From NCBI RefSeq assembly GCF_002750975.1, contig NZ_PEJS01000002.1, forward strand, positions 356,093-420,092: a stretch of 64,000 bases of DNA, in the 5' to 3' direction. Below, piece by piece: positions 1-64,000 of this stretch (its first letter is position 1; each line of letters opens with the position of its first letter). This stretch comes from Stenotrophomonas indicatrix. Lineage in GTDB: Bacteria > Pseudomonadota > Gammaproteobacteria > Xanthomonadales > Xanthomonadaceae. Position numbers and translations under genes: made by a program. The notes under the pieces were generated by a model that saw only the letters and a list, made by a program, of their open reading frames with translations, did not search any database and was not told the origin of the DNA.

Positions 1-62
1 GTGCACTGCGCGATGCTGCAGCCACGGTAACAACGCCGTTGCATTCCAAGGAAGCCTCAGCA

Positions 63-284
63 ATGAACAAAGACATCATTTCCGGCAAGTGGTCCCAGCT
101 CAAGGGCAAGGCCCAGGCGAAGTGGGGCGATCTGACCAATGACGATTTCGATGTGGCCGAGGGCAATGCCGAATATCTGGCGGGCCGCCTGCAGGAGCGC
201 TATGGCTGGGCCAAGGACCGCGCAGAAACCGAAGTGCGCGATTTCGAGAAAGCGATGCACAAGGATTACCCGGACTACAAGTAA
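63..284 (+). CDS. CsbD family stress-response protein
   Basis: Small soluble protein of 73 residues in the CsbD family (general stress proteins of unknown biochemical activity, YjbJ-like in enterobacteria). It shows the family layout: an N-terminal [20 protein letters not shown] segment, then a GDLT-type turn, an acidic middle and a C-terminal amphipathic helix. The ATG at 63 is preferred over the in-frame TTG at 39 because AAGGAAG lies about 8 bases upstream of it. It is followed by a strong hairpin, so it is probably monocistronic. Family assignment is confident; the molecular role is not known for the family. Confidence 0.9.
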
Positions 285-319
285 CCGGGCGTCGAACGCT
301 CGCGTTATGCCCCCACCGA

Positions 320-349
320 CAACGCCCGCGCCGGAAGGTGCGGGCGTTG
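320..349. terminator. Hairpin terminator between convergent genes
   Basis: A near-perfect 13-bp stem (CAACGCCCGCGCC against GGTGCGGGCGTTG, one G-T pair) with a GGAA loop. It lies between the csbD end and the end of the convergent minus-strand gene. There is no clear T-tract, so intrinsic termination is inferred from the stem and its position. Confidence 0.6.
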
Positions 350-362
350 TGCTGTGTGCAGA

Positions 363-1175
363 TCAACGCGCCGGCGGGTCGGGCACGTAGCGGTTGGGGA
401 AGGCCTGTGGCTGGCGGTCCAGGCGCGAGGGCGAATCGAGCAGGATGCCGCGTGCACGCAGGTTGCGGGCGCTGTCGTAGCGCAGCTGCAGCACCTGTGC
501 CGGGCTGCGGGTGGCGCGTTCGAAATCGGTATCGCGCACCGATGAACTTTCGCGCGCACCATGCCCGGTGCCCAGCGCGGGCGCCTGCGACTTGGCCGAA
601 TAGCCTTCAATGCGGCTGGCGCTGGCGTCGGCCGCCGCCGAGGCTTCGGCCGACGCCGGTGCCGGTGCCGGCCCGGCGCGACCGCGCAGGATCGGCTGCG
701 GACGCGGGTACCAGCGACGCGCTTCCTCGAACACCGCCACGCCGACCACGCCGACGTTGTCCGGGCGGCCGGTGCGGCTGGCATAGCTGCCGCTGGGGCT
801 GCTGAAGACGAACTGGGCCACTTCGTCCTGGGTCTTGCGCCAACCGGTGATGTCGGCGCGCTGGCCAGGGTTGAGCACGTAACCGGTCTGCGAGGGATCG
901 GCGTCTTCACCGGAGATGGCGTTGACCCCGTCCACCGACAGCACCACCAGCACCCGTCGCGTGCTGTCGTTGTACAGGCGCACCGCATAGCGGTGGCCGC
1001 GCTCACCGGCCACCCAGCGCTGGCCGTCGGCCGGGTAGCTGCGCAGCTCGGTGCCGCGGTCGCGGTCGACCAGGGCCACGCGCACCGGGCCGTCCTGCGG
1101 CATCGGCGGGGGCAGCGGAGCCGGGCGGAAGCCGGCCAGGGGCAGGATCAGCAGCAGGGGCAGCAGGCGTTTCAT
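363..1175 (-). CDS. Conserved hypothetical secreted protein
   Basis: Predicted 270-residue protein with an N-terminal signal-like segment (MKRLLPLLLILPLAGFRPAP), suggesting export. There is no lipobox cysteine. The middle (about residues 30-160) looks like a globular beta-rich domain with a GVNAISGEDADPSQTGYVL segment. The C-terminal third is low complexity, rich in Ala, Pro and Ser. I do not recognise a named domain; similar proteins are expected in Xanthomonadaceae. The reading frame stays open antisense to trpS for another kilobase, but the ATG at 1175 before the signal segment is the sensible start. It is convergent with csbD and divergent from trpS. Confidence 0.65.
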   Translation of the reverse strand: MKRLLPLLLILPLAGFRPAPLPPPMPQDGPVRVALVDRDRGTELRSYPADGQRWVAGERGHRYAVRLYNDSTRRVLVVLSVDGVNAISGEDADPSQTGYVLNPGQRADITGWRKTQDEVAQFVFSSPSGSYASRTGRPDNVGVVGVAVFEEARRWYPRPQPILRGRAGPAPAPASAEASAAADASASRIEGYSAKSQAPALGTGHGARESSSVRDTDFERATRSPAQVLQLRYDSARNLRARGILLDSPSRLDRQPQAFPNRYVPDPPAR

Positions 1176-1283
1176 CGGGCGTCTCCAGCGGGGTTGGGTG
1201 AATGAACGCGCCGGAGGCCCTGACGGGGTTGACCGTGTGCACGGTAAACTGGCCGCGTTCATAGAAGGTTCCCGCACGCAGTC

Positions 1284-2576
1284 ATGACGACCCGAGTCCT
1301 TACCGGCATCACCCCCTCCGGCACGCCCCACCTGGGCAACTACGTTGGCGCCATCCGCCCGGCCATTGCGGCCAGCCGCGCGCCGGACATCGAGAGCTTC
1401 TTCTTCCTGGCCGATCTGCACAGCCTGATCAAGTCGCAGGACCCGCAGCGCACCCAGCGCGCGACCCTGGAGATCGCTGCCAGCTGGCTGGCCTGTGGCC
1501 TGGACCCGGAACACGTGTGGTTCTATCGCCAGAGTGACATCCGCGAGACCACCGAGCTGATGTGGTTCCTGACCGCCATCGCCAGCAAGGGCATCCTCAA
1601 CCGCGCCCATGCCTACAAGGCGGCGGTGGACAAGAACCGGGAGGAAGGCCAGGACGAGGACGCAGGTGTCAGCGCCGGCCTGTTCATGTACCCGGTGCTG
1701 ATGGCGGCCGACATCCTGATCTTCAAGGCCAACCAGGTACCGGTGGGCCGTGACCAGATCCAGCACATCGAGATGGCGCGCGACTTCGCCCAGCGCTTCA
1801 ACCATGTGTACGGCAAGGAGTATTTCCCGCTGCCGGACGTGGTGATCGACGAGCAGGTGGCAACCCTGGCGGGCCTGGATGGCCGCAAGATGAGCAAGAG
1901 CTACCACAACACCATTCCGCTGTTCGTGCCGCGCGAGGAGCTGAAGAAGCTGGTGTTCTCGATCCTGACCGACTCGCGTGCCCCTGGCGAGCCGAAGGAC
2001 ACCGAAGGTTCGGCGCTGTTCCAGATGTACCAGGCGTTCGCCACCCCGGAGCAGACCGCTGCCTTCGCCAAGGCCTTCGCCGATGGCATCAGCTGGGGCG
2101 ATGCCAAGCAGCAGCTGTTCGAGCGCATCGACAGCGAACTGTCGCCGCTGCGCGAGCGCTACAACGCGCTGATGGCCGAGCCGGAGAAGATCGAAGCACT
2201 GCTCAAGCGCCGTGGCCAGCAGTTGCGTGAGCAGCTGGCAGCACCGCTGCTGGAAGAACTGCGCCATGCGGTGGGCCTGCGTGATCTGTCCGATGCCGGC
2301 GACATCGCCAGCGAAGATGCCGGTGAAGCCCGCGCCGCTCCCCCGCTGTTCAAGCAGTACCGCGAGAAGGACGGCCGTTTCTACTTCAAGCTCACCGCCG
2401 GTGACGGCACGCTGCTGATCCAGAGCGAAGGCTTCGACTCGCCGCGCGATGCCGGCCAGCTGATCGCCGTGCTGAAGCAGGCCGAGCAGGGTGACCAGCT
2501 GCAGAGTGACCTGTTCAAGCTGGAAGCCGAGGTGGATGCGGTGCTGGCGGCGCTGGCTGTGCTGCGCGCCGACTGA
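1284..2576 (+). CDS. trpS: Tryptophan--tRNA ligase
   Basis: Class I aminoacyl-tRNA synthetase charging tRNA-Trp, cytoplasmic. The HIGH-type motif is HLGN at residues 16-19 and the KMSKS loop is at 202-206, within GLDGRKMSKS. At 430 residues it is longer than the roughly 335-residue E. coli type; the extra C-terminal region after about residue 335 is typical of the long TrpS form annotated in Xanthomonadaceae. The ATG at 1284 gives the usual TRVLTGITPSG start. It is single-gene, with a GTAG-type palindrome pair directly after the stop. Confidence 0.97.
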   Translation: MTTRVLTGITPSGTPHLGNYVGAIRPAIAASRAPDIESFFFLADLHSLIKSQDPQRTQRATLEIAASWLACGLDPEHVWFYRQSDIRETTELMWFLTAIASKGILNRAHAYKAAVDKNREEGQDEDAGVSAGLFMYPVLMAADILIFKANQVPVGRDQIQHIEMARDFAQRFNHVYGKEYFPLPDVVIDEQVATLAGLDGRKMSKSYHNTIPLFVPREELKKLVFSILTDSRAPGEPKDTEGSALFQMYQAFATPEQTAAFAKAFADGISWGDAKQQLFERIDSELSPLRERYNALMAEPEKIEALLKRRGQQLREQLAAPLLEELRHAVGLRDLSDAGDIASEDAGEARAAPPLFKQYREKDGRFYFKLTAGDGTLLIQSEGFDSPRDAGQLIAVLKQAEQGDQLQSDLFKLEAEVDAVLAALAVLRAD

Positions 2577-2579
2577 TCG

Positions 2580-2640
2580 GTAGATGCCGACCTTGGTCGG
2601 CGCTGTTGAGGGCGGAATGCCGGCCAGCGGCCGGCACTAC
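2580..2640. repeat. SMAG-type palindromic repeat pair
   Basis: Two GTAG-headed palindromes face each other. The first is GTAGATGCCGACCTTGGTCG at 2580; the second is in reverse orientation and ends in CTAC at 2640, with a GGCCGCTGGCC core. The two units belong to different sequence subtypes. The GTAG tetranucleotide at the foot of a short stem matches the SMAG repeats described for S. maltophilia. Placed just after trpS it may also end or stabilise that transcript. Confidence 0.8.
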
Positions 2641-2702
2641 CACGGCATTGCACCCATGGCATGATGTCCGCGCGCCTCAGGCGCGATGACATGGAGTCTG
2701 CA

Positions 2703-3005
2703 ATGGCCTGGTTGTCGCTGCTGCTGTTCCTGCCCTGGTTCATTCTGCTGGGCAGCCTGTACTGGCTGTTTCCGCGCCAGCCGCGTACCGCGCGGCGACG
2801 CCTGTTCGATGGCGCTGCGCTGGCATTGGCGCTGGCCCTGAGCATCGTGGCGATGCTGTGGGGCCACCACATCGGTCTGGTACAACCGGGCGCCGGGCCG
2901 ATCTGGCCGCAGGTGCTGGCGGTGCTGTATGCCTATGGCGCGTTCCTGGCGGTGCTGGTACTGGCGCTGCTGCTGCGGCCGCAGTTCGCTTTGCGCTGCA
3001 GCTGA
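2703..3005 (+). CDS. Small inner-membrane hypothetical protein
   Basis: Predicted 100-residue membrane protein with three hydrophobic helices: about residues 3-23 (LSLLLFLPWFILLGSLYWLF), 35-52, and 72-92. The ATG at 2703 is chosen because GGAG lies 6 bases upstream; in-frame ATGs at 2661, 2664 and 2691 would add a charged tail before the first helix. No known domain is recognised. It is bracketed by SMAG-type pairs on both sides and does not form an obvious operon with its neighbours. Confidence 0.6.
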   Translation: MAWLSLLLFLPWFILLGSLYWLFPRQPRTARRRLFDGAALALALALSIVAMLWGHHIGLVQPGAGPIWPQVLAVLYAYGAFLAVLVLALLLRPQFALRCS

Positions 3006-3008
3006 TCG

Positions 3009-3079
3009 GTAGTGCCGGCCGCTGGCCGGCAACTGCATTCAACCGGCTAACCCGGGATTGCCGGCCAGCGGCCGGCACC
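3009..3079. repeat. SMAG-type palindromic repeat pair
   Basis: A forward unit starting GTAGTGCCGGCCGCTGGCC at 3009, and an inverted unit with the same GGCCAGCGGCC core at about 3059-3078. The inverted unit lacks the terminal CTAC. It occupies most of the gap between the small membrane protein and the next hydrolase. Confidence 0.75.
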
Positions 3080-3161
3080 ATCCGACCAAAGCCGCATCGA
3101 TCACGCCATGCCGGCGCGCCTACCATGGGTGTCTGTTCCCGATCCTGCCAGGTGCGCGTCG

Positions 3162-4094
3162 ATGACCGCCGATCCCAGCATCCACACCATCGATACCGGT
3201 TTCCAACGGCCTGACTTCGATGCCGCCTACCTGGTCATCGAAAACGGTCGTGCTGCGTTCGTCGACTGCGGTACCGGCCTGTCGGTACCGGCGATGCTGC
3301 AGGCCCTGGCCGACAACGGGCTGGGCGTGGAGGCGGTGGACTGGCTGCTGCTGACCCACGTGCACCTGGATCATGCCGGTGGCGCTGGCCTGCTGATGCA
3401 GCAGTTGCCCAATGCGCGCGCGGTGCTGCATCCGCGCGGCGCGCCGCACATGATCGATCCGAACCGGTTGATCGCCGGTGCCACGGCCGTTTATGGCGCT
3501 GAGGAAATCGCCCGCAGTTATGGCCGCATCGAAGCGATTCCCGAGCAGCGCGTGGTGGTGGCTGACGACGGCCAGCGCATCGACCTGGCCGGTCGCGAGC
3601 TGGTGCTGCTGCATACCCCGGGGCACGCGCTGCACCACTACTGCGTGTGGGATGCGCGCAGCCGCAGCTGGTTCACCGGCGATACCTTCGGTATCTCCTA
3701 CCGCGAGCTGGACAGCGCGCAGGGCGCTTTCATCTTCCCCACCTCATCGCCGGTGCAGTTCGACCCGGACGCGATGAAGGCGTCGATCCAGCGCATGCTC
3801 GGTTACGCACCGCAGGCGATGTACCTGACCCATTACGGTCGTGTCGAACAGGTCGAAAAGCTGGCCGAGGATCTGTTCGAACAGATCGATGCGATGGCGG
3901 CAATCGGCCGCCAGTGCGATGGTCGCCCCGATCGTCATCGCTGCCTGCTGGCCGCGTTGCAGGCGCTGTACCTGGAGCGTGCACAGCAGCATGGCTGCGC
4001 GCTGGACCAGGCTGCAGTGAGCGAAGTACTGGCGATGGATATCGAACTCAACGCGCAGGGCCTGGCCTGCTGGCTGGACCGTGTATCGCGCTGA
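3162..4094 (+). CDS. MBL-fold metallo-hydrolase
   Basis: Metallo-beta-lactamase superfamily hydrolase, 310 residues. The zinc-binding signature HVHLDHAGG is near residue 65, followed by HTPGHALHH, the GDTFG aspartate segment and a late THYGRVEQ histidine. Together these give the full dinuclear zinc set. The substrate cannot be read from sequence; glyoxalase II-like thioester hydrolases and lactonases share this fold. The ATG at 3162 has AGGTG upstream; an earlier in-frame ATG at 3108 would add a non-family extension. It stands alone between two SMAG-type loci. Confidence 0.85.
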   Translation: MTADPSIHTIDTGFQRPDFDAAYLVIENGRAAFVDCGTGLSVPAMLQALADNGLGVEAVDWLLLTHVHLDHAGGAGLLMQQLPNARAVLHPRGAPHMIDPNRLIAGATAVYGAEEIARSYGRIEAIPEQRVVVADDGQRIDLAGRELVLLHTPGHALHHYCVWDARSRSWFTGDTFGISYRELDSAQGAFIFPTSSPVQFDPDAMKASIQRMLGYAPQAMYLTHYGRVEQVEKLAEDLFEQIDAMAAIGRQCDGRPDRHRCLLAALQALYLERAQQHGCALDQAAVSEVLAMDIELNAQGLACWLDRVSR

Positions 4095-4134
4095 CCTGCG
4101 CACGCCCTGGCGGCGGAGATCCGCTGCGCCCCTG

Positions 4135-4158
4135 GTAGATCCACGCCATGCGTGGATG
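4135..4158. repeat. Single SMAG-type palindrome, ATCCACGC subtype
   Basis: GTAG followed by ATCCACGCCATGCGTGGAT, a perfect short stem. The same subtype recurs at about 12.75, 12.80, 20.03, 47.27 and 47.31 kb. Confidence 0.75.
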
Positions 4159-4234
4159 ACACGGTCCCGGGCCGCGCCGCGATGTCACGACCACGTTACA
4201 CTCTGGTGACTTTCAAGCTAGCCGTGGTGTTGCC

Positions 4235-5896
4235 GTGAACCCGATGCGCGTGTTGCTGCTGTCGTCCTGCCTGTTCGTCGGTGGCCTGGCCCATGCGGCC
4301 AATGACCTGCCCGGCGGCGGCATCGATCCGCAGGCGCTGTCGCGTCATGTGCGCGTGCTGGCATCGGACGAATTCGAAGGCCGCGCACCGGCCACCGAAG
4401 GTGAAGAACGCACCGTGCAGTACCTGATCGAGCAGTTCCGCAGCTACGGCCTGCAGCCGGGTGGCGTGGACGGCAGCTGGGTGCAGCCGGTGCCGCTGGT
4501 GCGTGCGCAGCTGGTCGGCCAGGCCAAGGCCAGTCTTGCCCTGAAGGGCGGCAAGCGCGCGCTGGCCAATGGCGTGGACGTGACCCTGCAGAGCCTGCAG
4601 CCGCGCACGCGCGTGCAGATCAAGGATGCACCGCTGGTGTTCGTCGGCTATGGCATCGATGCGCCCGAGCGCCACTGGAACGACTACAAGGACGTGGACC
4701 TGCACGGCAAGATCGCCGTGATGTTGATCAACGATGCCGATTTTGAAGCCGACGCGCCAGGTGCGTTCGATGGCAAGGCGGTGACCTACTACGGCCGCTG
4801 GACCTACAAGTTCGAGGAAGCCGCGCGCCGGGGTGCCGAAGGCGTGCTGATCGTGCACGAGACCGCACCGGCCGCGTATGGCTGGGCCACGGTGAAGAGT
4901 TCGGGCACCTCGCCGCTGTTCGACATCGAGCGCGGCCAGGCCGAGGCGATGGCCCAGCACACGCCGCTGCGTGGCTGGATGCAGCGTGAGCTGGCCGAAC
5001 AGATCTTTGCCGACGCCGGCCTGGATTTCGATGCAGAGAAGCGCAAGGCGATGAGTGCGGACTTCCGCCCGGTTGCGCTGGACAACGCGAAGCTGAGCGT
5101 CGATTTCGCGCTCAAGCGCGAGCAGGTGGTGACCCGCAACGTGGTGGCCAAGCTGCCCGGCGGCGAGCACGCCGATGAGGCGGTGATCTTCTCGGCGCAC
5201 TGGGATGCCTTCGGCATCGGCCAGGCCGACGCCAAGGGCGACCGCATCCGCCGTGGTGCGATCGACAACGCCACCGGCGTGGCCACCGTGCTGGAACTGG
5301 GCCGGGTGTTCGCCGCCGGCCCGCAGCCGCAGCGCACCCTGTACTTCGTCGCCCTGACCGCCGAAGAGAAGGGCCTGCTGGGCGCCAGCTACTACGCCGC
5401 GCACCCGCTGGCGCCGCTGGACAAGACCGCTGCGGTGCTGAACATCGAGATGTTCAGCCCGGATGGTGCCACCCGTGACATCGCCTCGTGGGGCAAGGGC
5501 CGGGTGTCGCTGGAAGGCGACCTGGAACGCGTGGCCAAGGCCCGTGGCCGCGGCTACAGCCCGGATCCGAACCTTGAAGCCGGCTTCTTCTACCGTGCCG
5601 ACCACTTTGCCTTTGCCCGCCTGGGCGTGCCGGCGATCACCATCGGCCCGGGCCTGGACAAGCTTGAGGGCGGCGTCGAGGCCGGTCGCGCGCTGCGCGA
5701 GAAGTACTTCGCCGACTGCTACCACCAGGCCTGCGATGCATGGACGCCGAGCTGGGATCCGGCGGGCCACGCGGCCGACACCCTGCTGGTCTATGACCTG
5801 GGCGCCGAACTGGCCAACAGCCGTCGCTGGCCGCAGTGGGAGAAGGAATCGGAATTCCACGGCGCCCGCGAGAAGAGCGAAGCCGCCCGCCGGTAA
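4235..5896 (+). CDS. M28 family metallopeptidase, exported
   Basis: Zinc aminopeptidase-type M28 peptidase of 553 residues with a signal peptide (about residues 1-22, ending HAAN). A protease-associated insert lies at about 125-270. Catalytic and metal-binding residues are in SAHWDAFG, DNATGVA, TAEEKGLLGASYY and RADHFAF. The GTG at 4235 is the annotated start; an ATG three codons later is an alternative. It probably acts in the periplasm or outside the cell, trimming peptides. It is monocistronic and followed by a cluster of four palindromic repeats. Confidence 0.9.
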   Translation: MNPMRVLLLSSCLFVGGLAHAANDLPGGGIDPQALSRHVRVLASDEFEGRAPATEGEERTVQYLIEQFRSYGLQPGGVDGSWVQPVPLVRAQLVGQAKASLALKGGKRALANGVDVTLQSLQPRTRVQIKDAPLVFVGYGIDAPERHWNDYKDVDLHGKIAVMLINDADFEADAPGAFDGKAVTYYGRWTYKFEEAARRGAEGVLIVHETAPAAYGWATVKSSGTSPLFDIERGQAEAMAQHTPLRGWMQRELAEQIFADAGLDFDAEKRKAMSADFRPVALDNAKLSVDFALKREQVVTRNVVAKLPGGEHADEAVIFSAHWDAFGIGQADAKGDRIRRGAIDNATGVATVLELGRVFAAGPQPQRTLYFVALTAEEKGLLGASYYAAHPLAPLDKTAAVLNIEMFSPDGATRDIASWGKGRVSLEGDLERVAKARGRGYSPDPNLEAGFFYRADHFAFARLGVPAITIGPGLDKLEGGVEAGRALREKYFADCYHQACDAWTPSWDPAGHAADTLLVYDLGAELANSRRWPQWEKESEFHGAREKSEAARR

Positions 5897-5902
5897 ACGC
5901 AC

Positions 5903-6056
5903 GGCAATGCCGGCCGCTGGCCGGCAACCTTCAAACGCACGGCAATGCCGGCCGCTTGCCGGCAACCTCCAAACGCACGGTAGTGCCGGCCGCTGGCCGG
6001 CAAGCTCATGAACCTTCCGAAAGGATGTGCAGTTGCCGGCCAGCGGCCGGCACTAC
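5903..6056. repeat. Cluster of four SMAG-type palindromes
   Basis: Four copies of the GCCGGCCGCTGGCCGGC-core unit in 150 bp: three in forward orientation spaced about 38 bp, joined by a CAAACGCACGG spacer, then one inverted copy ending CTAC at 6056. Only the third (5980) and fourth carry intact GTAG/CTAC. The second has a changed core base (CGCTTGCC). The regular spacing suggests local tandem duplication. Confidence 0.8.
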
Positions 6057-6074
6057 CGCATCTCCAGCCACGCG

Positions 6075-6103
6075 GCGGCCACCGGCATTGCACCGGTGGC
6101 CGC
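6075..6103 (-). terminator. Hairpin downstream of the MHS permease
   Basis: An 11-bp perfect stem (GCGGCCACCGG against CCGGTGGCCGC) with a 7-base loop, located 17 bases past the stop of the minus-strand permease. No T-tract is visible, so the terminator call is moderate. Confidence 0.5.
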
Positions 6104-6119
6104 GATCACTACGGCGCGT

Positions 6120-7454
6120 TTACTTGCGCGTGCCGTCGAGCCAGTTGGGGCCCTTGTTGGTGAGGAAGAACACATAGACCACCAACGATACCGCGATCGT
6201 CGCGGTGACGTAGATGGCGAACCAGTCCACGTGGCCGGTCTTCAATGCGCCCTGGTACAGCAGCGGCGCGGTGCCGCCGAACAGCGAGTTGGCCAATGCA
6301 TAGCCGAAGCCCACACCCAGTGCACGAATGTGGGTGGGGAACAGCTCTGCCTTCACCACGGCGTTGATGGAGGTGTAGCCGGTGAGGATGACAAAGCCCA
6401 GTGCCAGGGTAAGGAAGGCGAGGGTGGCATCGTGCTGGTGCGGCAGCTGCGTGATCAGGTACCAGCTGTACAGCACGCCGCCCACACCGAAGAACACCAG
6501 CAGGCTCTTGCGGCCGATGATGTCCGACAGCCAGCCGCCGACCGGCTGCAACACCATCAGGAAGGCCAGCACACCCAGGTTGATCAGGGTGCCGGTCATC
6601 GGGTCGTTGCCGGCGAAGGCGCTCTGGATCATCTTCGGGCCGTTCACCGAGTAGGTGTAGAAGGCGATGGTGCCACCGGCGGTGATCAGGAAGCACAGCA
6701 GCAGCGGACGCCACTGGTGCACGAACAGTTCGTACATCGAGCCGGACTTCTTGTCCTTGCCCTCGCGCGCGGCTTCGATGGAGGATTCCGACAGCGACTC
6801 GTCCATGCCACGGCGCAGCCAGAACACGACCACGGCGGCGATGCCACCGATGCCGAAGGCGATGCGCCAGCCCCACTCGGAGATTTCCGGCTTGGCCCAG
6901 AACGTCAGCATCACGAACAGGGTCAGCTGGGCCAGCACATGGCCGCCCACCAGGGTGACGTAGTGGAACGAGGACAGGAAGCCGCGGCGGCCCGGAATGG
7001 CGGCCTCGGACATGTAGGTGGCGCTGGCACCGTACTCGCCACCGGTGGCGAAGCCCTGCAGCAGGCGCGCGAACAGCAGGATGATCGCCGCCCAGATGCC
7101 GATGCTGGCAGCGGTGGGGGTGATGGCGATGATGAACGAGCAGAAGGCCATCAGCGTGACCGACACGGTCAACGCAAGGCGACGGCCATGACGGTCGGCG
7201 AAGCGACCGAAGAACCATGCGCCGATCGGGCGCATCAGGAAGGTCGCGGCGAAGATCGCCCACACGTACAGGGTGGAGTTCTTGTCTTCAGGCGAGAAGA
7301 ACTGCGATTCGAAGTACACGGCGAACACCGAGTACACGTAGACGTCGTACCACTCCACCAGGTTGCCGGCGGAGCCTTTGAGGGTGTTGGAGATGGAACG
7401 CCGCAGGGCGGCGCCGTCGGTGCTGGGGACAGCGGATTGGGACGTAGTGCTCAT
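6120..7454 (-). CDS. kgtP: MHS-family MFS transporter, alpha-ketoglutarate permease-like
   Basis: Inner-membrane proton symporter of the metabolite:H+ symporter branch of the major facilitator superfamily, 444 residues and 12 predicted helices. By eye it tracks E. coli KgtP along its length: GNLVEWYDVYVYS at the start, FLMRPIGAWFFGR and ADRHGRR in the first loop, LLQGFATGGEYGASATYMSE, and a late LFPTHIRALGVGFGYALAN. The ATG at 7454 is used; the frame extends 34 codons upstream without family similarity. Substrate is inferred from family resemblance and could be another dicarboxylate. It is divergent from the EamA gene, sharing a 221-bp promoter region. Confidence 0.82.
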   Translation of the reverse strand: MSTTSQSAVPSTDGAALRRSISNTLKGSAGNLVEWYDVYVYSVFAVYFESQFFSPEDKNSTLYVWAIFAATFLMRPIGAWFFGRFADRHGRRLALTVSVTLMAFCSFIIAITPTAASIGIWAAIILLFARLLQGFATGGEYGASATYMSEAAIPGRRGFLSSFHYVTLVGGHVLAQLTLFVMLTFWAKPEISEWGWRIAFGIGGIAAVVVFWLRRGMDESLSESSIEAAREGKDKKSGSMYELFVHQWRPLLLCFLITAGGTIAFYTYSVNGPKMIQSAFAGNDPMTGTLINLGVLAFLMVLQPVGGWLSDIIGRKSLLVFFGVGGVLYSWYLITQLPHQHDATLAFLTLALGFVILTGYTSINAVVKAELFPTHIRALGVGFGYALANSLFGGTAPLLYQGALKTGHVDWFAIYVTATIAVSLVVYVFFLTNKGPNWLDGTRK

Positions 7455-7675
7455 CCGGGTGGGGATCCTCGATGCGGTGCGTCCATGCGGGAAATTGCGC
7501 TGCCTGGCGCGCGGTGCGCTGCCGGCCAGCCTCCTTGGTACTGCAACCCACGTCAACGCCGGGTGCCGGAAGGGGCGGGCGGGGCATGGATGGATGACAG
7601 CGTGCCACTACATGGGCTGCCGGACCATAACCAAAACGTCCTAAAATCCGTGTTCCCCCAGCTCCCTGGTGCGTC

Positions 7676-8581
7676 ATGTCGGCTCCCCCCGTTCCGTCTG
7701 CGGCTGCCCCACGGGGCGGCCTTGTCGTGCTGGCACTGCTGCTGGTCTACGTGGTCTGGGGCTCGACCTACCTGGGCATCGCCAAGGCCCTGCATGGCGG
7801 CGCGCTGCCACTGACGATGGTCTCCGGCAGCCGGTTCATCATTGCCGGCGGCCTGATGTACCTGGCGCTGCGCCTGTTCTGGAAGATGCCCAGACCCACC
7901 CTGCGGCAGTGGCGCAACCTGGTCATCATGGGCGTGACCATGCTGGTGCTGGGCAACGGCATGGTGGTGCTGGCCGAACGCGAGGTGTCATCCGGCCTGG
8001 CCGCCACCGCGGTGGCCTCGGTGCCGTTGTGGATGGCGCTGTTCTCGGCCCTGCGCGGGCAGCATGCCAGCAAGGGCGAATGGCTGGGCATCGCCGTTGG
8101 CTTCGTCGGCGTGGTCTGGCTCAACGCCGGCAGCAGCCTGACCGCATCGCCCACCGGGCTGGTGCTGCTGCTGATCGCGCCGGTCGGCTGGGCGTTCGGC
8201 TCGGTGTGGGCACGCGGGCAGGACCTGCCGGGGCCGTTCATGACGGCGGCCGGGCAGATGATCTGCGGTGGCGTGCTGCTGGTGCTGATCGGCCTGGTCG
8301 TCGGCGAGCGCCCCACCACCCTGCCCGACAGCGGTGGCCTGCTGGCGATGGCCTACCTGTGCGTGTTCGGTTCGATCGTGGCGTTCACCGCTTACGTCTG
8401 GCTGCTGCAGAACGTGCGCCCGGCGCTGGCCGGCAGCTATGCCTACGTCAATCCGGTGATTGCTGTCCTGTTGGGGGCTGCATTGAATGGTGAACGCTTT
8501 GGTTGGCGCGACTTCCTGGCCATGGCGGTGATACTTCTGGGTGTGGTGGTACTGACGATGGCAAGGACACGCAAGCGATGA
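7676..8581 (+). CDS. yedA: EamA-family exporter, YedA-like
   Basis: Ten-helix inner-membrane transporter of the drug/metabolite exporter superfamily with two EamA repeats, 301 residues. The WGSTYLGIAKAL segment near the N-terminus and the C-terminal SYAYVNPVIAVLLGA helix are characteristic of the YedA subgroup. Its stop overlaps the start of the next gene (ATGA at 8578), so the two transporters are translationally coupled. Export substrate is not known. Confidence 0.85.
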   Translation: MSAPPVPSAAAPRGGLVVLALLLVYVVWGSTYLGIAKALHGGALPLTMVSGSRFIIAGGLMYLALRLFWKMPRPTLRQWRNLVIMGVTMLVLGNGMVVLAEREVSSGLAATAVASVPLWMALFSALRGQHASKGEWLGIAVGFVGVVWLNAGSSLTASPTGLVLLLIAPVGWAFGSVWARGQDLPGPFMTAAGQMICGGVLLVLIGLVVGERPTTLPDSGGLLAMAYLCVFGSIVAFTAYVWLLQNVRPALAGSYAYVNPVIAVLLGAALNGERFGWRDFLAMAVILLGVVVLTMARTRKR

Positions 8582-9477
8582 GCATGGACGAGAAAGAACA
8601 GCGACGGGGCCTGTTGATCACTGCCTCCACCTTCGTGCTGTGGGGGCTGGTGCCGGTGTACTGGCATCTGCTCAACGAAGTGCCTTCGTTCCAGATCATC
8701 GCCCACCGCATCATCTGGAGCACCGTGCTGGTGGTGGCCTGGCTGCTGATCGCCTCGCGGCTGGGCTGGTGGAAGAAGATCGCCGCGCAACCGCGCGCGC
8801 TGCCGATCCTGGCGGTATCGAGCCTGACCATCGCCTTCAACTGGGGCCTGTACATCTGGGCGATCAACGCAGGACATGTGATCGAAACCAGCCTGGGCTA
8901 CTTCATCAACCCGCTGGTGAACGTTCTGCTGGGCGTGCTGGTGCTGAAGGAGCGCCTGCGCCGCGTGCAGTGGCTGGCGGTAGCCATCGCCGCGGTGGGC
9001 GTGGCCTGGCTGACCATCGATGCGGGCACGCCGCCGTGGATCGCGCTGGGCCTGGCGTGCTCGTTCGGCCTGTACGGCCTGCTGCGCAAGCTGGTGTCGG
9101 TCGATCCGGTGGCCGGGCTGGGCGTGGAAAGCCTGTACCTGTTCCTGCCCGCGCTGGGCTTCGCGCTGTGGTCGGAAAACGGCCATGGCGGTGGCTTCTT
9201 CGGTGGCTGGGGCTGGGCAAACGACCTGATGCTGATTTTCGGCGGGGTGATCACGGCGGTGCCGCTGATCGGCTTCGCCTACGGGGTCAAGCGCATCCCG
9301 CTGTCGCTGGTCGGCATCCTGCAGTACATCGCACCGAGCCTGCAGCTGCTGCTGGGCGTGTTCTTCTTCCACGAAGCGTTCGACACCGGCAAGGCGATTG
9401 GTTTTGCGGCGATCTGGGCCGGCCTGGTCCTGTACGTCGGTGACAACGTACGGGCGATGCGCGGCGCGAAACGGTAG
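8578..9477 (+). CDS. rarD: EamA-family transporter RarD
   Basis: Inner-membrane protein of 299 residues with ten predicted helices, matching the RarD family (so named from an E. coli chloramphenicol-sensitivity gene; transported substrate unclear). Diagnostic segments are FVLWGLVPVYWHLL, IIAHRIIWS, NWGLYIWAIN and ETSLGYFINPLVNVLLG. The ATG at 8578 is coupled to the upstream YedA-like stop; an in-frame ORF start at 8503 lies inside the previous gene. Downstream come a short inverted repeat and a bidirectional terminator. Confidence 0.9.
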   Translation: MSMDEKEQRRGLLITASTFVLWGLVPVYWHLLNEVPSFQIIAHRIIWSTVLVVAWLLIASRLGWWKKIAAQPRALPILAVSSLTIAFNWGLYIWAINAGHVIETSLGYFINPLVNVLLGVLVLKERLRRVQWLAVAIAAVGVAWLTIDAGTPPWIALGLACSFGLYGLLRKLVSVDPVAGLGVESLYLFLPALGFALWSENGHGGGFFGGWGWANDLMLIFGGVITAVPLIGFAYGVKRIPLSLVGILQYIAPSLQLLLGVFFFHEAFDTGKAIGFAAIWAGLVLYVGDNVRAMRGAKR

Positions 9478-9487
9478 CGCCTCCGGG

Positions 9488-9520
9488 GTCAGATCCCTTC
9501 GCGATGCAAAGGGATCCGAC
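9488..9520. repeat. GGTCAGATCCC-type inverted repeat
   Basis: GTCAGATCCCTT faces AAGGGATCCGAC across an 8-base loop, with one mismatch. It lies after rarD and before the terminator. It resembles a separate palindromic repeat family seen in Stenotrophomonas intergenic regions; that link is from memory. Confidence 0.5.
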
Positions 9521-9525
9521 GCCGC

Positions 9526-9557
9526 AAAAAAGAACGGCGCCCCGAGGGGCGCCGTTC
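9526..9557. terminator. Intrinsic terminator for the TonB receptor gene
   Basis: An 11-bp GC stem (GAACGGCGCCC against GGGCGCCGTTC) with a six-A tract on its left side. Read on the minus strand this is a stem followed by U residues, placed about 55 bases past the receptor stop. It may also stop rarD transcripts. Confidence 0.85.
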
Positions 9558-9612
9558 TGCTTCCATCCACGGCCAGGAGAGAGTTGGCCGGGGCGGGAAC
9601 GCGGTTGCAGGC

Positions 9613-12471
9613 TTAGAAGCGCTGCTGGTACTTCATGTACATGAAACGACCGATGTCGAAGCCACCGTAGTAGGTGAAGCTGCTGTTGGGCTGGCTGTAC
9701 ATGATCGGACCCTGGTGGTCGAACACGTTGTTCAGGCCCAACGACACGGTGCCATCCCACGGCAGGCTGTAACGCACCTGCAGGTCGTGGAAGGTGTTGG
9801 AACCCACCTTGCGGCTCGGCTGTGCATCGGTATACGGCGAAACAAAGTCGGCCATGTTGCAGTCCGGGCCACCGCCCAGATCGTACGAGCAGGCTTCCTT
9901 CATGCCCGAGTAGTAACGGGCGGTCCAGCCGATGCCGAGGTTGCCGTACTGCCAATCCAGGTTGAAGGTCGAACGTACGCGGAAGTCACCGGCCCAGCCC
10001 ACGCGCTGCTCCACCGGGGTGGTGGCGGCGCTGTCGTTGCGCTGCTCCAGGTAGTCGGTGTAGGTGGTGTTCCAGTTGATGGCGAACTTGCCGTATGCGG
10101 TTTCCGGCAGGCGGTAACGCACACCGATGTCATAGCCGGCGGTTTCGCGGTAGCCGGCGTTGACCAGCGAACGGTCCAGCGCCGAAACCTGGCCGCGGGT
10201 GGCCGCAGCGGTGGAACGGGTGAAGCGACCGCATGCCGAATCCACGCCCTGCACGTAGCACTGGTTGAGGATGTCGGTAGCCGACTCGCCCACGATGGCG
10301 TTGTCGATGCGGATCTTCCACCAGTCCAGGCTGACGTCCAGGCCCTGCACGAATTCCGGGCTGTAGACCAGGCCGACGGTCCAGGTCTTGGCGGTTTCCG
10401 GCTTCAGTTCCGGGTTGGAACCGGAGTTGAAATCGGAGGTGGCCTGCTGGCCCGGGCGGTTGGCAAGGTTGCCGTCCGAACCGGTCTGCTGACGGAAGTT
10501 GGCGGGCACGTTCAGCGCCTGGCAGCGTGCTGCCACGGTCGGGCTGCTGGCGGCGATGCCGAACTTCGTGTCGCACGGATCGGTGAACGAATCGCGGCTG
10601 GAAACCGCGCCGCCGTAGAGATCGTCCACGGTCGGTGCACGGAAGCCGGTGCCGTAGGTGGCGCGTACCAGCAGGCTGTCGATCGGCTTCCACTTCAGGC
10701 CGAACTTGCTGTTGGTGGTCGAACCGAAGGTGTTGTAGTCGGTGTAGCGACCGGCCAGGTCCAGCGACAGCTCGCGGGCGAAGGCCATGTCGGCCAGCAG
10801 CGGCACCTGCATTTCCAGGTAGACCTCGTTGAGCGAGTAGTCGCCACGGGTCGGCTGGCCGGTGGTGCCGGCGATCTGGCCCTTCTGCACCATCAGGTCC
10901 GGGGTGTAGCTGGCTTCTTCGCTGCGGTGCTCAAAGCCCATCGCGCCCATGATGTCGCCGGCCGGCAGGGTGAACAGCGAGCCGGAGATGTTGGCGCTGG
11001 CGACCTTGGTGGTGCTGCGCACCTTGTCGACGAAGCGGGTGAACAGGTAGTCCTGCACGTCCTGGTTGCCCAGCGAGCCCGGGCCGGTGTAGCCCATCGG
11101 CGCAGCCGGATTCCACGGCACGCAGCCGGCGATCACCGCACCCGGCGTACCGCAGCGGGCCACGTCGCCGTCCATGAAGGACGGGCCGACGGCGAGGTTG
11201 ACGTTCGGCTGGTACATGCTGCCGGTGCCAACGCGCTCGCCTTCATTGCGGTTGTACATGTAGCTGACGTTCCAGTCCCAGTAGCGCGAACCGGTTTCGA
11301 AGCTGCCTTCCAGGCCGAGGCTGGCACGCTTGGTTTCCAGCGTGTTCTCGGTACCGCGCGGCAGCTCTTCGGTGCGGTGCGAGAACAGCACGTCCTGGCC
11401 CCACTTGTTGAAGGTGCTGTCCTTGGACAGCGCAGCGCGCGTGCCGTTGCGCGACTGCGCAGCCGAGACCGAGTACGGGTAGCCGGCCAGGTGCTTGGTC
11501 GACTCGCGCTTGCTGTACAGCGCATCGGCGACGATGCGCAGGTTGTCGGTGATCGAGAAGCCGCCGTTGGCGAACACCGAGGTGCGCTCCAGGCCGCTCA
11601 GCAGGCTCATGTTGGTCTTGGCGTTGGCGCCGTCAGCCGGATCCGGCGTGTGGAAGTTGCCGGCGCTGCTCGGGTCGCCGCCCGGGCCCACGGTCAGCGG
11701 CTTGCCACCGACGGTGACCGTGCCCCACTGGGTGGTCGGGCTCAGCGCGTCGACGTCGTCGGCATGGCGCGGGCCACCCGGGTAGCGGCTGAACTCGCGC
11801 GCATCGCCGAGGATCTCGTCTTCCTTGGTGCGCTCGGCGCCAACGCTGAACCAGCCGCGGTCGAAGGTCTTGCCGAAGGTGGCGCTGTAGGAGCGCTTCT
11901 GGCCGTCGCCTTCACCGTACTGGCCGACATAGACGCTGGCTTCGCCACCGTCGAAGTTCTTGCGGGTGATGATGTTGACCACGCCGGCGATGGCGTCCGA
12001 GCCGTACAGCGCCGAGGCGCCATCGGTCAGCACTTCGACGCGTTCCACGATCGCCGACGGAATCGAGGCCAGGTCGGAGTATCCGCCGGCGCTGACGCCC
12101 ATGCGGCGGCCGTCGATCAGCACCAGGCTGCGTTCCGGGCCGAGGTTGCGCAGGCTGACATACATGCCGCCGAAATCGCGCGAGGAGCTCAGCGAGGACG
12201 AACGGCTCAGGCTCGGTGCGCCGGCTGCCGTGACGTCCTGCAGGATGTCGGCAACGTTGACGTAGCCCTTCTTCTCGATGTCGGCGCGGTTGAGTGCCAC
12301 CACCGGCTGCGCGGTCTCGACACTGGCCTGGCGGATGCGCGAGCCGGTGATCTCGATGCGGTCGAGGTTGGTGGGGGTATCGCCGGCTTCCTGTGCGAAA
12401 GCGGGCGTGGTGCAGCTGGCGGCCAGCGCGATGACGATCGCGTTGCGCAGCGGGGTGGTCTTCAGGGACAT
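9613..12471 (-). CDS. TonB-dependent outer-membrane receptor
   Basis: Large gated outer-membrane channel of 952 residues. A signal peptide ending TPAFAQ is followed by a plug domain (about residues 40-170) containing ITGSRIRQA, LRNLGPERSLVLIDGRR and GASALYGSDAIAGVVNII. A 22-strand barrel follows, with a terminal aromatic (QQRF) as expected for outer-membrane assembly. It is of the Xanthomonadaceae plant-polymer/peptide or catecholate-like receptor class, but no ligand can be assigned; no extended N-terminal signalling domain is visible. The ATG at 12471 places the signal peptide correctly; an in-frame ATG at 12501 is possible. No adjacent TonB, regulator or hydrolase gene indicates the substrate. 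Confidence 0.92.
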   Translation of the reverse strand: MSLKTTPLRNAIVIALAASCTTPAFAQEAGDTPTNLDRIEITGSRIRQASVETAQPVVALNRADIEKKGYVNVADILQDVTAAGAPSLSRSSSLSSSRDFGGMYVSLRNLGPERSLVLIDGRRMGVSAGGYSDLASIPSAIVERVEVLTDGASALYGSDAIAGVVNIITRKNFDGGEASVYVGQYGEGDGQKRSYSATFGKTFDRGWFSVGAERTKEDEILGDAREFSRYPGGPRHADDVDALSPTTQWGTVTVGGKPLTVGPGGDPSSAGNFHTPDPADGANAKTNMSLLSGLERTSVFANGGFSITDNLRIVADALYSKRESTKHLAGYPYSVSAAQSRNGTRAALSKDSTFNKWGQDVLFSHRTEELPRGTENTLETKRASLGLEGSFETGSRYWDWNVSYMYNRNEGERVGTGSMYQPNVNLAVGPSFMDGDVARCGTPGAVIAGCVPWNPAAPMGYTGPGSLGNQDVQDYLFTRFVDKVRSTTKVASANISGSLFTLPAGDIMGAMGFEHRSEEASYTPDLMVQKGQIAGTTGQPTRGDYSLNEVYLEMQVPLLADMAFARELSLDLAGRYTDYNTFGSTTNSKFGLKWKPIDSLLVRATYGTGFRAPTVDDLYGGAVSSRDSFTDPCDTKFGIAASSPTVAARCQALNVPANFRQQTGSDGNLANRPGQQATSDFNSGSNPELKPETAKTWTVGLVYSPEFVQGLDVSLDWWKIRIDNAIVGESATDILNQCYVQGVDSACGRFTRSTAAATRGQVSALDRSLVNAGYRETAGYDIGVRYRLPETAYGKFAINWNTTYTDYLEQRNDSAATTPVEQRVGWAGDFRVRSTFNLDWQYGNLGIGWTARYYSGMKEACSYDLGGGPDCNMADFVSPYTDAQPSRKVGSNTFHDLQVRYSLPWDGTVSLGLNNVFDHQGPIMYSQPNSSFTYYGGFDIGRFMYMKYQQRF

Positions 12472-12740
12472 CCGTGAAATCTCGTGTTTCAGAAAAAACA
12501 TGCATCCGTTCTATGGACGCGTGGGGTGCTGCAAACCAACGTGGGGGCCGGATTCTAGAGTGTTTTCATCGGTAACTGTTTGTCCGCGCGCGCTGTAACG
12601 CCGCGAAAATGAATCGCAACCAACAATCCACAGGTGCACTGTGCGCAACGTCACGCGCGCTGCGTTTGCGATGGGCAGAGGCACCGATAGCGGCGGTGTT
12701 TGCGCAATCTGTAATCGTTGTTGCGTGCGTACACGCATCC

Positions 12741-12824
12741 ATCCACGCATGGCGTGGATCTACTGCAACAACGTCGGCGTCCACACCATGCGGATGGGCC
12801 AGTAGATCCACGCCATGCGTGGAT
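12741..12824. repeat. SMAG-type pair, ATCCACGC subtype
   Basis: An inverted unit ending GTGGATCTAC at 12763 and a forward unit GTAGATCCACGCCATGCGTG from 12802, separated by 38 bp. The two would also pair with each other into one long stem. Confidence 0.8.
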
Positions 12825-12831
12825 GACGTGC

Positions 12832-12863
12832 AAAAAAAAGGGACGGAGCCTTCGCTCCGTCCC
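12832..12863 (-). terminator. Intrinsic terminator of the MacB-like operon
   Basis: A 10-bp stem, GGGACGGAGC against GCTCCGTCCC, with a CTTC loop and eight A residues on the left side, which read as a U-tract on the minus strand. It lies 34 bases past the last permease stop. Confidence 0.92.
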
Positions 12864-12896
12864 CTGCGCAACGTTCATTCAATCAATGCGTGATGC

Positions 12897-14213
12897 TCAG
12901 GTCTCGCGCAGCGCCGTGGTGATCGGCAGGCGTGCCGCGCGCAGTGCCGGGAACAACCCACCCACCAGGCCGATGCCCAGCGCCCACTTCAGCCCGCTCC
13001 ACAGCAGTTCCGGCGATACATGGAACTTGAACACTACCGCGCTGAAGTTGCTGCCGATGGTGGACACGCTGTAGCCGTTGAACAGCAGCCATGCCACCGC
13101 GCAGCCAAGCAGTCCGCCGAGCAGGGCCAGCAGCATGGTTTCCAGCATCACCGCAGTCACCACCGGCAGGCCACGGAAGCCGATCGCACGCATGGTGGCG
13201 ATCTCGCGTGCGCGCGTCGCCACGGCGGCATACATGGTGTTGAGCGCACCAAACACAGCGCCTACGGCCATGATGGTGCCGATCACCTTGCCGAGGATGT
13301 CGATCAGCTTGGTCAACCCACCACCCTGCTTGCTGTAGTAGACGCGGGTGGTTTCCACGTCCAGCTTCAGGCGCGGATCGGCGGCCACGGCGGCCTTGAA
13401 CTGCTCGAAGCCGGCCTTGCCGTCGGTACGCACGCTGATCGACTGCCAGGCACTGCGCTGGTAGGTGGTGGCCAGCGTGTCGGCGTCGGTCCACAGTTCC
13501 GAGTCATGCGCATCGCCGGTAGCGAACACGCCCACGACCGTCCAGGTCTGGTTGCCCAGGGTGAGCGTTTTGCCAACATCCATGTCGCGGAACTGGCTCC
13601 TGGCGCCCTGGCCGACCACGATCTCGCGCAGGCCGGCGGCGAACCGGCGGCCTTCGACGATCTTGACCTTGTCATGCACGGCCCACGCCTGCGGGCCGAC
13701 CCCGCGGAACTGCGCATTGACGTCGGTGCCATCGGCCTTGGACACCAGGTTGACCACCTGCGAGAGTTCCGGCGACAGCAGCGGCCGCCCCTGCGCATCG
13801 CGGGTGATGCCGGGCAGGGTGGACAGCGTCGGGACCTGTTCGCGGGTGATGACCGAGTTGGTCTCGGCCTGCGAACCGCCGCGCAGCACGATCGCGGTGG
13901 TGTCATCGCCGGTGTTGTTGAGCGTGGCCTGGAAGCCTTCGCCCATCGCCAGCATCGCGACCAGTACGCCGACCACGCCGGCGATGCCGACCACGATCAC
14001 CGAGGAGGCACCCCAGCGTTGCGGCAGGCTGGCGATGCCGATGCGGGTGGCGGCCAGGGCCAGCCGGCCACTGCGGGTGAGCGCCAGCCACAGCCCCAGC
14101 AGCACCGCGATGGCAGCGACACCGATCCACGGCAGGCTGATCCAAACCACCAGGCCAACGACCAGCAGCAGCACGGTCACCGCGTTCCCCAGCCACTTCT
14201 TGAGCTTGTTCAT
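12897..14213 (-). CDS. ABC transporter permease, MacB/FtsX type (second permease)
   Basis: Inner-membrane permease of 438 residues with MacB-like architecture. There are two N-terminal hydrophobic helices (about residues 10-45), a third helix near 72-92 leading to a periplasmic MacB_PCD-like domain (about 95-310), and a C-terminal FtsX core of three helices with AREIATMRAIGFR and GGLFPALRAARLPI. Last gene of a four-gene operon, 13 bases after the first permease. The N-terminal extension of two extra helices distinguishes it from its partner. Substrate unknown. Confidence 0.88.
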   Translation of the reverse strand: MNKLKKWLGNAVTVLLLVVGLVVWISLPWIGVAAIAVLLGLWLALTRSGRLALAATRIGIASLPQRWGASSVIVVGIAGVVGVLVAMLAMGEGFQATLNNTGDDTTAIVLRGGSQAETNSVITREQVPTLSTLPGITRDAQGRPLLSPELSQVVNLVSKADGTDVNAQFRGVGPQAWAVHDKVKIVEGRRFAAGLREIVVGQGARSQFRDMDVGKTLTLGNQTWTVVGVFATGDAHDSELWTDADTLATTYQRSAWQSISVRTDGKAGFEQFKAAVAADPRLKLDVETTRVYYSKQGGGLTKLIDILGKVIGTIMAVGAVFGALNTMYAAVATRAREIATMRAIGFRGLPVVTAVMLETMLLALLGGLLGCAVAWLLFNGYSVSTIGSNFSAVVFKFHVSPELLWSGLKWALGIGLVGGLFPALRAARLPITTALRET

Positions 14214-14226
14214 GTCGGTGTCCTCT

Positions 14227-15384
14227 TCAGCGGCCGGCGAGCGCGTCGACGATCTTCAGGCGCTTGGCGCGCAGTGCGGGCAGCAGCCCGACCACGATGC
14301 CGATCACCACGATCAGGACGGTGCCCACCAGCCAGGTCGGCGTCGGTACGTGCGGCGGCAGCATGCCCATGCTCTTGGGGCTGATGGCCGGCAGGATCAG
14401 CGCCGCCAGGCCCATGCCGATCAGTCCACCGAGGCCGATCAGCAGCACCGATTCGACCATCACCAGGGTCAGCACCGTGCTGTCCTTGAAGCCCAGCGTC
14501 TTCAGCGTGGCCAGTTCCGGAACGCGCTCGCGCACCGCCTGGGCCATGGTGTTGCCGGTCAACAGCAGCAGGGTGAAGAACACCGCGCCCATGATCGAGG
14601 TGACGATCATGCCGATGTCGGCGAACTGTTTCACGAACGCCTGCTGGAACGCCGATTCGGTCTGGGTCTTGGTTTCGTGGTCGGAGTTGGCCGAGATCGC
14701 ATCGATGGCCTGCGCCACCCTCGACGACTGCTCCGGGTTGTCCAGCGTCACCGTGTACCAGCTCACCTGGTTCTTGATGTAGTCGTTGGACTCATCGAAG
14801 TACTTCCAGTTCATCATCAACTGGCGTTCTTCATTGGCCGCCAGTGCGCGATCCTTCGAGCGGTAGATGCCCTTCAGTTCCAGCGGCCAGTCGTTGCTGC
14901 CGCCACGCGGGAAGATGGTGGCCTGCAGCGGGATGGTGTCGCCGATCTTCCAGCCGAACTGCTTGGCCAGCGTCTCGCCGACGATCGCGCCGGTACGGGT
15001 CTGCTGCCAGTCCTGCAGCTGCGCCGGGTCGATCTGCAGCTCGCGGTAGACATCGAAGTAGTTGGGCGCCACCGAGAAGTTGGGGAAGAAGTTCTTCGGG
15101 TCCTGGTAGATGCCGCCGAACCACATGCCGTAGGTGACATCGCGCACGCCGCTGACCTGGCGGATCTGCGTTTCCAGGCGGATCGGCAGCGACTGGGTGA
15201 TCGACAGGCGCGAAGCCACCACCAACCGGTTGGCACCTTCCACGCTGCCACCGGACGAGAACGCCACGCGCACCGAGTCGAGCATGCCGAACAGCAGGAA
15301 CGCGGCCACCACCGACAGCAGGGTCAACAGGGTGCGGGTGCGGCTGCGGAACAGCTGCGCCCAGACCAACGAGAAGTATTTCAT
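14227..15384 (-). CDS. ABC transporter permease, MacB/FtsX type (first permease)
   Basis: 385-residue inner-membrane permease. An N-terminal helix (about 17-37) precedes a periplasmic domain (about 40-260) and three C-terminal FtsX helices containing VRERVPELATLKTLGFKD and GLLPALRAKRLKI. It is the partner of the downstream 438-residue permease, implying a heterodimer with the shared ATPase rather than the single-chain MacB arrangement. It follows the ATPase by 14 bases. Confidence 0.9.
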   Translation of the reverse strand: MKYFSLVWAQLFRSRTRTLLTLLSVVAAFLLFGMLDSVRVAFSSGGSVEGANRLVVASRLSITQSLPIRLETQIRQVSGVRDVTYGMWFGGIYQDPKNFFPNFSVAPNYFDVYRELQIDPAQLQDWQQTRTGAIVGETLAKQFGWKIGDTIPLQATIFPRGGSNDWPLELKGIYRSKDRALAANEERQLMMNWKYFDESNDYIKNQVSWYTVTLDNPEQSSRVAQAIDAISANSDHETKTQTESAFQQAFVKQFADIGMIVTSIMGAVFFTLLLLTGNTMAQAVRERVPELATLKTLGFKDSTVLTLVMVESVLLIGLGGLIGMGLAALILPAISPKSMGMLPPHVPTPTWLVGTVLIVVIGIVVGLLPALRAKRLKIVDALAGR

Positions 15385-15398
15385 CGCTGTGGCCTCCG

Positions 15399-16088
15399 TC
15401 AGTGGGCCAGCGGCGCGTCGGCCAGCTCGCCCTTGTCCAGGTGCACCGTGTGGGTGGCGTACTCGGCAGCCTTCGGGTCATGGGTGACCATGATGATGGT
15501 CTTGCCGTGTTCGCGGTTGAGCTGCTGCAGCAGGCCCAGGATCTCTTCGGCGGACTGGCGGTCAAGATCGCCGGTGGGTTCGTCGCAGATCAGGAAGGTC
15601 GGGTCGGAGACGATCGCGCGGGCGATCGCCACGCGCTGCTGCTGGCCGCCGGACAGTTCGTTGGGGCGATGGCTGCGGCGGTCGGCCAGGCCGACCAGGG
15701 TCAGCGCGATCTCGGCATTGCGCTTGCGCTGCGCCGCGCTGAGGTGGGTCAGCAGCAACGGCAGTTCCACGTTCTTCTGCGCGGTCAGCATCGGCATCAG
15801 GTTGTAGAACTGGAACACGAAGCCGACATGGTGGCTGCGCCACGTCGACAGCTGGCCGCCGCTCATCTGGTCGATGCGCTCGCCTTCGATGCTGATCTCG
15901 CCGCCGGTGGGGTTGTCCAGGCCGCCGATCAGGTTGAGCAGGGTGGTCTTGCCGGAACCGGACGGGCCCATCAGCGCGACGAAATCGCCGCTGGCGATAT
16001 CCAGATCGATGCCGTGCAGCACCTGCACCTTTTCGGGGCCACGCTGGTAGGTCTTGGTGATGTTGCGCAGTGAAACCAGGGTCGACAT
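15399..16088 (-). CDS. ABC transporter ATP-binding protein, MacB/LolD class
   Basis: 229-residue ATPase with Walker A GPSGSGKTT, Q-loop in FVFQFYNLMPMLTA, signature LSGGQQQRVAIARAI, Walker B FLICDEPTGDLD and a switch histidine in MVTHDP. The ATG at 16088 has GGAG about 8 bases upstream; the frame extends 34 codons further without conserved sequence. It energises the two FtsX-type permeases encoded directly downstream. Confidence 0.94.
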   Translation of the reverse strand: MSTLVSLRNITKTYQRGPEKVQVLHGIDLDIASGDFVALMGPSGSGKTTLLNLIGGLDNPTGGEISIEGERIDQMSGGQLSTWRSHHVGFVFQFYNLMPMLTAQKNVELPLLLTHLSAAQRKRNAEIALTLVGLADRRSHRPNELSGGQQQRVAIARAIVSDPTFLICDEPTGDLDRQSAEEILGLLQQLNREHGKTIIMVTHDPKAAEYATHTVHLDKGELADAPLAH

Positions 16089-16123
16089 GGGTGGTTCTCC
16101 ACGAAAGGCGGGAAACGGGGATG

Positions 16124-16141
16124 CGTCCCGGCCAACGGCCG
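16124..16141. repeat. REP-like hairpin in the operon
   Basis: CCGGCCAACGGCCGG palindrome in the 117-bp gap between adaptor and ATPase genes. It resembles the core of the SMAG units but lacks GTAG. It could modulate mRNA stability within the operon. Confidence 0.35.
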
Positions 16142-16205
16142 GCACGCGTCGAACAGTGGTGCTTTCCAGCGGTACTGCCGGTGGCGCCATGCGGGCGCCG
16201 GGCCG

Positions 16206-17453
16206 TTACTGCGCTTGCTTCTGCTTGACCCTGGTGCCGTCGCGCAGGGTGTCCGGCGGGTTGACCACCACCGACTCCCCCGCGCTCACGCCCTTGAGGA
16301 TCTGGCGGTCCTTGCCCATCGCCTGGCCCGCCTCGACCGTGCGTTGCTGCACACGGTTGTCATCGCCCAGTGCGAAGGCCACCGACGCGCCCTCACGCTC
16401 GACCACCGCAGTGGCCGGAACGCGCACGCCCTGTGGCTTGGCTTCGGTCTGCGGCTTGGCCTGTTCCAGGAAGCTGACCCGCACGCCCATCTCCGGCACG
16501 ATGCGCGGGTCTTTCACCTTCAGTGCGACCCGTACCTTCACCGTGGCCTTGCCGCGGTCAGCGGTGGGAACGATGGCGATCACCTCGGCCGGGATCTTCC
16601 AGTCCGGGTAGGCGTTGAGCGTGGCTTCCACCGGCATCTTCGGCTGCACGCGGCCGATGAAGGCTTCGCCGACCTCCACTTCGATCTCCAGCGATTCCAT
16701 GTCGACGATGGTGCCGATGCCGGTACGGGTGAAGCCACCACCGGCCGACAGCGGCGAGACGATTTCGCCGGGCTGCGCGGCCTTGGCGGTGACCACGCCG
16801 GAGAACGGCGCGCGCACGATGTTGTTGTCCACGCCAAGGTCGGCGATGGACAGCTGGTCGTTGGCAACCTTGACGTTGCGTCGTGCGGTTTCCAGCTGCG
16901 CACGCAGGCTGTCACGCTGGGCCACGGCCTGGTCGTACTGCGAACGCGAGACCAGCTGCTGGCCGACCAGCGCCTGCAGGCGGCTGGCTTCAGCGGCGGC
17001 CTGCTTCTGCTGGGCTTCCAGGCCGACCACCTGGCTGCGTGCGGCCTGCAGCTGCGAGGCGTACAGGTTGCGCTGCGCGTCGGCATCGATCGGGTCCAGG
17101 GTGGCCATGATCTGCCCCTGTTCCACCCGCATGCCTTCTTCGATCATCACCTCGCGCACCTTACCGGTGATCTTGGCCGACACCGTGGCCATGCGCCGGG
17201 CGACCACGTAGCCGCTGGCGTCGAGCACCGAGCTGCTGGCGCTGCCCTGCTGGATGGCCACCGCCGGCGCGGTGTCCACTTCCACGGTGGGCGCGCGGCC
17301 GAACAGTGCGAATGCACCACCGGCCAGCAGCACGATGATCACGGCCACGGCGATCCACAGCCAGCGGCGGCCACCACTGCCGCCACTGGAGGCGGGCGGC
17401 GGCGACTTGCGGTCGATACGGAGTTCCTTCAACAGCTCGGCAGAAGCGTTCAT
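16206..17453 (-). CDS. Efflux periplasmic adaptor (membrane fusion protein)
   Basis: 415-residue HlyD/RND-type adaptor. It has a cytoplasmic N-terminal tail, one membrane helix (about 30-51), a lipoyl-like half (MATVSAKITGKVREVMIEEG), an alpha-hairpin (about 115-190, coiled-coil composition with Q/A repeats) and the second lipoyl half VRAPFSGVVTAKAAQPGEIV. Beta-barrel and membrane-proximal domains follow. The ATG at 17453 is favoured because GGAA lies just upstream; an ATG at 17462 is also possible. First gene of the operon adaptor-ATPase-permease-permease; no outer-membrane factor is encoded here, so a TolC elsewhere is presumed. Confidence 0.92.
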   Translation of the reverse strand: MNASAELLKELRIDRKSPPPASSGGSGGRRWLWIAVAVIIVLLAGGAFALFGRAPTVEVDTAPAVAIQQGSASSSVLDASGYVVARRMATVSAKITGKVREVMIEEGMRVEQGQIMATLDPIDADAQRNLYASQLQAARSQVVGLEAQQKQAAAEASRLQALVGQQLVSRSQYDQAVAQRDSLRAQLETARRNVKVANDQLSIADLGVDNNIVRAPFSGVVTAKAAQPGEIVSPLSAGGGFTRTGIGTIVDMESLEIEVEVGEAFIGRVQPKMPVEATLNAYPDWKIPAEVIAIVPTADRGKATVKVRVALKVKDPRIVPEMGVRVSFLEQAKPQTEAKPQGVRVPATAVVEREGASVAFALGDDNRVQQRTVEAGQAMGKDRQILKGVSAGESVVVNPPDTLRDGTRVKQKQAQ

Positions 17454-17562
17454 TCGTTCCATCACAGGCGTTCGGGCGGGTGTGACCGGAAGGGCAGGCA
17501 GCGGCGGTTCCGGCGGTGGAGCGTGCGGCACAGCATGAAGGCAGGTGCATCGGCGATGGCAG

Positions 17563-17589
17563 TGACAGCTGTCATCCGATGTCATTGAC
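17563..17589. promoter_or_regulatory. Tandem palindromes in divergent promoter region
   Basis: A perfect 12-bp palindrome, TGACAGCTGTCA, is followed 6 bases later by GTCATTGAC, a second palindrome sharing the GTCA/TGAC half-sites. They sit between the efflux operon and the ABC-remnant/two-component genes. They may be binding sites for the downstream LuxR-type regulator; this is inference. Confidence 0.4.
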
Positions 17590-17655
17590 GGCGGCAACTG
17601 CGAAATGTGACCACGGCGGCACAGGATGGCAACGTCCCCGCTACCGGTACCGCCC

Positions 17656-17991
17656 ATGGATACGATCGCTCCGTCGCTGGCCCGCCTGCAGCAGGTGCAG
17701 GTGCGTTACCGCGGCCATACCGCCCTGCACGGAATCGACCTGCAGGCGCGCGCTGGCCAGGTACTGGCCCTGCTGGGCCGCAACGGTGCCGGCAAGAGTA
17801 CCGCGATCAGCGTGCTGTTGGGCCTGCGCCGTGCCGACGCCGGCCAGGTCGAGCTGCTGGGCGGTGATCCGCAGCAGCGCGATCATCGGCTCGGCCTCGG
17901 CGTGATGCTGCAGAGCACCAGCCTGCCGCCGATGCTGCAGGTGGATGAACTGGTGGCGCAGGCGCGCCGGCGCCTGCGCCGGGTCGGCTGA
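17656..17991 (+). pseudogene. Truncated ABC transporter ATPase remnant
   Basis: The N-terminal half of an ABC-2 type ATPase, ending at residue 111 (full-length relatives are about 290-310). Walker [10 protein letters not shown] and the Q-loop region (LGVMLQST) are intact. The frame then runs into an Arg-rich tail (ARRRLRRVG) and stops, so the signature motif, Walker B and switch region are missing. No permease gene is present, although this family usually precedes a permease and then a DesK/DesR-like pair. The simplest reading is an internal deletion fusing the ATPase 5' half to the 3' end of the lost permease gene. It cannot hydrolyse ATP as it stands. Confidence 0.8.
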
Positions 17992-17997
17992 ACTGGC

Positions 17998-19212
17998 ATG
18001 ATCGGCAGCGATCGTCCTCGCCTGGAATCTTCCGTGCCACCGAGCTGGCTTGCGTCCCTGCTGCGCCCTGCCCCGGATTCGGCGGTGGCCGAACTGCTGC
18101 GGCGTGGCAAGTCGCCCTGGAGTGGTGCGATCCACCTGCTGTGGTCGGTCTGGATCTTCCTCACCCCGGTGCTCGGGAATGGCTTCACGCTGCGCTGGCT
18201 GTTGCTGACGCTGGCCAGCTATCCGTTGTTCCTGCTGTTCTATGCCAGGGTGATGCTGGCGCCACGGCACCACGCCTGGCGCTACGCGCTGGGCATGATT
18301 GCGATGGCCCTGGTGCTGCTGCCGTGGTATCCGTCGGGACTGAGCTACTTCGTGTTCGGCTGCGTGATGATCCGCATGAGCAGCCGCGGCGGCTGGTGGG
18401 TGTACCTGTTGCAGCTCACTGGCCTGAATCTCCTGTTCTGCAGCACCGCGCTCTACTTCGGTTATCCGTGGCAGGCCATGGTGTGGATGCCGGCGGTATC
18501 GTTCATTGTCGGGCTGGTGGTCAACGTGGAGGCCTTGAGCCATCAGCGTGACGTTGCCCTGCAGCTGTCCCAGGACGAGGTGCGGCGCCTGGCGACCACC
18601 GCCGAGCGCGAGCGCATCGGCCGTGATCTGCATGACCTGCTGGGGCATACGCTGTCATTGATCACGCTGAAGCTGGAACTGGCGCGCAAGCTGTACGACC
18701 GCGATGACGCGCGTGCCCGGCAGGAAATCGGCGAGGCCGAGGACATTGCCCGCGAGGCGCTGGCGCAGGTACGCAGTGCGGTCACCGGCATCCGCGCCAG
18801 CGACCTGGCCGGCGAACTGGCCTCGGCACGCCTGCTGCTGGAATGCCAACAGGTACACCTGCAGTACATGCCGCCGCCGCCGATGCCAGTGGAGGTAGAG
18901 CGTGGGCTGGCACTGGTGCTGCGCGAGGCGGCGACCAACATCGTGCGCCACGCGCAGGCGACCCGGGTGCAGGTGGATTTCATGCTTGAGGACCGACAGT
19001 TGGTGATGCAGATACGCGATGACGGCCGTGGTGGCGTGCAGGCCGAGGGCAACGGATTGTGTGGCATGCGTGAGCGCGCAGCGGCGCTGGGTGGCCAGTT
19101 GACGCTGCAGTCGCCGCGCGGGGAAGGCACGCTGCTGACCGTGCGCGTGCCCCTGGTGGCCGCGACTACGCCGCTGTCGCCGGCATCGCTGGCACAGGGA
19201 GGCGCGGCATGA
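17998..19212 (+). CDS. Sensor histidine kinase, DesK-like
   Basis: 404-residue membrane kinase. Five or so hydrophobic helices span about residues 35-180 with no large periplasmic domain, as in DesK-type sensors of the membrane state. A HisKA_3 dimerisation helix follows, with the phosphoacceptor His212 in RDLHDLLGHTLSLI. The C-terminal ATPase domain carries EAATNIVRHAQ (N-box), DDGRGG and GLCGMRERAAALGG. It begins 7 bases after the truncated ATPase stop and overlaps the response regulator start by 4 bases (ATGA). It probably once controlled the lost ABC exporter and may now act on other targets. Confidence 0.92.
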   Translation: MIGSDRPRLESSVPPSWLASLLRPAPDSAVAELLRRGKSPWSGAIHLLWSVWIFLTPVLGNGFTLRWLLLTLASYPLFLLFYARVMLAPRHHAWRYALGMIAMALVLLPWYPSGLSYFVFGCVMIRMSSRGGWWVYLLQLTGLNLLFCSTALYFGYPWQAMVWMPAVSFIVGLVVNVEALSHQRDVALQLSQDEVRRLATTAERERIGRDLHDLLGHTLSLITLKLELARKLYDRDDARARQEIGEAEDIAREALAQVRSAVTGIRASDLAGELASARLLLECQQVHLQYMPPPPMPVEVERGLALVLREAATNIVRHAQATRVQVDFMLEDRQLVMQIRDDGRGGVQAEGNGLCGMRERAAALGGQLTLQSPRGEGTLLTVRVPLVAATTPLSPASLAQGGAA

Positions 19213-19811
19213 TCCGCATACTGCTGGCCGAAGATCAGGCGATGGTGCGCGGCGCATTGTCGGCGTTGCTGGGCCTGGAACCGGATATCGAGGTACTGGG
19301 CAGTGCTGCCGACGGCGAAGCCGCCTGGCGCATGCTGCAGCAGCTGCAGCCGGACATCCTGGTCACCGACATTGAGATGCCGGGGCTGAGCGGGCTGGAA
19401 CTGGCCCAGCGCATCGCCCGCCATGAACTGCCGATCAAGGTGGTGATCGTGACCACCTTCGCCCGTGCCGGTTTCCTGCGTCGCGCATTGGAAGCGGGTG
19501 TACTGGGCTATCTGCTGAAAGATGCACCGGCCGAGAACCTGGCCGAGGCACTGCGCAAGGTGAAGCAGGGCATCCGTGCGATCGATCCGCAGCTGGCGCT
19601 GGATGCGTGGTCGCAGGCCGACCCGCTGACCGACCGCGAGCGCCGCGTACTGCGCCTGGCAGGCGAGGGCCGCACCGCCAGCGAGATCGCCGAGCAGCTG
19701 GGGCTGTCGCACGGCACGGTGCGCAATTACCTGTCCGAATGCATTGGCAAGCTGGGCGTGGCCAACCGGATCGAGGCGTACCGGCTGGCGCGGCAGAAGG
19801 GGTGGTTGTAG
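19209..19811 (+). CDS. LuxR/NarL-family response regulator, DesR-like
   Basis: 200-residue regulator with a receiver domain (Glu8-Asp9 acidic pair, phosphoacceptor Asp54 in VTDIEMPG, Lys104 in YLLKDAP) and a C-terminal LuxR helix-turn-helix (LTDRERRVLRLAGEGRTASE, then GLSHGTVRNYLS). Partner of the kinase immediately upstream through an overlapping start. Likely binds DNA as a phosphorylated dimer; candidate sites are the palindromes at 17563-17589. Confidence 0.93.
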   Translation: MIRILLAEDQAMVRGALSALLGLEPDIEVLGSAADGEAAWRMLQQLQPDILVTDIEMPGLSGLELAQRIARHELPIKVVIVTTFARAGFLRRALEAGVLGYLLKDAPAENLAEALRKVKQGIRAIDPQLALDAWSQADPLTDRERRVLRLAGEGRTASEIAEQLGLSHGTVRNYLSECIGKLGVANRIEAYRLARQKGWL

Positions 19812-19817
19812 GGGGGC

Positions 19818-20276
19818 GTCACTTTCTTTGCTCGTGCAAAGAAAGTAACCAAAGAAACACGCCGCCGGCCGCGAGCCGGTGCTGCGCACCGGTACCCTGC
19901 GCTTCTCGGTGAATCAGGGGACGGCGCCGAACTCGCTGCGCTCAGACATCGGCGCCTCTTCGCCCCTGATTCCCCTGCGATGCTCGGCTCGCTAGAAGGC
20001 GGAATGGAAGGTCAAGATCAACGGCAAAGGCATCCACGCATGGCGTGGATCTACTGGGTGCAGCTGCGGCTTTTGACGTTGGGTCCGCCTTCAAGCGAGC
20101 CGAGCACCGCAGGTCCGGCGAGGGCGCAGAGGCGCGGGTGTCTGAGCGCAGCGAGTTCCGCGCCGTCCCTCGGCGGACCGAGGAGCACAGGGCACCGGCG
20201 TGCGAAGCACGCCGGCTCGTGGCTGGCGGCGCGTTTCTTTTGGTTACTTTTCTTTTCGCGCGAAAAGAAAAGTGAC
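19818..20276. repeat. Inverted pair of about 180-bp structured repeat units
   Basis: The left unit (19818-19993) and right unit (20094-20276) are the same element in opposite orientations, about 100 bp apart. Each unit has, in order, a hairpin at the outer end, a second short hairpin and a large nested stem. The loop ACTCGCTGCGCTCAGACA is identical in both. Stem sequences differ between units but pairing is kept: ACTTTCTTTGC/GCAAAGAAAGT versus ACTTTTCTTTTCGC/GCGAAAAGAAAAGT; CCGGTGC/GCACCGG versus CCGGCGTGC/GCACGCCGG; GAATCAGGGG/CCCCTGATTC versus a different 13-bp outer stem; GGCGCCGA/TCGGCGCC versus GGCGCGG/CCGCGCC. Open frames across it are side effects of composition, not genes. I recall similar sequence scattered through Xanthomonas and Pseudomonas genomes but no established name. 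Confidence 0.85.
20032..20054. repeat. SMAG-type palindrome inside the inverted repeat
   Basis: ATCCACGCATGGCGTGGAT followed by CTAC, an inverted ATCCACGC-subtype unit. It lies in the spacer between the two arms of the larger structured repeat. Confidence 0.75.
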
Positions 20277-20327
20277 ACCCCTCCGCAGTCGCGAAAAAGG
20301 GCAGCCGGGAACCCCCGGCGAACCCAT

Positions 20328-20864
20328 TCAATCCTTCCCGCGTGCCATCGCCTGGAACACGCCATCGCGGCGCACCCACAGGTGGAACAGCGCCGCACCC
20401 ACGTGCATCAGCACCGTGGCGAACAACACATAGGCCAGCAGGCTGTGCGCATTGCGCAGCGCGGCGTACAGCGCTGGCGTGTGCGGCACGATCGGCGGCA
20501 GGTGCAGGCCACCGCCCAGCACGATCGGGTAGCCGCCGGCCGACAGCATCGCCCAGCCGATCAGCGGCATCGCCAGCATCAACGCGTACAGCATCCAGTG
20601 CGAAGCCTTCGCCGCCAGCACCTGCCACGCGGGAAGATCCGCTGGCAGCGGCGGTGGGCGATGGCGCAGGCGGTTGTACAGGCGCAGCACCGCCAGCAGC
20701 AGGATGGCGATACCCAGCGGCCGGTGCAGGTCGATCAGCATGGGACGCAGGTGCAGCGAGGCGACCATGGTCACGCCGATGAACAGCATGGCGATGATCA
20801 TCAGCGCCATGGACCAGTGCAGCACCCGGGCGAGCAGGTTGAAGTGGCCGTTGCCGGTGCTCAT
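20328..20864 (-). CDS. Cytochrome b561 family protein
   Basis: 178-residue inner-membrane di-heme cytochrome of the bacterial CybB type with four predicted helices. Likely heme ligands are among His16 (LLARVLHW), His47 (DLHRPLGI), His140 (LRNAHSLLAY) and His154 (LMHVGAALFH). Such proteins pass electrons between quinol and a partner. Its start overlaps the stop of the catalase-like gene (ATGA), so the two are translationally coupled; the cytochrome is the plausible electron donor for that peroxidase. Confidence 0.9.
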   Translation of the reverse strand: MSTGNGHFNLLARVLHWSMALMIIAMLFIGVTMVASLHLRPMLIDLHRPLGIAILLLAVLRLYNRLRHRPPPLPADLPAWQVLAAKASHWMLYALMLAMPLIGWAMLSAGGYPIVLGGGLHLPPIVPHTPALYAALRNAHSLLAYVLFATVLMHVGAALFHLWVRRDGVFQAMARGKD

Positions 20865-21967
20865 CGTGCGTCCCCCTTCGTCTGTGCCGCCGCACCGCTG
20901 GCGCGCTCGCGCTCGCGGCGGTTGAACGACTGCGAATACACCGCCGAGCGCGCAGCCAGGATCGGGTCGTCGCTGCCGCGCACGCCGCTGGGCACGATCA
21001 GCGGATCGAAGTTGAGCTGGCCGCAGGCGCCTTCTTCCTGCGACTGCATGCGGTCGAGGCTGAGCACGCCCGCCACCACCTGTTCGCGCGATTCAGGCCA
21101 CGGCACCGAGGGATCATCGATGGCATCGCCCGGCGCGGCCAGGCTGACCACCAGGTTCCAGCGCACCGGGCCGGTGGCCAAGCGCTGCTGCAGTTCCTGG
21201 CTGAGGAAATCGACATTGGCCTGCTTGCGTGCCTCTGCATCCATCTCCACCAGCGGCGCCTGCGGCTGCCAGCGCCAGCGCACCGCGCGTTTCTGCCCCT
21301 GCGCGTTGGTGAACCAGAAACTGTTGACGCTGTTGAAGGTGGTGTTGGCCCAGCTGCTGGTCCACGGTGCGCTCTTGGCCCACTGCTGGAAGGCCTGTGC
21401 GCTGGGGTACCTGGCCAGCACGGCCGCCATCTTCTGCGGGTCGGGCTTGCCGGTGGCCGGATCCGGAATCTGCGCGCGGGTCTGCTCGTAGAACGCCTCG
21501 GCGGTGGGCACGGCGAAGAACGGGAAGCTGTTCATCGCCATCCGCCATTCCTGCCCGTCATCGCCCACCAGCTGCACGGCGATGCTGCGCACACGCGCGC
21601 TGCCATCGGCGCCGTGCGGATCGCCGCCGCCGATCGACAGCCGGCCCAGCACCGGAACCTTCGCCTGTGAGAACACCCGTGCGCTGGACAGCGTGGGCGC
21701 CTGTGCGCTGGGTTCGAACCAGCCGCTCACGCACACCCCTTTGCTGTGCGCGCGGCGGAAGCCGGGATGTGCAGGGCCGGTGGCCTCGATGGTGTCGGTG
21801 AAGCGCTGTGCGGTCAGCCGGTCGCGGCCGATCCAACCGGCCAGCCAGGCGAAGGCGAGGGCAACGATGCCCAGGATCAGTGCGATCAGCGCGATCCAGG
21901 GCAAGGGCGAATGCCGGCGCGGCGCGCTCGGCTCCTGGCCGGCGCGGGTGTAGCGGAAGAGCGACAT
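20861..21967 (-). CDS. Catalase-family peroxidase with membrane anchor
   Basis: 368-residue minimal catalase-fold protein. An N-terminal membrane helix (about residues 20-45, PWIALIALILGIVALAFAW) is followed by a periplasmic heme-peroxidase domain. The distal His is probably in RRAHSKGV and the heme-ligand Tyr in AARSAVYSQSF near the C-terminus. It lacks the long C-terminal parts of true catalases, so peroxidase rather than dismutase activity is expected. The ATG at 21967 is chosen; the ORF extends 15 codons further. Coupled to cytochrome b561 downstream, consistent with quinol-driven peroxide removal on the periplasmic face. Confidence 0.88.
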   Translation of the reverse strand: MSLFRYTRAGQEPSAPRRHSPLPWIALIALILGIVALAFAWLAGWIGRDRLTAQRFTDTIEATGPAHPGFRRAHSKGVCVSGWFEPSAQAPTLSSARVFSQAKVPVLGRLSIGGGDPHGADGSARVRSIAVQLVGDDGQEWRMAMNSFPFFAVPTAEAFYEQTRAQIPDPATGKPDPQKMAAVLARYPSAQAFQQWAKSAPWTSSWANTTFNSVNSFWFTNAQGQKRAVRWRWQPQAPLVEMDAEARKQANVDFLSQELQQRLATGPVRWNLVVSLAAPGDAIDDPSVPWPESREQVVAGVLSLDRMQSQEEGACGQLNFDPLIVPSGVRGSDDPILAARSAVYSQSFNRRERERASGAAAQTKGDAR

Positions 21968-22074
21968 GATCGAAGTCCTGCCTTCACGGATGTGTGGGTG
22001 GGCGACCACCACATCCTCGCAGAACCCGGCCGGGGCCGAAATTCAATTTTTCGTCAGATTTGCAGGGTGATGCA

Positions 22075-22128
22075 GTGCCGACCAAGGTCGGCACCCACCG
22101 GCATGGGTAGCGCCGGGCCATGCCCGGC
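22075..22128. repeat. SMAG-type palindromes between peroxidase and aminopeptidase genes
   Basis: GTGCCGACCAAGGTCGGCAC followed by GTAGCGCCGGGCCATGCCC. The second has the full GTAG head (22107) and is a third core subtype (GCCGGGCATGCCCGGC-like) that recurs near 59.4 kb. Confidence 0.75.
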
Positions 22129-22135
22129 AGCTCCA

Positions 22136-23503
22136 TCAGCTGTAACGTGCCTTCAGCATCGTCCACGCCGAACGCAGGGCCAGAGCTTCGCCACCGGCCG
22201 GGCGGCCCGGGCGCTCGCCATCGTTCCAGGCATACACGTCCAGATGTGCCCAGCGCTGTCCGTCTTCCAGGAAGCGTTCCAGGTACAGCGCGGCGGTGAC
22301 CGAGCCGGCCATGCGCGAACCGGCGTTGGCCAGGTCGGCGATGCCGCTGCTCAGGTAACGCAGGTACGGACGCCACAGCGGCATGCGCCACACCGGGTCA
22401 CGGGTGGCGTCGCCAGCCTGCAGCCACTGCTGGGCAACCGTGTCATCGTTGCTGAACAGCGCCGGCAGGTCCGGGCCCAGCGCGATGCGTGCCGCGCCGG
22501 TCAGCGTGGCGAAGTCCAGCACCAGGTCCGGCTTCTGCTCACCGGCGAACGTCAGCGCGTCGCACAGGATCACCCGGCCTTCGGCATCGGTGTTGTCGAT
22601 CTCCACGCTCAGGCCCTTGCGGGTGGCGATCACTTCGCCCGGGCGGAAGGCATCCGGGCCGATCGCATTTTCCACGGCCGGTACCAGCAGGGTCAGGCGC
22701 ACCGGCAGCTGCTGGGCCATCACCAGCCCGGCCAGGGCCAGCGCGTGTGCGGCGCCGCCCATGTCCTTCTTCATGTTGCGCATGCCATCGGCCGGCTTGA
22801 TGTCCAGGCCGCCGGTATCGAAGCACACGCCCTTGCCGACCAGTGCCAATGCCGGGTCGGTCTCCTTGCCCCAGCGCAGCACGATCAGCCGCGGCGCACG
22901 GTGCGAGGCACGGCCCACCGCATGGATGGCCGGGAAGTTCTGCGCCAGCAGTTCGTCGCCGGTGATGGCTTCCACCTGCGCGCCATGCGCTTCAGCCAGG
23001 GCACGCGCGGCGTCTTCCAGCTGCTGCGGGCCCATGTCTTCGGTCGGCGTGTTGACCCAGTCGCGCACGCGCAGGCTGGCGGCGATCAGGTCGGCCACTT
23101 CGCCGGTCGGTGCAGCCACCAGCTGGGCCGGCGCGCGGTTGCGCTTGCGGTAGCGGTCGAATCGGTAGCTGCCCAGGCCCCAGCCCAGCTGCAGCAGCGC
23201 CTGCTCGGCGGCCGGCAGTTCGCTGGCCAGCTGCCACACGCTGCCTTCCGGCAGGGCATGCGGTGCATGGGCGTAGCTGTAGGCATCGGCACGATCACCG
23301 ACGCCGATCACCGCGCCAGCCAGGCCATCGGCGCCGGGCAGCAGCGCAACCGAATGCGCGCCCGCAGTGAAGCCCTGCGACTTCAACCACGCCTGGGTGG
23401 CAGCGGATTGGCTGTTCTTCCACGCCTCGAACTGGCTGCGGTCCAGCACGTGCAGCGGCAGTGCGGCGGTGGTGTCGGCGGTGAAGCCAGTGATCTCGCT
23501 CAT
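22136..23503 (-). CDS. Leucyl aminopeptidase family protein (M17)
   Basis: Cytosolic di-zinc aminopeptidase, 455 residues. The active-site block is complete: GKGVCFDTGGLDIKP (metal Lys/Asp), MKKDMGGAAHALA and the family signature NTDAEGRVILCDAL. It is shorter than canonical PepA (about 500) and has a divergent N-terminal domain, so it belongs to the second M17 subgroup common in Xanthomonadaceae. Three bases separate it from the upstream HAD phosphatase gene, indicating an operon. Confidence 0.92.
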   Translation of the reverse strand: MSEITGFTADTTAALPLHVLDRSQFEAWKNSQSAATQAWLKSQGFTAGAHSVALLPGADGLAGAVIGVGDRADAYSYAHAPHALPEGSVWQLASELPAAEQALLQLGWGLGSYRFDRYRKRNRAPAQLVAAPTGEVADLIAASLRVRDWVNTPTEDMGPQQLEDAARALAEAHGAQVEAITGDELLAQNFPAIHAVGRASHRAPRLIVLRWGKETDPALALVGKGVCFDTGGLDIKPADGMRNMKKDMGGAAHALALAGLVMAQQLPVRLTLLVPAVENAIGPDAFRPGEVIATRKGLSVEIDNTDAEGRVILCDALTFAGEQKPDLVLDFATLTGAARIALGPDLPALFSNDDTVAQQWLQAGDATRDPVWRMPLWRPYLRYLSSGIADLANAGSRMAGSVTAALYLERFLEDGQRWAHLDVYAWNDGERPGRPAGGEALALRSAWTMLKARYS

Positions 23504-23506
23504 GCG

Positions 23507-24235
23507 TCAGGTACTCCGGGATGCGTCAGCGTCGGCGGCGTCGAGGTTGGCATCGAGCCAATCGGCCAGGCCGGTGAGGGTGTCGAACTGCAGGTCAGGC
23601 TGCAGCTGCGGATGGTTCCAGGTGGCCGCTTCGCGGTTGATCCAGCAGCCGCGCAGGCCGGCAGCCATCGCGCCGGCCACGTCCATCTCGACGTGGTCGC
23701 CCACGTGCAGCACCTGCGCCGGGGCGACGCCCAGGCGGTCGCAGGCAGCGTGGAAAATGCTCGCTTCGGGCTTGGCCGCGCCATGCTCGCGGGCGCCCAG
23801 CTGGAAGCTGAAGTGATGGGCCAGGCCGATCCGTTCCAGATCGGCGTTGCCGTTGCTCAACGCGGCCACCGGCACCCGCGCGGCGATACGCGCCAGTGCG
23901 TCGAGTGCATCGGGGTAGCACTCCACCTGGTTGCGCGCGGCGTAGAACACTTCATACGCCGGCTCCAGAAGATCCAGGCTGGCGCCACTGTTTTCCAGCG
24001 CCTCCTGGATCGTCAGCCGGCGCAGCGCGCTCAGGTCGAAATGCAGGTGGGGGTTGTCGCGGAACGAGCGCTCGCGCAGTTCGCGCATGGCCGCCACCGG
24101 ATACATCGCGGCGGTGGCGGGGCTGTGTTCGCGCATCCAGTCGAACAGGACCTGGTCGATGCGGGCGCCGATCGGAGCGAACGGCCACAGCGTATCGTCG
24201 AGGTCGAGGGTGATGGCAAGGACAGGGAATTTCAC
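23507..24235 (-). CDS. HAD-family hydrolase, YigB-like phosphatase
   Basis: 242-residue haloacid-dehalogenase phosphatase. Motif I is LDLDDTLWPF near residue 10, motif II ALSNGN near 124, the motif III lysine is in HGAAKPEASIF, and motif IV is LHVGDHVEMDV. The helical cap (about 20-100) and the DDTLWPF start resemble YigB/YjjG enzymes, which hydrolyse FMN or nucleotide monophosphates. The substrate here is inferred only. First gene of a two-gene unit with the M17 aminopeptidase. Confidence 0.88.
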   Translation of the reverse strand: MKFPVLAITLDLDDTLWPFAPIGARIDQVLFDWMREHSPATAAMYPVAAMRELRERSFRDNPHLHFDLSALRRLTIQEALENSGASLDLLEPAYEVFYAARNQVECYPDALDALARIAARVPVAALSNGNADLERIGLAHHFSFQLGAREHGAAKPEASIFHAACDRLGVAPAQVLHVGDHVEMDVAGAMAAGLRGCWINREAATWNHPQLQPDLQFDTLTGLADWLDANLDAADADASRST

Positions 24236-24297
24236 CCCGCCATTCTACGCCTGCCCGCGCGGGCTTTCATGCGCGCGGCGGGCAGGCGCTGCCGCCG

Positions 24298-24768
24298 TCA
24301 GTGGCTGCGCAGGTCGTAGGAGCAGTACAGGACGGTCTGGCCATCGACGCGATCCACGCTCAGGTCATGCCTGCCCACTTCGCGCCGGTAGCCACCGGCC
24401 ACCGGCGGCGGCATCTTCGCCAAGGCGGCGACCTTGCTGATTTCCGCGCTGCCGAAGTACGCCGTGTAACTGTCCACGCCATCCTCGCCGCTGGAGCCGT
24501 CGTAGGAGGTCACGTGGGTCACCGGCAGGCCAAGCACCATCAGCGGCGAGGCCAGTGTGTAGCCGTCGTCGTACTCGTCCCTGGTCTTGGCCCCGGCGGG
24601 CATCAGCACCTTGGCCATGGCATCGAACTGTTCGGGCGTGAGATGGCGCTGGCAGGTGATGGCCTCCACCAGCTGGGTGCGGGCCACTTCCGCACTGGGC
24701 GGGGCCGCGGCGAAGGCGGGGGCGGCCAGGCAGGTCAGGGCGAGGCATCGACGCGCGAAAGAGAACAT
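24298..24768 (-). CDS. Hypothetical exported protein
   Basis: 156-residue protein with a clear signal peptide (MFSFARRCLALTCLAAPAFA, cleavage after AFA). The mature part is mixed alpha/beta with two cysteines (ITCQRH and LYCSYD) that could form a disulfide. No domain is recognised. The ATG at 24768 is used because it precedes the signal peptide; the ORF extends 20 codons further. It lies between the HAD gene and the AI-2E family transporter, all on the minus strand but with gaps that suggest separate transcription. Confidence 0.65.
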   Translation of the reverse strand: MFSFARRCLALTCLAAPAFAAAPPSAEVARTQLVEAITCQRHLTPEQFDAMAKVLMPAGAKTRDEYDDGYTLASPLMVLGLPVTHVTSYDGSSGEDGVDSYTAYFGSAEISKVAALAKMPPPVAGGYRREVGRHDLSVDRVDGQTVLYCSYDLRSH

Positions 24769-24865
24769 GGGGAGGGTTCCATCCTGGGAAAAAGCGGGCG
24801 CATATTCTGCCAGCCTTCGCCGTCCCACCGTTCCTCTCCCCGCACGCCCGTCGATGGAGCGCGCC

Positions 24866-25972
24866 TCACTCCAGCAGCCGCGCCCAGCCGTGCATGCCGT
24901 CCAGCCGCGCCAGCACCAGCTTGATGCAGACCAGCAGGGGCACCGCCAGCAGCAGGCCGATCATGCCCCAGGCCCAGCCGAACACCATCAGCGCCAGGAT
25001 CAGCACCAGCGGTGACAGTTTCATCTGCCGGCCAAGCACGATCGGCGTCACCAGCTGCCCTTCCAGGGTATGCAGGGCCAGGTAGGCGGCCGCAGGCAGC
25101 AATGCCTGCAGCGGGTCGCGGAACTCGACAAAGCCCATCAGCAGCATCAATGCGACGCCGAGCAGCGGGCCGACATAGGGAGCGAAATTCAACAGCGCCG
25201 CCACGGTTCCCCACAGCAGCGCCTCCTGCAAGCCGATGCCCAGCAGCATCAGCACCCCGGCCAACAGCAGGCCGACCACCGTGTTGATCACGCTGATGGT
25301 CAATACGTAGCGCGACACCTCATGCTCGATCGAGCGCAGGATGTCACTGGTAAAGCGCTGCTGCTGCCGGTTCGGGAACAGGGCGATCGCTGCACGCTGC
25401 AGGCTCTGGCCGTAGATCATGAAGAACAGCGTCAGCAGCACGACGGCCAGCACCGAGGCGGCCAGCCGCGGCGCACGGGTGAGCATCCGGTAGGGGTCGT
25501 CCAGCTGGGTGCGGATCACCTGCACCTTGCGGTTGCCGTCGCCGCCGGCCACGCGCGCGAAATTCTCTGCGGCCTGGTTGGCCTGCTGCACCGGCTTGGT
25601 CAGGTCCTGCACCTGGCGCGCAACCTTGCGCAGCTGCTGCGGTGCTTCCTGTGCCCAGTCCATCGCCGGGCCGATCAGCTGCACAGCCAACGCACCGGTC
25701 ACGCCCAGGCCGGCGCCCAGCACCAGCAGAGCGCCGAGCGCGCGCGGAATCCACAGCTTCTGCAGCAGGCGCAGGATGGGGTTGCCGACCAGGGCGAAGA
25801 ACATCGCCAGCAGGACCGGCAGGATGATGTCCTGCGCCGCCCACAGGGTGAACGCCACGGCCAGGGTCGCCAGGATCACCAGCGACATCGGGCCACGTGG
25901 GCGCGAGGGCGGCGGCAGGGGTGCGGACTCGTCCGGCGCAGGCGACGACGGGGACAACAGGGACTCGCTCAT
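24866..25972 (-). CDS. AI-2E family transporter (PerM/YdgG-like)
   Basis: 368-residue inner-membrane protein of the AI-2E exporter/UPF0118 family with about eight helices. Family-typical parts are the N-terminal double helix (VILATLAVAFTLWAAQDIIL), a long soluble loop (about 105-175) and the C-terminal WGTVAALLNFAPYVGPLLG and LSPLVLILALMVFG helices. Members have been linked to autoinducer-2 export and sodium/proton antiport; the function here is undetermined. The N-terminal tail is Pro/Ser-rich. Confidence 0.9.
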   Translation of the reverse strand: MSESLLSPSSPAPDESAPLPPPSRPRGPMSLVILATLAVAFTLWAAQDIILPVLLAMFFALVGNPILRLLQKLWIPRALGALLVLGAGLGVTGALAVQLIGPAMDWAQEAPQQLRKVARQVQDLTKPVQQANQAAENFARVAGGDGNRKVQVIRTQLDDPYRMLTRAPRLAASVLAVVLLTLFFMIYGQSLQRAAIALFPNRQQQRFTSDILRSIEHEVSRYVLTISVINTVVGLLLAGVLMLLGIGLQEALLWGTVAALLNFAPYVGPLLGVALMLLMGFVEFRDPLQALLPAAAYLALHTLEGQLVTPIVLGRQMKLSPLVLILALMVFGWAWGMIGLLLAVPLLVCIKLVLARLDGMHGWARLLE

Positions 25973-26007
25973 CGACGCACCGACCAGAAAGAGAGGCCCA
26001 TTATCGG

Positions 26008-26030
26008 CCCGCCGCGATCAACGCGGCGGG
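26008..26030 (-). terminator. Hairpin after the yqj-like operon
   Basis: A perfect 9-bp stem, CCCGCCGCG against CGCGGCGGG, with an ATCAA loop, 10 bases past the stop of the last gene. There is no T-tract. Confidence 0.6.
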
Positions 26031-26039
26031 TAAGGTTCG

Positions 26040-26477
26040 TCAACGTTCGGACATCTCGGTCGCCGCTTCGGCCGGACGGGGCTCGCGCAGCTCGGGCTCG
26101 GCCACCGGGCGTGCTGCCGGTCGTGCCGCAGCGGCGGGTGGCGGCCCGGCCGCCTCATCCACCTGGTCGGCGGCATCGTCTGCGGTTTCCGCCGCCTGCG
26201 CCGCCACCACCGAAGCAAACGCGGCCTGGGCGCTGGCGAACAGGCTGGACACCGAACCGACCATCTGCAGCCAACGCGCTCCGTTGACCTTGCCTGGAAC
26301 CTCCAGCTTGCCGGCGATGAACCCGCCGGCCAGACCCACCACCACGATGCGCAGTGGCGACCAGCCCTGTCGCCAGACCTGGCTGAGCACGTTCCAGTGG
26401 TCCTGGGTCTCGCCGAGGCGCACGGCCATCACCTGTTCGCAACGTTTCACACGCCGCTGCAGTGCACCGAACTTCAT
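26040..26477 (-). CDS. Hypothetical protein, YqjK-position partner of YqjD/YqjE
   Basis: 145-residue protein with one likely membrane segment (about 43-60, LRIVVVGLAGGFIAGKL) and an Ala/Pro/Glu-rich low-complexity C-terminal half. Not recognised by sequence. Its place as third gene after YqjD- and YqjE-like genes, with a 4-base overlapping start, matches the yqjD-yqjE-yqjK arrangement of enterobacteria, so a role at the inner membrane with those proteins is inferred. Confidence 0.6.
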   Translation of the reverse strand: MKFGALQRRVKRCEQVMAVRLGETQDHWNVLSQVWRQGWSPLRIVVVGLAGGFIAGKLEVPGKVNGARWLQMVGSVSSLFASAQAAFASVVAAQAAETADDAADQVDEAAGPPPAAAARPAARPVAEPELREPRPAEAATEMSER

Positions 26478-26944
26478 GGCTTGCCCTCCGGGATCTGCAC
26501 GCCGGCATCGGGATCATCATCGGTGGGCTCATCGAACAGGCCCAACCGGGACAACTGACGCCGGGTGGCGTGCATGCCGGTGTGGTGGAAGAAGTAGGAA
26601 ACGCGCCAGATCGCATAGCCGGTGACGGCCAGGCTCAGCAGCGAGGTGATCAGCAGGGCCTGCAGCCAGCTCAGGCCGAAGCTCTGCAGCAGGGCGATGA
26701 GGGTGGCGGCCAGCAACAGCCAGGCCGACGCACCGAACACGATGGCGACGCCGGCCCAGGCCAATGCGCGGCCGAACGCGCTGCGCGCCAGCGCGAAGTC
26801 CGCCGACGCCAACCGGCGCAGCGAACGCAGTGAGTGCTTGGCCGAATCGGCAGTCGCCCGGCCGGCTGCGCCGACCTGGCGGATGCTTTCGTCCAACGGC
26901 GGCGTGGCCGCCGGATCAGGACGTTGCGTGGTGTCTTCGCTCAC
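26474..26944 (-). CDS. Phage-holin-superfamily protein, YqjE-like
   Basis: 156-residue inner-membrane protein with two adjacent hydrophobic helices (about 70-92 and 98-118: FGASAWLLLAATLIALLQSF and LQALLITSLLSLAVTGYAI). These are preceded by a conserved amphipathic region (SLRRLASADFALARSAFG). This is the YqjE/holin superfamily III pattern; despite the name it is a chromosomal housekeeping protein, not a prophage gene. Middle gene of the three-gene yqj-like operon, 8 bases after the DUF883 gene. Confidence 0.8.
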   Translation of the reverse strand: MSEDTTQRPDPAATPPLDESIRQVGAAGRATADSAKHSLRSLRRLASADFALARSAFGRALAWAGVAIVFGASAWLLLAATLIALLQSFGLSWLQALLITSLLSLAVTGYAIWRVSYFFHHTGMHATRRQLSRLGLFDEPTDDDPDAGVQIPEGKP

Positions 26945-26952
26945 GCCGCAGC

Positions 26953-27315
26953 TTACTTGTCGCTGCCGCGGGCCAGCTTGGCGATGATCCAGCCGGTAGC
27001 GAAGGCCACGCCGAACGAGGCCAGCGGACGTTCGCGGATCAGCTCAGCAGCGCTGTCGATCAGGTCCTTGCCCTTGTCCATCAGCGCGTCGACCTGTTCC
27101 TTGGCGGCGGCACCACCGAACTCGGCAGCAGCCAGGCCCGACAGCGCGCTGTCGGAAAGTTCAGCCTTGACGTTGGCCTTGCCGATGCGCAGTTCGTCGG
27201 TCGCGGCGCCGGTAGCGCCCTTGATCGCACCGCCGGCAGCGCTGGCGGCCTGCTTCAGGTGGGAACCGGCTTCACCCAGGTGGTCCTTCAGGTTCTCGGT
27301 ATTGGTGGGGCTCAT
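26953..27315 (-). CDS. DUF883/YqjD/ElaB-family protein
   Basis: 120-residue tail-anchored protein. An Ala-rich helical body leads to the family signature ERPLASFGVAFATGWIIAKL, which forms the C-terminal membrane helix. YqjD and ElaB in E. coli are stationary-phase inner-membrane proteins that bind ribosomes through the N-terminus; that role is family knowledge. First gene of the operon. Confidence 0.85.
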   Translation of the reverse strand: MSPTNTENLKDHLGEAGSHLKQAASAAGGAIKGATGAATDELRIGKANVKAELSDSALSGLAAAEFGGAAAKEQVDALMDKGKDLIDSAAELIRERPLASFGVAFATGWIIAKLARGSDK

Positions 27316-27419
27316 CGAATCACTCCTGTTGCGATGGGGGAACGGGCGATCGGCGCTTGGCCGACCTGGACGTACAGCAATAGCATCACGTGGGTATAGG
27401 GGGCGTTACGGCCAGGCGA

Positions 27420-28853
27420 TCAGCGCATCACCAACTGGCCCTGCTGCTGGCCATTGTTGCGCAGCACGCGCAGCACCAGGGTGGGCGGGCGCTGCTGGAA
27501 ATTGGCGCGCCAGCTGGCCAGGTCGGCGAATTCGCCCACCGTGGCGTCGGTGATGATGTCGCCCTGCTGCAGGCCATTGGTCGCGGCGCGGCTGCCGCGC
27601 TTGACCTCGCTGACCAGCACGCCGCCCACGCCAGACTGACGCAGCGATTCGGGCAGGTCGACGAAGCTGGCACCGGTCAGGCGCGGGTCCAGGCTCTCGC
27701 CGCTGACCACGCGCGCCTGTTCCTTCAGCGTTGCCTTGATCTGCAGCGGCTTGCCTTCACGGCGAACGTCCAGGGTCAGCACGCTGCCCACCGCCGCCAG
27801 GCCTTCCACGTTGTGCAGTGCTTCGGCACTGTCCACACGCTGGCCGTTGGCCGATACCACCACGTCGCCCGGCTTCAGTCCCGCGGCGGCACCGGCCGAA
27901 CCGGCCAGCACGCGGGTCACCAGGGCGCCACGGGTTTCGCCCAGGCCCAGGCCCTGCGCGATCTGCGCGCTCAGGTTCTGGCTTTCGATGCCCAGCGTGC
28001 CGCGCACCACCACGCCATGCTTGACCAGCTGGTCGACCACGCTGCGGGCCAGGTTCGACGGAATCGCCAGGCCCAGGCCGATGTTGCCGGCCATGCTGCC
28101 CTGCGGGTTGAAGCTGGCGGTGTTGATGCCCACCAGCTGGCCCTGCAGGTTGACCAGTGCGCCACCGGAATTGCCGGGGTTGATCGATGCATCGGTCTGG
28201 ATGAAGTTCTGGTAGCCCAGCCCGCGGATGCCACTGCGGCCCACCGCCGAGACGATGCCCGAGGTGACCGTCTGGCTGAAACCGAACGGATTGCCGATGG
28301 CAACCACGAAGTCGCCCACCCGCAGCTGGTCGCTGTTGCCCAGCTTGATGTCGGTCAGGTTCTGCGCCGGAATGCGGATCAGCGCGATGTCGGTGTCGCG
28401 GTCCGAGCCGAGGAACTCGGCCTTCACCGTGCGCCCATCGGCCAGTGTCACCTGCACGTCATCAGCGTTGTCGATGACGTGGTGGTTGGTCAGCACCAGG
28501 CCTTCGGTGGCATCGATGATGACGCCCGAACCGAGTGACTCGTTGATCCGCTCCTGCGGGATGTCCGGGAACAGGCGGCGGAAGAACGGGTCGTTGAAGA
28601 ACGGGTTGCGTACCCGCACCACCTGCTTGGTGTTGACGCTGACCACCGCCGGCATCGCCTTTTCCAGCATCGGTGCAAGCGAAGGCACCGCCTGCCCGGC
28701 GACCGCGGCCGGCAGCGCTGCGGAGGTGGGCAGTACCGCCGGCAGCGGAGCGGCATCGGCACGGTTGTCCAGGTGCGCATTGAGGCCGGTGGCAACGAAG
28801 CCGCCGAAGGCAGCGGCGATTGCGAGCGTAAGCAGGGTGGGAAGCGGTCGCAT
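27420..28853 (-). CDS. degQ: Periplasmic serine endoprotease, DegP/DegQ (MucD) type
   Basis: 477-residue HtrA-family protease/chaperone. It has an N-terminal signal or anchor (about residues 5-22), a long LA loop region with FFNDPFFRRLFPD, and a trypsin-like domain with catalytic His125 (TNHHVID), Asp155 (DTDIALI) and Ser229 (NPGNSGGAL). Two PDZ domains follow (about 285-370 and 390-477). It degrades and refolds misfolded envelope proteins. Two PDZ domains and the missing Cys pair in the LA loop favour DegQ/MucD over DegP. The ATG at 28853 is chosen; the ORF extends about 107 codons further without conserved sequence. Confidence 0.9.
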   Translation of the reverse strand: MRPLPTLLTLAIAAAFGGFVATGLNAHLDNRADAAPLPAVLPTSAALPAAVAGQAVPSLAPMLEKAMPAVVSVNTKQVVRVRNPFFNDPFFRRLFPDIPQERINESLGSGVIIDATEGLVLTNHHVIDNADDVQVTLADGRTVKAEFLGSDRDTDIALIRIPAQNLTDIKLGNSDQLRVGDFVVAIGNPFGFSQTVTSGIVSAVGRSGIRGLGYQNFIQTDASINPGNSGGALVNLQGQLVGINTASFNPQGSMAGNIGLGLAIPSNLARSVVDQLVKHGVVVRGTLGIESQNLSAQIAQGLGLGETRGALVTRVLAGSAGAAAGLKPGDVVVSANGQRVDSAEALHNVEGLAAVGSVLTLDVRREGKPLQIKATLKEQARVVSGESLDPRLTGASFVDLPESLRQSGVGGVLVSEVKRGSRAATNGLQQGDIITDATVGEFADLASWRANFQQRPPTLVLRVLRNNGQQQGQLVMR

Positions 28854-29342
28854 GGGAGTCGGTTCGCAGGCTGAGGTTGGGGCCGTTGACGCATACGGTA
28901 GAACAAGCTGAATGAGTGTGTCGCGATCTGGATAAATGCCCCATGAAAATCCGACCCCCACCGCAGGCGCCGGAAAGCTGACGCGCGCACCACAACGCTG
29001 TTCGCGACAGCCGCGAGCGAGCGCCGCAAGGCACGCGGGCAGCGCCCTGATACACCGCGACACTTGCGCAGTTCCGCGCATCCCGACCTTGCGATGACGC
29101 TCAGTGCTGCGCGGATGTGTGGCTGCTGCCAGTGCCTGCATCTGCACGCCAGCAGCAGGCAGGCTGCGCAGCACACTGCTTAAAAAAAGGGATTTCCTGA
29201 CTGCGGGGCACGTCAGCCGCCGCTATCGCTTACTCCAGTTGCGTCGCACCGGATGCGATTGGCCGGCCGTGCCCGTTCCACGATAGCCATTGTCGGTATA
29301 GCATCGCCCCGTTTTGACAATCCAGGCCCCCAGGAGGGCAAC
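28854..29342. other. Long divergent intergenic region
   Basis: 489 bp between the divergent degQ-type gene and the histone-like gene. It holds the two promoters. A seven-A run at about 29181 and an imperfect hairpin CTGACTGC/GCACGTCAG at 29200-29219 are visible; on the minus strand they would read as a stem then a U-tract. No gene or known RNA family is recognised. Confidence 0.5.
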
Positions 29343-30257
29343 ATGAGCAACGGTAATGGTGTGTCGGTCGTGACCGACGCCGTCGAGAACGTGAAAGAAA
29401 CCGCCACCAACGTCGGCGAGACCATCGCCCACGCCGCCGAAGACGCAGTGAAGTCGGTCAAGAAGACCGTCAAGCGCGCCCGCAAGGCTGCCACCACCCG
29501 CGTCGCCAAGGCCAAGAAGGTCGTGGCCAAGGTCGAGAAGACCGTTGCCAAGAAGGCCGAGAAGGCTGCCAAGTCGGTCGGCAAGACCGTTGCCAACGCC
29601 AAGAAGAAGCTGGAAGCGGCCAAGAAGAACGCCAAGGCCGAAGCGGCTGCCCTGAAGAAGGAAGTGGCCAAGAAGAAGGCGGCTGCCGGCAAGACCGTGA
29701 CCAAGAAGGCTGATGCTGCCAAGAAGACCACCAAGGCTGCCGGCAAGAAGGTCGCTACCGTGAAGAAGGCCGCCACCAAGAAGGTTGCGACCGCCAAGAA
29801 GGCTGTGGCAAAGAAGACCGCTGCTGCCAAGAAGGTTGTCGGCAAGAAGGTCGCTACCGCCAAGAAGGCTGTGGCCAAGAAGACCGCGGCCGCCAAGAAG
29901 GTCGTCGGCAAGAAGGTCGCTACCGCCAAGAAGGCTGCGGCCAAGAAGACCGTCGCTGCCAAGAAGGTCGTCGGCAAGAAGACTGTCGCTGCCAAGAAGG
30001 TCGTCGGCAAGAAGACCGTCGCTGCCAAGAAGGTCGTCGGCAAGAAGACCGCCGCTGCCAAGAAGGTCGTCGGCAAGAAGACCGCCACTGCCAAGAAGGT
30101 TGTCGGCAAGAAGACCGTTGCTGCCAAGAAGGTTGCCGGCAAGAAGGTCGCTGCTACCCGCAAGACGGTCGCCAAGAAGGCTGCACCGCTGAAGAAGGCC
30201 GTGGCCAAGAAGGCTCCGGCCAAGAAGGCCGTGCGCAAGGCTGCCAAGCGCAAGTAA
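29343..30257 (+). CDS. Histone H1-like Lys/Ala-rich DNA-binding protein
   Basis: 304-residue, extremely basic protein. Residues 1-35 are neutral to acidic ([19 protein letters not shown]). The rest is almost entirely Lys, Ala, Val, Thr and Gly, arranged as an 11-residue tandem repeat of the form [11 protein letters not shown] (about ten copies between residues 140 and 285). It ends in [11 protein letters not shown]. This resembles the AlgP/Hc1-like and eukaryotic H1 C-terminal tails, which bind DNA without sequence preference. The ATG at 29343 has AGGAGGG 5 bases upstream, an excellent ribosome-binding site. Roles in nucleoid compaction or transcription are inferred. The repeat makes copy number likely to vary between strains. 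Confidence 0.88.
29750..30165 (+). repeat. In-gene 33-bp tandem repeats
   Basis: Tandem 33-bp units of the form GTCGGCAAGAAGACC...GCCAAGAAG within the histone-like gene, several nearly identical at the DNA level (for example around 29950-30100). They encode the [11 protein letters not shown] repeats and are a likely site of slippage. Confidence 0.8.
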
Positions 30258-30270
30258 TCGCGCGTGGTTC

Positions 30271-30325
30271 GAAGGCCCTTCCGCTCATCGGGCGGGAGGG
30301 CCTTCTGCGTTTTCGGGGGGGGCTG
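30271..30325 (+). terminator. Intrinsic terminator after the histone-like gene
   Basis: GAAGGCCCTTCCG pairs with CGGGAGGGCCTTC across a short loop, followed by TGCGTTTT. It lies 14 bases past the stop codon. Confidence 0.8.
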
Positions 30326-30395
30326 ATCGTTGCCTGGCGTGGATCTGCGGCAGCAGCCTGGGGCAAGATGAAGGTCTTCCGCAGGAGCCCTGACC

Positions 30396-31094
30396 ATGCG
30401 CGGCATCGATTTCAGTTCCTGGCAGGGCGTGCTGTCCACCCTGGCCGGGTTGGTCCTGATCACCCTGCTCGGCGTGGGCATCCGCCTGCTGGTGATGCAG
30501 ACCCTGCAGCAGCGCCGCGAACGAGAGAATCGGCAGATCAATGAGCGGCTGCGTACCTTGATGGCGGCCTACAAGACGCTGGGCGGCTCCTTCACCGGTG
30601 AGCTGGGGGTCGATCCAACCCACCTGCGCGACCTGCGCCAGCGGGCCCACGAAGAAGGCATCGCCGAGCCGGGCTCGGATCGGGCCCGGCGCATCCGCGA
30701 TGCGGTCGAAGCGGCCTTGTCGGACATCCTGCTGCTGGGCACCGACGAGCAGGTACGGCTGGCCGCGCGCGCTGCCAGTGAACTGGCACAGGGGCGTGCG
30801 GTGCACACACACGAACTGGTGATCTCGCTGCGCGACTTCGTCCGCGAGGCGCTGGACCTTGCGCCGGTACCGGCCGACCTGGAGATCCCGCGCCAGGGGC
30901 CTACCCGCCCTGCGGGCAGCGGTGGCGGAAGTGGCAAGGGCCGCAACGAGGGCGACGCCAAGGGCGGTCGCACCGGTGGAGGTGGCGGCGGTGGCGGCGG
31001 CATGGGTGCCGGAATGGGCGGGCTGGGTGTGGGTGCCGGTGCTGCGCTGGGTGCCGGCCACGCGGCCGGTGAGGATGAAGCGGGCGCCCGCTGA
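30396..31094 (+). CDS. Hypothetical membrane-anchored protein with Gly-rich tail
   Basis: 232-residue protein. One N-terminal membrane helix (about 13-33, STLAGLVLITLLGVGIRLLV) precedes a charged helical domain (about 38-165). The tail (170-232) has a run of ten glycines and repeated GxG units, likely disordered. The helical domain resembles a cytosolic regulatory or scaffold region but no family is recognised. An isolated gene between the histone-like gene and a convergent DUF1428 gene. Confidence 0.6.
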   Translation: MRGIDFSSWQGVLSTLAGLVLITLLGVGIRLLVMQTLQQRRERENRQINERLRTLMAAYKTLGGSFTGELGVDPTHLRDLRQRAHEEGIAEPGSDRARRIRDAVEAALSDILLLGTDEQVRLAARAASELAQGRAVHTHELVISLRDFVREALDLAPVPADLEIPRQGPTRPAGSGGGSGKGRNEGDAKGGRTGGGGGGGGGMGAGMGGLGVGAGAALGAGHAAGEDEAGAR

Positions 31095-31109
31095 GGACGC
31101 CCGCCCGCG

Positions 31110-31469
31110 TCAACGCTTGAGTTCGAAGATCGGCTCGAATCCGCCGTAGATCATCCGTGCACCGTCGAACGGCATGGGATTCTTCGACGGGTCCAACCGC
31201 GGGTCTTCCATCATTTTCTGCATGCCTGCATCGCGGGTGGCCTTGTCCGGCCACTCGATCCAGGAAAACACCACGGTCTCCTCCGCCGTGGCTTTCACCG
31301 CGCCGAAGAAGTCGGTGGTCTTGCCGTGCGGCACGTCATCGCCCCAGCACTCGACCACGCGCAGCGCGCCGTGTTCGAGGAACACCACGTCGCCGCTGCG
31401 CGCGTGGGCGAGGAACTTCTCCTTGTTGGCGGTGGGCACCGCCAGGACGAAACCATCGATGTAGCTCAT
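31110..31469 (-). CDS. DUF1428 family protein (YbaA-like)
   Basis: 119-residue soluble protein of the DUF1428 family, dimeric alpha-beta barrel fold. Recognisable blocks are MSYIDGFVLAVPTANKEKF, ALRVVECWGDDVPHGKTTDF, VVFSWIEWPDKATRDAGM and the late PFDGARMIYGGFEPI. No enzymatic function is established for the family. Convergent with the Gly-rich protein gene, 15 bases apart. Confidence 0.9.
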   Translation of the reverse strand: MSYIDGFVLAVPTANKEKFLAHARSGDVVFLEHGALRVVECWGDDVPHGKTTDFFGAVKATAEETVVFSWIEWPDKATRDAGMQKMMEDPRLDPSKNPMPFDGARMIYGGFEPIFELKR

Positions 31470-31528
31470 CGCTTGCCTCCGGAATGGACCGTGCCAGGTA
31501 CACGGCCTTCATTGAGTCGACGCTTCAG

Positions 31529-31633
31529 GGCGCGGCAAATCGACATCGATTGCCGCGCCATTGAATCGAAGCGCGTGCGCGTACCGCGCGCGTATGCCTG
31601 AGCCTTGCTGAATCAATGCAAAAAATTCAGCAA
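31529..31633. promoter_or_regulatory. Two inverted repeats upstream of ax21
   Basis: The first (31529-31559) is a long hairpin with GGCGCGGCAA against TTGCCGCGCC and an inner ATCGA pairing. The second (31605-31633) is TTGCTGAAT and ATTCAGCAA, 9-bp perfect arms around an 11-base A-rich centre. Both lie 115-220 bp upstream of the Ax21 start. The second has the look of a regulator operator; the first could be a terminator or attenuator. Confidence 0.4.
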
Positions 31634-31747
31634 TGCGAAGACCGCTGTTTTCAGGGAGCGTTGTGGCGAATAACGGAGAATTTACATTCCCGATGCGATG
31701 GCGCCCTGGCGCTGCTGCACACCATAAGAAAGTAAAGGTGTACCCCC

Positions 31748-32320
31748 ATGAAGAATTCGCTGATTGCTCTGGCTCTGGCCGCTGCCCTGCCGTTCACCGC
31801 TTCGGCCGCCGAGAACCTGTCCTACAACTACGCCGAGGCTGACTACGCCAAGACCGACGTTGACGGCATCAAGGCTGATGGCTGGGGCGTGAAGGGTTCC
31901 TACGGCTTCCTGCCGAACTTCCACGCTTTCGGCGAGTACAGCCGTCAGGAAGTCGACCACACCAACATCAAGGTTGACCAGTGGAAGGTCGGTGCCGGCT
32001 ACAACGTCGAAATCGCTCCGTCGACCGACTTCGTTGCGCGCGTCGCCTACCAGAAGTTCGACCAGAAGCACGGCCTGGATTTCAACGGCTACAGCGCTGA
32101 AGCCGGTATCCGTACCGCGTTCGGTGCCCATGCTGAGGTCTACGGCCTGGTCGGTTACGAAGACTATTCGAAGAAGCACGGCGTCGACATCGACAGCCAG
32201 TGGTACGGCCGTCTGGGTGGTCAGGTCAAGCTGAACCAGAACTGGGGCCTGAACGGCGAGCTGAAGATGAACCGCCACGGCGACAAGGAATACACCGTCG
32301 GCCCGCGCTTCAGCTGGTAA
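31748..32320 (+). CDS. ax21: Ax21 family outer-membrane/secreted beta-barrel protein
   Basis: 190-residue exported protein: signal peptide MKNSLIALALAAALPFTASA, then an eight-strand outer-membrane barrel ending in VGPRFSW with C-terminal aromatic. It follows Xanthomonas Ax21 closely by eye (KADGWGVKGSYGF, VARVAYQKFD, YEDYSKKHGVD, KLNQNWG). Ax21 was once proposed as a quorum signal and rice XA21 ligand; that claim was withdrawn, and the protein is now seen as an outer-membrane/vesicle protein influencing biofilm and motility. S. maltophilia strains carry more than one paralogue. It has AAAGGTG upstream of the ATG and a strong terminator after it. Confidence 0.9.
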   Translation: MKNSLIALALAAALPFTASAAENLSYNYAEADYAKTDVDGIKADGWGVKGSYGFLPNFHAFGEYSRQEVDHTNIKVDQWKVGAGYNVEIAPSTDFVARVAYQKFDQKHGLDFNGYSAEAGIRTAFGAHAEVYGLVGYEDYSKKHGVDIDSQWYGRLGGQVKLNQNWGLNGELKMNRHGDKEYTVGPRFSW

Positions 32321-32357
32321 TTGCATCTACGGCGCGCCCGCGCGCTGTTCGTGCTGA

Positions 32358-32384
32358 AACAGGCCCGGCATTGCCGGGCCTGTT
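32358..32384 (+). terminator. Terminator hairpin of ax21
   Basis: AACAGGCCCGGC and GCCGGGCCTGTT form a perfect 12-bp stem with a three-base loop, 37 bases after the ax21 stop. The T-rich end is part of the stem. Confidence 0.75.
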
Positions 32385-32511
32385 GCGTTGTGGGGAATCA
32401 GAACAGAGTCTGACTGCGATGCGCGGCGTCATGTTGCATTGCAATGAATTGGATTCCGCCACCGCCAGTGGCGCCCTACGGTGGATATCCCGTGCTGCCG
32501 GATACACCGCG

Positions 32512-33189
32512 ATGCCGCCCGTACTCCCACCGCTGCTCCCCGACCGGCCGCGCCGTCTGGCGCTGCTGGATCCGCATCCGGTGCTGCGGCTGGGGGTGGA
32601 AGTGCTGCTGCACCAGCACAGCGGCGTGCACGTGCGCGGCAGCTACGCCAACGAAGATGACCTGGTGGAACTGCTGCAACGCGAACCCGGCTGCGTTGAC
32701 CTGCTGGTGATCGATGCGCTGCCGCTGGGGGATCTTGGCGACGGGTTGCAGCTGCTGCGCGGATTGTCCCGGCGCTGGCCCAGCCTGCCGATACTGGTGC
32801 TGTCGGCGCACTGCAATGCCAGCACCGTGGCCACGACGATGCAGGCCGGCGCACGCGGCTTCCTGTCCAAGGCGACCACGCCGGAAATGCTGCTGCGCGC
32901 GGTGGACGTGGTGGCCCGCGGTGGGCGGTTCGTGCCCCCGGAGCTGCGCACGCAGCTGAATCGATCGCGCGCTCGGCGCATGTCGGCGCCCAGCCTGACG
33001 CCACTGAGCCGGCGTGAACGCGAAGTGCTGCGGCTGGTGCTGCAGGGGTGCAGCACCGGCGAAGTGGCCCGGCGCTTCCAGCGCTCGGCCAGCACCATCA
33101 GCACGCAGAAGAAGGCGGCCTATCAGAAGCTCGGCATCCGCAGCGATCTCGAACTGTTCCGCATCCGCCACCTGCTGGAGTGTGGCTGA
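32512..33189 (+). CDS. Orphan LuxR-family response regulator
   Basis: 225-residue protein with an N-terminal receiver (Asp68 in LVIDAL as phosphoacceptor, Lys120 in FLSKATTPE, single acidic Asp20 in place of the usual pair) and a C-terminal LuxR helix-turn-helix (LTPLSRREREVLRLVLQGCS, SASTISTQKKAAYQKLG). The DNA-binding half with TIS-QKKAAY resembles the RcsB/BvgA subgroup. No histidine kinase is adjacent. The ATG at 32512 is chosen; the frame is open upstream. Confidence 0.85.
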   Translation: MPPVLPPLLPDRPRRLALLDPHPVLRLGVEVLLHQHSGVHVRGSYANEDDLVELLQREPGCVDLLVIDALPLGDLGDGLQLLRGLSRRWPSLPILVLSAHCNASTVATTMQAGARGFLSKATTPEMLLRAVDVVARGGRFVPPELRTQLNRSRARRMSAPSLTPLSRREREVLRLVLQGCSTGEVARRFQRSASTISTQKKAAYQKLGIRSDLELFRIRHLLECG

Positions 33190-33198
33190 CGGGCGCGC

Positions 33199-33588
33199 TT
33201 ACTCGCCCTGGTACTGCTTTTCCTCGACCAGCGCCGAACCGGCAACACGGTTGATCTCGTTCTTCACCTGCACGCGTTCGCCGTTGGTGCCGTACACGCC
33301 GCGCGCCAGCTGGATGAACGCCTCGTCGAATACCTGCGCCGCTTCCTTGTCGCGCAGCTGGTCCTGGATCTCCCACATGCGCTCGTTGATGGCCTTCAAC
33401 TGCGTCTTCAGCGCGGCCAGGGCCGGCTGCGCGTCAAGCTGCTGCTGCAGCAGCGGCAGCAGGCCGTCAAGCTCGGTGCGCACGTTGGCCAGCTTGGTCG
33501 CATCGTCGATGCGCTCGGCCTTGATCTCGAGAATGGTGATCTTGTCGATCAGCTCGCCGATCGATACCGGGGTCAGGATGGCGTCCAC
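33199..33588 (-). CDS. DUF6165 family protein
   Basis: 129-residue, mostly helical soluble protein with the block ILTPVSIGELIDKITILEIK at its start and RMWEIQDQLRDKEAAQVFDE in the middle, which I associate with DUF6165 from memory. Function unknown. The GTG at 33588 is selected because AGGAA lies 9 bases upstream and the sequence immediately begins the conserved region. Convergent with the LuxR regulator gene and divergent from the TorF porin gene. Confidence 0.7.
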   Translation of the reverse strand: MDAILTPVSIGELIDKITILEIKAERIDDATKLANVRTELDGLLPLLQQQLDAQPALAALKTQLKAINERMWEIQDQLRDKEAAQVFDEAFIQLARGVYGTNGERVQVKNEINRVAGSALVEEKQYQGE

Positions 33589-33753
33589 GTGGTTGGTTCC
33601 TGGAAATAGGCCCGCATGATACCGCGCCCACCGCAGCGCGGATTTACGCTGAATTTGCGCTGGCACGGCAGCATCGCCATCGAACCGTTACGGCCCTGCC
33701 ATCGACACTGCCGTCCCGGCGGACAGACCGCCTTCGACGAGGAAGTGAGTGCA

Positions 33754-34458
33754 GTGAAGAGCAAGGGGATGATCGTGGCCAGCGCGGCCGCACTGGCGGG
33801 GCTGCTGTGCGCCGGCAGCGTGCAGGCGCAGGTGCAGGTGCAGGTGAGTGGCACGGCGGCATTGACCAGCGACTATGTCTGGCGCGGCAGTTCACAGAGC
33901 GAGGGCGATCCGGCCGCGCAGGTGGGGGCAAAGGTGACGGTGGGTTCGGGCTGGTATGCCAGCGCATGGGGATCGAATGTTTCGTTCACGCCGGACAGCG
34001 GGGCACGCAGCGAGTTCGATCTCGTCGCCGGCTGGTCCGGCGCGCTGTCGCCGGACTGGAGCCTGGATGCGAACCTCACCCGGTATGTCTATCCGGGCAC
34101 TGGCCGCGCACTGGACTGGACCGAACTCAATGTCACCACCACCTGGAAGCAACGCGCCTGGCTGCAGGTTGCCCACTCCAACGATGCCCTGGCCGGCGGC
34201 CATCGCGGCACCTACGCACAGCTGGGCGTGCGGGTGCCGTTGAACGAGCGCGTGCGGTTGGAAGCGGCGGTGGGGCAGTACTGGCTGGCCACCGCGCAGG
34301 GGCCGGACTACCTGCATGGCCAGCTCAGTGCCATTGCCACGTTGACGCCGGCCTGGGAACTGCGCGCCACCGTGCATGACACCGACAGCGCCGCCAAGCG
34401 TCTGTTCCCGGGCAATGCCGGTGGACGCTGGGAACTGGCGCTGCAGGGCAGCTTCTAG
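33754..34458 (+). CDS. TorF-family putative porin
   Basis: 234-residue outer-membrane protein: signal peptide ending SVQAQ, then the conserved N-terminal block ALTSDYVWRGSSQSEGDPAAQ that defines the TorF family, alternating beta strands and a C-terminal LALQGSF aromatic end. Thought to be a small porin-like channel; substrate unknown. The GTG at 33754 with AGGAA upstream is favoured. Its TAG stop shares bases with the stop of the convergent MFS gene. Confidence 0.85.
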   Translation: MKSKGMIVASAAALAGLLCAGSVQAQVQVQVSGTAALTSDYVWRGSSQSEGDPAAQVGAKVTVGSGWYASAWGSNVSFTPDSGARSEFDLVAGWSGALSPDWSLDANLTRYVYPGTGRALDWTELNVTTTWKQRAWLQVAHSNDALAGGHRGTYAQLGVRVPLNERVRLEAAVGQYWLATAQGPDYLHGQLSAIATLTPAWELRATVHDTDSAAKRLFPGNAGGRWELALQGSF

Positions 34459-35675
34459 TCGGCCGACGCGGCCTGGCGTGCGCGCCAGGCACTGGGCAGC
34501 CACACCAGCAGGGCCAGTACCGCCACCGCGGTACCGGCCACGCATACGCCGGTCCAGCCGAAACGCTGGTAGACCTGTGCCGACAGCAGCGAGCCCAGCG
34601 AACCCCCGATGAAATAGCCGGTCATGTAACCGGCATTGAGGCGGTTGCGTGCCTCCGGCTGCAGTGCGTAGATCAGGTTCTGGTTGCTGACATGCAGCAG
34701 CTGCGCGGCCAGGTCCAGCACCACCACGCCGACCAGCAGCGCCAGCAGCGAATGCGCCGAGAGCCCCAGAGGCAGCCAGGACAGCAGCAACAGCACCAGC
34801 GCAATGGCCGTGGCCCGGCCGGTCTGGCCACGATCCGACATGCGCCCGGCAAGGCCGGCAGCCAGCGTACCGGCGGCACCGACCAGCCCGAACAGGCCGA
34901 TGGTGGCGTCGCTGTAGGCATACGGTGGCTGCGCCAGCAGGAAGGCCAGTGGCGTCCAGAAGATCGCGAACATCGCAAAGCTGCACGCGCCGAGCAGCGT
35001 GCGCTGGCGCAGCACCGGTTCCTGCACGAACAGCGTGCCGATCGAGCGCAGCAGCGCGAAGTAGCTCAGCCCGGCGCTGTGGTGGAAACGCGGCAGGCCG
35101 CGCTGCAGGGCCAGCGCGGTCAGCACCAGCGTACCTGCAGCGATCGCATAGACCAGGCGCCAGTCGCCCAGGCTCGACAGCAGCCCGGCCACGGTGCGTG
35201 CCAGCAGGATGCCCAGCAGCAGCCCGCTCATCAGCGTGCCGACCACGCGGCCGCGATGCTCCGGTGCGGCCAGGGTGGCGGCGAACGGCACCAGCACCTG
35301 CGCCACCACCGAGAACAACCCGGTGATCGCGGTACCGGCCAGCAGCCATGGCAACGACGGCGCGCACGCGCTGATCACCAGCCCGCTGGCCGACAACAAC
35401 GTCATCACCACGATCAGCCGGCGGCGCTCGAACAGATCACCCAACGGCACCAGCAGGATCAGGCCAGCGGCGTAGCTCAACTGCGCAGCGGTCACCACCA
35501 TGCCGACCTGGCCGAAAGGCACGCCGAAGGCATCGGCGATGGTATGCAGCAACGGCTGCGCGTAGTAATTGCTGGCCACCGCGACGCCGGTGGCGACCGA
35601 CATCAACAGGATCTGCCAGCGCTGCAGGGGAGGAAGGGAAGGAGACACGCGATGTTCCGTGAAGCAGGGCAGCAC
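34455..35675 (-). CDS. MFS transporter
   Basis: 406-residue inner-membrane transporter, 12 helices. Conserved first-half motif is LGDLFERRRLIVV; other segments are NYYAQPLLHTIADAFGV near the N-terminus, HRGRVVGTLMSG and NRLNAGYMTGYFIGGSLGS, close to the YnfM/arabinose-efflux type (DHA1-like) branch. Exported compound unknown. A GTG at 35648 is an alternative start. It is transcribed away from the LysR regulator gene with a 72-bp gap, so the regulator probably controls it. Confidence 0.85.
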   Translation of the reverse strand: MLPCFTEHRVSPSLPPLQRWQILLMSVATGVAVASNYYAQPLLHTIADAFGVPFGQVGMVVTAAQLSYAAGLILLVPLGDLFERRRLIVVMTLLSASGLVISACAPSLPWLLAGTAITGLFSVVAQVLVPFAATLAAPEHRGRVVGTLMSGLLLGILLARTVAGLLSSLGDWRLVYAIAAGTLVLTALALQRGLPRFHHSAGLSYFALLRSIGTLFVQEPVLRQRTLLGACSFAMFAIFWTPLAFLLAQPPYAYSDATIGLFGLVGAAGTLAAGLAGRMSDRGQTGRATAIALVLLLLSWLPLGLSAHSLLALLVGVVVLDLAAQLLHVSNQNLIYALQPEARNRLNAGYMTGYFIGGSLGSLLSAQVYQRFGWTGVCVAGTAVAVLALLVWLPSAWRARQAASAD

Positions 35676-35747
35676 AGTGTCCGCCTGCTGCTCTCATGAT
35701 GGAAATGAATCATCATCATCGCTGTCATCTGGAATTGAGATACGGGT

Positions 35748-36635
35748 GTGAACCTCAAGCAGCTCGAGTTCGCCGTGGCCCTGGCTGAAGAGGGCAACTT
35801 CACCCGTGCGGCCGCGCGCTGCCACGTCGTGCAGTCCGCCCTGAGCCATCAGATTGCCCATCTGGAGCAGGAGCTGGGCACGATGTTGTTCGAGCGGCTG
35901 CCGCGCCAGGTGCGCGCCACCGCGGCGGGGGAGGCGTTGCTGGTGCACGCCCGGCAGGTGCTGGCCAGCCTGCGCCACCTGCGTGCCGACGTCGCTGCCG
36001 TCAGTGGTGACGTGCGCGGGCTGCTGGCGATCGGGCAGATCTCGTCGCTGACCGGCGTCGACGTGGTGGCCATGCTGGCTGCCTTCCAGCAGCAGCACCC
36101 GCAGGTGGAGTTCCAGTTGCGGGTGGACAAGAGCGAGACCCTGCTGCAGCAGGTGCAGTCGCGCGCACTGGACGTGGCGCTGGTGGGGCTGGCGCCGTCG
36201 GCCCATCTGGAGGGCGTCTGCCACCAGATGCTGCAGGAAGAGGATCTGGTGGCCGTGCTGGCGCCGCAGCATCGGCTGGCCACGCGCCAGCGGTTGCCGT
36301 TGGCGGCGCTGCAGGATGAGGCTCTGGTCGATTTCCCGCGGGGGACCGGCGCGCGCCGGCAGACCGATGATGCGTTCGCCGCAGCGGGCCTGCCGCATCA
36401 GGTGCGTTTCGAGGTCAACCTGATGGAACTGATCGAGCGCTTCGTCCGCCACGGCCTGGCGGTGGGCATCGTGCCGGTGCGGATCGCCGACGGTTTTGAA
36501 GGGGTGGTGCAGGTGCCGCTGCAACCGACCCCGACCCGGCGCGTACATCTGGTCTGGCAGCGCCTGCCGACGCCGGCCGCACGCGCCTTCGTCGACGCCG
36601 TGCTCAGCTGCGCAGGCGCAGGCTCAGGCCCTTGA
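35748..36635 (+). CDS. LysR-family transcriptional regulator
   Basis: 295-residue regulator. The N-terminal winged helix-turn-helix carries the family pattern (LKQLEFAVALAEEGNFTRAA, CHVVQSALSHQIAHLEQELG). Residues about 90-295 form the co-inducer binding domain. The GTG at 35748 begins the conserved NLKQLEF block. Divergent from an MFS exporter gene over 72 bp, the standard LysR arrangement for a regulator and its target. Its 3' end overlaps the convergent yehS gene by 32 bp. Confidence 0.92.
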   Translation: MNLKQLEFAVALAEEGNFTRAAARCHVVQSALSHQIAHLEQELGTMLFERLPRQVRATAAGEALLVHARQVLASLRHLRADVAAVSGDVRGLLAIGQISSLTGVDVVAMLAAFQQQHPQVEFQLRVDKSETLLQQVQSRALDVALVGLAPSAHLEGVCHQMLQEEDLVAVLAPQHRLATRQRLPLAALQDEALVDFPRGTGARRQTDDAFAAAGLPHQVRFEVNLMELIERFVRHGLAVGIVPVRIADGFEGVVQVPLQPTPTRRVHLVWQRLPTPAARAFVDAVLSCAGAGSGP

Positions 36636-37071
36636 GGAAGTTGCGCAGCATCTGGTCCAGGCAGCGCCGGTAGTTCTTGTGGCCGGGCTGGCGGAACAGC
36701 GCGCCGAGTTCGGATTTGGAGACGTTGAAGCCGATGCTGGTGAAGATCTCCATCATGTCGACATCGCGCAGCTGGAAGGCCACGCGCAGCTTCTTCAACA
36801 CCAGGTTGTTGTCGATGCGGGTTTCCACCGCGCGCGGCGCCTGGCCCTCATCGTGACCGCGCAGGTGCAGGATCAGGCCATCGAGGAAGTGCGCCAGCGC
36901 ACTGTCGCTCATCGGCTGGAAACCCGGCTCGTCTTCGCGCAGCAGCCAGGCCTTGGCCTGGTCGACATCCACTTCGAACGCCGGATCGGCCATCTGGCAC
37001 AGGGTCACCACGTGGTGGTCGCCGAGGTCCAGGGAGTAGCGCACGCTGCGCAGCACATCATTATTGATCAT
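36604..37071 (-). CDS. yehS: DUF1456 family protein YehS
   Basis: 155-residue soluble protein with the duplicated DUF1456 fold: MINNDVLRSVRYSLDLGD and the second copy DNNLVLKKLRVAFQLRD, each followed by a conserved helical part. The C-terminal FRQPGHKNYRRCLDQMLRNF block is typical of YehS. Function unknown. The ATG at 37071 begins the family start MINNDVL. The last 32 bp overlap the end of the LysR gene on the other strand. Confidence 0.92.
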   Translation of the reverse strand: MINNDVLRSVRYSLDLGDHHVVTLCQMADPAFEVDVDQAKAWLLREDEPGFQPMSDSALAHFLDGLILHLRGHDEGQAPRAVETRIDNNLVLKKLRVAFQLRDVDMMEIFTSIGFNVSKSELGALFRQPGHKNYRRCLDQMLRNFLKGLSLRLRS

Positions 37072-37156
37072 GGCCCATTGTACCGGCCCTGCGGCTGTAA
37101 CCGGACTGTCACCGGATTGCAGCATCGTGAGCGCTGTTCTGCAGAGACCCTCTCCG

Positions 37157-37651
37157 ATGCGCCGGTACCTCCTTTCCGTTCTGCTGGCCGCCAGCAGCTT
37201 CGCCGCCACCGCCCAGGACCGTTTCGTGCCCGTGGAGCAGCGTCTCAGCGCGGCCCAGCTGGCCGAAGTGGGCCTGGACGCGACCCAGCTGCAGACCCTG
37301 AACCGCGTGCTGCGCGAGGCCGAGGCATCTACGCCCGTACCCACGCGGGCGGCGGTTGCGGCCAACACCGGCGCGCCGTTGCCGGCCAACGTTCCCGCCC
37401 CGGCGGCGATGCACCTGGGCCTGGAAGAGGGGCCAGTCAGCGCGCGCGTGGTCGGCGACGTCGCGGGTTGGCAGCCGGGCTCGGTGTTCACCCTCGACAA
37501 CGGTCAGCAGTGGCAGGTGATGAAGGGCCAGATGAAGCTGCGCAAGACCCTGCAGGCACCGCAGATCGAGGTGATTCCGGGTATCGCCGGGCGCTGGTTC
37601 CTGCAGGTCGACGAAGATCTGCCGAAGGCACGCGTGTTCCGCCTGCGCTGA
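37157..37651 (+). CDS. Hypothetical exported protein
   Basis: 164-residue protein with signal peptide MRRYLLSVLLAASSFAATAQ. It has a helical Glu/Gln-rich part (residues 25-60), an Ala/Pro linker and a C-terminal beta-rich domain (about 92-164) beginning ARVVGDVAGWQPGSVFTLDN and including GQQWQVMKGQ. No named family is recognised; the WQPGSVFTLDNGQQWQV segment looks like a small beta-barrel or SH3-like module. Located before the YdfG gene but with its own ATG and an 88-bp gap. Confidence 0.65.
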   Translation: MRRYLLSVLLAASSFAATAQDRFVPVEQRLSAAQLAEVGLDATQLQTLNRVLREAEASTPVPTRAAVAANTGAPLPANVPAPAAMHLGLEEGPVSARVVGDVAGWQPGSVFTLDNGQQWQVMKGQMKLRKTLQAPQIEVIPGIAGRWFLQVDEDLPKARVFRLR

Positions 37652-37739
37652 CCGCGCGCACCGCAGCGGGCCGATCAGGCAACGCAGCCGTGGGCCGACG
37701 GTGCCAGAATGGCGGTCTGGTTTCCCACGGAGTTGTCTG

Positions 37740-38492
37740 ATGACCCGAACCGTCCTGATTACCGGCGCCACGTCCGGCTTCGGCGCCGCTGCCGTACACC
37801 GCTTCGCCCAGGCGGGCTGGAAAGTGATCGCCACCGGCCGTCGCAGCGAACGCCTGCAGCCGCTGGTCGAGCGCTACGGCAAGGAGGTGGTGCACGCGGC
37901 CGTGTTCGACGTGCGTGATCCGGTCGCGATGGAAGCGGCACTGCTGGCGCTGCCGCCGGCCTTCGGTGACATCGATCTGCTGGTCAACAATGCCGGTCTC
38001 GCCCAGGGCACCGCGCCGGCGCAGAGCGCCAGCCTGAAGGACTGGACGACGATGATCGACACCAACATCACCGCGCTGGTCACCCTGACCCATCGCCTGT
38101 TGCCGCAGCTGGTGGAGCGCAAGGGCGCCATCATCAACATTTCGTCGGTGGCCGGTGTCTATCCGTATCCGGGCGGCAACGCCTATGGCGGCACCAAGGC
38201 GTTCGTCAGCCAGTTCTCGCTGGGCCTGCGTTCGGACCTGCACGGTACCGGCGTACGCGTGACCACCATCGAACCGGGCATGGCCGAAACCGAGTTCACC
38301 GTGGTCCGCACCCATGGCGACCAGGTTGCGTCGGACAAGCTCTACACCGGCGCCAACCCGATGACCGCCGAAGACATCGCCGAGCAGATCTTCTGGGTGG
38401 CGAGCCTGCCCCCGCACCTGAACATCAATCGCCTGGAACTGATGCCGGTCAGCCAGTCGTTCGCCGGTTTCCAGGTTGCCCGCGAGAGCTGA
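37740..38492 (+). CDS. ydfG: NADP-dependent 3-hydroxy acid dehydrogenase YdfG (SDR)
   Basis: 250-residue short-chain dehydrogenase/reductase. It has the Rossmann motif TGATSGFG (residues about 8-15), NNAG in the middle and the catalytic triad Ser in NISSVAG plus YGGTK (YxxxK). The DTNITALV and VNINRLELMPVSQSFAG segments match E. coli YdfG, which oxidises serine/allo-threonine and reduces malonic semialdehyde. The ATG at 37740 has GGAG upstream. A bidirectional terminator follows. Confidence 0.92.
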   Translation: MTRTVLITGATSGFGAAAVHRFAQAGWKVIATGRRSERLQPLVERYGKEVVHAAVFDVRDPVAMEAALLALPPAFGDIDLLVNNAGLAQGTAPAQSASLKDWTTMIDTNITALVTLTHRLLPQLVERKGAIINISSVAGVYPYPGGNAYGGTKAFVSQFSLGLRSDLHGTGVRVTTIEPGMAETEFTVVRTHGDQVASDKLYTGANPMTAEDIAEQIFWVASLPPHLNINRLELMPVSQSFAGFQVARES

Positions 38493-38530
38493 TCCGCTGT
38501 CTGCAGCGTCGAGCCCGGCGCTGCACGGGC

Positions 38531-38562
38531 AAAAAAAAAGCCGGGCAATGCCCGGCTTTTTT
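38531..38562. terminator. Bidirectional intrinsic terminator
   Basis: Nine A residues, a 7-bp stem GCCGGGC/GCCCGGC and six T residues, giving a U-tract on both strands. It serves the plus-strand ydfG gene and the minus-strand SPOR gene. Confidence 0.95.
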
Positions 38563-38578
38563 CATTATGCCCGCACGC

Positions 38579-39472
38579 TTACTGCGCCTTGATCGCCATC
38601 GCCTGCAGGCCGGTGCCATCCAGCTTCTGCTTGGCTTCGGAAAGCTCACCGGCGGTGCCATAGGGCCCCATGCGTACGCGGTACACGGTCTTGCCGTTGA
38701 TCTGCGCCGACTCCACGCGTGCGGCCAGGCCCATCATCGCCAGCTTGGCCTTGGTCGCTTCGGCATCGCCGGACGCGCCGAACGCACCGGCCTGCAGGAT
38801 GTAGCGGGCGTTGTCGGCCGTTGCCGGGGCTGCTGCGGTGCTGGCGGCGGCCGGCGCGGTTTCGCTGCGTGCCGCAGGAGCGGCGGCACCGGTGCTGGTG
38901 CTGGCCGGCGCGGTGGTGGCCGCTGGCGCGGCGGTCGTCGGGCGTTCACTCACCGGCGTCGGCAGCGGACGGCTGGTGGCGGTCACCGGCGCGGTGCTGG
39001 CAACGCTCGCCGTCGCCGCAGGGGCTGCGGCCACAACCGCCGCCGGCACGGGCTTGCCTTCCAGTGCGGCCTGCGCGCGCTGCGCTTCGGCCTTGCTCCG
39101 ACGCTGTTCCTCGGCGCGCGCGCTGGCGGCCAGTTCGGCGTCGGACATCTCCACTTCCTTGCCAGGCAGCAGGGTGTAGAAGTCGTACTGGGTGGCCGCC
39201 GGCTTTTCCGGCTCAGCCGGCTTCGGCGTGGCCGGCTGTGCGGCCGGCTGGGTGCCGACATCGCCTTCGCCATCGGCCACCGGCGCGGGCTGCGCGTTCG
39301 GGTTCGGCTGCGGACCGGCGCGCAGGAAGCCATCGCCCTCGCCCTTGAACAGGTTCGGCGCCGCCAGGAACACCACGGCGGCGATCGCCACGCCGGCAAC
39401 CAGCCACACCCATCCGGGCGTGCCTTGGCTGCTGTTGCGCCGAGCCTGTGTCTTGCCGCGTCGTGCTGCCAT
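38579..39472 (-). CDS. SPOR-domain cell-division-associated protein
   Basis: 297-residue single-span membrane protein. A short basic N-terminus (AARRGKTQARRNSS) is followed by a helix at about 19-37, a long Ala/Thr/Pro-rich linker and a C-terminal SPOR domain (about 222-297: ARYILQAGAFGASGDAEATK ... VYRVRMGPYGTAGELSEAKQ). SPOR domains bind denuded septal peptidoglycan, so the protein likely localises to the division site, FtsN/DedD-like. Directly downstream of argS on the same strand (21-bp gap), an arrangement also seen for FtsN-like genes in other gammaproteobacteria. Confidence 0.9.
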   Translation of the reverse strand: MAARRGKTQARRNSSQGTPGWVWLVAGVAIAAVVFLAAPNLFKGEGDGFLRAGPQPNPNAQPAPVADGEGDVGTQPAAQPATPKPAEPEKPAATQYDFYTLLPGKEVEMSDAELAASARAEEQRRSKAEAQRAQAALEGKPVPAAVVAAAPAATASVASTAPVTATSRPLPTPVSERPTTAAPAATTAPASTSTGAAAPAARSETAPAAASTAAAPATADNARYILQAGAFGASGDAEATKAKLAMMGLAARVESAQINGKTVYRVRMGPYGTAGELSEAKQKLDGTGLQAMAIKAQ

Positions 39473-39493
39473 GTCTACTGCGTCTCCTGAGGC

Positions 39494-41182
39494 TTACATT
39501 TTTTCCGGGGCGGAAACGCCCAGGAGGTCGAGGCCGTTGGCCAGTACCTGGCGCGCCGCGCAGGCCAGGGTCAACTTGGCATTGCGATCGGTCGCGTCGT
39601 CCACCAGCACCGGCGTCCCGTGATACCACGTGTGGAAGGCGTGCGCCAATTCGCGCAGGTACTGCGCGACCAGATGCGGTTCCAGCGCCACGCCAGCCGC
39701 TTCCACCACTTCCGGATAACGCGAGATCTCGTTCATCAGGGCCAGCGATGCGTCATCGGCCAGGCGGCCCAGATTGGACAGGCCGGTGCCCTGTTCGTAG
39801 ACCAGACCCTTCTCCTGCGCCTGGCGCAGCAGGCTGCAGACACGGGCATGTGCGTACTGCACGTAGAACACCGGGTTGTCGTTGCTCTGCTGACGGGCCA
39901 GGTCGATGTCGAAGGTCAGCTGTGAATCGGGCTTGCGTGCGATCAGGAACCAGCGGGTCGCGTCGCGGCCGGCTTCTTCGATGAGGTCGCGCAGGGTGAA
40001 GTAGCTGCCGGCACGCTTGGACAGCTTCACTTCCTCGCCGCCGCGCATGACGGTGACCATCTGGTGCAGCACGTATTCCGGCCAGCCCTGCGGGATGCCC
40101 ACTTCCATGGCCTGCAGGCCGGCACGCACGCGCGCCAGTGAACCGTGGTGGTCCGCGCCCAGTTCGGTGATCGCGCGCTCGTAGCCGCGCTGCCACTTCG
40201 ACAGGTGGTAGGCCACGTCCGGCACGAAGTAGGTGAAGGTGCCGTCGGACTTGCGCATCACGCGGTCCTTGTCGTCACCGAAGTCGGTGCTGCGCAGCCA
40301 CAGCGCGCCGCCTTCCTCATAGGTATGGCCCGACGCCTGCAGCTTGGCCACTGCCTCGGCGACCTTGCCATCGGCGTACAGCGAGCTTTCCAGGAAGTAG
40401 ATGTCGAAATCCACGCCGAACGCGGCCAGGTCCAGGTTCTGCTCGTTACGCAGGTAGGCCACGGCGAAGCGGCGGATCGCCTGCAGGTCGTCAGGGTCCT
40501 TGGCGCCGACCACCAGGGTGCCTTCCAGGTCGACGCTGGCGCCGGACATGTAGGCACGTGCCACGTCGGCGATGTAGTCGCCGCGGTAGCCGCCTTCCGG
40601 CCAGCCTTCCTGGTCCGGGGCAATGCCCTTCACGCGGGCCTGGGTCGACAGCGCCAGGTTCTCGATCTGCACGCCGGCATCGTTGTAGTAGAACTCGCGC
40701 TTGGCATTCCAGCCGTTGGCATCGAGCACGCGTGCCACGCAGTCGCCGATGGCCGCGGCGCGGCCGTGGCCGACATGCAGCGGACCGGTCGGGTTGGCCG
40801 ACACATACTCCACGCCTACCGTGCGGCCATTGCCGGACAGGTTGCGGCCGTAATCGGCGCCTTCCTTGATGACGGTGACGGCTTCACGCTGGTACGCGGC
40901 CGGCGCCAGGTGGAAATTGATGAAGCCGGGGCCGGCGATCTCGACCTTGCTGACGTCTTCGCTGCGCGGCAGTGCCTCGACCAGCGCCTGTGCCAGTGCG
41001 CGCGGATTGCTGCGCGCGGCCTTGGCCAGCAGCATCGCGGCGTTGGTAGCGAAGTCGCCATGGTCGCGGGTCTTCGGGCGCTCGACCACGAAGTCCGGCG
41101 GCAGGGAGTCGACGGGCAGGGTGCCATTGGCGCGCAAGGCTTCGATGCCTTGGCTGATCAGGGCGCGGAGGAGATTTTTCAC
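39494..41182 (-). CDS. argS: Arginine--tRNA ligase
   Basis: 562-residue class I synthetase. HIGH-type motif HVGH at residues 136-139 ([11 protein letters not shown]), a KMSKS-equivalent VKLSKRAG (as usual for ArgRS) and a C-terminal DALR anticodon domain ([10 protein letters not shown] onward). The GTG at 41182 begins the conserved [15 protein letters not shown] helix; the frame remains open 20 codons upstream. Precedes the SPOR gene in an apparent two-gene unit. Confidence 0.96.
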
Positions 41183-41296
41183 GAGGCCTGCTGTGAGAAT
41201 GAGCGGCGGAATCGCCCATTTTAGCGCAGATGCCGGCCTCAACGCTGACCGGGGCCTGCCTGCCAGGGCACGCGTCGCGGCGTGCTGCTGCGGGGC

Positions 41297-42001
41297 TCAT
41301 CCGACCAGGCGGGCCTGGAGCGGTGGCAGAAGACCCCGTTCAGCAAACGAAACCGGACGCCCCTCGCCGACCACGAAGTGGTCCAGCAGGCGGATGTCGA
41401 CCAGTGCCAGGGCCCGTTGCAGTTCCTCGGTGATCTGCGCGTCGGCGGCCGAGGGTTCCGGGTCGCCAGAGGGATGGTTATGGCTGAGGATGACCGCGGC
41501 GGCGTTGTGCAGCAGGGCTCTGCGCACTACTTCACGGGGGTAGACCGGGGCCGCGTTGATGGTACCGGCGAACAGTTCCTCGCAGGCGATCAGGCGGTGG
41601 CGGTTGTCCAGGAACAGGACCACGAACAGTTCCCGTGCCTGCCCACGCAGACGGTGCTGCAGGTAACGGCCGACGGCGGCAGGGTTGTTGCCGACCGCTT
41701 CGCCCTGCTGCAGTTCAGCGGCCAGGTAGCGGTGGGCCAGTTCCAGCCCTGCGGCCAGCGTGCAGCTGCGAGCCGGCCCCAACCCAGGGAGTTTCGATAG
41801 TTCGCGGGCGGAGCGGTCCAGCAGCACCCGCAATGGGCCGTGGGCGAGCAGCAGGTCGCGCGCGGTCTGTACGGCGTCCCGGCCGCCAATGCCGGAACCC
41901 AGGAACAGGGCCAGCAGTTCGGCGTCGGACAATGCCGTGGGACCCCGGGCCAGCAGCTTCTCGCGGGGGCGCTCTTCTTCGGGCCATTCATGGATGGGCA
42001 T
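41297..42001 (-). CDS. radC: RadC family protein (JAMM/MPN-like)
   Basis: 234-residue RadC-type protein. The N-terminal helix-hairpin-helix region (about 30-100, [14 protein letters not shown]) precedes the DUF2466/JAB domain with the metal signature [12 protein letters not shown] (HxHx7-8D) near residue 170. The name derives from a mis-mapped E. coli repair mutant; actual function is unsettled, possibly DNA-linked isopeptidase or nuclease activity. The ATG at 42001 gives the common [16 protein letters not shown] start; ATGs at 42010, 42013 and 42022 are also in frame. Confidence 0.9.
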
Positions 42002-42072
42002 GGCACCCATCATGGCGATCATCGCCGACCGCTCCCATAAGCCCTTGCCGCACCTGCGGGTCGGCCAAGCCC

Positions 42073-42699
42073 TCAGTCGCGCCGGGTCTGCAGGTAGTCG
42101 TAGAGTTCCTGGTTGGTCTGCAGACCCAGCTTGCGCATGGCTTCGGCCTTCTGCCGGCTGATCGTCTTCGGGCTGCGCCCGCTGCGGTCGGCGATGGCAT
42201 TGATGTTCAGGCCATCGGTCAGCAGTTGCAGCACTTCCAGTTCGCGTGTCGACAATGCGGCCGGTGGATGGGGGAACAGCAGATCGCGGGCCTGCAGGTG
42301 GCGCCGCAGCTGGTCGGAAACGAACACCTGCCCAGCCATGGCGGCATGCAGGGCCTGCGGTAGTTCGGCGAAGTCGGCGCTCTTGTCGACAAGGCCGTGT
42401 ACGCCATCGCGCAGCAGGCCATCGAGCAACCCCGGGTGCCTGGCCCCGGTCAGCACTACCACGGGAAGGTCGGGATGGCGTTGGCGCAGCTCGGCCAGCA
42501 GTTCAGGGCCGTCCGGGCCGGGGCCGGGCATGGACAGGTCGGTGAGTACGGCGTGGCAGGGCTGCTGGACCAGCAGCTGCAGCAGTCCGGCACCGTCGGC
42601 AGCGGCACCGGCCACGTCCATCTGGTGACGCTCAAGCACGATTCGGATGCCGTGCAGGACGACCGGATGGTCGTCGGCAATGATGATGCGCGGTTGCAC
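42073..42699 (-). CDS. Orphan LuxR-family response regulator
   Basis: 208-residue regulator: receiver domain with Asp9-Asp10 acidic pair, phosphoacceptor Asp54 (LTDLSMPG) and Lys106 (GLVDKSADF); LuxR helix-turn-helix from about residue 145 ([37 protein letters not shown]). The GTG at 42699 is the probable start: AGGAG lies 7 bases upstream and the receiver begins immediately ([11 protein letters not shown]). No kinase gene is adjacent. Its DNA-binding half is related to the orphan regulator at 32.5 kb. Divergent from coaBC. Confidence 0.88.
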
Positions 42700-42924
42700 G
42701 GGGAACTCCTGGGAAATCGAACGGCACACCTCGGTGGCCAGCAATGATTCTGCAAAGCGGGGACGCGAAGAGGTATAGGAAAGTTCCGAATCGGCGCGCA
42801 GCAAACCCGGAAAACTCCATCGGCCCCCGCCCATGTGCTGATAGCCGCCCGCTATGTGCCGCGTGCACCGGGAGGTTGCTGGCCTTCGGGTAAGCTAACG
42901 CCCTCGTTTGCACAGGAATTCCAG

Positions 42925-44181
42925 GTGGCTGATTCTCCCAACGCTTCCCCGACGCGGACCCGCGCGCTGGAAGGCCAGAAACTGCTCTTGTGTGTCGGTG
43001 GCGGGATCGCGGCCTACAAGGCCCTGGAACTGGTTCGACGCCTGCGTGATGCCGGTGCGCTGGTGCAGGTGGCGATGACGGCCGGCGCCCAGCAGTTCGT
43101 CACCCCACTCAGCTTCCAGGCCCTTTCCGGCCAGCCGACCCGCACTACCTTGTGGGACAGCGCCGCCGAACAGGCCATGGGCCACATTGAACTGGCACGC
43201 TGGGCCGATCGCATCGTGATCGCGCCGGGTACCGCCGACCTGCTGGCCCGCCTGGCCCAGGGCCACGCCGATGACCTGGTCAGCACCTTGTGCCTGGCCA
43301 GCACCGCACCACTGACCGTGTGCCCGGCGATGAACCATCGGATGTGGCTGCATCCGGCCACCCAGGCCAATATCGCCCTGCTGCGCCAGCGCGGCGCGCA
43401 GGTGATCGGTCCGGTCGATGGGCCGCTGGCCGAAGGCGAATCCGGCCCCGGTCGTTTGGCCGAGCCGGCCGACATCGTCGCCGCCCTGGCCGCCAACGGC
43501 GCTGCCGCTGCCGCGGCGCCGGAAACGCGCGCCCTGCAGGGCCTGCGCCTGCTGATCAGCGCCGGCCCGACCTATGAAGACATCGATCCGGTGCGTTACG
43601 TGGGCAACCGCAGCAGCGGCAAGATGGGCTACGCGCTGGCCGCCGCTGCCGCCGGGCTCGGTGCCCAGGTGGTGCTGGTCAGCGGCCCGGTGCAGCTGCC
43701 GACGCCGCCCGGCGTGCAGCGCATCGATGTGCGCTCCGCCGCGCAGATGCGCGAGGCGGTACTGGATGCGCTGCCGGCCGACATCTACATCGGTGCTGCC
43801 GCCGTTTCCGACTACACCCCGCGCCAGGTGGCCGCGCAGAAGCTGAAGAAGACCGCCGACAGCCAGTCGCTGGTGATCGAGCTGGTGCGCACTCCGGACA
43901 TCCTGGCCGAGGTTGCCGCGCAGACGCAGTCGTTGAAGCTGGTGGTCGGCTTTGCCGCCGAGACCCACGATGTGGAGAAATATGCGCGCGGCAAGCTGGT
44001 CGACAAGCGCCTGGACCTGGTGATCGCCAACCAGGTGGGCATCAGCGGCGGTGGTTTCGAAAGCGACAACAATGCCGCCACGGCCTTCTGGCAGGATGGC
44101 GAACAGGTATTCCCGGCTACTTCCAAGCGTGAGCTGGCCGAACAACTGCTGGCGCTGATCGCGCGGAGGCTTCAGGCATGA
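42925..44181 (+). CDS. coaBC: Bifunctional PPC synthetase/decarboxylase CoaBC
   Basis: 418-residue coenzyme A biosynthesis enzyme. The N-terminal CoaC flavoprotein domain (about 1-190; [16 protein letters not shown], and PXMNXXMW motif as CPAMNHRMW) decarboxylates phosphopantothenoylcysteine. The C-terminal CoaB domain (about 195-418; [24 protein letters not shown]) makes it from phosphopantothenate, cysteine and CTP. The GTG at 42925 with AGGAA 6 bases upstream is preferred. Its end overlaps the dut start (ATGA). Confidence 0.96.
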
Positions 44182-44666
44182 CCCAGGCAAGCAACACCCA
44201 CGGACTCTCCCCGCAACCGTTGCAGGTAAAGCTGCTCGACCCGCGCTTCGGCGACAGCTGGCCGCTGCCGGCCTATGCCACCGAAGCCAGCGCCGGCATG
44301 GACCTGCGCGCGGCGCTGGAAACCGCGCTGACCCTGCAGCCGGGCGATACCGCACTGGTTCCCAGCGGCCTGGCCATCCATATCGCCGATCCTCATCTGT
44401 GCGCAGTGATCCTGCCGCGTTCGGGCCTGGGCCACCGCCATGGCATCGTGCTCGGCAACGGCACCGGCCTGATCGATGCCGACTACCAGGGGCCGCTGCT
44501 GATCAGTGTCTGGAACCGTGGCCGCGAGGCCTTCACCATCGAGCCGGGCGATCGCATCGCCCAGTTGGTGATCGTGCCGATTGCCCGCGTCAGCCTGCAG
44601 GTGGTGGATACTTTCACCGACAGCGTGCGGGGAACGGGTGGATTCGGCCATACCGGGGTGCGTTGA
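44178..44666 (+). CDS. dut: dUTP diphosphatase
   Basis: 162-residue trimeric dUTPase; hydrolyses dUTP to dUMP and pyrophosphate, keeping uracil out of DNA and feeding thymidylate synthesis. Five family motifs are visible, including [32 protein letters not shown] (catalytic Asp), GDRIAQLVI and GTGGFGHTG. Translationally coupled to coaBC; algC follows 12 bases later. This coaBC-dut-algC order is also found in Pseudomonas. Confidence 0.97.
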
Positions 44667-44678
44667 CAGGGGACATCG

Positions 44679-47027
44679 ATGAGCGGCATCGGGGAAGCAC
44701 AGCGGGGAACGACGTTGGGACGCAGCGCGCCATTGCTGGGCGTGCTGCTGGTACTGCTGGCCGCCTGGTTCGGCTGGAGCGCGGTACAGCAGTGGCGGCA
44801 GGCCGCCAGCGGGGACGCGCTGGAACAGGCCCGCGACCAGGCCGTGCAAGGGCTGCAGCAGGCGGCCTCCGGCCAGTTGCAGCAGCTGCAGCAGCAGTTG
44901 AAGGGCGACCGCGTGCAGCAGGCGCTGCAGGCCGGTGATGCCGCCGGCGCCGCGCTGGCGCTGCGGGAAAGTTGGACCGGCGTCGAGCAGGTGGAGGTGC
45001 TGGGCGCTGACCTGGCCGCAGGCTATGCCGATGCGGCCACTTTTGGATTCGCACGCCTGGCCCTGCTGGAATCTGCGCTGGCCGAAGGCAAGGCAACCCT
45101 GCGCGTGGTCCGCGATGGCGGCGGCAACCGCCTGGGTCTGGCCGCGCCGGTGCAACTGGCCGGTGTCGGGCCGGCGGTGGTGTATGTCCGCCAGCCGCTG
45201 CTGCGGTTGACCGCGCCGCTGGATCAGGTGAGCGCCCCCGGCAATGGCTTCCTGGCGCTGCGCCAGGGAGCACACAACATCGTGGTGCAGGGCGATACCG
45301 GCCTGTCCGAGAGCGCCGAAGCAATGGCGCGCCCGGTGGCGGGAACGCCGTTGCGGCTGGCCGCCGGGGTGCCCAATGTGGAACCCGGCCCGCTGGGGCT
45401 GGGAGCCCTGGCCAGCGCGATTGTCGCCCTGCTGCTGGGCTTCATCGCGGTACTGCTGGTGGTAGGTCGTGGCCGGCTGCCGAAATCACTGCCGCTGCCC
45501 AGCCGGCGCAGCGCGGTGGCCGACGCCGATCATGGCCCGACCCTGCGCGAAAGCCTGCAGATGGTCCCGCCAACTGTGCCCGGCGAGACGGTGGCCGAGG
45601 CTGCGCCACCTCCGCCGCCACCGGTTCCGGCCGACGAGCTGGCTGCAGGCATCTTCCGCGCCTACGACATCCGCGGCGTCGTGGGCAGCCAGCTGACGGC
45701 GCGCACCGCCGCGCTGATCGGCCAGGCCATCGGCACGGTCGCCCTTGAGCAGGGCCTGCGCGAGGTGGTGATCGGTCGCGATGGGCGCTTGTCCGGTCCC
45801 GAACTGTCGGCCGGTCTTGCCGAAGGCCTGCGGCGCGCCGGCTGTGCGGTCATCGATATCGGCCTGGCGCCGACCCCGGTGGTGTATTTCGCCGCCTTCC
45901 ATCTGCGCACCGGTACCTGTGTAGCGGTCACCGGCAGCCACAATCCGCCGGACTACAACGGTTTCAAGATCGTCATCGGTGGTGAGACCCTGTCCGGCGA
46001 TGCGATCACCGACCTTTACCAGCGCATTGTCGAAGGCCGTCTGGTGCAGGCTGCGGAGCCGGGTGATTACCAGCAGCGCGAGGTCGCCGCCGATTACATC
46101 CAGCGTATTGCCGATGACGTGCAGCTGGACCGCCCACTGAAAGTGGTGGCCGACGCGGGCAACGGCGTGGCCGGTGCCTTCGCCCCGCAGCTGCTGGAAG
46201 CGATCGGCGCAGAAGTCATCCCGTTGTACTGCGATGTCGACGGCACCTTCCCCAACCACCACCCCGATCCCAGCGAGCCGGCCAACCTGGAAGACCTGGT
46301 GCAGACGGTCAAGCGCTTTGGCGCCGACCTCGGCGTGGCGTTCGATGGTGATGGCGATCGCCTTGGCGTGGTCACCAGTGAAGGCAAGATCATCTACGCC
46401 GACCGTCTGCTGATGCTGTTCGCCGCCGACGTGCTGATGCGCAACCCGGGCGCGATGGTGATCTACGACGTGAAGTGCACCGGCAGGTTGTCCGATCACG
46501 TGCTGCGCAACGGCGGCAGCCCGTTGATGTGGAAGACCGGGCACTCGCTGATGAAGGCGAAGATGCGCGAGACCGACGCCGAACTGGCGGGCGAGATGAG
46601 CGGCCACTTCTTCTTCAAGGAACGCTGGTTCGGCTTTGACGATGGCCTGTACGCCGCTGCACGCCTGCTGGAGATCCTCGCCCAGCGCGAGGAAACGCCG
46701 GACGAAGTGCTGGCCGAACTGCCGGAAATGGTGGCGACGCCGGAGCTGAAGGTGCCGGTGGCCGAGGGCACCCCGCATGCGTTGGTGGCGATGCTGGTGG
46801 CCGCTGCGCAGTCGCCGGACAACCCGTATGTCGGCGGCCGCCTGTCGACCATCGACGGCCTGCGGGTGGACTTCGCCGACGGCTGGGGCCTGGTTCGCGC
46901 CTCCAACACCACGCCGGTGCTGGTGCTGCGTTTCGAAGGCAACGACGAAGCAGCACTGGAGCGTATCCAGGCGCTGTTCCGCAGCCAGCTGCAGCCAGTG
47001 CTGGGCGACACCCCGCTGGGGTTCTGA
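44679..47027 (+). CDS. algC: Phosphomannomutase/phosphoglucomutase with N-terminal membrane domain
   Basis: 782-residue protein. Residues about 1-260 form a membrane module: helix 20-40, a periplasmic coiled-coil/sensor-like part (about 45-225), second helix about 235-260, then a Pro-rich linker. Residues about 320-782 are an alpha-D-phosphohexomutase: phosphoserine loop VTGSHNPPDYNGF, metal loop DGDGDRLG, sugar loop GEMSGHFFF and phosphate loop RASNTTPVL. The catalytic half matches AlgC/XanA-type enzymes converting mannose-6-P and glucose-6-P to 1-phosphates for LPS and exopolysaccharide. The synteny coaBC-dut-algC supports the name. S. maltophilia SpgM is a PMM/PGM of this family, possibly this or a paralogue. 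Confidence 0.9.
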   Translation: MSGIGEAQRGTTLGRSAPLLGVLLVLLAAWFGWSAVQQWRQAASGDALEQARDQAVQGLQQAASGQLQQLQQQLKGDRVQQALQAGDAAGAALALRESWTGVEQVEVLGADLAAGYADAATFGFARLALLESALAEGKATLRVVRDGGGNRLGLAAPVQLAGVGPAVVYVRQPLLRLTAPLDQVSAPGNGFLALRQGAHNIVVQGDTGLSESAEAMARPVAGTPLRLAAGVPNVEPGPLGLGALASAIVALLLGFIAVLLVVGRGRLPKSLPLPSRRSAVADADHGPTLRESLQMVPPTVPGETVAEAAPPPPPPVPADELAAGIFRAYDIRGVVGSQLTARTAALIGQAIGTVALEQGLREVVIGRDGRLSGPELSAGLAEGLRRAGCAVIDIGLAPTPVVYFAAFHLRTGTCVAVTGSHNPPDYNGFKIVIGGETLSGDAITDLYQRIVEGRLVQAAEPGDYQQREVAADYIQRIADDVQLDRPLKVVADAGNGVAGAFAPQLLEAIGAEVIPLYCDVDGTFPNHHPDPSEPANLEDLVQTVKRFGADLGVAFDGDGDRLGVVTSEGKIIYADRLLMLFAADVLMRNPGAMVIYDVKCTGRLSDHVLRNGGSPLMWKTGHSLMKAKMRETDAELAGEMSGHFFFKERWFGFDDGLYAAARLLEILAQREETPDEVLAELPEMVATPELKVPVAEGTPHALVAMLVAAAQSPDNPYVGGRLSTIDGLRVDFADGWGLVRASNTTPVLVLRFEGNDEAALERIQALFRSQLQPVLGDTPLGF

Positions 47028-47033
47028 GGTGAG

Positions 47034-47359
47034 GCCGGGCTGCGCCCGGCACCCGCGGTAGTGCCGGCCGCTGGCCGGCAACCTCAACAGCAACAGCGGG
47101 CACTCCGTGGGTTGGTGGAGCGGTGTCGGAGTGCGGGGACGCCGCAAGTACGTCCTTGTAGGCTTGGCAGCCGCATCCATGCGGCTGACACCCCGCACTC
47201 CGACACCGCCCCACCTCTGACAATTTCCCGGTGCTGTTGGTGGGTGTCGACCTTGGTCGACACAGTAGATCCACGCCATGCGTGGATGCTCTTCGATGAT
47301 GTCCATCCGCGCATGGCGTGGATCTACTTGGCTGGTGGGTGCCGACCGTGGGTCGGCAC
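47034..47359. repeat. Intergenic cluster of palindromic repeats
   Basis: The 335-bp gap between algC and kdpE holds six stems. They are GCCGGGCTGCGCCCGGC (47034, possibly the algC terminator), a GTAG-headed GGCCGCTGGCC unit (47058), GTGTCGACCTTGGTCGACAC (47244), GTAGATCCACGCCATGCGTG (47265), its inverted counterpart ending CTAC (47305-47327) and GTGCCGACC/GGTCGGCAC (47339-47359). At least three SMAG subtypes are mixed. About 140 bp between 47080 and 47240 carry no recognised feature. Confidence 0.75.
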
Positions 47360-47362
47360 GCC

Positions 47363-48076
47363 TCACCCCTTGAACCGCAGCCCCACGCCCGGTTCGGTGA
47401 ACAGGTAGCGCGAATCCAGCGCCGAGTCGCCCAGCTTGTGCCGCAGCTTGCCGACCAGGATGCGCAGGTAGTGGGTGTCGTGCTGGTGGGTGGGCCCCCA
47501 GATTTCCTGCAGGATCTGTGGCTGGGTGACCACCCGCCCGGCATTGCGCAGCAGCAGCGACAGCAATGCGTACTCCTTGCGGGTCAATGCCACCAGCTCG
47601 CCATCGATCGCCACTTCACGGCGCACCAGGTCCACGTGCAGGTGGCCATCGTCGAACACCGGCGGCGTGCCATCGGTCGGCACACTGCGTGTGCGCAGCA
47701 GCGCCCGCACCCGCGCCATCAGTTCCTGGGTGCCGAAGGGCTTGGTCACATAGTCGTTGGCGCCGTTGTCCAGTGCACGCACTTTCTCGGTTTCGCCGGC
47801 ACGCACGGTCAGCATGATCACCGGCACCTGGCTCCACTGCCGCAGCTGCTCCAGTACCTCGTGGCCTTCCATGTCCGGCAGGCCGATGTCCAGGATCACC
47901 AGGTCCATGTCCTCGCTGGCGGCCATCTGCAGGCCTTCCTGGCCGGTCGCGGCCTGGCGCACCTGGTAGCCCTGTGCGCGCAGGCTGATGTCCAGGAACC
48001 GGCGGATCTGGGTTTCATCGTCGATCACCAGCACGCGCGGGGCCGGCGCGCTGGCATCAGTCGGGGTCGGACTCAT
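47363..48076 (-). CDS. kdpE: KDP operon response regulator KdpE
   Basis: 237-residue OmpR/PhoB-class regulator. Receiver with Asp19-Asp20 and phosphoacceptor Asp63 (VILDIGLPDMEG), then a winged-helix DNA-binding domain (about 135-235: LTRKEYALLSLLLRNAGRVV). Activates kdpFABC when phosphorylated by KdpD. Its start overlaps the kdpD 3' end by 20 bp. A candidate binding site lies upstream of kdpF. Confidence 0.95.
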   Translation of the reverse strand: MSPTPTDASAPAPRVLVIDDETQIRRFLDISLRAQGYQVRQAATGQEGLQMAASEDMDLVILDIGLPDMEGHEVLEQLRQWSQVPVIMLTVRAGETEKVRALDNGANDYVTKPFGTQELMARVRALLRTRSVPTDGTPPVFDDGHLHVDLVRREVAIDGELVALTRKEYALLSLLLRNAGRVVTQPQILQEIWGPTHQHDTHYLRILVGKLRHKLGDSALDSRYLFTEPGVGLRFKG

Positions 48077-50717
48077 CGTGGGAGGCTGGCTTGAGCAGGG
48101 GCAGGGTAATGCGGATCAGGGTACCGCGACCGTCGCGCCCGGGCAGCGCCTGCACGCTGCCGCCGTGTGCGCCGATCATCCCCTGGCAGATGGTCAGGCC
48201 CAGGCCGGTGCCGTGGCGGCCGCGGTCGCCGCGTTCGACGCTGTAGAACATGTCGAAGATGCGCGCGCGCTCGTCGTCGGGAATGCCGGGGCCGGCATCG
48301 ATCACGTCGATGCGCAGCTGACCGTCCAGTTCGCGCGCCAGCACCTGCACGGCGGCATCGGCTGGCGAGAACTTGGCAGCGTTCTCCATCACGTTGAACA
48401 CCGCCTGTTCCACCAGTGCCGGATGCACCCATATCGGTGCCAGCGTTGCCGGAATATCCAGCTCCAGCCGCACCTTCGGCTGGTAGCGCTGCAGGCGTCG
48501 GGCGGCCGAACCGATCAGCTCGTCCACGCCTATCCAGTCGCGGTTGATCTTCAGGCCCTCGTGGCCCAACCGGGTCATGTCCAGCAGGTTCTGGATGTAA
48601 CGGTCCAGGCGCTCGCCTTCGACCAGGATGGTGTCCAGCAACGCGCGGCGGTCGGCCAGATCCATCGCCGTCCCGTAGCTGGCCAGGCTGTCGGCCGAGC
48701 CGATCATCGCTGCCAGCGGCGAACGCAGGTCGTGCGACACCGAGGAAAGCAGGGCAGAGCGCAGCCGCTCGGTCTCGTTGCTCACATGCGCCTGTTCCAG
48801 CTCGGCCACCAGGCGCGTGCGCAACGCGGCCTGGGCGATGTCGTCGACCATCGCTTCGGCCAGCTGGCGCTGTTCGGGCAGCAGCCGCGCCTGCGCACCC
48901 GGCAGGTACAGGCCGGCCACGCCGATCGCGCGGTCTTCGCCGTCCAGCAGCGGCAGGAACCACCATTGCGCGCCGGCCAGGGTATCGGTGAAGCGGCCAC
49001 TGGGCTGGCCATGGCGCAGGGCCCAGTCGGCCGCCGCCAGATCGGTATCACCGGGCAGGCTGCGGCCACCGGCGGCGGTATCGGCGCCGATCCGCAGCCA
49101 GGCCGGTACGTCCATGGCCTGTTCCAGCGCATGCCGGCCGGCCTGTGCCACTTCACCATTGCCGGCCGCGCTGGCCAGCTGCCGGCCCAGCTGCTGGCGT
49201 GCGCGTGCATGGCGGTTGGCCGCGCGCAATGCGATCACCTGCATGCGCAGGCGCGACGCCAGGCGTCCGGCCACCAGCGCCGCTGCCAGGAACAGGAACA
49301 CGGTGATCACGCCCTGCCGCGCGCCGATGGCGAAGGTGAAGCGCGGCGCGATGAACAGGAAGTTGTAAGCGAGAAAACACAGGATCGCCGCCATCACCGC
49401 GACGCTGGCGCGGGTACGTGCAGCCACCAGCACCACCGCCACGATGAACACCATCGACAGATCGGCCATGCCCACCCAGCGTTCGACCAGCCACGCCACC
49501 GCGCAGGCAAGGGCGGTGGCGATCAGGGCCTGCAACGGCTCGTGGCTGCCCCCGCGCATCGGTGGCAGCAGCCCCTCTCGACGGGAACGCGCACGCGCCT
49601 GCGGCGTGCTGATGATGGTGATCTCGTAGTGCGCGCCGCGCTGGATCAGCTGCTGGGTCAGGGTGCGGTTGAACATCCGCGCCAGCGGCCGTTCGCGGGT
49701 ACGCCCCAGCACCAGCGTCGATACGCCGTTGTGCGCGGCGTGGTCGAGCAATGCATCGGCGATGCTTGAACCATGCAGCAGCTCGGCTTCGCCGCCGAGG
49801 CGGCGGGCCAGCGCGAACGCAGCATCGATCTCGCGCCGGGTCGCTTCGTCCTGGCGGCGCCCCTGCACCGTCACCACCGTCCACGGTGCATCGCGGCGTT
49901 CGGCGATGCGCCGTGCCACCCGCACCAGGTATTCGCTCTGGCCACCGCCGTCGATCGCCACCAGCACGCCACGCCGCAACGGCAGATTGCTCTCGCCGCG
50001 CGCGGCGCGGGCTTCGCGCAGGCTGCTGTCGACACGGTCGGCGGCCTCCTGCATCGCCAGCTCGCGCAATGCGGTCAGGTTGGCCGGCGAGAAGAACGCC
50101 TGCAGGGCCTGCGCGGCCTGCTCGGGCACGTACACCTTGCCCTGCTGCAGGCGCGCGATCAGTTCGCGCGGCGGCAGGTCGACCAGCACGATGTCATGCA
50201 GGCGGTCGAGCACGCCATCGGGCACGGTCTCGCTGACACGCACGCCGGTGATGCGCATCACCACATCGTTGAGGCTTTCCAGATGCTGGATGTTGACCGT
50301 GGTCCAGACGTCGATGCCGGCGTCCAGCAGTTCCATCACGTCCTGCCAGCGCCGTTCGTGGCGGCTGCCCGGCGCATTGCGATGGGCCAGCTCGTCCACC
50401 AGCACCAGCGCTGGTTTTCTCGCCAGCACGGCGTCCAGGTCCATCTCCTGCAGGTCGTGGCCATGGTAGGCCACGTCCTTCAGCGGCAGCCGTGGCAGGC
50501 CTTCCAGCAGGGCCTGGGTATCGGCACGGCCATGGGTCTCCACCAGCCCGACCACCAGGTCCACGCCACGGCGCAGCTGTTCCTGCGCGCGGGTCAGCAT
50601 GGCGTAGGTCTTGCCGACGCCGGGCGCAGCGCCCAGGAACACGGTGAGCTTGCCACCGGCTTCGCGTTGCAGTCCTTCCACCAGGGCGTTGGCCTGGCGG
50701 GTCCGCAGATCAGTCAT
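48057..50717 (-). CDS. kdpD: KDP operon sensor histidine kinase KdpD
   Basis: 886-residue potassium/turgor sensor. Order of domains: KdpD N-terminal domain with Walker A GAAPGVGKT (residues 29-37) and DELAHRNAPGSRHERRWQDV; a USP-like domain (about 240-360); four membrane helices (about 395-500); a GAF-like domain; H-box SSVSHDLRSPLAAM; and ATPase domain with NVMENAAKFSP and RHGTGLGL. It represses or activates KdpE by phosphorylation. The ATG at 50717 is chosen at the MTDLRTRQAN start; two upstream in-frame ATGs exist (50732, 50741). Confidence 0.95.
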   Translation of the reverse strand: MTDLRTRQANALVEGLQREAGGKLTVFLGAAPGVGKTYAMLTRAQEQLRRGVDLVVGLVETHGRADTQALLEGLPRLPLKDVAYHGHDLQEMDLDAVLARKPALVLVDELAHRNAPGSRHERRWQDVMELLDAGIDVWTTVNIQHLESLNDVVMRITGVRVSETVPDGVLDRLHDIVLVDLPPRELIARLQQGKVYVPEQAAQALQAFFSPANLTALRELAMQEAADRVDSSLREARAARGESNLPLRRGVLVAIDGGGQSEYLVRVARRIAERRDAPWTVVTVQGRRQDEATRREIDAAFALARRLGGEAELLHGSSIADALLDHAAHNGVSTLVLGRTRERPLARMFNRTLTQQLIQRGAHYEITIISTPQARARSRREGLLPPMRGGSHEPLQALIATALACAVAWLVERWVGMADLSMVFIVAVVLVAARTRASVAVMAAILCFLAYNFLFIAPRFTFAIGARQGVITVFLFLAAALVAGRLASRLRMQVIALRAANRHARARQQLGRQLASAAGNGEVAQAGRHALEQAMDVPAWLRIGADTAAGGRSLPGDTDLAAADWALRHGQPSGRFTDTLAGAQWWFLPLLDGEDRAIGVAGLYLPGAQARLLPEQRQLAEAMVDDIAQAALRTRLVAELEQAHVSNETERLRSALLSSVSHDLRSPLAAMIGSADSLASYGTAMDLADRRALLDTILVEGERLDRYIQNLLDMTRLGHEGLKINRDWIGVDELIGSAARRLQRYQPKVRLELDIPATLAPIWVHPALVEQAVFNVMENAAKFSPADAAVQVLARELDGQLRIDVIDAGPGIPDDERARIFDMFYSVERGDRGRHGTGLGLTICQGMIGAHGGSVQALPGRDGRGTLIRITLPLLKPASHDESDPD

Positions 50718-50768
50718 GGGAGCCGCTGTCATGGCCGCCATTGTGCGCGCAGCGGGTGCAGCCCTGCA

Positions 50769-51413
50769 TCACGGCGCGCGTGCCGCGTGGTCCAGTGCGA
50801 AGTTCAGCGTCACCACGTTCACCCGTGGCTGGCCGAATACGCCCCATTGCCGGCCCTGCGTGTTGGCCTTCACCAGTGCCTGCACCTGCTCGACGGGCAG
50901 GCCACGCGCACGCGCCACCCGGGCCACCTGCAGCTGCGCTGCCGCCGGCGACAACTGCGGATCCAGCCCGCCGCCGGACTGGGTGACCAGATCGGCAGGC
51001 ACCTGCGCGGGCGTTACGCCTTCGCGCGCGGCCACTGCTGCGGTGCTCGCCGCCACACGCTCGGCCAGCGCCGGGTTGCTGCGGGCCAGGTTGGAGCCGG
51101 CCGCCGCCATCGGGTCGTAGTTGGCGGCCGACGGTCGCGCCTGGAAGTAGCCATCGCCGGTGAACGGCTGCGACAGCCATGCCGACGCACGCACCTGGCC
51201 GCTGCCATCGCGCAGCAGGCTGCCTTCGGCCTGCGCCGGGAAGGACAGGCCGGCAAAACCGGTGGCGATGCCGGCGTAGACCGCACCGGCCAGCAGCAGG
51301 GTGGCCACGCCCAGGCCGATGGCCGGGCGCCAGCTGGCGCCATCCTGCAGCGTGGCCACGCGCGCCTCGCCCTTCAGCTCGCGGGAAAGGGAAGGGGAGT
51401 CAGAACGGTTCAT
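50769..51413 (-). CDS. kdpC: Potassium-transporting ATPase subunit KdpC
   Basis: 214-residue single-span subunit. The helix is at about 31-52, with conserved periplasmic segments [31 protein letters not shown] and [20 protein letters not shown]. It stabilises the KdpFABC complex and raises nucleotide affinity of KdpB. Somewhat longer N-terminal tail than E. coli KdpC (190). Start overlaps the kdpB stop. Confidence 0.95.
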
Positions 51414-53470
51414 GCGCCGAATACCAGGACAAGAAGGAGGTCGATCAATTTGATCGCCGCGAACGGCAGCAGCACGCCACCCAGGCCGTACACCAGCATG
51501 TTCCGGCGCAGCAGCGCCGTTGCGGTGGCCGGGCGGAAGCGCACACCGCGCAACGCCAGCGGGATCAGGGCGGGAATCACCAGGGCATTGAAGATCAGCG
51601 CCGCCAGCACCGCGTTGCGCGGGCTCGACAGCTGCATCACGTTCAGCGCGGCCATCGCAGGCACGGTGGCGGCAAACAACGCCGGCAGGATCGCGAAGTA
51701 CTTGGACACATCGTTGGCCAGCGAGAACGTGGTCAGCGCGCCGCGGGTGATCAGCTGCTGCTTGCCCACCTCCACCACCGCCAGCAGCTTGGCCGGATCC
51801 GAATCCAGATCGACCATGTTGCCGGCTTCCTTGGCCGCCTGCGTGCCCGAATTCATCGCCAGGCCGATGTCGGCCTGGGCCAGCGCCGGCGCATCGTTGG
51901 TACCGTCGCCGACCATCGCCACCAGGCGGCCACCGGCCTGCTCGGCACGGATGCGGGCCAGCTTGTCCTCGGGCCGTGCCTCGGCGATGTAGTCATCCAC
52001 ACCGGCTTCGGCGGCGATGGCAGCAGCCGTCAGCGGGTTGTCACCGGTGATCATCACCGTGCGGATGCCCATCGCCCGCAGCTGTGCGAACTTCTCGCGC
52101 ATGCCGTGCTTGACCACGTCCGACAGCTCGATCACGCCCAGCACATGGCGACCCTCGGCCACCACCAGCGGCGTGGCACCGTTGCGCGCGACCTGGTCCA
52201 CGCGCCCGGCCAGTTCGGCCGGTACGGTGCCGCCGAGCGCCTGCACATGGGCACGGATCGCATCGGCAGCGCCCTTGCGGATCTGCCGGCCGTGCACCAG
52301 GTCGACACCGGACATGCGGGTCTGCGCACTGAAGGCCAGGTAGTCGGCCTGGTCCGGCTCGGCGGTGGTGCAGCCCTGTTCGCGGGCCAGGCGCACGATC
52401 GACTTGCCTTCCGGGGTCGGGTCGGCCAGCGATGACAGCAGCGCCGCCTCACGCAGCTGGTCGGCGTCGATTCCGGCCAGTGCGTGGAAGTGGCTGGCCT
52501 GGCGGTCGCCGTAGGTGATGGTGCCGGTCTTGTCGAGCAGCAGCACGTCGACGTCACCGGCCACTTCCACCGCCTTGCCCGACTTGGCCAGCACGTTGGC
52601 CGCCAGCGCGCGGTTCATGCCGGCGATGCCGATGGCCGGCAGCAGGCCACCGATGGTGGTCGGGATCAGGCACACCAGCAGCGCGATCAGCAGCAGCGGA
52701 TCCACCTTGACGCCCACCGACGCACCGATCGCCGGCAGCGTCGCCACCACCACCAGGAAGGTCAGCGTCATCGCCGCCAGCAGCAGGGTCAGCGCGATTT
52801 CATTCGGGGTCTTCTGACGGTTGGCGCCTTCCACCAGCGCGATCATGCGGTCCAGGAAGCTGTGTCCCGGCTCGGCAGTGATGCGTACGACGATCTGGTC
52901 GGACAGCACCTTGGTGCCGCCGATCACGCCGGAGCGATCAGTACCCGCCTCGCGCAGCACCGGTGCCGACTCGCCGGTCACCGCCGCTTCGTTGATGGTG
53001 GCCAGGCCCTGCACGATCTCGCCGTCGGCCGGCACCAGCTCGCCGGCACTGACGATCACATGATCACCGGGGCGCAGTTCCGCGGCGGGCACCTGGGTCT
53101 CGCTGGCACCGGCCTGCGCCGACGCCAGACGACGCGCCACCAGGTCCTGGCGGGCGCGGCGCAGCGAGGCGGCCTGGCCACGGCCACGTGCTTCGGCCAC
53201 GGCCTCGGCGAAATTGCCGAACAGCACGGTGACCAGCAGGATCGCGGTCACCGCCAGGCCGAAGCCCAGTGGTGCATTGCCGGTCAGGGTGATGATCGCG
53301 GCGACGATCGTGCCGGCCATCACCACCGCCATCACCGGGCTGCGCACCAGATGCATCGGCGACAGCTTGCGTACGGCCTCGATGAGCGCGCGGCGCAGGC
53401 CGGCGGCATCGAGCAGGGCCGGGCGGGAAGCCACGGAAGAGGAACGGTTTGCGGTTGCGTGACTACTCAT
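51410..53470 (-). CDS. kdpB: Potassium-transporting ATPase subunit KdpB
   Basis: 686-residue P-type ATPase that drives potassium uptake. Phosphorylation site DKTGT with Asp313; actuator motif TGESAPV; hinge [21 protein letters not shown] nucleotide-binding element (RKGAADAI). About seven membrane helices. In the complex it supplies energy to KdpA. Located 9 bases after kdpA and overlapping kdpC. Confidence 0.97.
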
Positions 53471-53479
53471 GGGGTGTCC

Positions 53480-55189
53480 TCAGTGCAGTCCCAGGCTCAG
53501 GTGGTCGGCGATCGGGCCGAGTACCAGCGCCGGCATGAACTGCAGCACGGTCAGGATGACGATCACCGAGACCAGGGTCAGGGCGAACGTCGGGGTTTCG
53601 ATCTGCAGGCTGCCGGCCGATTCAGGGGCCTGCCGCTTGGCGGCCAGCTGTGCGGCCACCACCAGCGGGATGATCAGCAGCGGGAAGCGGCCCAGCAGCA
53701 GCACCAGCGAGCAGCTCAGGTTCCACCAGGGCGTGGCGTCACCCAGTCCCTCGAAGCCCGAGCCGTTGTTGGCGTAGGCCGAGACGTACTCGTAGAACAC
53801 TTGGCTGATGCCATGGAAGCCGGGATTGGAGGTGCCCGCCAGACCCGGCACGGCCAGCGTGATCGCGGTGAACAGCAGCAGGGTGATCGGCTGCAGCAGC
53901 ACCAGCAGTGCCAGCAGGCGCACCTGCGGCGTTTCCAGCTTGCGGCCGAACAGTTCCGGTGTACGGCCGGTCATCAGCCCGGCCAGGAACACACCCAGCA
54001 GCAGGTACACGATGAACTGCTGCAGGCCGCAGCCGATGCCGCCCCAGATCGCGCTGACCAGCATGTTGACCATCGCCAGGCCGCCAGACAGCGGGCTCAG
54101 CGAATCGTGCATGCCGTTGACCGAACCGTTGGAGACCTGGGTGGTCACCGCCGCCCACAGCGCGGTGCCATCGGCGCCGAAGCGTACTTCCTTGCCTTCC
54201 ATCAGCAGCGGCGTGGCCGCGCTCGCGCTATGGCCTTCGCTCCATACCATCGCACCGGTGGACAGCAGCGACATGCCGAGCATGCAGCTGAACACCAGCG
54301 CGCCGAAACGACGGCGCCCGGTGAACGCGCCGATCATGAAGATCACCGCCATCGGCACCAGCAGGATGCCGATCACCTCCAGCATGTTCGACACCGGGGT
54401 CGGGTTCTCCAGCGGGAAGCTGCTGTTCGGGCCATACCAGCCGCCGCCGTTGGCGCCCAGCTGTTTGGCCGCGACCATCGCCGCAACCGGGCCCAGCGGC
54501 AGCTTCTGCTGCGCCATGCCGGCACTGGCATCGATCGGCGTGGCCTGGGGGCCACCGGCCATCGTGGAGGGCACGCCCTGGCTGGTCAGCAGCAGCGTCC
54601 ATACCAGGCACAGCGGCAGCAGGAAGCGCACGCACAGGCGCACGACGTCGGCGTAGTAATTGCCCACCGCCACCTGGCGGTCATCGCCCGCGGCGGGCGC
54701 GGTGACCGATTTCGGCGCGCGCGAGAACAATGCACGCAACGTGGCCACGGCCAGCGCCAGGCCCATCATCGGCGTCACCACCTGCAGGCCGGTGATGCCG
54801 GTCATCTGCGAGAAGTAGGACAGCTGGGCCTGGCCGGAATAGTGCTGCTGGTTGGTGTTGGTCAGGAACGAGATCATCGTGTGCAGCGCCGTGTCCCAGC
54901 GCATGTTCGGGATCTGGTCCGGATTCAACGGCAACCACGCCTGGGTCATGAACACGGCCTGTGTCAGCACCGCGATCACCACGTTGCTGAGCACGAATGC
55001 CAGCACGTAGCCCCGCCAGGACATCGAACGTGAAGGATCAACGCCGAGCACCTTGTACAGCGGCTTTTCGATCCAGTGGAACAGCACGTCGACCTTCATC
55101 GGCGTGCCGCGCATCACCCGGGCGAGGTACAGGCCCAGGGGCCAGGCCAGCAGCAGGCTGGCGGCAAGAATGGCAAGAATTTCAGTCAT
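53480..55189 (-). CDS. kdpA: Potassium-transporting ATPase subunit KdpA
   Basis: 569-residue channel-like subunit with about ten helices and four degenerate selectivity-filter loops (for example TNTNQQHYSGQ, NGGGWYGPNSSFP, GSVNGMHDSLSPL and ANNGSGFEGL). Binds and translocates K+ with high affinity. Starts 12 bases after kdpF. Confidence 0.97.
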   Translation of the reverse strand: MTEILAILAASLLLAWPLGLYLARVMRGTPMKVDVLFHWIEKPLYKVLGVDPSRSMSWRGYVLAFVLSNVVIAVLTQAVFMTQAWLPLNPDQIPNMRWDTALHTMISFLTNTNQQHYSGQAQLSYFSQMTGITGLQVVTPMMGLALAVATLRALFSRAPKSVTAPAAGDDRQVAVGNYYADVVRLCVRFLLPLCLVWTLLLTSQGVPSTMAGGPQATPIDASAGMAQQKLPLGPVAAMVAAKQLGANGGGWYGPNSSFPLENPTPVSNMLEVIGILLVPMAVIFMIGAFTGRRRFGALVFSCMLGMSLLSTGAMVWSEGHSASAATPLLMEGKEVRFGADGTALWAAVTTQVSNGSVNGMHDSLSPLSGGLAMVNMLVSAIWGGIGCGLQQFIVYLLLGVFLAGLMTGRTPELFGRKLETPQVRLLALLVLLQPITLLLFTAITLAVPGLAGTSNPGFHGISQVFYEYVSAYANNGSGFEGLGDATPWWNLSCSLVLLLGRFPLLIIPLVVAAQLAAKRQAPESAGSLQIETPTFALTLVSVIVILTVLQFMPALVLGPIADHLSLGLH

Positions 55190-55201
55190 GGCAGGCTCCG
55201 C

Positions 55202-55294
55202 TCAGAACGACTCGGGCCGCAGCACGACATAAAGAAGATAGGCGGCGGCAACCAGCACCAGCACGCCACACAGCAACGACAGCCAGGGGGACAT
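55202..55294 (-). CDS. kdpF: Potassium-transporting ATPase subunit KdpF
   Basis: A 30-residue single-helix membrane peptide, MSPWLSLLCGVLVLVAAAYL then LYVVLRPESF, encoded immediately before kdpA. The pattern (short, hydrophobic, ending YxxLRPExF) is that of KdpF, which lipid-like stabilises the KdpABC complex. It is too short for routine gene callers and easily missed. The ribosome-binding site is weak. Confidence 0.9.
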   Translation of the reverse strand: MSPWLSLLCGVLVLVAAAYLLYVVLRPESF

Positions 55295-55380
55295 GGAATT
55301 TGAGACCTGGTGGAACCCCTCCACCTCAGGCCGTCATCGTCGTCCCCGCCCCCATAAACGCACTACGCGCCGGACAGGGC

Positions 55381-55405
55381 CGACGCGTAAAGAGTGCATA
55401 AATTT
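55381..55405 (-). promoter_or_regulatory. Candidate KdpE-binding box upstream of kdpF
   Basis: On the minus strand the sequence reads TTTATGCACTCTTTACGCG, about 90 bp before the kdpF start. From memory the E. coli KdpE site reads TTTATACTTTTTTTACACC; the TTTAT and TTTAC blocks and their spacing agree. The assignment is inferred from similarity and position. Confidence 0.6.
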
Positions 55406-55435
55406 CAGGGTCCAGGCCGTAACCCGGCAAGCGGC

Positions 55436-55455
55436 AGCGCCGGGCCATGCCGGGC
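55436..55455. repeat. Degenerate SMAG-like hairpin
   Basis: GCGCCGGGCCATGCCGGGCG preceded by GCAG rather than GTAG. It lies 15 bases past the stop of the minus-strand gene at 55470 and may terminate it. Confidence 0.45.
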
Positions 55456-55469
55456 GAGCAGCGCGCCGC

Positions 55470-56144
55470 TCAACCCGCCGGGGTCTGTGCCGGCACGTCC
55501 ACCGGCGCCAATCCCTTCAGCTGCCGATAGCGCTGCAGGCTGCTTTCGATTTCGACCTTCAATGCCTGCTGCTGCTGTTCGAAACTGGCCAGCAGCCGTT
55601 GCTGCGACTGCAGCTGCGCATGGCGCTGGCCGATCGCCTGGGCCTGCTTGTCGGCCACCTTGCCGCCGGCCAGTTCGCGGTCGCCGGCGGCAGCAAGCAG
55701 GGCCACCAGCGATTCGCGCAGGCTGGCCACGTTGTACTGGGCGGTCTTGAGGTTGTTGTCGAGCACCTCCTGGCGCTCGGCGAACACGCGTCGCAGCGCA
55801 TTCTCATCACCGTAGGTGGTCAGCATCGCCTGTTCGGTACGCTGCCGGGTCTGCTCGGCCATCTGGTCCAGCTGGACCTGCGCCGCCGCCGTGCTGGCGG
55901 CAGCGCGTTCCTCATCGCTCAACGCGCGCTGCACCTGCGCGTTGCGCAGGCCGCTGTTGGCGCTGAACTCATCACGGGCGTGGTTGACCGCATCGGCCGG
56001 CAGCGCGTCGCTGCAGATCCGCTCCTTGCCCTCGTTCCAGCAGTACAGCTTCTTGTCTGCGGCCTTGCCGCTGGACTGTGCCAGCAGCGTCTGCGGCATC
56101 ACCAGCAGCAGGCTGGCAGCAACGATGGCAGGAACTCGGAACAT
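55470..56144 (-). CDS. Exported coiled-coil protein (DUF4124-like N-terminus)
   Basis: 224-residue protein with signal peptide MFRVPAIVAASLLLVMPQTLLA. A short DUF4124-like segment follows, KKLYCWNEGKERICSDALPA, with a cysteine pair. The remainder is a long Gln/Ala/Arg-rich region with strong coiled-coil character (about 75-215). Probably a periplasmic scaffold; function unknown. Located downstream of pyrE on the same strand with a 19-bp gap. Confidence 0.65.
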   Translation of the reverse strand: MFRVPAIVAASLLLVMPQTLLAQSSGKAADKKLYCWNEGKERICSDALPADAVNHARDEFSANSGLRNAQVQRALSDEERAAASTAAAQVQLDQMAEQTRQRTEQAMLTTYGDENALRRVFAERQEVLDNNLKTAQYNVASLRESLVALLAAAGDRELAGGKVADKQAQAIGQRHAQLQSQQRLLASFEQQQQALKVEIESSLQRYRQLKGLAPVDVPAQTPAG

Positions 56145-56163
56145 GCGACCTTCCCCCTGGTGG

Positions 56164-56823
56164 TCAGCGCGTGGAACGGACGCCGTACTGGGCGCGATAG
56201 GCCTCCAGCGGCTGCCGGTAGCCTACAAGTTCCGGATTTCCGGACGCGAAATCAAGCAGGTCGGCCAGCGTCGCCACGGCGATCACCGGGATGCCGGCTT
56301 CTTCGGCCACGGCCTGTGCGGCGGAGCGATGGTCGCTGTCCGAGGCGATCTCCTGGCGGTCCAGGGCGACCACGATGCCGGCCGGAATACCGCCCGCAGC
56401 GCGGATGATCGCCAGCGCCTCGCGGATGGCGGTGCCGGCGGTGATCACGTCGTCGACGATCAGCACGCGCTTGCCGGTCATGTCGGCGCCGATCAACTGG
56501 CCGCCTTCACCATGGTCCTTCACTTCCTTGCGGTTGAACGACAGCGGCAGGTCGCGGCCACGCTGGGCCAGCTCGCAGGCCATTGCGGTGGCCAGCGGAA
56601 TGCCCTTGTAGGCCGGGCCGAACACCACGTCGTACTTGATCCCGGTGGCGTCGATGGCGTCGGAATAGCACGCACCCAGCTGCGACAGCAGGGAACCGGA
56701 GTCGAAACGGCCGGCGTTGAAGAAATAGGGGCTCAGCCGGCCGGACTTGAGGGTGAACTGGCCGAAGCGCAGGGCGTCGGCGGTCAGGGCCAGCTGCAGG
56801 AAACGGTGACGGTGGTCGCTCAT
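56164..56823 (-). CDS. pyrE: Orotate phosphoribosyltransferase
   Basis: 219-residue pyrimidine biosynthesis enzyme joining orotate and PRPP to give OMP. PRPP-binding loop VLIVDDVITAGTAIREA, orotate-binding GRLSPYFFNAG, and FNRKEVKDHGEGG catalytic loop. The ATG at 56823 (MSDHRHRFLQ) has GAG upstream; an in-frame ATG at 56844 would add seven residues. Divergent from xthA. Confidence 0.96.
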   Translation of the reverse strand: MSDHRHRFLQLALTADALRFGQFTLKSGRLSPYFFNAGRFDSGSLLSQLGACYSDAIDATGIKYDVVFGPAYKGIPLATAMACELAQRGRDLPLSFNRKEVKDHGEGGQLIGADMTGKRVLIVDDVITAGTAIREALAIIRAAGGIPAGIVVALDRQEIASDSDHRSAAQAVAEEAGIPVIAVATLADLLDFASGNPELVGYRQPLEAYRAQYGVRSTR

Positions 56824-56986
56824 CAAAACTCGATTCATCTTCATTTGGAGCGCAAATCCTAATCCAGCTGGGCTTTCTGCGCTCGTCCGGCCCCTTCACG
56901 CAGGTATCGGCAGCTGCCCCCGCGGGCTGCTCAGCCCGGCAGGCAACCGGTATGCTTGCCCGGTTTCCCGCCGTAGGTTCTTCCGC

Positions 56987-57787
56987 ATGCGCATCATCAG
57001 CTTCAACGCCAATGGCATCCGCTCGGCCGCCACCAAGGGCTTCCTCGACTGGTTCCGTGGCCAGGACGCCGACGTCCTCTGCATCCAGGAGACCAAGGCC
57101 CAGGAAGACCAGCTGACCGACCCGATGTTCCGCCCGGACGGCCACCATTGCTTCTACCGCGATGCCATCACCAAGAAGGGCTACAGCGGCGTGGCGATCT
57201 ACAGCAAGCGCGAACCGGACCAGGTCATCACCTCGCTGGGCTGGGCCCCGTTCGACGACGAAGGCCGCTACATCGAGGCCCGCTTCGGCAACCTCAGCGT
57301 GGTCTCCTTCTATATCCCGTCCGGCAGTTCGGGCGACCTGCGCCAGGGCTTCAAGTTTGAAGTGATGGAGTGGCTGCGGCCGATCCTCGAGGAATGGGCG
57401 CGCAGTGGCCGCGACTACGTGCTGTGTGGCGACTGGAACATCGTCCGCTCGGCGCTGGACATCAAGAACTGGAAGTCCAACCAGAAGAACTCCGGCTGCT
57501 TGCCCGAGGAACGCGACTGGCTCAATGCCCTGTGTGCCGACCATGGCCAGGCCACCGATGTGGGCGCTGGTCGCGGCTGGGCCGATGCCTACCGCCTGCT
57601 CAACCCGACCGGCGAGGACTACACCTGGTGGAGCAACCGTGGCGCCGCCCGCGCCAACAACGTTGGTTGGCGCATCGACTACCAGTTCATCACCCCGGGC
57701 CTGCGTGACCGCCTGCGCAGCTGCTCGATCTACCGCGACCAGCGCTTCTCCGACCACGCGCCGTTCATCGTGGATTACGACCTGTGA
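56987..57787 (+). CDS. xthA: Exodeoxyribonuclease III
   Basis: 266-residue EEP-fold AP endonuclease/3'-exonuclease of base excision repair. Motifs: FNANGIRSAATKGF (Asn), CIQETKAQ (catalytic Glu), YSGVAIYSK, GDWNIV (Asp/Asn) and SDHAPFIVD (Asp-His). The product cuts at abasic sites and cleans blocked 3' ends. Its TGA overlaps the GTG start of ampG (GTGA), implying translational coupling. Confidence 0.95.
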   Translation: MRIISFNANGIRSAATKGFLDWFRGQDADVLCIQETKAQEDQLTDPMFRPDGHHCFYRDAITKKGYSGVAIYSKREPDQVITSLGWAPFDDEGRYIEARFGNLSVVSFYIPSGSSGDLRQGFKFEVMEWLRPILEEWARSGRDYVLCGDWNIVRSALDIKNWKSNQKNSGCLPEERDWLNALCADHGQATDVGAGRGWADAYRLLNPTGEDYTWWSNRGAARANNVGWRIDYQFITPGLRDRLRSCSIYRDQRFSDHAPFIVDYDL

Positions 57788-59088
57788 CCGAGGCTGCCAA
57801 GCCAGCCGGCTACAAGGGCTGGGCCGGCATCAAGCGTGCGTTCGGTACGCCCTCGGCGCTGACCATGGCCCTGCTGGGCTTCGGTAGTGGCCTGCCGTTC
57901 CTGCTGATCGCCTCGCAGACCCTGTCCACCCGTCTGCGCGATGTCGGCCTCGATCTGGGCAGCATCGGCCTGATCAGCCTGGCCAGCTTCTTCTACCTGC
58001 TCAAGTTCGTCTGGGCACCCCTGCTGGATCGCTACGCGTTTCCGTTGCTGGGGTTCCTCGGTCGCCGCCGCTCGTGGCTGCTGGTCTCGCAGATCCTGGT
58101 ACTGGTGGGCCTGGTGGCACTGGCGTTCGTGCGGCCAGAGCAGGGCGTGTGGCCGCTGGTGGCCTGGGTATTGGTGGCATCGTTTGCAGGTGCCACCCAG
58201 GATTCAGTGGTCGACGCCTACCGCATCGAGATCGCGCCGCAGACCGCGCAGGCCGCGTTGGCCGCCACGTACACGCTGGGCTATCGCATCGGCCTGATCC
58301 TGGCCGGTGCCGGCGCCTTGTACCTGGCACAGTTCGAAGGCTGGATCATTGCCTATCTGGCCATGGCCGCACTGATGATCCTGCCGATCATCACCACGCT
58401 GTTCTGCCGCGAACCGGAGCGCCCGGCCAACGCCGTGCAGCGTCGCATCGACATTGCCGAAGCGTTCGTACAGCCGATCACCAGCTTCTTCACCCGCAAC
58501 GGCATGGCACTGGCGCTGGCGCTGCTGGCGTTCGTCGGGTTCTTCAAGTTTCCCGACCAGGTCATCGGCGTGATGGCCGGACCTTTCTATCTGGATTCGG
58601 GCTTCGACAAGGCCGACATCGCTACGGTCTCCAAGCTGTTCGGCGTGTGGATGGGTATTGGTGGGGCGTTCCTTGGCGGTATCGCCGTCGCCGCCTTCGG
58701 TTTCCGCCGGATGCTGCTTGTCGCGGCGCTGGGTGTGGCCCTGTCGAATCTGGCCTTCCTGCTGATGGCGCACAATCCGGGGCAGTTGTGGGCGTTCTAC
58801 GCCGCGCTCAGCGCCGACAACCTGTTCCAGGGCTTTGCCGGCACGGTGCTGGTGGCTTTCATGTCTTCGCTGACCGATCGCAACTTCACCGCAACCCAGT
58901 ATGCCCTGCTGGTATCGCTGGCCAACCTGCCGGGCAAGTTCGTCGGCGGCGTTTCCGGTTACATCGTGGAGGCCACCTCGTACAGCACCTTCTTCATGCT
59001 CAGCGCCGTCACGGTGGTGCCCACCATGCTGCTGCTGGCCTGGCTGTGGCCACGCATCGTTGATCGTGGGCCGTCCCCCGCCGCCTGA
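57784..59088 (+). CDS. ampG: Muropeptide permease AmpG
   Basis: 434-residue MFS-type inner-membrane permease importing GlcNAc-anhydroMurNAc peptides from the periplasm for cell-wall recycling. Family segments: LGFGSGLPFLLIASQTLSTR, LKFVWAPLLDRY, FAGATQDSVVDAYRIE and QYALLVSLANLPGKFVGGVS. In S. maltophilia, AmpG and recycled muropeptides feed induction of the L1/L2 beta-lactamases through AmpR (established for the species). The GTG at 57784 is coupled to xthA. It lies near the anhydro-sugar kinase gene anmK. Confidence 0.92.
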   Translation: MTEAAKPAGYKGWAGIKRAFGTPSALTMALLGFGSGLPFLLIASQTLSTRLRDVGLDLGSIGLISLASFFYLLKFVWAPLLDRYAFPLLGFLGRRRSWLLVSQILVLVGLVALAFVRPEQGVWPLVAWVLVASFAGATQDSVVDAYRIEIAPQTAQAALAATYTLGYRIGLILAGAGALYLAQFEGWIIAYLAMAALMILPIITTLFCREPERPANAVQRRIDIAEAFVQPITSFFTRNGMALALALLAFVGFFKFPDQVIGVMAGPFYLDSGFDKADIATVSKLFGVWMGIGGAFLGGIAVAAFGFRRMLLVAALGVALSNLAFLLMAHNPGQLWAFYAALSADNLFQGFAGTVLVAFMSSLTDRNFTATQYALLVSLANLPGKFVGGVSGYIVEATSYSTFFMLSAVTVVPTMLLLAWLWPRIVDRGPSPAA

Positions 59089-59165
59089 TTGCCTGTGTGC
59101 GCTTACTGCGGGATGATCGCCCCGACGCGCCGAGGGGGCGGTGCCTTGCGAACGGGGAAGTGAGC

Positions 59166-59396
59166 ATGGCCGACGTAGTGCTGCGGGACCTGGACCCGCT
59201 GCTGCTGGAACGCATCAAACGGGTCTCGGTGGCCCGTGGCTGGACCCACGAACAGACCTGCGCGGTCCTGCTGGAGCAGGGCCTGTTCAGCAGTGAACTG
59301 GAGGTCCGCTCCGGCTTCGGCGATCCCGAAGTCGACGCGCTTTCCGACGCGATCGCCGCACTGCAGGCGCTGCCGGCCGGCCAGGGCTTCGATTGA
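59166..59396 (+). CDS. Small putative ribbon-helix-helix protein
   Basis: 76-residue protein. The first 42 residues (MADVVLRDLDPLLLERIKRV then SVARGWTHEQTCAVLLEQGL) fit a ribbon-helix-helix fold: one beta strand with alternating polar residues, then two helices, as in FitA/Arc-type regulators. The remainder is acidic. The ATG at 59166 has GGGGAAG upstream. No toxin (for example a PIN-domain gene) is adjacent, so an antitoxin role is unsupported. It sits between ampG and anmK and could regulate them. Family assignment is by fold impression only. Confidence 0.55.
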   Translation: MADVVLRDLDPLLLERIKRVSVARGWTHEQTCAVLLEQGLFSSELEVRSGFGDPEVDALSDAIAALQALPAGQGFD

Positions 59397-59410
59397 TCTG
59401 ATGTCGGGTC

Positions 59411-59470
59411 GCCGGGCATGGCCCGGCGCTACCGCGCGTCGCCGACGGGTAGCGCCGGGCCATGCCCGGC
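59411..59470. repeat. SMAG-type pair, GCCGGGC subtype
   Basis: An inverted unit GCCGGGCATGGCCCGGCG ending CTAC at 59432, and a forward unit GTAGCGCCGGGCCATGCCC from 59449. The pair is just past anmK (minus) and the small plus-strand gene, so it may end both transcripts. Confidence 0.8.
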
Positions 59471-59483
59471 GGATGGCGCCACC

Positions 59484-60611
59484 TCACGCCGGATGGATCG
59501 CCCCGAGAATCCGCGGCCCCGTCGCCCCGGTCACGCTCGGCAGGTTGCCCGGCAGCCCGTCCATCGTCCGCTGCGCGAGCCAGGCAAACCCCATCGCCTC
59601 CACATACTCCGGGTCCAGCCCGTGCAGCGCCGTTGACTCCACCACCACGCCCGGCAACCGCGCCGCCAGCCGCCGCATCAACTGCGTATTGCGCACGCCA
59701 CCGCCGCACACCAGCACCCGCCGGGTGTGCGGCTGCTGGGCCAGCAGCGCATCAACCACCGTCGCCGCGGTCAGCTCCAGCAGTGTCGCCTGCACATCGG
59801 CTGCGGCGAACTGGCCTTCCTCCATGTGTGCTTCGGCCCACGGCAGGTGGAACTGCTCGCGCCCGGTGCTCTTGGGCGGCGGCAGCGCGAACCACGGGTC
59901 CGCGCGCCAGCCGGCCAGCAGGCTGTCATCCACCGCACCGCTGGCTGCGTAGGCGCCGTCAGCATCGAAGCTGCGCCCGGTATGGCGTTGGCACCAGGCA
60001 TCCATCAGCGCGTTGGCCGGGCCGGTATCGAAGCCACGCACGACGCCTTCGCGTGGGATCAGGGTCAGGTTGGCGATCCCGCCCAGGTTCAGCACCGCAC
60101 GGTCCTCATCGGCCGCACCCAGCATGTCCAGGTGGAAAGCCGGCATCAGCGGCGCGCCATGGCCGCCGGCGGCAACGTCACGGCGGCGGAAATCGCACAC
60201 GGTGGTGATGCCGGTCAGCTCGGCGATGCGGTTGCCGTCGCCCAGCTGCACGGTGAAGGCCGGGTGGGCCAACGGTCGATGGCGCACCGTCTGCCCGTGC
60301 GAGCCGATGGCTCGTACCTGCGAACGGTCGACACCGGCTTCTTCCAGCAGCTGGTTGGCGGCGGCGGCGAAGCTGATCGCAATCCGCGCGTCCAGTTCGC
60401 CCAGTTCCTCCAGCGACTGCAGCGGGCCGCCTTCGCCGAGGGCTACCAGCCGCGCCCGCAGCACCGGCTCCCAGCGGGCGGTCAGCCCGTGCACGAAGCG
60501 GCACCCCCCATCGGCCGGGAACTGCACCAGCGCGGCATCGATGCCGTCAGCGCTGGTGCCCGACATCAGGCCCAGGTAGAGGGGAAGGGACGGATCGGCA
60601 GTGGTGTTCAT
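59484..60611 (-). CDS. anmK: Anhydro-N-acetylmuramic acid kinase
   Basis: 375-residue ASKHA-fold kinase that cleaves the 1,6-anhydro ring and phosphorylates anhMurNAc to MurNAc-6-P in murein recycling. Motifs: [17 protein letters not shown] near the start (ATP/phosphate loop), [22 protein letters not shown] and [14 protein letters not shown]. The ATG at 60611 is used; the ORF extends nine codons further. Functionally linked to ampG nearby and downstream of the M23 endopeptidase gene on the same strand. Confidence 0.95.
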
Positions 60612-60620
60612 GGCGGGCAT

Positions 60621-60656
60621 AAAAAAAGGACACGGCAAGCTTGTGCTGCCGTGTCC
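60621..60656 (-). terminator. Terminator after the M23 endopeptidase gene
   Basis: GGACACGGCA pairs with TGCCGTGTCC around AGCTTGTGC. Seven A residues to the left read as a U-tract on the minus strand. It lies only 10-20 bases before the anmK start, so anmK must have its own promoter overlapping this hairpin or depend on read-through. Confidence 0.88.
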
Positions 60657-60675
60657 TCCTTCGTCAACGCAGGGC

Positions 60676-62145
60676 TCAGCCGCGCTTGCGGCCTGCCGGC
60701 GCCTTGTCCTTGGCGCTGGCCACCTCGGTGCTCGCGCTTTCGGCGGCCGGCGCGGGGCTGGCGTCGGCGTAGATCAGCTTCTCCATGCCCTGGATGCGGG
60801 CCATCGCCGGCGCGGTCTGCGCCCGGAAGGCCACCAGCTCGGCGCCCTTCAGCGGCTCCGGCGGCGGCATGGTCACCGTCAGCGGGTTGCGGTGCTCGCC
60901 ATTGACGCGGAATTCGTAGTGCAGGTGCGGGCCGGTCGCCAGGCCGGTCGAGCCGACGTAGCCGATCACCGTGCCCTGGGCCACGCGCTGGCCATTCTTG
61001 ATCCCGGCAAAGCGCGACATATGGCCGTACAGGGTGGTGTGGCCACGGCCGTGGTCGAGGATCACCACGTTGCCATAACCGCGCTGCACGCCGACGAACT
61101 GCACCCGCGCATCGCCGGCGGCCATGATCGGGGTACCGGTGCGCGCGGCGTAGTCCACGCCCTTGTGCATGCGCATCTTGCCCAGCACCGGGTGCTTGCG
61201 CGCGCCGAAGGTCGAACTCAGCCGTGCGAACGGGATCGGCATGCGGATGAAGCTCTTCTTCAGCGAACGGCCGCTGATGTCGTAGTACTCGGACTTGCCG
61301 TTGCGGTCGAAGCGGAAGCCGGAATAGGTCTTGCCGCCGGTGGTGAAGGTCGCCGCCAGGATCTTGCTGGTATCGACCTTCTCGCCCTCGCGCCAGGTCT
61401 CATCCATCACCACGCTGAAGCGGTCGCCCGGCTGCAGGTCCTTGGAGAAGTCGATGTCGTACTTGAAGATGTCGTCGGTCATCGTCGCGATCGCCGACGG
61501 TGACAGTCCGGCGCGGCGCGCGGCCGCATACAGCGAACTGGTGATCTCGCCGCTGGTGACCACCGTGCGCGTGGATGTCTCGCGCTTGGTCACCGTTTCC
61601 TTGATGTCATCGCCGCTCAGGCTCAGTTCGACCCGGTTGTCGGCATCGCGGTCGAAGCGGATGCTGCGCAGGTCACCGGACAGCGGCATGTCGAAGGCGA
61701 TCTCGGCACCCGGGCGCAGCTTGGTCAGCGATTCGCGCGCACCCGGATGGTCCAGCACCCGGTGCAGGGTGGTGGCGGAGATGCCGGCCTTGTCGAACAG
61801 GTCGCTCAGGGTCTGCCCGCGCTGCACCCGCAGCACCTGCCAGCTGTCGCCGGGGATCTGCTGCTGGCGGGCCATTGCCAACGGCGGCAACGGCAGTGCC
61901 AGGCTGGTGTGGCTGTCGGCGTAGGGCGCATCGATGGTGTGCGAGAAGCCCGGCACGATCGTGGCCACCAGCGCGCCAATGGTCACAAACAGGCTGGCGT
62001 GCATCCAATGACGCCGCGTCCAGCGCTCATTGAACGCAGCGGGAAGGTGTTGCCTCAGCTTCCGGTGCAGGGCGTTGTCGTGCAGGACGTGGAGTCGTTC
62101 CTGGAAGCGCTGCTTGCGAGCGCGGCCTTGATCGGAATTGAGCAT
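60676..62145 (-). CDS. M23 family murein endopeptidase (MepM-like)
   Basis: 489-residue membrane-anchored zinc endopeptidase. Cytoplasmic basic N-terminus, membrane helix at about 50-68 ([20 protein letters not shown]), a LysM/OapA-like domain (about 98-150, [20 protein letters not shown]), a Csd3-like middle domain and a LytM core (about 325-425) with [28 protein letters not shown] and [10 protein letters not shown]. This supplies the His-x3-Asp and HxH zinc ligands. Likely cuts peptide cross-links during wall growth. The C-terminal tail is Ala/Lys-rich. The ATG at 62145 avoids a 22-codon upstream extension. Divergent from tyrS. Confidence 0.92.
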
Positions 62146-62312
62146 CAGATGTCGGTCTCTGGCTGACCCGGGAACGCGGGCCCAAACGCCGGTAACATAG
62201 ACACCTAACAAATTCGCGTCAAACCCTTGTGCCTATTGGCTTTTGTGAAGCCGATCGGGTTAACTTCGCTTTAACACCCCACATAAGAAACGGCGTTGCC
62301 GGGAGTAGTCAC

Positions 62313-63521
62313 GTGTCCTCGATTGAAGAAGCCCTTGCCCTGATCGGCCGCGGTGCCGACGAGATCCTCAAGCTCGAGGATCTGCGCGCGCGCCTGCAGG
62401 AAGGCCGCCCGCTGCGCATCAAGGCCGGCTTCGACCCCACCGCGCCTGACCTGCACCTGGGCCACACGGTGCTGCTGAACAAGATGCGTCAGTTCCAGGA
62501 CCTCGGCCACCAGGTCATTTTCCTGATCGGCGACTTCACCGGCATGATCGGCGACCCCTCCGGCAAGAGCCTGACGCGCAAGCCGCTCAGCCGTGACGAC
62601 GTGCTGGCCAACGCCCGTACCTACGAGGAGCAGGTGTTCAAGGTGCTGGACCGCAGCCGCACCGAGGTCCGCTTCAATTCGGAGTGGTTCGGCAAGATGA
62701 GCGCGGCCGACATGATCCGCCTGGCCGGCCAGCACACCGTGGCACGCATGCTCGAGCGCGACGACTTCGCCAAGCGCTACGCCGCCCAGCAGTCCATCGC
62801 CATCCACGAATTCCTGTACCCGCTGGTGCAGGGCTACGACTCGGTGGCCCTGGAAGCGGACGTCGAGCTGGGCGGTACCGACCAGAAGTTCAACCTGCTG
62901 ATGGGCCGTGGCCTGCAGGAACACCACGGCCAGAAGCCGCAGGTGGTGCTGACCATGCCGCTGCTGGAAGGCCTGGACGGCGTCAACAAGATGTCCAAGT
63001 CGCTGGGCAACTACATCGGCATCAGCGAGCCGGCCATCGACATCGTCACCAAGACCATGAAGGTCGATGATGCCCTGATGTGGCGTTGGATCGAGCTGCT
63101 GTCCTTCGATATCAGCCAGGCCGAAGCGGCCTCCCTGCGCGAGCAGATCGCCGCCGGCCTGAATCCGCGCGTGGTCAAGCTGCGCTTGGCCCGCGAACTG
63201 GCTACCCGGTTCCACGATGCCGCAGCGGCAGAGCAGGCGATTGCCGGCTGGGAAGCTGCCGTTACCGGGCAGGGCGACATCACCCAGCTGCCGCTGCAGG
63301 ATGTGGCCATCCCGGCCGAGGGCCTGCGCATCGCGGCCCTGCTGACCGCCGCCGGCCTGACCCCGAGCAACTCCGAGGCCAACCGCAAGCTCAAGGAGCG
63401 TGCGGTGAAGGTGGACGGTGAAGTGGTGGAAGACGGCCAACAGGTACTGCAGCCCGGCTTCGAGGGGCTGCTGCAGGTCGGCAAGCGCACCTTCGCCCGC
63501 GTGCGCCTGGTCGCTGCCTGA
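62313..63521 (+). CDS. tyrS: Tyrosine--tRNA ligase
   Basis: 402-residue class I synthetase. HIGH-type HLGH at residues 48-51, KMSKS at 226-230 ([10 protein letters not shown]) and a C-terminal S4-like RNA-binding domain (about 340-402). It belongs to the TyrRZ-like subgroup by HLGH spacing and [15 protein letters not shown]. The GTG at 62313 with GGGAG 8 bases upstream is the likely start; the frame is open from 62229. Followed by a strong hairpin and then the rRNA promoter. Confidence 0.95.
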
Positions 63522-63527
63522 CCTGAG

Positions 63528-63554
63528 GCAGGGGCCGGCGCAGCCGGCCCCTGC
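63528..63554 (+). terminator. Terminator hairpin after tyrS
   Basis: GCAGGGGCCGGC and GCCGGCCCCTGC form a perfect 12-bp stem around GCA, seven bases past the stop. It insulates the rRNA operon downstream. No long T-run follows. Confidence 0.75.
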
Positions 63555-63783
63555 TTCTGCTCCTGCATCGCGGCGCTGACGCTCTGCCGCTGTTCGCGGG
63601 GCCTGTGGCGGCGCCTTTGCATGAACGGATGCAACATCCGATGAAAAAAGTTGCCACACCCCCTTCACAAAGGCCGCGAATAGGGACATACTTTCCCTCC
63701 CCCGTCGCAGGGGTCGCCAACAAGGGGCTTCAGCGACACAAGGGACGCCACCACCGACGAACGAGATGATCGAACGAAAGGTG

Positions 63784-63811
63784 TTGACGGACTCGAAAAG
63801 TCCGGCATAAT
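63784..63811 (+). promoter_or_regulatory. rRNA operon promoter
   Basis: A near-consensus sigma-70 promoter: TTGACG (63784-63789), 16-bp spacer, CATAAT (63806-63811), then a GC-rich discriminator (AGGCGGCTCGC). A strong -35, short spacer and GC discriminator are typical of growth-rate-regulated stable RNA promoters. Confidence 0.85.
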
Positions 63812-64000
63812 AGGCGGCTCGCTACGAAGGAAACTTCGCAGCACACGGGAATGGCGTTGAGGCCACTTCCCAGGATCTTTGAAAGTATGCGCAGGTATCT
63901 TGTGAAGGCGCCTGCAGGAAGGATGATTGTCCATCTTGCAGACGTTTGATCAAGCAACTATTAATTGTTTTAAAGCAAGCGATACGTTGCCAGAATCATT
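63812..64000 (+). other. 16S rRNA operon leader region
   Basis: Sequence from the promoter to the window end resembles the leader of Xanthomonadaceae rRNA operons. ATCTTTGAAAGTATGCGCAG at 63873 resembles an anti-termination box region, and the last bases, CGTTGCCAGAATCATT, immediately precede the 16S start from memory. The 16S gene itself should start within a few bases beyond the window. No mature rRNA is inside the window. Confidence 0.75.

Follow-up and report, generated by a model that had tools for sequence, protein, structure and literature searches.

The inverted pair at positions 19818 to 20276 of the window (the whole 64,000-nucleotide stretch of Stenotrophomonas indicatrix DNA analysed here) appears to be one copy of a dispersed non-coding element whose two units would fold as single-stranded DNA, more likely on what we call the F strand, the opposite of the strand written out in an earlier sequence-only reading. 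We give this reading a probability of about 0.5. That the element belongs to a real, structured and dispersed superfamily spanning several phyla is close to certain. The best reading of that superfamily is as an undescribed group of dispersed hairpin elements that have no coding role and are acted upon in trans; a search of open-access full text, which does not cover figures, found no description of it.

The pair and its surroundings in the window comprise the following features.

19209 to 19811, plus strand: response-regulator-like gene (name read from the sequence), an ORF and the upstream neighbour
19818 to 20003, plus strand: unit A, the inverted relative of unit B
19818 to 19849, plus strand: H1 of unit A, an outer A/T-rich hairpin, GTCACTTTCTTTGC..GCAAAGAAAGTAAC (inverted repeat)
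19862 to 20002, plus strand: core of unit A, made of P1, P2, hairpin H2 and the long arm P4-P6 (model R1, fold, covariation)
19930 to 19948, plus strand: tip of unit A, the 19-mer AACTCGCTGCGCTCAGACA (sequence match)
20004 to 20083, no strand: spacer between the units (sequence)
20029 to 20054, minus strand: SMAG-like, GTAG-tagged REP hairpin in the spacer (sequence; SMAG consensus from the accessible part of PMC2613905)
20084 to 20276, minus strand: unit B, facing unit A
20085 to 20229, minus strand: core of unit B, with a CCG-type arm (model R1, fold)
20139 to 20157, minus strand: tip of unit B, a 19-mer identical to that of unit A (sequence match)
20243 to 20276, minus strand: H1 of unit B, GTCACTTTTCTTTTCGC/GCGAAAAGAAAAGTAAC (inverted repeat)
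20278 to 20299, minus strand: second terminator-like hairpin after the b561-like gene, outside the units
20304 to 20319, minus strand: terminator-like hairpin with a T-rich tail directly past the downstream gene, outside the element
20328 to 20864, minus strand: cytochrome b561-like gene (name read from the sequence), an ORF downstream that converges on the pair

The sequence-only reading placed two inverted structured units at these positions, and its coordinates are right. Between the stop codon of the response-regulator-like gene and unit A lie 6 nt, and the two arms, 80 nt apart, are complementary at 80% over a 120-nt core. The loop said to be invariant is indeed identical in both units: the 18-base tip ACTCGCTGCGCTCAGACA lies at 19931-19948 and 20139-20156, and these are its 2 matches in the window with up to three mismatches allowed (0.19 expected). 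Similarly, the H1 motif occurs twice in the window, both times in the units, where none is expected with up to two mismatches allowed. The nested stems described earlier are present and can be refined to an outer H1, a closing stem P1/P2, a small hairpin H2 and a long arm P4-P6 capped by the tip; near the tip, the folding strand may be the reverse of the one drawn. As claimed, the stems differ between the units and still pair. P5 reads GAATCAGGGG/CCCCTGATTC in unit A and CCGCCGAGGG/CCCTCGCCGG in unit B, and the H2 hairpin differs as well. Folded as RNA, each unit is more stable than all 200 of its shuffles (z of -3.4 for A and -3.0 for B). The spacer holds the GTAG-tagged hairpin that had been recognised as a SMAG-type unit.

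A coding function for the units was rejected: the four ORFs that overlap them contain no Pfam family above cut-off. Rfam returned 0 matches in the window at the gathering threshold. In E-value mode one run gave 0 matches and a further run gave 12, one of them a tRNA outside the element and the others sub-threshold, nearly all to microRNA-hairpin models; none above threshold lies in the element.

The position of the pair had suggested a structural terminator for convergent transcripts, acting in both directions for the two genes. The units do follow both stop codons, and in 57 gene placements, taken from a crude greedy longest-ORF script, the H1 side points toward gene 3' ends in 36. This orientation bias is mild, however, and 17 of the 57 placements are convergent. 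Further, no T-tract follows H1, the terminator-like hairpins of the minus-strand gene (two sites found, compared with 0.7 expected from shuffles) lie outside the element, and orthologous loci that lack the element are common. We consider this explanation highly improbable.

The element is present in many copies. In a DNA search of the own genome, the best 40 of 67 candidates were scored. These yielded at least 11 full-length copies and 3 shorter ones, not counting 6 places where the palindromic H1 matches itself, and five head-on pairs are among the copies. One full copy (C1:1056244-1056453) has a SMAG-type repeat inserted within its tip, indicating that a tip can be hit and the copy still retained. 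By eye, the short copies resemble deletions between two direct repeats within the unit.

To find relatives, we used a covariance model, R1, with a core of 141 positions; 16 of the cores on which it was built are of Stenotrophomonas type, and 3 represent a family of the order that is more distantly related. The cores of units A and B score 164.3 and 140.7 bits, respectively, both copies being among the model's own rows. Of 274 genomes of the class, 42 have R1 matches, own included (E <= 0.001, strict filters), as do 41 of the 61 genus genomes; copy numbers across the class are minimum values, with the best 11 candidates per genome scored. Fuller scoring of 12 positive genomes gave 3 to 36 copies each and 168 in total, the maximum of 36 in a gammaproteobacterium. 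The range given in the sequence-only reading, Xanthomonas, Pseudomonas and relatives, was right in including other gammaproteobacteria and far too narrow, as the element spans several phyla.

The wider range was seen by scanning the tip pattern AACTCGCTNCGCTCARACA over named genome contigs, which gave 80 loci among at least 118 stretches; phylum labels were given by hand. Among the matches listed, a stem of at least 6 bp is present at the tip in 27 of 28 testable loci of Pseudomonadota, 13 of 16 of Bacteroidota, 10 of 17 of Bacillota, all 6 of Desulfobacterota type, the single loci of Fusobacteriota (1/1) and Nitrospirota (1/1), 1 of 2 of Patescibacteria and 1 of 3 unclassified, and is absent from the single cyanobacterial (0/1) and Nitrospinota (0/1) loci. 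Random places have such a stem in 55 of 4000 cases. The exact 19-nt tip occurs 2 to 69 times per genome in 19 genomes of several phyla, chosen for holding it, with the maximum of 69 in a Clostridium; a reversed tip pattern, used as a control, has 0 matches in the same 19 genomes. Occurrence within the phylum is patchy. The exact tip was found in 21 of 398 genomes of the phylum, labelled as own genus, order or class, and in none of the 398 outside the class, on which ground a whole-phylum range was rejected.

An origin in phages or plasmids was also rejected. The phage collection gave no match to the element, plasmids gave 8 records, mostly for a short stretch amounting to 9-10% of the query, and tips on viral contigs are mostly not in hairpins: 80 viral-contig loci were examined and 79 tested for stems, of which 23 have a stem of at least 7 at the tip, compared with 61 of 90 genome-contig loci. 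In many phage contigs, the 19-mer sits in repeated, non-hairpin settings that are unrelated as far as seen.

Pairing was followed in three alignments. Among the 19 units of the first (A4), 22 of 42 pairs show two-sided changes. In A5, which holds 127 matches (121 distinct units) fitted to the model, all 42 pairs do; 88.8% of cells are paired, a share that falls to 37.3-42.4% after sliding of one strand, and covariation scores 0.654, compared with 0.157 for shuffled alignments. Because A5 is structure-fitted, a cleaner test is A6, a plain MAFFT sequence alignment from one Clostridium genome in which 19 of its 69 copies with a tip are included (20 regions were fetched and one with two tips was excluded). 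Here, 39 of 82 pairs show two-sided changes, 97.6% of cells are paired (38.4-48.4% when slid), and the covariation score is 0.290 (0.103 shuffled, at most 0.059 slid), values that are somewhat favoured by a structure derived from the same rows. These patterns support a constraint on the folded nucleic acid, beyond passive duplication alone, as the sequence-only reading had proposed from two units. That reading had tied its proposal to homologous units elsewhere preserving their pairing, and the covariation among distant units indicates that they do, as far as these counts and scores go.

Template-switch correction can keep palindromes complementary without selection. The units could then be passive palindromes, spread by ordinary duplication and kept matched by such quasi-palindrome correction, with a fold that nothing recognises. 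The 129 double-changed cells of A6, set against 72 non-Watson-Crick cells, would be in keeping with this, as would the occurrence of arms and spacer in either orientation at one locus (see below), given that close inverted repeats can invert. Yet extrahelical bases or bulges and internal loops recur in the arms, though correction should erase them, and the 19-nt tip is kept across several phyla. We regard passive upkeep as improbable.

On the F strand, the tip reads TGTYTGA-GCGNAGC-GAGTT (TGTCTGA-GCGCAGC-GAGTT in unit A), which contains a DNA-type GNA mini-hairpin. According to Hirao and co-workers, a GNA or GNNA loop with two or more closing G-C pairs forms a DNA mini-hairpin of unusual stability (PMC4686876, in the part available), and d(GCGNAGC) itself is called extraordinarily stable (available parts of PMC4686876 and PMC6895277). 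The tip on F has these same seven bases, although the mini-hairpin is a finding of chemistry and not a genomic element. Of 200 hairpins, partly selected by the pattern, 163 carry GCGNAGC as their insert, as do 61 of the 66 seven-base tips of A5. Among 33 distinct A5 inserts of other lengths, 14 end in GNA and 5 in GNNA (4 of these 5 being non-GNRA), and 14 end otherwise or are unparsed; 15 of the 121 units have no parsable tip. Overall, GNNA tips are mostly GNYA rather than GNRA. The share of G-U pairs among cells is 2.2% for A6 and no more than 4.6% for A5 (210/4547), compared with 12.8% in a small control of 13 tRNAs. The class of tip and the scarcity of G-U pairs together suggest that DNA rather than RNA is probably the selected, active form.

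In the Clostridium copies, a variable but conserved tail, CCGTCCCCTTGTGAAAA, stands directly 3' of the hairpin on F and is a candidate recognition site. At one further locus, a unit carries its tip region twice, as inverted copies, so that one tip is nested with the other.

A folded RNA had been among the earlier proposals; the active form would then be a non-coding transcript of either strand, for example a structured small RNA or a 3'-UTR element. The strong structure and the covariation that this calls for are there, and an excess of G-T over A-C, as in a wobble-tolerant RNA, appears on the earlier strand in the basal stems of A5 and on F near the tip and in Clostridium. Against this stand the low share of G-U pairs and the GNYA preference of the tips, as well as the absence of a sigma-70-type promoter from 19650-20450 (the one promoter class scanned) and of an above-threshold Rfam match. 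The head-on pairs, with no fixed orientation to genes, argue in the same direction. Folded RNA is thus less likely than folded DNA, and we judge it unlikely.

Mismatch types give an indication of which strand folds. We counted isolated mismatches that are flanked by Watson-Crick pairs and lie within 45 nt of the tip in 257 hairpins. As read on F, G-A outnumbers C-T (328 to 20), A-A outnumbers T-T (128 to 19), G-G outnumbers C-C (53 to 9) and G-T outnumbers A-C (111 to 49), with binomial p values from 1e-6 to 6e-73 values that are affected by dependence among sites of one family and by the large contribution of conserved internal loops. In the Clostridium alignment A6, G-T exceeds A-C on F by 34 to 13 (p 0.003). 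Taken over all model pairs, A5 points the other way, with 210 G-T and 99 A-C on the strand of the sequence-only reading. By helix, the G-T and A-C counts on that strand are 16/14 in P1, 51/10 in P2, 15/4 in H2, 84/16 in P4, 36/29 in P5 and 8/26 in P6, the sole A5 helix in which A-C is in excess; the comparison of GA with CT in A5 is mixed between helices. At the base of the arm, columns 80-287 hold a conserved G-T on the earlier strand in 77 of 121 units, and these make up 77 of the 84 in P4, which bears on the choice of strand. The evidence is thus mixed: F is favoured by the tip region and Clostridium only, and the earlier strand by the basal proteobacterial stems. Both strands may be relevant. 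We think it fairly probable that the folding strand is F, with less certainty attached to it as it is read from mismatch types.

The history of the locus was traced in the genus. The response-regulator gene is present in 58 of 61 genus genomes, and the orthologous interval was read in 50 of these 58 (30 loci and 20 fetched); orthologues of the b561-like gene are found by tblastn at 46 of the 50 loci. At the 29 loci whose response-regulator gene is at least 96% identical, model R1 finds two units in 20, one in 4 and none in 5. At one of the five unit-less loci, the interior is deleted between the palindromic H1 hairpins, leaving one fused H1. The remaining 21 loci, from more distant species, show no clear unit (best 14 bits, E 0.55). 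The window copy thus looks old and vertically kept within Stenotrophomonas. By eye, GTAG-tagged repeats border or replace the element at this locus in some relatives, and in a more distant species a different palindrome (GGGGACGGAGGGGATTAAGGCGCAAATGG..), which looks like another repeat family, fills the orthologous gap.

All 20 two-unit loci carry two arms of different type, in one order at 12 and in the other at 8. The spacer is inverted relative to the window in 7 of the 20 pairs, and its orientation tracks arm order in 19 of 20 loci (one weakly), the exception being the genome of the window. The long H1 form was recognised in 4 loci, each time on the right. With both arm orders and both spacer orientations at one locus, either an inversion in place has turned at least the arms and spacer, or the pair was re-inserted in reverse. 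The dissimilarity of the two units is kept throughout, likely because identical units would form one long unstable palindrome.

Paired units have a consistent geometry elsewhere. For 163 units from 13 proteobacterial genomes (150 of the 168 counted in 12 genomes plus 13 of the own genome), neighbours less than 250 nt apart are head-on in 26 of 26 cases, in the orientation of the sequence-only reading; at 250-3000 nt, head-on placement accounts for 5, tandem for 2 and tail-to-tail for 1. One genome has 12 pairs within 3 kb; an alignment of seven of them reveals a composite roughly 550 bp long whose ends are inverted repeats (511-543 bp between the inner marks of these ends), with a spacer of about 50 nt, and each of the seven contains one unit of each of two types. 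Four head-on pairs (L088, L089, L090 and L091) enclose 0.8-2 kb with ORFs without known family, a possible cargo; 5 ORFs from four wide pairs gave no family above cut-off and no transposase. The copies read in Firmicutes and Bacteroidetes consist of a single long hairpin per unit and often stand alone.

Units are multi-copy and mostly intergenic. Copies are on average more alike within a genome than between genomes (identity of 0.70 compared with 0.53), and the nearest relative is in the own genome for 73 of 101 units and elsewhere for 28. Target duplications gave no clean case by eye, and no empty site with a duplication was demonstrated. Multiplication in trans by a putative enzyme is somewhat favoured.

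Two candidate enzymes were considered. The sequence-only reading had suggested a REP-like palindromic element mobilised in trans by a Y1 (RAYT/TnpA-REP) transposase, and the REP-like habit stands: the units are intergenic, in many copies, paired in inverted orientation and of lineage-specific families. Y1_Tnp occurs in 31 of 42 positive genomes compared with 143 of 232 others, a difference with p 0.16. However, it is absent from 4 of 14 element-rich genomes, a unit lies within 1.5 kb at only 3 of 30 Y1 loci, and GTAG/CGTC terminal tags are found in few units. Co-occurrence and adjacency thus reject a Y1 transposase as obligate partner, and mobilisation by Y1 has a very small chance of being correct.

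Alternatively, the units might be attC-like recombination sites on which an integron integrase acts. Their folded-DNA character and the extrahelical bases in their arms resemble such sites, and IntI is mildly enriched, in 24 of 42 positive genomes compared with 85 of 232 others (odds ratio 2.3, p 0.016; these counts, like those for Y1, were compiled by hand). On the other side, 8 IntI loci have no clear adjacent unit (one 14-bit hit, E 0.31), the own genome has no IntI match at E 1e-50, and the RYYYAAC...GTTRRRY box pair is absent from the ends (first and last 25 nt) of all 146 units of A5 and A6, that is, 127 cores and 19 Clostridium units, and from both window units. IntI was rejected as obligate partner, with a weak correlation only, and an attC-type site is a very doubtful identity for the element. 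Among proteins that neighbour units (95 of 135 listed), 119 Pfam families are represented, none in more than 2 proteins, and no transposase is among them.

The element shares the habit of small dispersed palindromic repeats. MITEs, ERIC, Correia, BOX and RUP are non-coding, dispersed small repeats, and the units resemble them in lacking coding capacity, in being dispersed and, in at least the one genome where ends were compared, in having inverted terminal repeats; unlike MITEs, they have an internal fold and a tip conserved across phyla. REPs and BIMEs are described, in the accessible part of PMC3733652, as intergenic dispersed palindromes that form head-head or tail-tail dimers, including heterodimers. 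The units are likewise dispersed, palindromic and paired, and SMAG, the REP of S. maltophilia, is itself in this spacer. REPs, however, are 20-40 bp long with a GTAG/CGTC tag, whereas the units are about 140-220 nt (141 positions in the core, about 220 nt in Clostridium), branched in proteobacteria, equipped with a 19-nt tip common to several phyla and mostly untagged. GTAG/CGTC was found in the first 8 nt of 2 of 127 A5 cores as given and 22 as reverse complement, H1 excluded, and in 0 of 19 Clostridium units.

Two further families are closer in range. MRSC-65-2 is described as very abundant, present in many phyla with dozens of copies per genome and possibly active as DNA (NAR 2024, PMC11109978, in the part available). 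The element resembles it in abundance, spread over many phyla, dozens of copies per genome and a long covarying stem. It differs from the conserved UYCCGG repeat given in the same part of that paper, as two TYCCGG on one strand are found in 4 of 127 and 0 of 19 units. Overlap with MRSC-65-2, from which the element is set apart by the text description, is unlikely. OTH-22-1, found in several phyla, and integron attC sites both have RYYYAAC at the 5' end (accessible part of PMC8632094). They resemble the units as structured DNA sites, OTH-22-1 also in being multi-phylum, and differ in their boxes. Its length and, for most units, the missing tag set the element apart from REPs, the missing boxes set it apart from attC, and it has no Rfam family.

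These features can be combined in a mechanism for folded single-stranded DNA. When F becomes single-stranded, through replication, extrusion or transfer, a unit would fold, and a putative protein supplied in trans would recognise the GNA/GNNA mini-hairpin of the tip together with the conserved bulges. Copies that fold well would then be copied or kept, and the dissimilarity of paired units would probably let each fold on itself and not with its partner. More tentatively, and with the odds against it, the units may be substrates of an unrecognised, widespread system, with a putative enzyme or host factor that reads folded single-stranded DNA through the conserved mini-hairpin. In such a system, they would be counterparts of attC sites or IS200 ends, with the difference that they are dispersed, either alone or in head-on pairs of unlike units able to flank cargo.

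The tip is kept in Pseudomonadota, Bacteroidota, Bacillota, Desulfobacterota, Fusobacteriota and Nitrospirota, and stems that are freely rebuilt around a 19-base tip kept across phyla imply a shared recognising machine. The element may have escaped notice, its copies being taken for spurious small proteins, in which the tip can give SERSEF or FERSEF, or being located at contig ends. If the units do act as folded single-stranded DNA, a direct test is opened, that of finding what binds the tip. The element would further provide an extensive natural collection of palindromes from which to learn how bacterial chromosomes maintain them.
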